DNA from: a virus
Virus record (IMG/VR): IMGVR_UViG_3300008266_000296
Span: 1-31,132 of that record
Length of the DNA stretch: 31,132 nt
Strand: one strand, 5' to 3'
Shown here: one piece after another, positions 1-31,132 of the stretch
How positions within the stretch are numbered: position 1 is the first letter of the stretch
Layout of the letters: each line of letters opens with the position of its first letter
Notes under the pieces: generated by a model
The model's input: only the letters and a program-made list of their open reading frames with translations
Databases searched by the model: none
Told to the model about the DNA's origin: nothing
Translations under genes and position numbers: made by a program

Positions 1-156
1 ATCCGTCCATAGCCTCTAAAAGTTTATGACCCCATACCCCCCGCGCGCGCGCAAATGTGCCGATCTGCGTCGATCTTGCGTGGATCTCCGCGATCCACGC
101 GCCAACGCCGCCGAACCACGCCATGCATCGCACCATATCGGACGCGATATTGTGCC
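1..156. other. Non-coding left end with inverted repeats; possible packaging-site flank
   Basis: I see no gene here. It lies downstream of the HNH gene and, if the genome is circular or cohesive-ended, next to the small terminase gene. It holds an alternating CG run near 41-51, a group of GATC tetramers at 62-95, a perfect inverted repeat (GCGTGGATC at 78-86, GATCCACGC at 92-100, 5-base loop), and an imperfect one (131-140 with 145-154, one mismatch) just past the HNH stop. Inverted repeats between an HNH gene and terS would fit a cos or terminase-binding region, but the termini themselves cannot be seen. Confidence 0.4.
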
Positions 157-867
157 TCATAACGCCTCCGATGATAATCCCGCCGCCTCGATGGACGCTG
201 CGATGTTCCGCGCGGCCCCAAGCATCTCGACCATCCGCTCGCGCGGGAGCCGACGCGCCTCGATGCGCTTCGCGAGATCGTCGAGGCTTGCGCGCACGAC
301 GATGAGCCGCACACGCGGGAACTCGTCCCGCAACGCGCGCGCCTCGTCGGCGTTCGTCGTGATCCACCAGAGCCGACCCGGTATCCAACCGTCGCGCCAT
401 GCTTCGAGCACGCTGCGCCGCAGTCGCCCCATGAACGCGAGCGCGCTAGCGTCGCCGTCTGGCTCGCCGCTGAAGTCCCGGCCTCGCATAGCCGCGAGCA
501 CCCGGTCGTGATCCCACACGAAGTCTCCCTCGGCCTTGTGCGCGTTCACGAGCGTGGTCTTCCCCGATGCCGGCGCGCCGAGCACGACCGTACCCTCGCT
601 CGGGAATCGCCCCCGCTCGGCTTGCCGCTCGCGTCCCTCGATCGCGCTCTTCTTGCGGTGGCACGAGGCGCAGAGCGGTTGCAGGTTCTCCGGGTCGTGC
701 ATCGAGCCGCCCTCGGCGAGCGGGATCTTGTGGTCGATGCACACGGCCGGCGTGAGCCGTCCCGCCGCCTTGCACATCCGGCATAGCGGCTCGCGGTCGC
801 GCTCGGCGATGGACTGCAGCGTCCAAGCCTGCGTCTGGTGCTTCACCGTGGGCGGCTTGCGCGGCAT
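157..867 (-). CDS. HNH endonuclease fused to a P-loop kinase-like domain
   Basis: This 236-residue protein has two domains. Residues 1-80 are an HNH nuclease of the four-cysteine type: C29-x2-C32, the DH pair at 45-46, N61, and C66-x2-C69 followed by H70. Residues 92 onward start with a Walker A loop (GAPASGKTT, 97-105) and an Asp-rich DHDRV segment at 119-123, resembling polynucleotide kinase or AAA_33-type P-loop enzymes. HNH proteins beside terminase genes assist cos cleavage in HK97-like phages, and the position at the far end from terS fits that. The role of the kinase-like half is inference: it could act on DNA ends, RNA or a nucleotide. I chose the ATG at 867 because AGGA lies 5 bases upstream; it overlaps the previous gene by 25 bases. 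Confidence 0.85.
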   Translation of the reverse strand: MPRKPPTVKHQTQAWTLQSIAERDREPLCRMCKAAGRLTPAVCIDHKIPLAEGGSMHDPENLQPLCASCHRKKSAIEGRERQAERGRFPSEGTVVLGAPASGKTTLVNAHKAEGDFVWDHDRVLAAMRGRDFSGEPDGDASALAFMGRLRRSVLEAWRDGWIPGRLWWITTNADEARALRDEFPRVRLIVVRASLDDLAKRIEARRLPRERMVEMLGAARNIAASIEAAGLSSEAL

Positions 868-1049
868 AGTTCCTGCTCTAGGTATCGGGTAGCGAATAGG
901 CCCAGGTCGATCGGGAGGTGCTTGCACACGGCGCGCGCCCGCAGGCGCACGGCACGAGGGACGCGCGGCGTGGCCTTGGGATTGAGGAGGTCATAGCAGA
1001 ACCGCCGTACGGCCTCGATCGAGCGCGCCTCCTCCTCGGTCGTGCTCAT
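843..1049 (-). CDS. Small basic protein of unknown function (68 aa)
   Basis: A 68-residue product with an acidic N-terminus (MSTTEEEARS) and a strongly basic, arginine-rich remainder, including two cysteines (C18, C42) and a hydrophobic stretch near residues 46-55. I do not recognise a family. Its ATG overlaps the stop of the upstream two-TM gene in an ATGA junction (1046-1049), which supports the start and implies translational coupling. Its end overlaps the HNH gene start by 25 bases. Confidence 0.6.
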   Translation of the reverse strand: MSTTEEEARSIEAVRRFCYDLLNPKATPRVPRAVRLRARAVCKHLPIDLGLFATRYLEQELCRASRPR

Positions 1050-1231
1050 GGACGATCGAGCCTCCAGACCATGCCGACAAGCGAGGCGGTCGAGATCAGG
1101 CCACACGCGGCCGCGAGAAAACCGTCGGCCCCTGCGCCGGCGTAGGCCGCGAGGAGCATGATCGACGAGAGCGCGATGCCGATCCAGATGCAGCGGAACG
1201 ATCGTGCTACAGAAGTGCGTGAGTGTGGCAT
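1046..1231 (-). CDS. Small membrane protein with two predicted TM helices
   Basis: The 61-residue product has a short basic N-terminus followed by two hydrophobic segments (roughly residues 14-34 and 36-56) separated by a Gly/Ala turn, and ends in WRLDRP. This hairpin topology is seen in class II holins, but nothing here proves that role and the muramidase-like gene is about 10 kb away. The ATG at 1231 is preceded by GGAG about 6 bases upstream. A longer in-frame start exists but would add a basic, unlikely leader overlapping the neighbouring gene. Confidence 0.6.
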   Translation of the reverse strand: MPHSRTSVARSFRCIWIGIALSSIMLLAAYAGAGADGFLAAACGLISTASLVGMVWRLDRP

Positions 1232-1242
1232 CTTCGCTCCAT

Positions 1243-1536
1243 TCACGGCTCGACCTCGCGATATCCACACCGCCAGAGTAGCGCGGCGAGTTCGCGCGCG
1301 CTGCGAGCGACATCGGCCTCCGTGCGATCCCATGTCTGCGCGTGCAACGCCTCATGGATCACCGTCTCCATGCGAGACTTGCCCCGTAGAACCTGTCGCA
1401 CGCGGATCTCGCGCTTGCTCGACTCCGGCGACGAGCAGTCGGCGAAGCGGTCGAACGGAATCTCGGCCGAGCGCACGAACCGGATCCGGTAGCGCACGCC
1501 GGCGAGGGTCGCCCAGAACGAGGCGAACGGCTTCAC
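1243..1536 (-). CDS. HExxH zinc metallopeptidase-like protein
   Basis: A 97-residue protein with an HEALH motif at residues 61-65 inside a predicted helix (METVIHEALHA), the zincin-type zinc-binding signature. The C-terminal segment (TEADVARSARELAALLW) is helical and could supply a third acidic ligand. The length is far below that of secreted proteases, so a SprT- or ImmA-like minimal zincin fold is the best guess; the substrate is unknown. The start is a GTG that overlaps the stop of the phosphoesterase gene (GTGA, 1533-1536). The N-terminal half is arginine-rich with alternating hydrophobics suggestive of beta strands. Confidence 0.7.
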   Translation of the reverse strand: MKPFASFWATLAGVRYRIRFVRSAEIPFDRFADCSSPESSKREIRVRQVLRGKSRMETVIHEALHAQTWDRTEADVARSARELAALLWRCGYREVEP

Positions 1537-2465
1537 ATCGCCTCCATGAACTGGGCCGCGACGCGCCATCGCGCGCGCTTCGAGTTGGGCTTCTCGTCCC
1601 CGATGCGCTCGGGAGCCTCGACGCGAACGAGCGAGAGGCGCATCCAACTCGCGCCGACTGGCTTCGGAGGCTTGCCCGTCTCGATGTGCCATCCCGAGTG
1701 CCCGTCGTTCCATTCCTGCTTGTAGGTGGGCAGGCGGATGTGGTGTTGGTCGCGAAGTCGGACATAGAACCGACCCTTGTGCGTCTCAAGCGTCTCGCGC
1801 TGTAGCCGGAGTGCCCATTGATCGTGCGTGTGGCCGCACACGATCACATCCGCGTCCGTCCACGAGGCCATGCGCCGGGTCGCGAGCGTGCCGTGGGACA
1901 TCATGCCGCCGCCGCCCGAGCCGTGGAAGTAGCGCAGAGTGAGCGCGCTCACCTCCGTGCCGTGAAACTTGACGGAGAACCGGACGAACCCGCCGTAGCC
2001 GCCGGCATAGACGCGATGTCCGCTGATCTGGCTCATGTGCGCCGCAAGTCGCTCGATGAGATCGACTTCGTTTCGCTTCAAGACAGATTGCTCGTGGTTG
2101 CCTCGCCCGATCGCGACGAGGTGCTTCGCGTACGGAGCGTAGAACTGCGCGGCATCGCGCACGATGGCATCGAAGTAGTCCGGAGCCATCGCGTATTCCT
2201 CGCGCAACTCGCCTTTGGAATGCCGAAAATCCGCTCTGCCACCCATGCAGTCGAAAATATCTCCTACATCCACCCACGACGCGCCGCGCGCCACCGCTTG
2301 GTCGAGGTGCTTGCGTTCGAGATCCCAGTCGGCCTTGGCCGAGTCATGGTGACGGTCGCTCGCGAGCAACACCCAATGCTCCCATGTCTCGGGATGATCG
2401 GCTTCAAGGAGCACTTGGTGAATGTTCCGCGAGTGCTCGATCACTTCGTGCTTCGGTTCGCTCAT
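1533..2465 (-). CDS. Calcineurin-like metallophosphoesterase
   Basis: The 310-residue product shows the ordered signature of the binuclear metallophosphoesterase fold: D37-x-H39, GDIFD at 68-72, GNHE at 122-125, a histidine in YFHGSGG near 181, and GHTH at 211-214. These residues bind two divalent metals and hydrolyse phosphoester bonds. Phage members are variously nucleases, cyclic-nucleotide phosphodiesterases or protein phosphatases; the substrate cannot be read here. Neighbouring RusA-like and helicase genes make a nucleic-acid role possible. The ATG at 2465 overlaps the RusA gene stop (2462) by 4 bases and is preceded by a purine-rich GGAGGAG-like stretch. Confidence 0.9.
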   Translation of the reverse strand: MSEPKHEVIEHSRNIHQVLLEADHPETWEHWVLLASDRHHDSAKADWDLERKHLDQAVARGASWVDVGDIFDCMGGRADFRHSKGELREEYAMAPDYFDAIVRDAAQFYAPYAKHLVAIGRGNHEQSVLKRNEVDLIERLAAHMSQISGHRVYAGGYGGFVRFSVKFHGTEVSALTLRYFHGSGGGGMMSHGTLATRRMASWTDADVIVCGHTHDQWALRLQRETLETHKGRFYVRLRDQHHIRLPTYKQEWNDGHSGWHIETGKPPKPVGASWMRLSLVRVEAPERIGDEKPNSKRARWRVAAQFMEAM

Positions 2466-2905
2466 GGCTCCTCCGTGTAGGGTTCGATCGTCACCCGCGC
2501 GCCGGGTTCCTCGCCGTACCGCGCGTACCGCTTCGCCGCCGTCTGCACGATCACCTGGGCATCGTCGATCCACGCGATGCCCGTGAGCGCGTCCTCGATG
2601 GCTCGGAGCATCTTGGTCGTGTCCGGCTTCACGATGTGGTAGCGCGGTGCACCTGGGGCCGTCGTGCCGTCCTTCTTGCGGTGCGAGAGCGGCCTCGGCA
2701 TCACGAACACAACCGAGACCGCGAGCGGCCCCGTCAGCATCGCCTTGCACACTACGCCGGCGTGGTACTGGACGGCCTTGCGCCAGACCTTGCCGCCCTT
2801 GCAGTCATCGACCACGATGATCCGCCCCGTCGTGCGGTGCGGGAAGGCACGCTTCGAGCCGGCGGTCTGCGGCTTGCCCGGGACAAAGAACTCGTAGCGC
2901 GTCAT
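2462..2905 (-). CDS. rusA: RusA-family Holliday junction resolvase
   Basis: A 147-residue protein opening with FVPGKPQTAGSKR, as in many phage RusA proteins, and containing KPDTTKMLRAIEDALTGI followed by IDDAQV (residues 93-118). RusA dimers cut four-way DNA junctions using three acidic residues. D95 and the D114/D115 pair are present, but the position usually occupied by the second Asp of the D-x-D(N) motif is T97. E104 or D105 might compensate, or activity may be altered. Resolving recombination and replication intermediates before packaging is the usual phage role. The start is ATGA-coupled to the neighbouring coiled-coil gene. Confidence 0.88.
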   Translation of the reverse strand: MTRYEFFVPGKPQTAGSKRAFPHRTTGRIIVVDDCKGGKVWRKAVQYHAGVVCKAMLTGPLAVSVVFVMPRPLSHRKKDGTTAPGAPRYHIVKPDTTKMLRAIEDALTGIAWIDDAQVIVQTAAKRYARYGEEPGARVTIEPYTEEP

Positions 2906-3168
2906 GTCGGGAAACTCTCTTTCAGCTCGTGGAGCCGATCGAGGATCCGATGGTGCGCCGCCGCGCCTCGGCCCCGTCCGATCTCGCTCTCGATGTGCTC
3001 GATCATGGCATCGACGGCATCGTCCACTTGGATTGCGTGGTTGAGCCACCTCCAACCGCGCGTCTCGGCGATGTCCCGCTGCCGCTTCGCCTGCTCCAGT
3101 TTCGCCGTCGCATCGGCCAGAGCGTCGCGCGTGCGTCGGAGTTCGACCTCGCACGCGCTGCGCTTCAC
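2902..3168 (-). CDS. Small coiled-coil protein of unknown function (88 aa)
   Basis: The 88-residue product is highly charged with heptad-like spacing over roughly residues 5-45 (ELRRTRDALADATAKLEQAK), predicting an alpha-helical coiled coil, then a second helix rich in Ile, His and Glu. No family is recognised. Both ends overlap neighbours by 4 bases: it starts with GTG at 3168 inside the previous stop (GTGA) and ends over the RusA ATG. An AG-rich GAGGGGCGAGG stretch upstream can serve as ribosome binding site. Confidence 0.65.
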   Translation of the reverse strand: MKRSACEVELRRTRDALADATAKLEQAKRQRDIAETRGWRWLNHAIQVDDAVDAMIEHIESEIGRGRGAAAHHRILDRLHELKESFPT

Positions 3169-3452
3169 GCCTCGCCCCTCGACGCTCGGCGGATCTGGTC
3201 GGCCGTCACCATGTGATCCTTATGCACGGCGAGGAAGTCGGAGCCGTGCGTAACACGACCGTCCCGATCCACCGTCGTGATGTAATACGAGGGAACCTCG
3301 ACCACGCGCTCGCCGGGTTCCAGTCCCTCGCGAAGGTATTCGAGGCGGTGCACATCGACCACGCGAGCCTCGACGCGCGCCCGGATGTATACGAGGTCAC
3401 CGACTTTGATCGTCGGCGGTTCCGCCTGCGTCTGCGCTCCGGTCTGGCTCAT
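3165..3452 (-). CDS. Small beta-rich protein of unknown function (95 aa)
   Basis: The 95-residue product has a polar leader followed by IKVGDLVYIRARVEARVVDV, a pattern of alternating hydrophobics that resembles a small SH3- or KOW-like barrel, then SYYITTVDRDGRVTHG. The assignment of fold is inference. The ATG at 3452 has GAGG 9 bases upstream; it overlaps the previous gene by 56 bases in another frame, but no good later start exists because the next candidate valine codons are GTC. Confidence 0.6.
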   Translation of the reverse strand: MSQTGAQTQAEPPTIKVGDLVYIRARVEARVVDVHRLEYLREGLEPGERVVEVPSYYITTVDRDGRVTHGSDFLAVHKDHMVTADQIRRASRGEA

Positions 3453-3687
3453 CCGTTCGCCTCGTTCTAATCATGTGCTCCAGTAGGCCGCAGTCGGCCA
3501 ACAGAGCGAGCATCCGTGCCTGCGCCGATCTCGTTTCGTCCTCGATCATATCGTCGATCGTGTCGGAGATACTTTGAAGAATCTTGGCCCCCCGAGGCTG
3601 CTCGGAGATCCATGTCCAGTAGTCCCGTACCTCGGCGCGCCTCTGGTCAAGTTGGCTCACGAGCAGGAGCCGCGTCTTCCGATCCAT
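3397..3687 (-). CDS. Hypothetical helical protein (96 aa)
   Basis: A 96-residue, mostly helical and charged protein (MDRKTRLLLVSQLDQRRAEV at the start, with a hydrophobic MLALLADCGLLEHM segment near 64-77). The acidic DTIDDMIEDE patch lies just before it. No family recognised. The tail from about residue 78 overlaps the following gene in another frame and is low-complexity (Asp, Arg, Gly). The ATG at 3687 lies inside the upstream gene by 41 bases, consistent with the tight packing of this operon. Confidence 0.55.
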   Translation of the reverse strand: MDRKTRLLLVSQLDQRRAEVRDYWTWISEQPRGAKILQSISDTIDDMIEDETRSAQARMLALLADCGLLEHMIRTRRTDEPDRSADAGGTADDQSR

Positions 3688-3922
3688 CGATGCCTCCGAT
3701 CTGGGGTCGCCCCCAGTAGTCCGCGATGTACCGTACGGCCGACAGATATGCACCCCGTAGGATTGCGCGCTTGAGCGGGTCGGTCTCGGCGAGAATCGAG
3801 AGCCGGAGGCCCGAGACCATCGAGGCCATGCGGTCAGTCCCGAGCCGCTCGAAGTCGGCGAAGAGCCGAGCCTCCTCGTGCTCGGCCCATCCTGCGATCT
3901 TCAACCTGGACTCGTCACTCAT
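3647..3922 (-). CDS. Hypothetical helical protein (91 aa)
   Basis: The 91-residue product is helical, with MSDESRLKIAGWAEHEEARLFADFERLG and a hydrophobic LSILAETDPLKRAILRGAYL core, ending in a flexible Gly/Asp/Glu tail. No family recognised. The ATG at 3922 overlaps the stop of a 39-residue reading frame (3915-4034) by 8 bases, which suggests that the two are translationally coupled. Codon use resembles that of the neighbouring genes. Confidence 0.55.
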   Translation of the reverse strand: MSDESRLKIAGWAEHEEARLFADFERLGTDRMASMVSGLRLSILAETDPLKRAILRGAYLSAVRYIADYWGRPQIGGIDGSEDAAPAREPT

Positions 3923-4034
3923 CACGCTGCGCTCCTCGTGCTCGAGGCCGACAGGGCTTGCGCCCTGCCGCCCCGAGCACCACACCAGATAGCGGCATGG
4001 TACGCCGCACCCGATGCGCCTCGCGATCGCTCAT
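3915..4034 (-). CDS. Possible 39-residue basic peptide
   Basis: A short frame that fills the otherwise empty space between the helicase stop and the next gene. Its ATG overlaps the helicase TGA (ATGA, 4031-4034) and its own TGA overlaps the next ATG by 8 bases. The peptide starts MSDREAHRVRRTMPLSGVV and is arginine-rich with one cysteine. The exact fit at both ends is the main argument; the sequence itself has no recognisable motif and the frame could be chance. Confidence 0.42.
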   Translation of the reverse strand: MSDREAHRVRRTMPLSGVVLGAAGRKPCRPRARGAQRDE

Positions 4035-5671
4035 CGCATTCCGCGCGCGCGCTTCGCCTTCGCAAGATCCCGCATCGTGGCATCATTCGCTAGACCGATT
4101 CCCTCCTGCGCGACGCGCTTGCGGAGCCACGCCGGCACGGGCGTGCGGTCGATGATCGCGGCCAGTTGCCGACGGCCGTAGCGGTCGGCGTTCTTGATGC
4201 CCAACTTGTAAGCAAAACTCACTTGTTTCTCTGACGGCGGATCCGCGAGCGTGACGGCGCGACGCTCGGTCGCGATCGCACCCGAGCCGTAGCCGTAGGG
4301 ATCCTCGTCCTGCACCGTGAACCTGGCGAGAGCGCGGAGCGCGCGGTTCTTCTCGGCTTCGCGCTTGCGCTCGATCTCGCGCTCGGCCTCGTCGATCTCG
4401 GCCATGACATCGCGCTCGACGAACTCCCCCGCCTTCGCGTCTCGCTCGCCGTCCCGGCGCATCGCCTCGATCGCTTCGAGGCGGTCGGTCGGCGCGTTCT
4501 CGTCGCCGCCGAGCACATCGCCTGCGTGTACGAGTTTGTGCCGGCCTGCGTTGCCGCAGAAGTCGATGACGAGCATCGATGGCTTCGAGCTTCTGGCGAT
4601 CGCCGCGGTGCGCTCCGCCGGCGTGGCGAGGCCGTCGATCACGCCCGGTAGCGTGCGAGTCCCGCGACCGCAAACTTGGGTATACAGAGACCTACTTTTG
4701 GTCGGTCTCATCATCGAGATGACCTCGATGCCGGGATCGTCGAAGCCTTCGGTAAGCACGGCGCAGTTGCAGAGGTAGCGGAACCTGCCGGCCTTGAAGC
4801 CGTCGAGGATCTCGCGCCGCTGCTCGGGCGGTGTCTCGCCCGACACGATCGCCGCGCTACCTGGGTCGTGGCGGTCGAGGATCTCGGCCGCGTGGCGCGC
4901 CGTCTCGACGGTCGCGCAGAAGCAGAGCGTGCGCCGCCCCTTCGCGATCTGGATCGTCGCCGACACCATGCCGTGGAGCACGGCCTCCCGTTCGAGCACG
5001 GCCGCGAGATCGCCGGCGTTCAGGTCGCCCCCAGTCGTGCGGATCGTCGATAGGTCGAGATCCTCGACCCACACGACCGACTGCCGAACGGGGCAGAGCC
5101 ACCCGTCGAGCACGCCCTCGCGGATCCCGTAGTCGAACACGCACTCGTCATACAGCGCGCCGAGCGCGCTCCCGTCCGTGCGGTCGGGCGTGGCCGTCAC
5201 GCCTAGACGCTTCACCCGGTCGCTCTGGTCGAACCATGCGGCCACCTTGCGCCACGACGCGGCTACGGAATGGTGCGCCTCGTCGAAGATCACGAGGCCA
5301 AAGTCATCCGGCTTGAACTTGTGCACGCGCAGTCCCTTTCCGCGCTTGGCCGTGAGCGTCTGCACCGTGCCGACCACGATCGGCGGCGGGAGCGTCACGA
5401 GCGAGTGCTCGGGACTGGCCTCCTCGGCCATCTCGACACCGACCTCGCACGCGCACACGCGCTCCAGAGCGCGCACCGCTTGCTTCACGAGTTCCTTCGT
5501 GTGAGCTACAACGAGGACTCGACGCTTGCGCTCGATCACGGCTCGCGCGATGTGGGCGAAGGTCACGGTCTTCCCGAGGCCCGTCGCCATCACCATGAGG
5601 AGCGACCTATGCCGATGCCATGCCGACATCGCCGAGGCGATCGCCTCGCTTTGGTAGGGTCGGAGTTCCAT
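4031..5671 (-). CDS. SF2 DEAH-box helicase
   Basis: A 546-residue superfamily 2 helicase. RecA-like domain 1 shows an N-terminal Q-like motif (LRPYQSEAI), Walker A MATGLGKT at 28-35, DEAH at 130-133 and TATP at 159-162. Domain 2 shows QVCGRGTR (motif VI) in the middle of the protein. The C-terminal third is charged and helical, with a cluster of Arg/Glu/Lys. Proteins of this kind in phages act in replication, recombination or branch migration and resemble the RecG/UvsW/RAD25-like group. It starts 3 bases after the ParB-domain gene stop and is coupled to a short downstream frame, so it belongs to the leftmost operon. Confidence 0.92.
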   Translation of the reverse strand: MELRPYQSEAIASAMSAWHRHRSLLMVMATGLGKTVTFAHIARAVIERKRRVLVVAHTKELVKQAVRALERVCACEVGVEMAEEASPEHSLVTLPPPIVVGTVQTLTAKRGKGLRVHKFKPDDFGLVIFDEAHHSVAASWRKVAAWFDQSDRVKRLGVTATPDRTDGSALGALYDECVFDYGIREGVLDGWLCPVRQSVVWVEDLDLSTIRTTGGDLNAGDLAAVLEREAVLHGMVSATIQIAKGRRTLCFCATVETARHAAEILDRHDPGSAAIVSGETPPEQRREILDGFKAGRFRYLCNCAVLTEGFDDPGIEVISMMRPTKSRSLYTQVCGRGTRTLPGVIDGLATPAERTAAIARSSKPSMLVIDFCGNAGRHKLVHAGDVLGGDENAPTDRLEAIEAMRRDGERDAKAGEFVERDVMAEIDEAEREIERKREAEKNRALRALARFTVQDEDPYGYGSGAIATERRAVTLADPPSEKQVSFAYKLGIKNADRYGRRQLAAIIDRTPVPAWLRKRVAQEGIGLANDATMRDLAKAKRARGMR

Positions 5672-5674
5672 CGG

Positions 5675-6541
5675 TCACCCTCCGATCCCGCGAAGCACTT
5701 GAGCGCGCATCTTGGAGATCCATCCGAGGTTGCCGCACGCGGGGCATCCGCCGCCCTTGCACTTTGGGCACGGCCCCGCCGGCCGAGCGCGGTCGATCGA
5801 GAGCCGGAGGTCGCGCCAGTATTGATCCATCGTCCCGATGTGGATCCCGGATCCCGCCTCCTCGGCGGCGATGCGGTCGGCCTCGGCTCGCCACCGCTCC
5901 AGTCCCTTCAGCAGCACCCCGATCCGGGCGCGTGCGTGCGCGATGCGCTCGTCGAGCGTGACGGGTGGCCCTGCGGGAGCCTCGGACTCGGAAGGCTCCA
6001 GATCGCCTCCTAGCGGCTCGGTGTCCTCGACCTCGTCGGCGTGGAAATCCTCCTCGACCCCGTAAGAGTGGCAACCGTTGCCACTCCTATCGGCTTCGAT
6101 AGGTTTCCCGGAGGCGGCATCGTCGATCGAGCGGCGCATCTTGGCGACCATCGTGTGGCTCACGCCGACATGGGCGGCGACCTCGCGGTCGCTCGCGCCG
6201 GGTCGGAGCAGGAGCGCGGCCTCGACCGCCAGTCGCTTGGACTCGTTCGAGCGGCGCAGGCCGTGCGTGGCGTTCGCCGCACACGCGATCCATTGCGCCT
6301 CCTCGATCGTGCCCGTGCCGATCACCGTCGCGAGGATGTCACGAGCCTCCGCGCGCGAGTGCGCGTAGTACCGATGGAATCCATCGACGAGCACGAACCG
6401 ACGGCCGACCGCGTACACGGCCACCGCCGGCAACTGGTCGAGTACCTCGGCGTACTCGGCGACCACGGACTCATCGATCCGCTCGCGCATCTGCGTCCCT
6501 GCGTCCAACACGATCTTCGATAGTGCGATCCGTTCCGGCAT
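5675..6541 (-). CDS. ParB/Srx-domain protein with HTH and zinc-knuckle
   Basis: A 288-residue protein. Residues 5-95 form a ParB N-terminal domain with the DGFHRYYA box at 53-60. Residues 117-140 (SDREVAAHVGVSHTMVAKMRRS) read as a helix-turn-helix. An acidic linker follows, then a helical segment, and a C-terminal CPKC...CPAC knuckle (C258, C261, C266, C269) like one half of a DnaJ zinc finger. No ParA partner is visible, so a role as DNA-binding regulator is more likely than classic partition. AGGAGAG precedes the ATG at 6541. Its coding sequence contains a 21-base palindrome (6066-6086) whose core also occurs in the origin-like gap. A 17-base palindrome lies 28-44 bases upstream of the start. 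Confidence 0.85.
   Translation of the reverse strand: MPERIALSKIVLDAGTQMRERIDESVVAEYAEVLDQLPAVAVYAVGRRFVLVDGFHRYYAHSRAEARDILATVIGTGTIEEAQWIACAANATHGLRRSNESKRLAVEAALLLRPGASDREVAAHVGVSHTMVAKMRRSIDDAASGKPIEADRSGNGCHSYGVEEDFHADEVEDTEPLGGDLEPSESEAPAGPPVTLDERIAHARARIGVLLKGLERWRAEADRIAAEEAGSGIHIGTMDQYWRDLRLSIDRARPAGPCPKCKGGGCPACGNLGWISKMRAQVLRGIGG
6066..6086. repeat. Perfect palindrome inside the ParB-domain gene (copy 1)
   Basis: Ten-base arms flank a single central base: GAGTGGCAAC at 6066-6075 and GTTGCCACTC at 6077-6086. It encodes SGNGCHS in a low-conservation linker of the ParB-domain protein. The 18-base sequence GTGGCAACCGTTGCCACT recurs exactly at 12703-12720 in an intergenic region. With almost no loop, it looks like a dimer-binding site rather than an RNA hairpin. 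Confidence 0.75.
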
Positions 6542-6568
6542 GGTGTCTCTCCTTGTGGTGCTAGTGCC

Positions 6569-6585
6569 TCGTGCATCCTGCACGA
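6569..6585. promoter_or_regulatory. Operator-like palindrome upstream of the ParB-domain gene
   Basis: TCGTGCATCCTGCACGA has perfect 7-base arms around a 3-base centre. It lies 28-44 bases upstream of the start codon and just downstream of a weak -10-like box, the usual place for an autoregulatory operator. A weaker relative (GTGCA-n5-TGCAC) lies at 6795-6809 in the same gap. Confidence 0.5.
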
Positions 6586-6595
6586 CGCGATCCCT

Positions 6596-6624
6596 ACTCT
6601 ACACGACTGCTCCTGATGTGTCTC
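6596..6624 (-). promoter_or_regulatory. Weak sigma70-like promoter candidate for the ParB-domain operon
   Basis: On the minus strand a GAGACA box (6624-6619, 4 of 6 consensus matches) lies 17 bases before TAGAGT (6601-6596, 4 of 6). Predicted transcription would start near 6589, placing the palindrome 6569-6585 at about +4 to +20. The match is modest, and such boxes arise by chance. Confidence 0.28.
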
Positions 6625-7007
6625 CGGCTACGACTGCTGTTCAGAGCCAGAGCCGGAGCCACGCGACCCAAGTCTCCTCAAGTCGCGCGTGGTTGGGGAC
6701 TGTTCGTCGCCGTCGCCGTCGCCTTTGCGCGTGCCCAGTCTCTCATCCTTTTTGGCCGGGACATCGGCGCGGGTAGGACTGGGCCTCTCCCCAAGTGCAT
6801 CGAGTGCACCTGGCTCCGGTGTGGTCAGCACCGAAGACTCTCGACTCGCTTCTCGATCCGGGCGCGCTTGGTCGCACGGACTGCCCCGCACAAGTGCGGA
6901 AGGCGAACCGATCCTCGTATCTCCTCGGGCCTACAGAGCCGCCCGTACTGCTGTGCTCGGGCCTCCTTCGCGGAGGCGCACCGCCGAGCGCGGTCTAGTC
7001 TTTGAAG

Positions 7008-7037
7008 GCTTCGCGCCGATTGTCACCGACGCGAAGC
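7008..7037. repeat. Inverted repeat downstream of the ERF gene
   Basis: Arms GCTTCGCG (7008-7015) and CGCGAAGC (7030-7037) enclose 14 bases, 24 bases past the stop of the ERF gene. It could slow transcription at the end of that operon, but no U-tract follows on the minus strand, so it is not a standard intrinsic terminator. Confidence 0.35.
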
Positions 7038-13043: not shown

Positions 13044-14140
13044 ATCCGCTCGACCTCGATCACCGTCGGGATCGGCCCCGCGTATTCAGCCGAGTACCAG
13101 TTCGTAAACGACAGCGTCACGCACGGAGCCGGGAAGTTGTCCGTGATCGACACGATCGGCGCGGCACTAAAGGTGATAGTCCCACCCGTTCCGGGATAAG
13201 CCGTCGCATCGCACGGCCCGAGCACCGTCGAGGATGTAGCACCGCTGTCCCACGGGCCGAACGAGACCCCCGGAGTCCACGATGTCGGAGCCGTCGATCG
13301 CCACCTATCGAGCGTGAACTTCCTTACCTCGTAGACGGTGGATGATCCCTCGTCGTAATCGTGACAGCCGTAGTAGATCGCTTCGGCCTCCTCGTATGAG
13401 TCGTACTCGTACGGAGAGTTCCAAGTTGCCGACGGGTCGGAGCAGTTGTCGCCAGGTTCGACGCGAGTCGGGAATCGGAAGAGCACGCGCAGACGGCTCA
13501 CGCAGTTGCACGGCGGCGTTCCGCAAGCGTGCGAGAAGGTCGTGCCTCCACCGCACGGAGGCGTTCCGCCGCTCTGGGTTCTGACGCTCGGCGTGTACCA
13601 CGCTGCGATCGATGCGAGTCCGCCCGTGACCGTGTTTCCAGAGTTGAAGGTCGCTGATATCTCGGTGCTTCCGATTCCTGCGACAGTCCATTGCAGAACG
13701 CCGCTAGGAGTGCCGTTCGGTCGCTGAATCTGCTTCGTTATCCCGGTCAGAGCTCGACCAGTACCGGGAGAGTCATACTCGCACAATGGATCGTCACCCG
13801 GCCCCGGTCGACATACCTGATCGAATGGAGTCGCGATGATGACAGCGGCGAGAAGTTGCTCTGAAGACACCCAAGGAGAAACGGTGATCTTGTCGCTGCC
13901 TTGATACAGCCGCTGAGGAGGTTGCCTCGTTGAGTTAGGACAACCGATCGTGCCGCAATACTCGACCTGATCTCCCGTCAGCACATAGCCGGCCGTGCCC
14001 TCGATGTGCCACGCCATCTCGCCGGCATCGAGTTTGATCTTGTAGGTGCGATTCGGCGGTACTGGTGCAGGAGGCCACGAGCACGCATCGCAGGGCGTGG
14101 ATGATCCGGTGCAGCAGCAGGCACGCGCCGGGTTCAGCAT
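13040..14140 (-). CDS. Cysteine-rich protein, probable tail tip or adhesin (366 aa)
   Basis: A 366-residue protein with about 17 cysteines, beginning MLNPARACCCTGSSTPCDAC and containing TPPCGGG...CGTPPCNC mid-sequence (a short internal repeat of GTPPC). The remainder is rich in Ser, Thr, Gly, Pro and aromatics, typical of beta-sandwich tail fibre or adhesin domains; no transmembrane segment is seen. Cysteine-rich N-termini of this type occur in distal tail proteins of some environmental phages. The role is inferred from composition and position at the end of the tail operon. The base composition is lower in GC than the flanks. Confidence 0.6.
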   Translation of the reverse strand: MLNPARACCCTGSSTPCDACSWPPAPVPPNRTYKIKLDAGEMAWHIEGTAGYVLTGDQVEYCGTIGCPNSTRQPPQRLYQGSDKITVSPWVSSEQLLAAVIIATPFDQVCRPGPGDDPLCEYDSPGTGRALTGITKQIQRPNGTPSGVLQWTVAGIGSTEISATFNSGNTVTGGLASIAAWYTPSVRTQSGGTPPCGGGTTFSHACGTPPCNCVSRLRVLFRFPTRVEPGDNCSDPSATWNSPYEYDSYEEAEAIYYGCHDYDEGSSTVYEVRKFTLDRWRSTAPTSWTPGVSFGPWDSGATSSTVLGPCDATAYPGTGGTITFSAAPIVSITDNFPAPCVTLSFTNWYSAEYAGPIPTVIEVERI

Positions 14141-14141
14141 C

Positions 14142-14258
14142 TCACTTCTTCAGCCACTTGGACAGCAGGCCGAAGTGACCGACGATGAAGCCGGCCACGA
14201 GGCAAAGACCGCACGCCCAGACCGATCCCAAGAACGATTCAACGCTTGCGAGCACCAT
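14142..14258 (-). CDS. Tiny single-TM membrane protein (38 aa)
   Basis: A 38-residue protein with one hydrophobic helix (about residues 10-31, SVWACGLCLVAGFIVGHFGLL) and a basic end (KWLKK). The ATG at 14258 is preceded by AAGGGA at good spacing. It overlaps the candidate spanin gene by 20 bases. A small holin is possible, but no family is recognised. Confidence 0.58.
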   Translation of the reverse strand: MVLASVESFLGSVWACGLCLVAGFIVGHFGLLSKWLKK

Positions 14259-14817
14259 GTGTAGATCCCTTCTTTCGATTCTTCCGGACAGGTTGAGGTG
14301 GCGCGGTGCGCCGGAAAGCCTCGTCGAAGATCCTATCGCGTTCGCGCATCTGCCACACGCGCTCGCGCGCATCATCGCCGCCCACCTCGATGAGCTCGGC
14401 CGCGAGTTCGGCGTTGCGACGCTCGGCCGGCGTGATGAGGCCGAGCCATCCTCGGATGAACTTCCCGAGGCCCAAGTGCCACACGAGGAACACGATCCCC
14501 GCGATCGAGAGCGCGAGGAGACCGTAGGTCACGACCTCGGCCCACCACGGCGTGATATTCGTCGTGCCCATCAGGTAGACCTGGACGGCATCGACAAGCC
14601 CGAGGATCTGCTCTTGTTCCACGATGCCCCCCTCGGCTTGCGTGCGGATCACCGGGATCGACGGATCCGGCTTCCAGGTCTCCTCGTGGATCGTCTCGAA
14701 CCGACGGCCGCTCGACCTCGCGAGCGTGCCGATCTCGTTCGAGGATCGCGCGATCTTCTCCGTGGCCGTCGAGCACCCGGCGAGCACGGCGCACACGATT
14801 GCGAGCGCGCGCATCAT
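14239..14817 (-). CDS. Lipobox and transmembrane protein, candidate unimolecular spanin
   Basis: A 192-residue protein with a type II signal sequence ending in lipobox LAGC (residues 12-15), a periplasmic-type region with helical segments, a transmembrane helix at about 95-116 and a long charged C-terminal tail ending in KNRKKGSTHGARKR. A lipid-anchored N-terminus plus a C-terminal inner-membrane helix is the topology of unimolecular spanins such as T1 gp11, which fuse the inner and outer membranes at lysis. The 76-residue cytoplasmic tail is longer than usual. Beside it is a tiny TM protein. The ATG at 14817 is coupled to the previous stop (ATGA) with GGAGG just upstream. Confidence 0.62.
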   Translation of the reverse strand: MMRALAIVCAVLAGCSTATEKIARSSNEIGTLARSSGRRFETIHEETWKPDPSIPVIRTQAEGGIVEQEQILGLVDAVQVYLMGTTNITPWWAEVVTYGLLALSIAGIVFLVWHLGLGKFIRGWLGLITPAERRNAELAAELIEVGGDDARERVWQMRERDRIFDEAFRRTAPPQPVRKNRKKGSTHGARKR

Positions 14818-15137
14818 GGCTCCTCCCATAGCACGGCCTCGATGGCATCGCACGCGGCCGTACGGGTTGCTTCCTGCCCGTCCCAAGTTACGGCAAGGAT
14901 CGAGGCTTGGATGGTGTGGTAGAGATCTCGACGGGCAGAGATCGCCTCCACAATCGGCTCGATCGGCACGATCCCGAGTGCGGCGTTGCGCTGGGTGTGC
15001 TCCGGCGCGACCGCGAGGATCGATGCCGTGCACGCGGCGCGAATGCGATCGAGGTGCTCCGCGCGTGTTCCCTCCACCGTCCGGGTGTCCTCAATCGTTA
15101 CGCTGCCGTCGGGATGATGGAGGTAGTGCTTCGGCAT
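14814..15137 (-). CDS. Hypothetical protein downstream of the fibre gene (107 aa)
   Basis: A 107-residue protein beginning MPKHYLHHPDGSVTIEDTRT, followed by helical segments (RAEHLDRIRAACTASILAV; RRDLYHTIQASILAV). The N-terminal HHPDGS-type hairpin is common in small proteins encoded after tail fibre genes, which can be fibre assembly factors. This role is weak inference. It starts 3 bases after the fibre gene stop. Confidence 0.6.
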   Translation of the reverse strand: MPKHYLHHPDGSVTIEDTRTVEGTRAEHLDRIRAACTASILAVAPEHTQRNAALGIVPIEPIVEAISARRDLYHTIQASILAVTWDGQEATRTAACDAIEAVLWEEP

Positions 15138-15139
15138 GG

Positions 15140-15946
15140 TCAGTACGCGGAGATGAGTGCGACGAACTGGAGCGCCGTTCCTTCGTTGTAGCGGAATGTG
15201 GTCGGCGCCGGGTCGGCGAGATCGTGGGAGCCGATGTCCGCGTAAAGCCCGGTGACGCAGTCGTTGGCCGCGGTGTCGAACACCCCGAGCGGGTTCGATG
15301 CGCGCGACGAAATCCGACCGAACGAGCCGGCGGCGGTCGAGTAGATCACGGCGACCCAGTACAGACCGGGCGCGAGCGTCACGAGCGGCGTGCCCGTGGC
15401 CGCGTTGTAGCCGTAGCCGCCTCCCGTGGCGATCGCCGCGCTGGCGTACAGACGGGTGCCCGGTCGCCCGTCCGTTCCGTCGGGCTTGTAAACGGCAAAC
15501 TTCACATTGCCGCCGGTAGTGCCATAGGTCTGCGATGCGATCGTCTTGATCCCGACCGAATGCGGGATATAGAACAGGTTGTAATGGGCGCGATTCGCCG
15601 TCGGCGTGCCGCCTGCCGCGCACGCGTTGGCGTTTAGTGGCATCGAGTAGATGCGTGCGGTCGATCCCGTAGACGCGTCGATGCCGTCGGCCGGAAGCCT
15701 TGGGCAATGAAAGGACTTGTCAACCCACGAGTTCGCGCTCGTCGCGTTCGTCTGGAGGACATAGCCGGCCGTCGGCGATGTCGGCTCCGCGAGGAACCGA
15801 CGGATCGCCTGCGTCGTGCCGTTGTCGGTCTCGACGAAGAGCGCGCCGTCGTAGTAGTTGATTGCGATCTCGCCCTGCGCGAGCTCGCCCGTGGTCGGCT
15901 CCTCGCCCGTATCGCCGCTGCGCTTGTGCTTGATGATGTCGGCCAT
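15140..15946 (-). CDS. Tail fibre or receptor-binding protein (268 aa)
   Basis: The 268-residue product begins with IKHKRSGDTGEEPTTGELAQGEIAINYYDGALF (residues 5-37), the N-terminal attachment motif (GELAxGEIAIN..DG.L) found in many phage fibres and tropism determinants. The C-terminal region (about 85-268) is rich in Gly, Ala, Thr and Tyr and reads as a beta-sandwich that could bind a host receptor. The gene lies late in the tail operon, and its ATG overlaps the previous stop by one base (TGATG). Confidence 0.8.
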   Translation of the reverse strand: MADIIKHKRSGDTGEEPTTGELAQGEIAINYYDGALFVETDNGTTQAIRRFLAEPTSPTAGYVLQTNATSANSWVDKSFHCPRLPADGIDASTGSTARIYSMPLNANACAAGGTPTANRAHYNLFYIPHSVGIKTIASQTYGTTGGNVKFAVYKPDGTDGRPGTRLYASAAIATGGGYGYNAATGTPLVTLAPGLYWVAVIYSTAAGSFGRISSRASNPLGVFDTAANDCVTGLYADIGSHDLADPAPTTFRYNEGTALQFVALISAY

Positions 15947-16476
15947 CAGGTTGCTCCGTACTCGCCGCCGTCGAGTTCCTGAACAAGTCCGGCGGGACAG
16001 GTTCCCGTGATCGGATTCGGCGCGATGAACTCGTACGCGAGGCTACCGTCGGCCGCTCGACGCATGACCATCTCGACGATCACATTGGTCGGGATAGGTG
16101 CTATCGAGAATCCATCGGCCGTATCGAGTTCGAGCGATGTCACGGCGTAGCCGTACGCGTTCGTGGCCGTGTTCGATAGCTCGAACAGGTTGACGGCGAA
16201 GTCGGTCGATGTCGTGCCCGTCCTCCCGTCCGCGACGATCGACACGACGAGGGAGTTGGACGCGTCGCGCCGCACTTCCTCCCACGAGTATTTCCATCGC
16301 GCGCGGCCGGCTACGGCGATCGTGTTCCCGGTGATCCGTGCCGGGAACCGCTTCTCGCGCTGCGCGTAGTCCTCGCCCGTGCGGTCGCCGCTCCCGGTCG
16401 CCTGCACGGCCGCGTAGATCTGCCCCCAGGTCTCTGGGGTGAGCGCGCCGAGTCCCTTGTTGATCGTCGGCTTCAT
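15946..16476 (-). CDS. Putative minor tail protein (176 aa)
   Basis: A 176-residue protein with a helical start (TPETWGQIYAAVQATG) followed by beta-rich sequence (RITGNTIAVAGRARWKYSWEEV) and a C-terminal Pro/Gly-rich end. No family recognised; its place between the post-tape-measure protein and the fibre gene suggests a tail-tip or fibre connector protein. Confidence 0.6.
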   Translation of the reverse strand: MKPTINKGLGALTPETWGQIYAAVQATGSGDRTGEDYAQREKRFPARITGNTIAVAGRARWKYSWEEVRRDASNSLVVSIVADGRTGTTSTDFAVNLFELSNTATNAYGYAVTSLELDTADGFSIAPIPTNVIVEMVMRRAADGSLAYEFIAPNPITGTCPAGLVQELDGGEYGAT

Positions 16477-16478
16477 CG

Positions 16479-17246
16479 TCAGATACCGGGAAGGCCACTA
16501 AAGGCTGCGGTTCCGGGGAACGGTTGCCGCGCGTAGACCTCGACCGCTTGGCCGGCGGAGAGTTGCGGGTCGCCGTCGGCTTGCCGCTTGGGCACTTGGC
16601 GCAGGTGCGCGGCCGCATCCCAGACGAAGGTATAGGTCACCTCGTAGAGATCGACCGCGATGCGCGAGCGGCGCACGCCCGTGAACAGGACATAGCCCGC
16701 CGTCCCTCCGAGGAAGTCGGCCGAGTTGCGCTTCCCGATCATCGTGTTGACGGTCGCTTGATCTGTGTTATCGAAGTCCATCCGCACGGTGTAGGTCAAC
16801 TCCTGCTGCACGACAAGCCCCGAGACGGGCACGCCGGCTTGATCGACCTTCGTCCCGCCGATGTCCGTCGTTAGCCCGGGAGCGGAGAGATCGGCCGGAA
16901 GCGTCGCGCCCGTGCGCCAGATATCGACGGCCTCGACGCGCGTGCTCGACTCGATCTTCGCGAAGTTCGCTGCCGTCTCGGACTGCGCGTCATCCGTGTA
17001 CGAGGCCGTCGCCGTCCAAGTCTGACCGCCAGAGTCCTCGACTGGGGCATAGGACAGGTTCGAGAGTTTCGCGCCCGACGAGATGCCCCCCGAGTATGAC
17101 GCGCCGAGCGTGTATCCCGCGCTCGTGAGTTGCCCGCGAGCGGCCGATGCCGTGCCGGCCGAGACGGCCGTAACGAGCAGGTTCACGCGCGCCGACTTCG
17201 TGTCGTTCGCTTCGGTCTCCTCGATGCTCTTCACGATCACGGCCAT
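16479..17246 (-). CDS. Putative distal tail protein after the tape measure (255 aa)
   Basis: A 255-residue, beta-rich protein. The first half has repeated short Gly/Ser/Thr strands (GYTLGASYSGGISSGAKLSNLSY); the second half has YTVRMDFDNTDQATVNTMIGKRN and VDLYEVTYTFVWDAAAHLRQ. In siphoviruses the first gene after the tape measure often encodes the distal tail (Dit-like) hub, so this is the best candidate for that role. No motif confirms it. Confidence 0.58.
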   Translation of the reverse strand: MAVIVKSIEETEANDTKSARVNLLVTAVSAGTASAARGQLTSAGYTLGASYSGGISSGAKLSNLSYAPVEDSGGQTWTATASYTDDAQSETAANFAKIESSTRVEAVDIWRTGATLPADLSAPGLTTDIGGTKVDQAGVPVSGLVVQQELTYTVRMDFDNTDQATVNTMIGKRNSADFLGGTAGYVLFTGVRRSRIAVDLYEVTYTFVWDAAAHLRQVPKRQADGDPQLSAGQAVEVYARQPFPGTAAFSGLPGI

Positions 17247-17257
17247 ATGTCACCCCT

Positions 17258-19639
17258 TCAGGTCAGGACTGCCACGCCGCCGGCCGAGAGCGCGGCGTTG
17301 ATCTTCTTCAGTTCGTCGGTCTGCTTCTTCGTCTCGTCGTAGATCCGCTTGTCGATGTCGATCGCGTCGCTCGTCGCGGCGATCTTGAGTCCGCCGATCG
17401 CGGTCGATACGGTCTCGGTCATCTGCTGCCGGCGGAGATCGTCCTCCATCGCCTTCGCGCGTGCGGCCTCGGTCGCGTCGGCGATGCTCGCCTCCAGGCG
17501 GGTACGCTCGTCGAGGAGCCGATTCTGCTCGGCCTCGGTGCGCTTGCGCTCGGCGACCGCATCCCGGAGATCCTGCACGGCCTTGAGTTGATCGATCAGG
17601 TCGTTGGTCGCCGCAGCGTCGAGGCCCGCTGCCTGCGCCTTGAGGCGGAGGATGTGCTCCTCGGCCGCTGCCTTGCCCATCGTGAGTTCGAGCATCTCGC
17701 GTTCAAGCGCGGCCTGCTCGTTGGCGATCGAGTCGATGGCGGACTGGAGCGCGCGAGCCTCCTCCGTGATCCGAATCGTCTCCTGCGCGATCGTGTTCTT
17801 CTCGCCGGCGGCGGACTTGGCGATCTTCTCGGCTTCGGCCTGCTGCTTGGCGAGGTCGAGTGCCTCCTGCGCGGCCTTGATCCTGGCGATGTCGTTGGGG
17901 TCGGTGATGCCCGCCGCGGCGATCTTGCGGTCGAGGATCATCTCCTCGTAGTCGGCCGCGCTCATCGTGAGCCGGAGCCGCTCATCGTCGAAGCCTTGGA
18001 TCAGTTGCGCGATCGTCGCGCTGCGCTGCTCGGCCTCTGCCTTGAGTCGAGTCTGTTCGGCGAGTTGCTGCGCGAGATCGACGCGCTGCTCTTCGAGTGC
18101 CAGGTTGTTCGCCGTAGCTCCGGCGAGTGCCTTCGCCGCGTCCTCCTGCGCCTGCATCGCGGAGAGGATGCCCCGCATATTTGAGAGTTGTGCGGCGGCT
18201 TCGTTCGCTGCCGATTCATCGATCGCACCCTCGGCGACCTGCTGATTCCTGATCTGTAGCGTTCGCTGCGCGTCGGCGACATCCTGCTCGGCCTTCGCGC
18301 GAGCGGCGACAGCATCAGCGACCGCCTTATTTGCGGCGATGTTCGCTGCGACCTCGTCGCGAAGTTCGCGCTCGGCGGCGATCTGCTGCTCGATGAGTGC
18401 GACCTGATCGGCCCGAGCGTTCAGGAGAGCCTGAAGTCCCTCGATGTCCGCCTGCGTCCCCGTGCCCTTCGATCGCGCCGATGCGGTGTCCTTGTTCAGC
18501 GACTCGACCGCCGCCATCGTGCGTTCGATCACCGCTTGCGTGCGCTGCATATTCGCCTCGATGCGCGCATTCGACTCGGCGACGCGAGCCTCGGCATCGG
18601 AGACGAACTTCTCGATCACGGCATAGAGCGCGCCGGCGGCGATCAGGATCAGGCCGATCGGCCCCAGAGCCGTGTAGAGCGCGGCCCCGATCGCTCGTCC
18701 GGCCGTCGCGGCGCGAGCCGCCACGCCCGTAAGCGTCGCGTCGAACTTGAGCGCGCCGGACTTGATCGCCTCGAACGCCGTCGAACTCGCCGCCGGCAAG
18801 CCTTGGAAGCCTGCCTTGATCCGGCCGAACGCCGTCGAGGCGAGCGTCGGGAGCGACGAGATCGCCGGCCCGATCTTCGAGAGCGCGCCAGTCGCGGCCG
18901 TCGCGCCCGACGAGAACGCCGAGGACATCGATTCGCGGAGAGCCACGAACCGGGCCGGGATCGTGCCCGTGAAGTCGCGCACCTTCCCGAGCGCGGCCGT
19001 GATCGCGCCGCCCTGCGACTTCGTCACGGTTGCCGTCTGGACGATCGCCTCCTCGATGCGCGACGAGCCGAGCACGATCGCATCGGCCATATCGACCGAA
19101 CCAGTCGCGAAGGATGCCCGAGCCTTCGCCATCTGGGCCTCGACGGCTCCCCCCATCGAGAGGATCGGCGAGTTCGTGATCGTGCTCCCGAGGATGTCGA
19201 TGTCGCCCGTAGCCTGCTCGCGTGCGCTCCGGATCGCCTTCGCCACGCCTTCAATCGGCGCGAGATCGATCGGAGGAAGGACGGTCGGGTCGATCGCAGG
19301 AGCGACCGTAGCGGCCGCTGCGGCCACCGGAGCGACCATAGCGGGAGCCTCGATCTTCATCCCCGCGAGCGCGCCCGCCTGCCGTTCGAGTGCCGCGATG
19401 CCTTCCACGACCTTCGGGATCTGCTTCGTGCCGATCTGCACGAGGTCGCGCATCTGGAAGATGAAGGAGGGATCGATGCCGAGTTTCGCGAGCGTGGTCG
19501 AGAGAGCGTTTACCGCTCCATCCATCGCCGCCAGGTCGCGCTTGGACTTGCCGACGAAGCCGTTCAGAGCGGCGAACCCGCTCTGGAGTCCGTCGGCGTT
19601 CACCTTGAAGTTGACGAACAGGTCGCCCGTGTTAGCCAC
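17258..19639 (-). CDS. Tail tape measure protein
   Basis: A 793-residue protein, the second largest gene product set in the window. The N-terminus (VNFKVNADGLQSGFAALNGF) is typical of tape measures. A hydrophobic helix at about 320-338 (GPIGLILIAAGALYAVI) is followed by about 440 residues of Ala/Glu/Gln-rich coiled coil. The protein sets tail length; at the usual 0.15 nm per residue this predicts a tail near 120 nm. Its GTG start overlaps the end of the chaperone frameshift product by 8 bases, the canonical position. Confidence 0.93.
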   Translation of the reverse strand: MANTGDLFVNFKVNADGLQSGFAALNGFVGKSKRDLAAMDGAVNALSTTLAKLGIDPSFIFQMRDLVQIGTKQIPKVVEGIAALERQAGALAGMKIEAPAMVAPVAAAAATVAPAIDPTVLPPIDLAPIEGVAKAIRSAREQATGDIDILGSTITNSPILSMGGAVEAQMAKARASFATGSVDMADAIVLGSSRIEEAIVQTATVTKSQGGAITAALGKVRDFTGTIPARFVALRESMSSAFSSGATAATGALSKIGPAISSLPTLASTAFGRIKAGFQGLPAASSTAFEAIKSGALKFDATLTGVAARAATAGRAIGAALYTALGPIGLILIAAGALYAVIEKFVSDAEARVAESNARIEANMQRTQAVIERTMAAVESLNKDTASARSKGTGTQADIEGLQALLNARADQVALIEQQIAAERELRDEVAANIAANKAVADAVAARAKAEQDVADAQRTLQIRNQQVAEGAIDESAANEAAAQLSNMRGILSAMQAQEDAAKALAGATANNLALEEQRVDLAQQLAEQTRLKAEAEQRSATIAQLIQGFDDERLRLTMSAADYEEMILDRKIAAAGITDPNDIARIKAAQEALDLAKQQAEAEKIAKSAAGEKNTIAQETIRITEEARALQSAIDSIANEQAALEREMLELTMGKAAAEEHILRLKAQAAGLDAAATNDLIDQLKAVQDLRDAVAERKRTEAEQNRLLDERTRLEASIADATEAARAKAMEDDLRRQQMTETVSTAIGGLKIAATSDAIDIDKRIYDETKKQTDELKKINAALSAGGVAVLT

Positions 19640-20317
19640 TCTTCGAGCCTCCTAGTGCCTTGAGCATAGCGATCCAAGCGTCCGGCCCCTTACTCTCGGC
19701 GGCAGGAGACTTCGGCAACCACGGCATGAACTCGGAGACCTTCGCGGCCGCGCTCCCCGGCTTGCGGTGCGCGTTCACATAGAGCGCGGCGAGCATCGCG
19801 AAACCGTAGTCGGTGCGGAATCCGCCGATCGGTTCGAGCGCGTCGTAGGCCATCCACTCGGTGAGCTCGCGCGAGGACACGCGAGACTCGACCTCGGCGA
19901 CCGTCATCCCGAGCGCGAGCGCGAGGCGGAATAGGAACCGCCGGCACGCTCGCTCGGTCAGTTTCCCGTCATGCTCTCCACATCCTTCGCGCCCATCCCG
20001 GAGAGCCTCTGAGCGACCTCGAAGAGCGGGTCGATCACGCGAGCCGGGAGGCCCGCGACCTGCTCGACATCGCCGTCGGCGAAGAGCCGCTTGCCGTCTG
20101 CGTCGCAGATGCACCGGACGAGGAGCCGCGCGCGGAGGTTCACGAAGTTCATCTCGCGGTTAGTGCCCTTGCCGATGAAGCACGCGGCCTCGAACGAGTC
20201 GCGCTCGCCGGCCGTGAGGCCACGGATCGAGATCGGCTCGGCGATGCCGGGAATGGAAACCGCCTCCACGGGAATGGAGGCGGCAAGGGAAAGCACGAAG
20301 TCCTTGGATGCGGTCAT
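19632..20317 (-). CDS. Tail assembly chaperone fusion made by -1 frameshift (gpGT-like)
   Basis: Reading 20317 to 19961 in the first frame, then slipping back one base and continuing to 19632, gives a 228-residue fusion. The slippery heptamer GGGAAAC (19967-19961) is in the right frame and sits directly before the first-frame TGA. The second-frame part starts LTERACRRF and has MTVAEVESRVSSRELTEWMAYDALEP, the pattern of DUF4035-type T proteins. In lambda the equivalent gpG and gpGT bind the tape measure and recruit tail tube protein. Synteny just upstream of the tape measure supports this strongly. Confidence 0.85.
19925..19967 (-). promoter_or_regulatory. -1 frameshift signal: slippery GGGAAAC plus stem-loops
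   Basis: GGGAAAC at 19967-19961 reads ACG GGA AAC TGA in frame 0, matching X-XXY-YYZ. Downstream in the mRNA, CCGAGCG (19957-19951) can pair with CGCTCGG (19915-19909), enclosing a second stem GGCGG/CCGCC (19942-19938 with 19929-19925). Such structures stimulate slippage, although the 3-base spacer is short. Confidence 0.82.
19958..20317 (-). CDS. Tail assembly chaperone, unshifted product (gpG-like)
   Basis: The 119-residue product (MTASKDFVLSLAASIPVEAV at the start; RGLTAGERDSFEAACF; NFVNLRARLLVRCICDADGKRLF) is the normal termination product of the chaperone pair. The pattern TAGERDxFE...LRARLLVRCICD...D.E.V is typical of siphophage tail chaperones. It should be made in excess of the frameshift product. 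A strong 9-base inverted repeat lies in its early coding sequence (20260-20283). Confidence 0.85.
   Translation of the reverse strand: MTASKDFVLSLAASIPVEAVSIPGIAEPISIRGLTAGERDSFEAACFIGKGTNREMNFVNLRARLLVRCICDADGKRLFADGDVEQVAGLPARVIDPLFEVAQRLSGMGAKDVESMTGN
20260..20283. repeat. Inverted repeat in the 5' coding part of the chaperone gene
   Basis: CCGCCTCCA (20260-20268) and TGGAGGCGG (20275-20283) are perfect 9-base arms with a 6-base loop, about 35-58 bases into the chaperone gene. In mRNA it would form a stable hairpin. It partly arises from a short direct repeat TCCATTCCCG in the same place (minus strand). Confidence 0.6.
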
Positions 20318-20346
20318 GGTGTGGTGCTCCGAGATGTGCGAGGCGA

Positions 20347-20793
20347 TCAGGTCGAGGAGGTGAAGCCGCCAGTCACGCGGACGGTGAGGTCGGCCTCGAC
20401 CGCGCCATCGACTCCGGCCGAGACATTGAACGAGGTGACATAGCCCGAGAAGGCCAACTCGAAGCCGCCCGTGCCCGTGTTCGGGCCGAACCGGATCGCG
20501 AATTTGCGGTAGTCCGCTCCGTTCGCGTAGGAGGACGGGTTGAGTGCGCCAGTCGAACCGAGCAGGCCCACAGCGTAGGACGGAGCGAAGAGCGTCACGG
20601 AGATCGTGCCGCTGTCCTTCGTGCCGCCGATGAAGGACTTCACGGTTGCCGACAGAGCCGATGTATCGATCTCGGCGATCGAGATGCCGTCGAGGGAGAT
20701 CGACTTCACCTCGGCGAGATCGGTGTTCACCGTGCCGCCAGAGCCGACGGTCGATGCGTAGCGGAAGAGGGATCCGGGTGCGACGATTGCCAT
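20347..20793 (-). CDS. Major tail tube protein paralogue B (148 aa)
   Basis: A 148-residue protein with EVKSISLDGISIAEIDTSAL, TVKSFIGGTKDSGTISVTLFAP and a C-terminal VDGAVEADLTVRVTGGF. This is the lambda gpV-like tube fold pattern. It closely parallels the protein encoded next door at 20798-21187, motif for motif, so the two genes look like tandem paralogues. It is followed by the chaperones and tape measure, as expected for the tube protein. The C-terminal half is longer than in paralogue A by about 20 residues. Confidence 0.85.
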   Translation of the reverse strand: MAIVAPGSLFRYASTVGSGGTVNTDLAEVKSISLDGISIAEIDTSALSATVKSFIGGTKDSGTISVTLFAPSYAVGLLGSTGALNPSSYANGADYRKFAIRFGPNTGTGGFELAFSGYVTSFNVSAGVDGAVEADLTVRVTGGFTSST

Positions 20794-20797
20794 GGGT

Positions 20798-21187
20798 TCA
20801 GCTCCAGGTGATTGCGGAAGTGAGCTTGATGGTAGCGGATGCGGTCACGGCCCCATCCTGCTCCGCCGAGATCGAGAGGTTCGTGCAGATGCCGTCGAAG
20901 CTGGCGGAGAGAACGCCGGCGGAGAACCCAATACCGTAAGTGGTGGGAGTGCTGTCTCCGCCGACAGGGTTCAAAGCCGCGTTGATGTCGGCATAGTTAG
21001 CCGGCGCGAAGAAGTCGATCGTGAGCGTGCCCGCTTCAAGCGCGCCCATGATGTATTCCTTGTTCGTGCTCGTGAGGTTCGTGATGTCGATCTCGGTCAA
21101 CGAGGAGCCGCCGACAGAGATGTTGGTGACCTCGGCAATCGTGGTCGCGCCGATTAGCAAGGTCGTGTTGTATGCAGAGAGTGCCAT
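20798..21187 (-). CDS. Major tail tube protein paralogue A (129 aa)
   Basis: A 129-residue protein with EVTNISVGGSSLTEIDITNL, TNKEYIMGALEAGTLTIDFFAP, NAALNP and the terminal QDGAVTASATIKLT. Each block has a counterpart in paralogue B, so both share the tube fold. Both could polymerise into the tail, or one may be a decoration or terminator variant. The ATG at 21187 is 12 bases after the tail terminator gene; the stop is 4 bases before paralogue B. Confidence 0.83.
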   Translation of the reverse strand: MALSAYNTTLLIGATTIAEVTNISVGGSSLTEIDITNLTSTNKEYIMGALEAGTLTIDFFAPANYADINAALNPVGGDSTPTTYGIGFSAGVLSASFDGICTNLSISAEQDGAVTASATIKLTSAITWS

Positions 21188-21199
21188 GGGTGTACCTCG

Positions 21200-21643
21200 T
21201 TAGGAGTGCATCGAGACTACCTCTAGGCTCGCCAGATACAAACCGTGCGTGGCACCATCTGCGGGCGGTTGGTAGTCGGTCTGGATCGTCGAGACCCGGC
21301 TCGACTTCACGGAAATCTTCAGGGTCGGCCCGGAGTAGAAGTCCTGCGCCCAGTCGGCGAAGATCGCTTGCGCCTTCTGGGCGATGTCCACGGAGACCTT
21401 CTTGTCGAGCGCGAGGCAATGGAGCGACACGCTCGACCGGGTGAGGGTCGGCACGCCGGAGAGCACGAGGTACGGCGCGCTTGAGTTCAACTCGTACACG
21501 ATCGCCGGGAGCGACCCATTGTCCTCCCGGAGTTCCGGGTAGATCCGCACCGGGTTCGTGCCGATGATCGAGGTAAGGCTCGCCGTGGCGGCGACCTTGG
21601 CCTTGATCGCGGTCTCGATGTTCCAGACCGTTTGTGCGCTCAC
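21200..21643 (-). CDS. Tail terminator or completion protein, DUF3168-like (147 aa)
   Basis: A 147-residue protein with the layout of gpU-like tail terminators: an N-terminal helix followed by LTSIIGTNPVRIYPELREDNGSLPAIVYEL (about 23-52), central strands, and a helix containing ADIAQKAQAIFADW-like sequence. Such proteins cap the tail tube and stop its growth. It sits between the neck protein and the tube proteins. It starts at a GTG coupled to the previous stop. Confidence 0.8.
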   Translation of the reverse strand: MSAQTVWNIETAIKAKVAATASLTSIIGTNPVRIYPELREDNGSLPAIVYELNSSAPYLVLSGVPTLTRSSVSLHCLALDKKVSVDIAQKAQAIFADWAQDFYSGPTLKISVKSSRVSTIQTDYQPPADGATHGLYLASLEVVSMHS

Positions 21644-22209
21644 GATTGGTCCTTACTGGGGGCCGACTTGATATTGCCCCACGCGTTGATGAAGTCGGCG
21701 AACTCCTGCACCGCCGTCGCCTCGGCCCCCGGCTTGAGCCGTTTGAAGAGCCGGAAGAAGATCCACTTTCCGGGGATGTCCTTCTTCCCCTTCACCCATC
21801 CGCGCATCCGGCCCTTGCGGACGATCGAGAACCCCTTCTCGATGAGCCGGCCATAGAACGCCCCGCTCTTCCCGGTAACGCCGATACGGCGACCGATGTA
21901 GAGCCGACGCTGCTTCGAGCCGAGCGGGATCACGGCGATCGCCGTCGTGACCTTGGCGCGCGCTAGACCTGGCGAGACCATGCGGCCGCGCCTCATGTAC
22001 GGCCAGAGACGATCGCCGGGGAAGCCCTTGTCCGTGTTCGTCGCGAGCGACCCGACCTCGGAGCGCATGGCGGCGGCGATGCGTTCGAGCGTCCGGGTCG
22101 CCACGCGCTCGATGGTCGCCTTCTTGAGGTTCTCGTCCATCTTCTTGAAGGCCGCGACGAGTTCCTTTCCGCCGGACAGGTTGACGCTCTCGAAGAACTG
22201 TTGCGACAT
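21640..22209 (-). CDS. HK97 gp10-like neck protein (189 aa)
   Basis: A 189-residue basic protein. The N-terminal LSGGKELVAAFKKMDENLKKATIERVATRTLERI pattern (residues 11-44) is typical of HK97 gp10/lambda gpZ-like tail completion proteins. The central part is rich in Arg, Gly and Lys (GRRIGVTGKSGAFYGRLIEKGFSIVRKGRMRGW). It likely joins heads and tails. It is 1-base overlapped with the adaptor gene stop and 4-base overlapped with the terminator gene. Confidence 0.8.
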   Translation of the reverse strand: MSQQFFESVNLSGGKELVAAFKKMDENLKKATIERVATRTLERIAAAMRSEVGSLATNTDKGFPGDRLWPYMRRGRMVSPGLARAKVTTAIAVIPLGSKQRRLYIGRRIGVTGKSGAFYGRLIEKGFSIVRKGRMRGWVKGKKDIPGKWIFFRLFKRLKPGAEATAVQEFADFINAWGNIKSAPSKDQS

Positions 22210-22544
22210 CAGACCACCTCCCGTACGGTCACGGTCACGGTCTGCTGCCGCGCGTCGTACTGCTCGATGCCGATGATCTCGAAGGTACGCGTGTCCGTCT
22301 GGAGGCGGGCCGTTACCGACAAGAGCGAGGCATCCTTCTCGCGCATCATTATCTCGTAGGAGCGTTGGTGCGTGACCTTCTCGCGCTCGACACCCTCGGC
22401 GGCGGAGGTTCCCTTCAGGTAGCCCCAGACGATCGTGCCCACGCCGAGGAAGGACGGCTCAAGCGAGCCGAACTCGTCGAGATCCGTCGTGCGGTTGAGC
22501 ACGAGGAACGGGGTACGCATCAGGCCGGAGCGGACTCGCCTCAT
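22209..22544 (-). CDS. Head-tail adaptor/head closure protein (111 aa)
   Basis: A 111-residue protein with RSYEIMMREKDASLLSVTARLQTDTRTFEIIGIEQYDARQQTVTVTVREV in its second half, the small beta-barrel pattern of SPP1 gp16-like head closure proteins. It plugs the portal-connector channel after packaging. The ATG at 22544 overlaps the previous stop (ATGA). Synteny between the gp6-like and gp10-like genes supports the call. Confidence 0.8.
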   Translation of the reverse strand: MRRVRSGLMRTPFLVLNRTTDLDEFGSLEPSFLGVGTIVWGYLKGTSAAEGVEREKVTHQRSYEIMMREKDASLLSVTARLQTDTRTFEIIGIEQYDARQQTVTVTVREVV

Positions 22545-23161
22545 GCCATCCTCGGGATCGAGAACATCCGAGCGAGCGACTCCACGCCATGCGGGACTTC
22601 GGTGAGCGCGGTCTCGCTCCCGGTCTCGCGGGCGATGTCGTACCAGTACGCGATCGACATCAGCACGGCCTGCCGGAGTGCCTGCGGGACATTCGCCGCC
22701 GCCGCCCCGTAGCCCGCCGTGTAGGAGACCGTTACGCTTGAGATGCCCGCGTAGAACCGCGTCGCCGGCCACGCCGAGAGCGTGCTCGGGTTGATGACGA
22801 TCGAGCCTGGGAGCCTCTGGCCTTCGAGCGTGTACGCGCTTGCGCTCAAGGTCTGCGTCGCGCCCGCCGTGTCCACATAGGTGATCGAGGACACCGCCGA
22901 GACCTTGCCGGCCGGGAGCAGGATCTCGTACCCGCCGGGGAAGCGATCGAGCTTCAGGGTGTAGGTGCGATTCACGAGCGGCCGATTCGCCAGTCCCTCG
23001 ACATAGTTTCGAGCCGCCACGATGAGCGAGGTGATGAGCGTGTCTTCGTCCGTGTGCGTCACGCGCAAGTGCGCCTTCGCCTCGGCAAGCGTGACAGGCT
23101 CGACCGCCGGCGAGGTGGCCTCGACATTCGAGAGGTAGGTCGCACCATCAATCGCCAGCAT
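22541..23161 (-). CDS. gp6-like head-tail connector (206 aa)
   Basis: The 206-residue product shows PVTLAEAKAHLRVTHTDEDTLITSLIVAARNYVEGLANRPLVNRTYTL (about 21-68), the hallmark of gp6/gp15-type connectors. A Pro/Gly-rich middle and a helical end (QALRQAVLMSIAYWYDIARETG) complete the fold. The protein forms the ring below the portal. The ATG at 23161 overlaps the preceding small gene by 14 bases. Confidence 0.87.
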   Translation of the reverse strand: MLAIDGATYLSNVEATSPAVEPVTLAEAKAHLRVTHTDEDTLITSLIVAARNYVEGLANRPLVNRTYTLKLDRFPGGYEILLPAGKVSAVSSITYVDTAGATQTLSASAYTLEGQRLPGSIVINPSTLSAWPATRFYAGISSVTVSYTAGYGAAAANVPQALRQAVLMSIAYWYDIARETGSETALTEVPHGVESLARMFSIPRMA

Positions 23162-23351
23162 TGCTCGCCTCCTTCGTCGCCTTGCGGAGCCGCACACGGC
23201 CACGCTCGGGAGTCTCGATCTTCGGCTCGTCGCGCTCGACCAAGCCGGACGCAATGTATCGCGCAGCGTCGGAATCTGGAATCTCGCAGCGCATCCCTGC
23301 GGCGTACGCCGCCGCGCTCGTCGAGAAGGTCTTCAGAATGTGGACTCTCAT
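23148..23351 (-). CDS. Small head-region protein of unknown function (67 aa)
   Basis: A 67-residue protein (MRVHILKTFSTSAAAYAAGMRCEIPDSDAARYIASGLVERDE) with a short strand followed by a helix-turn segment and a basic tail. Similar short proteins often sit between capsid and connector genes in HK97-like phages. No function is known. GGAGGAGAC precedes its ATG at ideal distance; the gene is just downstream of the terminator. Confidence 0.68.
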   Translation of the reverse strand: MRVHILKTFSTSAAAYAAGMRCEIPDSDAARYIASGLVERDEPKIETPERGRVRLRKATKEASNAGD

Positions 23352-23360
23352 GTCTCCTCC

Positions 23361-23394
23361 AAAGGAAAGAGGGCGAGCCTTGCGGCCCGCCCTC
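23361..23394 (-). terminator. Intrinsic terminator after the capsid genes
   Basis: On the minus strand GAGGGCGGGCC (23394-23384), GCAA loop, GGCTCGCCCTC (23379-23369) form an 11-base stem with one G-U pair, followed by TTTCCTTT (23368-23361). It lies 23 bases past the stop of the larger capsid gene. Partial termination here would give more capsid than connector mRNA. The gap 23352-23416 holds nothing else. Confidence 0.82.
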
Positions 23395-23416
23395 GTTTCA
23401 TCCGACCATCCACCTA

Positions 23417-24682
23417 TCAGGTGTTGTCATCCTTCAGAGCGCGGAACGCATCGGAGCGCACGACCTTCGCGTCGAGGCGCATCTCGCCGAGGTAGCCGAT
23501 CTGGCCGTTGCCGGCGTACAGTTCGTTGAGCACCTGCACGCTCATGCCCGTGCGCTGCGCGAGCACCATGTGCTGGAAGTCACCGATGACCGCGTGGATC
23601 TGGTCGTTGACATTGCCGAGCGCGGGTGCCCACGGCGTGACATAGACCGGGATTCCGAGCAGACGGTCGGGCGTGCCCGCCTGGAAGGAAGGCTCCCAGA
23701 GGTACGGCACGCTCAAGTGGCCGGCCGAGCCGATGACCTTCTCGGTCAACTTGCGGACGGCCGTCAGGAACGACTGGCTCGTGACGATCGCGCAGCTCGG
23801 CGACTTCAGATACTTCATCGGCAGGCTGTAGACCCAGTCGATGAGTTCGTCGGAGGTGAGCGTGCCGTCGGTCGCGAGGGTAGTCGCGGTGCCGAGCGTG
23901 GCGTTCTTCAAGCCTTCCGGCTTGTTCGTGCCGTTGCCGTGCCACAACTGGTACTCGATCGACTGGCCGAAGAGGCGACCCATGCGCTGCGCGACCATGC
24001 TCTCGACGCTGAAGTCAGCACCGCGAGCAGGAGCGTCCTGCACGAGTTCGCGCGAGACCTTGACCACGCGGCGCAGCGAGTTGCCCGTGAAGGTCTTGTT
24101 CGCGAAGGTCGGCGTGTACTCATCGACCGCACCACCTTCGCCGGCCCAGCCCTCGCCGTCGAGTTCGGTCGAGAGGAAGTCGGCTTCGAGCGTGAAGTTG
24201 GTCGTGAAGTTGCCGACATCGATCTTGCGGCACAGGTTGTAGATCGAGGTCTCCTGCTCGACGCTCTTCTGCAACTGCGCGTAGAACCCGGCCGACGGGA
24301 GGTACTGGCCGTCGCCCGAGCCTGCGGCGATCGCGCGAGTGTCGAAGTCGCGGCGGTGGCCGTTCTTCAGGTAGTCGGCGAACCGCATCTCGTACTGCTC
24401 GCCGATCTGCGGAGCGAACGAGCGAGTCTCGACGCGGGCCGGAGCCTCACGCTCGACCACGACCACGCCGTGCGAACCCTTGGCGGCGCGCGCGTTCAGG
24501 TCGGCGATCATGTCGCGACGCTTGGCGAGCGCGTCGTACTGCTTGCTCTTCTCCTCGTACTTGGCCTGCATCTCGGCGGCGGCCTCTTCGGTCGCTCCCT
24601 CCATGCCTGCCACCATCTCCTGCATCTCCGCGTAGAGAGCACCCATCTTCTCGACGAGGCCCTTGTAAGTGTCACCGTTCAT
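23417..24682 (-). CDS. HK97-fold major capsid protein 2, with delta domain (421 aa)
   Basis: A 421-residue classical HK97-type capsid protein. Residues 1-about 75 are a charged coiled coil (delta scaffold domain), removed by the prohead protease in relatives. The mature part starts near FADYLKNGHRRDFDTRA (residues 102-118), followed by the P-domain and SRELVQDAPARGADFSVESMVAQRMGRLFGQSIEYQLWHGNGTNKPEG, a standard pattern, and a C-terminal A-domain. It forms the shell. The ATG at 24682 lies 13 bases after the first capsid gene. A strong terminator follows. Confidence 0.93.
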   Translation of the reverse strand: MNGDTYKGLVEKMGALYAEMQEMVAGMEGATEEAAAEMQAKYEEKSKQYDALAKRRDMIADLNARAAKGSHGVVVVEREAPARVETRSFAPQIGEQYEMRFADYLKNGHRRDFDTRAIAAGSGDGQYLPSAGFYAQLQKSVEQETSIYNLCRKIDVGNFTTNFTLEADFLSTELDGEGWAGEGGAVDEYTPTFANKTFTGNSLRRVVKVSRELVQDAPARGADFSVESMVAQRMGRLFGQSIEYQLWHGNGTNKPEGLKNATLGTATTLATDGTLTSDELIDWVYSLPMKYLKSPSCAIVTSQSFLTAVRKLTEKVIGSAGHLSVPYLWEPSFQAGTPDRLLGIPVYVTPWAPALGNVNDQIHAVIGDFQHMVLAQRTGMSVQVLNELYAGNGQIGYLGEMRLDAKVVRSDAFRALKDDNT

Positions 24683-24695
24683 GTTGTTCCTTTGC

Positions 24696-25763
24696 TTATG
24701 AGGCGGACTTGATTGCGACGATCGCCTTGTTGTCGATCAGGTTCCCGCCCACGCGGACGGTCGCACGAAGAACCACTTGGCCAGTAGCCGCGCGCACCTC
24801 GTTGAGCCGCTCCACCTGGAAGCCGCTCGTGTGCATCGCGAGCACATATCGAGACAGATCGACGGCGACGACTCCACGCTCACTCGCAGCGTCGTACTCT
24901 GCCTGATAGTTGCTATACGAGTTGATGAAAGCCGGAAGCCCGAACACGGATCCGATCGATCCGGGAACCGTCGCTGCTCGCAGGAAAGCTTGCGACTGGA
25001 CGAAGCCGTCGTTCGCTCCCTTGCGGTTGTAGATCCACACGGCGTTCGGCATCGCCGACGGTCGCAACTTCATCAGAGCGGCCGGATAGTTGTAGCCGTT
25101 GATCGCGAAGTTGCTCGCGTCCTCGATGTGCACCTCGTTGACGGGCGAGAATGCGTCGGATGAGTTGTAGAAGAGCGGGTAGTTCAGGACTCCCTGCATC
25201 TCCTTCTTCGAGTTCGAGTTGAGGCCCGGATCTCCGACGAGGATCTGACGCTCGACTTCGGCCTGCAACTTGCGAACGAGGAAGTCGCGCAGCACGGTCT
25301 CCGCGCTAACGCTACCGATCGACTCCTCCACGAGTTCCTTCGAGACGATCATGTTCACGCCAATCTCGTGAAGATCGATCGCGCGCTGCTCGTAGTTCAT
25401 GTCGAAGTTGGTCGGGACGGCTCCCGAGGAAAGCCTCCATCGAGGAAGCACGAACGAGCCGGCCTCATCGACACGCGTACCTTCCTCGTCCGAGCTCATG
25501 CGGTCGCCAGTCTCGAAGGCATCGTCGTAGTGGCTCACGGTCAACTTGTTCGAGGTCACCTCGACCTTGCGAACGCGACCGAGCACCCAAGAGGTCTGCA
25601 ACGACTCGGTGAAGAACGAGGCCCAATCCTGCGGCGCGAGGCTCGACGATGCGCCCGTGACTCCACGGGCCTCGTAGAGAGTCTGCGCGTCCGCGCTGCT
25701 GATCGCGGCGGGGCCGCGGGAGAGATAGCGAAGGAACGCTTCGCGGTGTCGAGTCTCGCTCAT
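24696..25763 (-). CDS. HK97-fold major capsid protein 1, without delta domain (355 aa)
   Basis: A 355-residue protein with HK97 capsid features: P-domain strands, VSKELVEESIGSVSAETVLRDFLVRKLQAEVERQILVGDP, GVLNYP and A-domain GSVFGLPAFINS. It starts MSETRHREAFLRYLSRGP, which lines up with the beginning of the mature part of the second capsid protein, so it lacks the N-terminal scaffold. Two full capsid proteins in tandem are unusual; mixed shells, alternative shells or a relic are possible. The ATG at 25763 is preceded by AGGAT. The upstream in-frame extension to 25862 overlaps the protease gene and is unlikely. Confidence 0.87.
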   Translation of the reverse strand: MSETRHREAFLRYLSRGPAAISSADAQTLYEARGVTGASSSLAPQDWASFFTESLQTSWVLGRVRKVEVTSNKLTVSHYDDAFETGDRMSSDEEGTRVDEAGSFVLPRWRLSSGAVPTNFDMNYEQRAIDLHEIGVNMIVSKELVEESIGSVSAETVLRDFLVRKLQAEVERQILVGDPGLNSNSKKEMQGVLNYPLFYNSSDAFSPVNEVHIEDASNFAINGYNYPAALMKLRPSAMPNAVWIYNRKGANDGFVQSQAFLRAATVPGSIGSVFGLPAFINSYSNYQAEYDAASERGVVAVDLSRYVLAMHTSGFQVERLNEVRAATGQVVLRATVRVGGNLIDNKAIVAIKSAS

Positions 25764-25795
25764 ATCCTTATCCTCGCATCTTTGGGGGTCGAAGG

Positions 25796-26683
25796 TCAAC
25801 GCTTGGGGCCAAGCCAGATCCGCCGGCGAACCGTCGCCGGCACGGGCGCGCTCGCCGTCCATAGGTCGAACGAGCGGCGATCGACCACAAGGTCGGTAGC
25901 CGGGTTCGCCGGGAAGGTCACGGCCGAGACCTCGTGGAGTTCGAGATCCTCGATCATCCGGTGCACCTTGCCGTCCCGCTCCTCGAAGCGATCCGAGCGC
26001 ACGATGAAGCCGAAGGACATCGCCGAGACCACGCCCGAGCGCACCGCGACGCGAGCGTCTCGGCCAACCTGGGTGTCGATCGGCTCCATCTCGACCACGA
26101 GGCCGTGCTCGTCCTCGGCGAGCCGGAGGCTCCCGGCCGTCGTGCGAGCGATCGGCATCGATGCGTCGTGGTTCCAGAGCGCGACCACATCAGGCTTCTC
26201 TCGGAGCGTCCGCTCGAACGCGCCGCGCACGATGATCTCGTGAGCGTATCCGATGGGATACGGGGTCTCGGTCACGCTCGCGTAGCCTCGGAGGATCTCC
26301 CGGCCATCGTCCGCCCGCACTTCCATCGCCTGCCCGTAGCGTCGCTCCATGATGTCGCCTCCTGCGCGGTCTACGCGCTCCAGAATGTTCCGAGCAAAGG
26401 CCCATCCGGGATCTCCGCCCCAGAGTGCCCACGCGATCCGGCCGGCCGACGGGAAGCCTTCCTCGCCCGGCACCCACCCTTGGCCCTGCTTGTCCACCTC
26501 GTGCCGCGCGAAGTACGAGGCCATGCGCTGCACCGTGTCGATCGAGAGCGCGCGCCCGTTGGCGATGTCACGCGCTCGGGCGACCCCGACCTCCGTCCCG
26601 CCGCGCCCGTGCTCGCGCCGCCACGCGAGGCCACGCTCGGCCTCCTCGCGCATCCCGGCGTTAGGCTCGAAGGAGTCAGCCAC
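25796..26683 (-). CDS. HK97 prohead protease with N-terminal extra domain (295 aa)
   Basis: A 295-residue protein. The C-terminal two thirds is an S78-type prohead protease: GYASV at 133-137, H172 in WNHD, S223 in VSAMSFGF and E251 in LHEVSAVTFPAN, which cuts delta domains and itself inside the prohead. The N-terminal 110 residues (ARDIANGRALSIDTVQRMASYFARHEVDKQGQGW...GFPSAGRIAWALWGGD) form a separate conserved phage domain that I have seen attached to capsid-region proteins but whose role is not known to me. A GTG start overlaps the previous gene by 8 bases. Confidence 0.88.
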   Translation of the reverse strand: MADSFEPNAGMREEAERGLAWRREHGRGGTEVGVARARDIANGRALSIDTVQRMASYFARHEVDKQGQGWVPGEEGFPSAGRIAWALWGGDPGWAFARNILERVDRAGGDIMERRYGQAMEVRADDGREILRGYASVTETPYPIGYAHEIIVRGAFERTLREKPDVVALWNHDASMPIARTTAGSLRLAEDEHGLVVEMEPIDTQVGRDARVAVRSGVVSAMSFGFIVRSDRFEERDGKVHRMIEDLELHEVSAVTFPANPATDLVVDRRSFDLWTASAPVPATVRRRIWLGPKR

Positions 26684-26891
26684 CGCCCAACTCCTTCATG
26701 GTTTCCGCAAGCAGGAGATCGATCAAGGCCGCATCGGTTTCGGCACTCTTCGCTTCCTCGTCTTCATCCGCGAGGCTATCGAGAATGCCCTCAAGTTCGG
26801 TAGCGAGCTTGTCGTTCTGGGCATCGATGCGATCGAGTTCAGCGTTGAACTCGTCCTCTGCTTTCTCGATTGAGGTCTTCTTCTTGCTCAT
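26676..26891 (-). CDS. Small acidic coiled-coil protein (71 aa)
   Basis: A 71-residue, highly acidic protein with heptad-like leucine and isoleucine spacing (EKAEDEFNAELDRIDAQNDKLATELEGILDSLADEDEEAK). It may be a scaffold-like or portal-associated factor; no family is recognised. Its ATG overlaps the portal stop (ATGA). The composition is more AT-rich than most of the window, like the end of the portal gene. Confidence 0.6.
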   Translation of the reverse strand: MSKKKTSIEKAEDEFNAELDRIDAQNDKLATELEGILDSLADEDEEAKSAETDAALIDLLLAETMKELGGG

Positions 26892-28996
26892 GGATACTTT
26901 CCCCACTTGGCTTTGAACTCTTCGCGCATCGCTTGCGTTCGAGCCTTCGACGCGGCCAACTGCGCTTTCAGTTCATCCACACGCTTGCGATCCTGATCGA
27001 GTCGAGCCTTGCTTTCGGTTGACTTCTTCGCCGCCTTGGATGCAGCCTTGTCCGGGCCGTCTGAGTGAATGCGATCAAGTGCCTTCCTCACGCCATCGGG
27101 GTCGGTCTTTGCAGATGGAATCGATGCCGTCTTTGCATCAAAGTCCGCCATGATTTTAGCGAAAGCAGCATCGAGCGACTTTCGCATAGCGGCCTGTTTG
27201 TCTGCAAAGTCTGCTTTCAGTTTTTCCGTGCTCGCCTTGAGGGAATCGATCTTGGCTTGAGTCTTCTTGATCTTTGACTCTACCTTATTCACTTCGCGAT
27301 CGGCTTCGGCTTGCGTGCCCTCGATGCGATCGCGCAGACGCTCTCGTCGGCGACCAGTTGCAGCCTTCGACTTCGCCTTCCCAGACTTCGAGGCGGCAGG
27401 CTTCGATGCCGCAGGCTTCGCGCCATCGCCGCCGCCTTCGCCACCGCCTCCGGCGCAGTCGTTGCCCTCTTGGAATCCTCCCTCCCCTGTCCCGCAGTTG
27501 CGAACCGAGCGGCCTTCGCTGCACTTCGAGATCGCGATAGCCACGGCTTGATCCTGCGGATAGCCCTCGTCGAGTAGGGTCGGGATCTTGTCCTCGATGC
27601 ACGCGCGGGTCGAATCGTCGAACGCGGCGAGCATCTCCATCCATCCCTCGCACGAGCATCGGCCCTCGCTGCGCGCCATCGGAGCCGTGGCAGGAGCCGG
27701 AGCGGTCGCCGGCACGGGAGCCGGGGCCGTGAGCGGCGACTGGTCGCCAGACTTGCCGGCGTTCGGATCCACGATCGCCAGGTTCACGGGCGCGCGAGCC
27801 ATATCGCCGCCGTCGATCGGCGCGTAGTTCTCGCGCTCGCGCACCTCGTTGATCGTGAGGAAGCCATTGTTGAGCGCGGTCGAGTACGCCGCGAATCGCG
27901 ACGCGAGGTCGCCTCGGAGCAGCGCGTCGAACGAGATATGCGTCTCGATCGGCTCGCCCTCGCGCACGAGCTTCCGCGCGCACTCCTCCTCGAAACGCGA
28001 GGCCCAGTTCGCGAGGCAATGCTTCACGAACTCGGCGTCGGCCTGCTCGGCACTCGCGTACGAGGTCTTCGTCGCGTCGCCGACCATGTGCACCGGGACA
28101 TTGAACGCGGCCGCAATCTGCGACCGACAGAACGAGCGCAGTTCGACGAGTTTCGCTTCCTCGGGATCGACCGAGACCTTCTCCCACGAGTAGCCGCTTT
28201 CCAGGATCGCCACGCGGCCGGCGTTCTCCGCGCCGCCCGTGATCGATTGCCACGACTGGCGTAGCCGCTTGAGTGCTTCCTCGGTGAGCGTGCCCGTCAC
28301 CTTGATGAGGCCCGCCGGCCGTGCGCCGTTGCGGAAGAACGAAGCGACGAACTTCTCCGCCTCGAGTTCAACGCCGATGATGTTCCGCACGAGGTAGATC
28401 GGAGTCTCGCCGAGGAGACCGTCGAGGCTCGGCGCGCGGAGGTGGAAGATGTCGTACGCCTGCCACACCTGATCGGTGCTCTTCGACACGCCCCATCGCG
28501 CCGAGGTGTACGAGTAGACGGGCATCCCGTCCGGGCCGCGCGAGACCTCGACCGAGTCCGCGCGCAACTTGTGCAGGCCGACCACGCGGCCGACCGCGTC
28601 GCGCTCGATCACGGCGTAGGCGTTCCCGTAGAGGAGGCAGTCGAGGAGCATCGACTCGCGCCACACCATTGCGCCCATGTACGGGTTCGGCTCGATGTTC
28701 AGGAGCCGATAGAGCGGATGCTCGCGAGCGGGAACCGGGATCCCTCCCTCCCGGCGCATCACTCGCCACTCCATCCGCGCGACGCTCTGGGAGATGAGCC
28801 GCGTGCAGGCGTAGACCGTCGGAGCCTCCCTCGCGGCCTCCGGCGTGATCGAGCGTCCCGTGTCGGCGTAGGTCGAGATGTACGCCTGCGCCCCGCCCGG
28901 AGGCTGTCCGATCGGCGAGCGGTCGATCACCGCGCGCTCTTCGAGCGTCGGCTCGGGAGTCGGAGCGGGTCGGCGGAACCAGTCGATCAGAGCCAT
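26888..28996 (-). CDS. Portal protein with Cys-rich and coiled-coil C-terminal extension (702 aa)
   Basis: Residues 1-415 match an HK97-type portal: GRSITPEAA..PTVYACTRLISQSVARMEW (48-77), LLYGNAYAVI (121-130), FFRNGARPAGL (220-230) and GYSWEKV, ending in the crown region. Then come a Pro/Ala linker (421-441), a Cys-bearing block (C447, C449, C466, C492, C501, C514) containing CIEDKIPTLLDEGYPQDQAVAIAISKC and GTGEGGFQEGND, a Gly-rich hinge (515-525), an Ala/Lys/Ser stretch, and a Lys/Ala/Glu-rich coiled coil (about 550-700). HK97 portals are normally near 420-450 residues. The extension could act as scaffold or bind DNA. The ATG at 28996 has GAGAGG upstream and overlaps the terL stop by 10 bases. 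Confidence 0.9.
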   Translation of the reverse strand: MALIDWFRRPAPTPEPTLEERAVIDRSPIGQPPGGAQAYISTYADTGRSITPEAAREAPTVYACTRLISQSVARMEWRVMRREGGIPVPAREHPLYRLLNIEPNPYMGAMVWRESMLLDCLLYGNAYAVIERDAVGRVVGLHKLRADSVEVSRGPDGMPVYSYTSARWGVSKSTDQVWQAYDIFHLRAPSLDGLLGETPIYLVRNIIGVELEAEKFVASFFRNGARPAGLIKVTGTLTEEALKRLRQSWQSITGGAENAGRVAILESGYSWEKVSVDPEEAKLVELRSFCRSQIAAAFNVPVHMVGDATKTSYASAEQADAEFVKHCLANWASRFEEECARKLVREGEPIETHISFDALLRGDLASRFAAYSTALNNGFLTINEVRERENYAPIDGGDMARAPVNLAIVDPNAGKSGDQSPLTAPAPVPATAPAPATAPMARSEGRCSCEGWMEMLAAFDDSTRACIEDKIPTLLDEGYPQDQAVAIAISKCSEGRSVRNCGTGEGGFQEGNDCAGGGGEGGGDGAKPAASKPAASKSGKAKSKAATGRRRERLRDRIEGTQAEADREVNKVESKIKKTQAKIDSLKASTEKLKADFADKQAAMRKSLDAAFAKIMADFDAKTASIPSAKTDPDGVRKALDRIHSDGPDKAASKAAKKSTESKARLDQDRKRVDELKAQLAASKARTQAMREEFKAKWGKYP

Positions 28997-30651
28997 AGGA
29001 TTCCTCTCTCGGCGTACGGTGTCGCTTGTGATACCGTCGGCGCGGCATCGAGTGCTACCGCGAGTGCCACGATTCCCGCGACCACGGGGTCGATCTTCTC
29101 CGTCGAGCGTCGCTTGCTCGGGCGCGGGTTCGAGTTCGCGTCGAGCTCCACGACGCAGTTGGACATCGCCCAAGTGAGCACCGGGTTCCCGTCGTGCCGC
29201 AGCCGATGGTTCGTCACCATCGCCTCCCATCTCTTGGTCGGCTCGGCCATGTAGTAGTACGACTGGGGCACGCGCTTGAGCCGCAGGCCGTCCGCTTCGA
29301 GTTGCTGCGCGAGGCCGCTCGCGTTGTAGGGGTCATACCCGACCGCCTGCACCTTGTGCTCGCCGACGATCCGCAGGATCTCCCGCCGCACGAACTCGTA
29401 ATCGGTCGCGTCCCCCGGCGTGAGCCGCATATGCCCCTGCCGGCTCCAGTCGAGGTAGGGAACCTTGTCCCGCTTCTGCCGCCGCTGCGCCCCTTCCTCG
29501 GGCGCGAACGCCCACGAGCGCACCCACGCCTCATCCTTGTCGAGCCAGACCGCCGTGAGCGCGGTGAGATCGCTCGTCTCGCCCAAGTCGATCCCGAGAT
29601 AGCACGGCAGGCCGGCGAGCCGGGACTCGTCGAAGTCGAGTTTGCACTTGTCCCAGTCGGCCATGCGGAGCCATCGGTTCGAGGCGGAGACGTGCTGACA
29701 TAGGTAGTAGGTTCGGAACGGAGTCTCCATCGAGGGTTGCTCCTGCGCCTCCTTGCACTTCTCCGCGTAGTACCCCTCGTGCACCGTGTGCCCGAGACTC
29801 GGCGCGCACTTGCGCCAGGTCTCCGGACTCGTCCAATCGTCGCCGTCGCCGGCCGAGTAGACCACGGGCAGGAAGAACGGGTTGTCGATCACGCGGTCGC
29901 GCACCTTGAGCGCGTAGTCGAACATCTCGAACTCCAGACTCTCGCGCAGCGTCCCGGCGGTCGTGATCGTCACGAGCATCGGTTGCCGGCGCGCGCCCAC
30001 GCTCGTCTCGATCGCCTCCCAGAGTTCGCGCCGATTCTCCATCGCGTGAACCTCATCCGCAATGCACGCGCTCGTGTTCAGGCCGTGCGCGCTCGGAGCC
30101 TCCGAGGACATGACCTTGTACACGCCGGCCGTGCTCGGCACGATCACGCGATGCTGATAGACCTCGGTGCGGCTCTCAAGCATCGGCTCGGCGCGCACCA
30201 TCCGCTTCGCCGCCTCAAGGCATCGCCCCGCCTGCGCTCGGTCGGCCGCGATCGAGATCACCTCGGGCGTAGGCTCATCGTCCGCGAGGAGGTGATACAG
30301 CGCGAGGGCCGCGCCGAGTTCGGTCTTGCCGCACTTGCGAGGGATCAGGATGTGAACGCGCCGATACCGCCTCGTGCCGTCCGGGCGCATCCATCCGTAC
30401 GCATTCGCGATCACGGCCTTCTGCCACGGGAGCAGCACGAACGGCATCCCGGCCCAAGTGCTCGTCGTGAGCTTGCACGCGGTCTCGATGAACCGGATCA
30501 CATGGAGCGCGGCCTGCTCGTCAAAGGTGCAGTTGCCGGCGGTCGCGATCGCGTCATAGCCGGGGATCGTGTTCCACTTCGCGGCCGGGTGCTCGGCCGG
30601 CTTCTTCGGCTTACGCGCGACGCTTGGTAAAGATGTCTTCTTGCGGGGCAC
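28987..30651 (-). CDS. terL: Terminase large subunit
   Basis: A 554-residue packaging motor. The ATPase domain shows IPRKCGKTE (103-111; Walker A), CIADE with catalytic glutamate E200 (Walker B), and TTAGT (230-234; motif III). The nuclease domain shows D355 in GIDLGETSD, D440 in GYDPYNAS and D521 in KIDPVVAGIVAL. The arrangement fits the Terminase_1 family (HK97/P27-like systems). It would cut concatemers and pump DNA through the portal. The start is GTG (30651), overlapping terS by 41 bases. Confidence 0.96.
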   Translation of the reverse strand: MPRKKTSLPSVARKPKKPAEHPAAKWNTIPGYDAIATAGNCTFDEQAALHVIRFIETACKLTTSTWAGMPFVLLPWQKAVIANAYGWMRPDGTRRYRRVHILIPRKCGKTELGAALALYHLLADDEPTPEVISIAADRAQAGRCLEAAKRMVRAEPMLESRTEVYQHRVIVPSTAGVYKVMSSEAPSAHGLNTSACIADEVHAMENRRELWEAIETSVGARRQPMLVTITTAGTLRESLEFEMFDYALKVRDRVIDNPFFLPVVYSAGDGDDWTSPETWRKCAPSLGHTVHEGYYAEKCKEAQEQPSMETPFRTYYLCQHVSASNRWLRMADWDKCKLDFDESRLAGLPCYLGIDLGETSDLTALTAVWLDKDEAWVRSWAFAPEEGAQRRQKRDKVPYLDWSRQGHMRLTPGDATDYEFVRREILRIVGEHKVQAVGYDPYNASGLAQQLEADGLRLKRVPQSYYYMAEPTKRWEAMVTNHRLRHDGNPVLTWAMSNCVVELDANSNPRPSKRRSTEKIDPVVAGIVALAVALDAAPTVSQATPYAERGILWL

Positions 30652-31087
30652 TCTTTGCCTGCTCCTTCGCCGCGCCGATTCGAGCGCGACCGACTGGGGT
30701 TAGACCGAACTCGCTCATCATCCGACGAAGTCGCTCCCCATGCTCGGCGAGGATTGCGCTCCACGGGTTTCGCTTGACGGTCACCCGGTACTCGGCCTCG
30801 ACGCGAATCACCTCGCCCTCCTCGGCCAGACGCTTGCGCGCCTCCAGGTAGCGCGACCATGTGTCGCACATGAGCGCGAGCGCGTCGCGATCGCCGCTCG
30901 ATATGATCTTCATCGCGGCGATGCGAGGGATCCAATCGGCCCACGCCGCACGGCCGACATCGTCGAGCCACGCGGGACACTCGGGCAACGCCTCCTCCGC
31001 CGGCGGCTCGGACTTCGCGCGACCGGAGGCGCGCCAGTTCCCCGATAACTTCAAAGATGCCGCAGGTTTTGGCGGTCTTCCGGTCAT
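30611..31087 (-). CDS. terS: Terminase small subunit, P27 family
   Basis: A 158-residue protein with the P27-type start MTGRPPKPAASLKLSGNWRA, the Trp-rich CPAWLDDVGRAAWADWIPRI (37-56) and the C-terminal RLRRMMSEFGLTPVGRARI. The small subunit recognises the packaging site and loads TerL. The ATG is at 31087; the upstream ribosome binding site is weak. As the rightmost gene of the minus-strand operon it begins the late region. Confidence 0.92.
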   Translation of the reverse strand: MTGRPPKPAASLKLSGNWRASGRAKSEPPAEEALPECPAWLDDVGRAAWADWIPRIAAMKIISSGDRDALALMCDTWSRYLEARKRLAEEGEVIRVEAEYRVTVKRNPWSAILAEHGERLRRMMSEFGLTPVGRARIGAAKEQAKSAPQEDIFTKRRA

Positions 31088-31132
31088 GCAAGTTTCAATC
31101 GTCTACGCGTTTGGGGGGCACGCTTATCAACC
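31088..31132. other. Right end of window, upstream of terS; no gene
   Basis: Forty-five bases with an unbroken run of six C/G on the minus strand (CCCCCC near 31113-31118) and no clear promoter or ribosome binding site. In a circularised map it would adjoin positions 1-156, so the packaging site would be expected around this junction. No terminal repeat with the left end is visible. Confidence 0.4.

Follow-up and report, generated by a model that had tools for sequence, protein, structure and literature searches.

The head of the uncultured tailed phage analysed here is probably built from two proteins of the HK97 capsid family, MCP1 and MCP2, instead of the usual single protein. The two genes lie in tandem on the minus strand of a 31,132-base virus record with a G+C content of 65.5%, the whole of which was analysed and is called the window below. 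The pair is functional and is part of the head module. The arrangement that we favour, with moderate confidence, is a single HK97-fold shell in which MCP2 would form the hexamers and MCP1 the vertices; we infer the shared particle, the penton position of MCP1, and the cleavage of both proteins.

Head module and the two capsid proteins

The genes on the minus strand are arranged in the order terminase small subunit, terminase large subunit, portal, S78 prohead protease, MCP1, MCP2, connector, and head completion protein, followed by the tail genes (Table 1). A gap of 13 bases separates MCP1 from MCP2. The window yielded a single protease, a single portal, and a single connector set, and scans of the head-module proteins with Pfam and PHROG profiles brought out no distinct scaffold gene. 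Neither an exact terminal repeat of 10 to 200 bases nor a tRNA gene was found in the window, and a near-identity DNA search of the phage collection with positions 20347-31132 returned no match.

Table 1. Features of the head module and of the two capsid proteins, in window coordinates
Feature	Coordinates	Strand	Evidence
Terminase small subunit	30611..31087	-	phrog_83, E 3.2e-35
Terminase large subunit	28987..30651	-	phrog_9, E 6.2e-156
Portal protein with C-terminal extension	26888..29230	-	PF04860, E 1.1e-100
Prohead protease (S78) with extra N-terminal domain	25796..26683	-	PF04586, E 2.8e-39; phrog_80, E 1.8e-52; phrog_2859 on residues 3-106
Shine-Dalgarno-like site of MCP1	25764..25778	-	GAGGATAAGGAT directly 5' of ATG
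MCP1, 355 aa, HK97-family capsid protein without long delta; proposed vertex subunit	24696..25763	-	PF05065
MCP1 leader (residues 1-33): F..YL..G motif, candidate cleavage site after R33	25665..25763	-	Conserved motifs
Approximate MCP1 A-domain, residues 183-300, most variable region	24864..25217	-	Alignment to MCP2
MCP2, 421 aa, major capsid protein with N-terminal delta domain	23417..24682	-	PF05065, phrog_10
MCP2 delta domain, residues 1-116, with candidate cleavage after R116	24335..24682	-	Helices; conserved T115, R116, A117
Head-tail connector	22541..23254	-	PF05135, E 2.4e-10; phrog_442, E 8.2e-34
Head completion protein	22209..22772	-	PF05521, E 3.6e-06

Several neighbouring genes have features of their own. 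The C-terminal extension of the portal beyond about residue 572 (26888-27514, minus strand) gave weak matches to coiled-coil families and is lacking in relatives such as L003. The extra N-terminal domain of the protease (about 26366-26677, minus strand) matches phrog_2859, and a similar stretch was seen by eye in the proteases of L145 and L148. In L029 (2348-4815) the protease gene is split, with the N-terminal-domain match about 1.6 kb from the S78-domain match, and S78 also occurs as a separate open reading frame of 182-193 aa in L027, L028, L030, and L067. Elsewhere in the window, a ParB-like gene (5675-6583) adjoins a helicase gene (4031-5671), both on the minus strand.

The original prediction of two HK97-family capsid proteins in tandem was borne out, since both open reading frames are present on the minus strand at the coordinates given and both belong to PF05065 (cut-off 24.2 bits). 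MCP2 matched positions 3-279 of the 280 in the profile with an E-value of 3e-41 (142.1 bits) and MCP1 matched positions 64-279 with an E-value of 1.3e-14 (54.7 bits); the corresponding E-values against phrog_10 were 3.7e-57 and 1e-11. All 24 MCP1 sequences scanned, including that of the window, matched PF05065 at E<=0.01, and one of them had an extra weak match to SU10_MCP (E 0.0045). At E<=0.1, the window MCP1 matched no Pfam family beyond PF05065, hence none of the T4 type, and it is not assigned to the gp23/gp24 sequence families. The nearest solved structure to MCP2 by profile was the major capsid protein of RcGTA (Rcc01687; 6tb9; E 1.4e-21). The MCP1 profile had no match to PDB sequences at E<=1, and MCP1 had no match to plasmids at E<=1e-5. 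AlphaFold models of both proteins were poor (mean pLDDT 39.5 for MCP1 and 42.6 for MCP2) and unsuited to interface modelling; among the 50 rows listed per search, Foldseek searches with the low-confidence MCP1 model gave mainly HK97-fold capsids and encapsulins, with low TM scores by query length (only 0.19-0.35).

That only one of the two carries a delta domain was likewise upheld. A long helical N-terminus was predicted for MCP2 only (helices at residues 6-27 and 32-69), and this block had pLDDT values of 72-82 for residues 11-60 in a model that was otherwise poor. The combination that defines the self-scaffolded delta-domain class, a long N-terminal helical delta and a prohead protease, was found for MCP2 only; MCP1, with a leader of only about 33 residues, falls outside the class. 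A hidden delta in frame upstream of MCP1 was considered and rejected. The MCP1 frame of the window is open further upstream, for 497 codons in all and for 388 aa from an ATG at 25862, but the open stretch in two relatives is no longer than 364 and 371 codons, and thus an in-frame hidden delta is not a conserved feature. The start site and the leader are conserved, GAGGATAAGGAT being the same or similar in most relatives with a complete 5' end.

The best BLASTP segment between MCP1 and MCP2 had 26% identity over 85 residues, and hhalign aligned profile positions 9-342 of MCP1 with 99-416 of MCP2 over 297 columns (probability 97.8%, E 8.8e-13). In the latter alignment F10..YL..G17 of MCP1 corresponds to F101..YL..G108 of MCP2, and the F..YL..G motif was present in every distinct intact MCP1 (31/31) and every distinct MCP2 (33/33). 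The same 31 MCP1 sequences all contain E-x-R-[GA]-V with the arginine at position 32-34. In MCP2, T115-R116-A117 was invariant in both alignments made, including one of 26 sequences (A4), and [FY]DTRA was found in 31 of the 33 distinct intact sequences; T115-R116-A117 lies near the stretch aligned to the beginning of the ordered RcGTA chain, with an estimated offset relating chain numbering to protein numbering. P44 of MCP1 is paired by hhalign with P129 of MCP2, with R33 eleven residues before the former and R116 thirteen before the latter. The program itself sets R116 opposite Q27, not R33; that R33 may be the counterpart of R116 is our own reading. Cleavage after R116 of MCP2 and after R33 of MCP1, the candidate sites suggested by these motifs, would leave 305 and 322 residues, with leaders of about 116 and 33 residues, respectively. 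MCP1 had been thought to begin where the mature MCP2 would begin; this did not hold, since its F..YL..G motif aligns before the likely cleavage at R116 and the first 33 or so residues of MCP1 appear to be its own leader.

Conservation and exchange of the pair

Relatives were gathered by scanning the viral collection with each of the two proteins and with alignments of them, and by one scan of the genome collection, which gave one match, a 4.1-kb contig of a Rhodobacteraceae bin. The resulting group has 57 contigs besides the window (58 in total). Fourteen of these cannot show both genes, eight because they end inside MCP1 or at most 41 bases past it and six because they begin inside MCP2 or at most 59 bases before it. 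MCP1 lies directly upstream of MCP2 in all 44 informative contigs, which answers the earlier suggestion that related contigs be searched for the pair. Both open reading frames are intact in 35 of the 44, one gene is cut by the contig end in seven, and an open reading frame is interrupted in two (MCP1 in L068, MCP2 in L007), either of which could be an assembly error. Some sequences are near-copies, and the 41 intact MCP1 and 43 intact MCP2 genes reduce to 31 and 33 distinct DNA sequences, respectively. MCP1 identity to the window drops to about 40% among relatives. Four longer virus records searched for PF05065 had two matches each.

Both genes are under purifying selection. The dN/dS values between the window and L002 were 0.17 for MCP1 and 0.28 for MCP2, and the medians over pairs with dS between 0.05 and 1.2 were 0.42 (251 pairs) and 0.40 (459 pairs), with no pair above 0.73.

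In most of the well-studied HK97-fold phages, a single protein supplies both pentamers and hexamers. A single capsid gene was found at ten of the ten distant capsid loci with a readable neighbourhood, as judged by open reading frame list (L145, L146, L148, and L149) or by annotation (L151, L152, L153, L155, L156, and L157); L154 and L158, where there is no usable annotation, and L147 and L150 are not among the ten. PF05065 was matched in 53 of 190 and 123 of 398 bacterial genomes sampled from the class and the phylum of the Rhodobacteraceae bin, two samples that overlap and share some genomes. Neighbouring matches were judged by eye, and no bacterial genome among the matches listed had two adjacent complete ones. 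A single cluster was present among the matches listed (G465 contig 90, 252646-255598), a full capsid gene beside two C-terminal capsid pieces.

The two proteins differ in their relationships. MCP1 is 97% identical yet MCP2 only 68% identical between L061 and L058, and the converse was seen between the window and L011 (MCP1 63%, MCP2 96%). Trees of 18 paired sequences split differently, and each alignment rejected the split of the other (AU p 8e-42 and 1e-61), for groups picked after an earlier tree had been viewed. These results indicate that MCP1 and MCP2 types reassort between lineages. In a tree with outgroups, MCP1 and MCP2 each fell on one side of a branch, the outgroups were together in 22% of bootstraps, and long branches were flagged; MCP1 may or may not have originated by duplication of MCP2.

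Among 23 pairs with MCP2 at least 92% identical and MCP1 below 70%, MCP1 identity was 76% in the leader, 58% in the N-arm and E-loop, 73% in the spine, 32% in the A-domain, and 76% in the C-terminal P-domain, the regions being delimited by eye. The limits of the A-domain are what we take them to be from the alignment with MCP2 and the general HK97 layout. As a signature specific to MCP1, A-domain variability holds only in part: at matched divergence (60-70% identity), the A-domain was also the most variable of four regions in MCP2 (58% identity vs 48% in MCP1), so variability alone does not distinguish MCP1.

Proposed shell and its alternatives

In the shell that we favour, MCP2 with its delta domain would be the main subunit and form the hexamers, and MCP1, a distant relative with a short leader, would be the dedicated subunit of the pentameric vertices, as is gp24 in T4. 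The prohead protease encoded just upstream would probably trim MCP2 after R116 and MCP1 after R33. If pentamers consisted of MCP1 alone, the A-domain at the capsomer centre would be free to change without matching changes in MCP2, and the P-domain and E-loop, which would have to meet MCP2 neighbours, would change less. MCP1 has the sequence properties of such a vertex protein, namely relatedness to the main capsid protein, a shorter leader, and conservation across the group. An MCP2-hexamer, MCP1-vertex shell would explain the co-conservation of the genes, why the MCP1 leader is short, and why exchange is tolerated, and it has two solved precedents. Against it, frequent exchange could mean that MCP1 and MCP2 touch little or not at all.

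An unlikely alternative, already raised in the original prediction, is that both proteins are mixed in the hexamers (and pentamers) and that the scaffold comes from MCP2 only. In its favour, the genes are adjacent and both conserved, and the folds are related. However, intimate mixing would favour co-inheritance, and the types exchange independently, a near-identical MCP1 being found beside an MCP2 that differs by 32%; this is easier to square with each protein having its own capsomers. It is less likely still that MCP1, instead of being a regular subunit, occupies a special position or serves in assembly, for example in the capsomers around the portal or as a component of the procapsid only. 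Such a role would fit a short leader and a gene placed between those of the protease and MCP2, but MCP1 is a full-length capsid-family protein and we know of no precedent for a factor of this kind.

Two further explanations are both very improbable. Although MCP1 and MCP2 align over most of the capsid fold, as would two proteins that each build a capsid of their own, for example of different size, MCP1 is without a long delta, scans of the head-module proteins turned up no separate scaffold gene, and the single protease, portal, and connector set also speak against two alternative shells. A non-structural MCP1, either regulatory or interfering with other phages or satellites as a dominant-negative capsid subunit, has a parallel in the Ccm protein of SaPIbov5, a capsid homologue that redirects the assembly of another element in the passages available from PMC8569155; a gene for defence should be present in some relatives and absent from others, and MCP1 stays inside the head module beside MCP2 in 44/44 informative contigs. 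Duplication followed by decay of one copy, the plain alternative in the original prediction, was rejected as almost certainly wrong, the relatedness of the proteins and the two interrupted frames notwithstanding, because truncation, frameshift, and relaxed selection are not the pattern seen: 41 MCP1 open reading frames are intact, dN/dS is well below 1, and the leader motifs persist in sequences only about 40% identical to the window.

Precedents and the biology of the group

A shell of two proteins had been put forward as new biology, but it is already known. Literature searches for tailed phages with two capsid proteins surfaced T4, SaPIbov5, Tiera, and phiIN93, in a body of text where subscription journals are little covered and absence is weak evidence. 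The available passages on T4 describe hexamers of gp23 and vertices of gp24, an HK97-fold relative with about 20% identity, and give losses of 65 residues from gp23 and 10 from gp24 on processing (PMC9958956), so that in T4, as in MCP1 vs MCP2, the minor protein has a much shorter leader than the major one. T4 differs in its genome size (171 kb), its prolate head, and the presence of separate core proteins, compared with a 31-kb record and a delta-type MCP2 here. The gene order in T4 is 23 then 24, whereas the putative vertex gene of the window is upstream of the main capsid gene and has PF05065 as its sole Pfam match.

In SaPIbov5, according to the portions of PMC8569155 available, Ccm forms the pentamers and the phi12 capsid protein the hexamers of the same shells; Ccm has 355 residues, a delta domain of 87 residues, and 24% identity to the phi12 protein, and cleavage occurs after K87 in Ccm and R128 in the phi12 protein. 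The likeness is that a distant capsid homologue fills the pentamers and the main protein the hexamers, as proposed for MCP1 and MCP2. The difference is that Ccm is the protein of a satellite that redirects a different phage, and that it carries a delta, whereas both proteins here come from one phage. RcGTA, the source of the closest solved relative of MCP2, uses one major capsid protein, in contrast to the two here, in pentamers and hexamers alike, and the axial domains of its capsid proteins bear the head spikes (PMC7296036, in part). By analogy, and as a guess only, the variable A-domain of a vertex MCP1 might serve as a spike site.

Tiera, a Polaromonas podovirus, is reported to have two putative major capsid proteins after the portal and would so resemble the window, and the passage available gives no analysis of the pair (PMC9959647); no Polaromonas phage was among the 91 records matched by MCP1 in a tblastn search of a collection that may or may not include Tiera. 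Two putative capsid proteins are also mentioned for phiIN93 (PMC12154516). The 'two major capsid proteins' of PMC11445458 and PMC10635136 were discarded, being two copies of one protein in the passages available.

What is new is that this small phage group combines a delta-type main subunit with capsid genes reassorting between lineages and with more than one tail-tube gene. In the window, two tandem minus-strand open reading frames, at 20347-20793 and at 20798-21187, match phrog_158 (major tail protein) and share 35% identity; relatives whose contigs reach far enough have two or more tail-tube paralogues, and at least ten contigs have three. If true, a tube made of two or three such paralogues would parallel the capsid pair as a second case. 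Since tail-tube paralogues occur besides the capsid pair, sets of virion paralogues may be a habit of the lineage. A tentative and rather doubtful extension is that these small tailed phages (records of about 30 kb) have a virion made modular by paralogue sets, with independently reassorting capsid proteins, a swappable vertex protein whose highly variable A-domain could dock vertex spikes, a more conserved face protein, and two or three tail-tube paralogues, or, more boldly, truly mixed capsomers with the scaffold on one subunit type.

It has long been asked why T4 evolved a vertex protein of its own. If a small phage group shared that division of labour and naturally swapped its vertex gene, it could be tested which residues decide between pentamer and hexamer and, given a delta-type main subunit, whether vertices need a scaffold domain.
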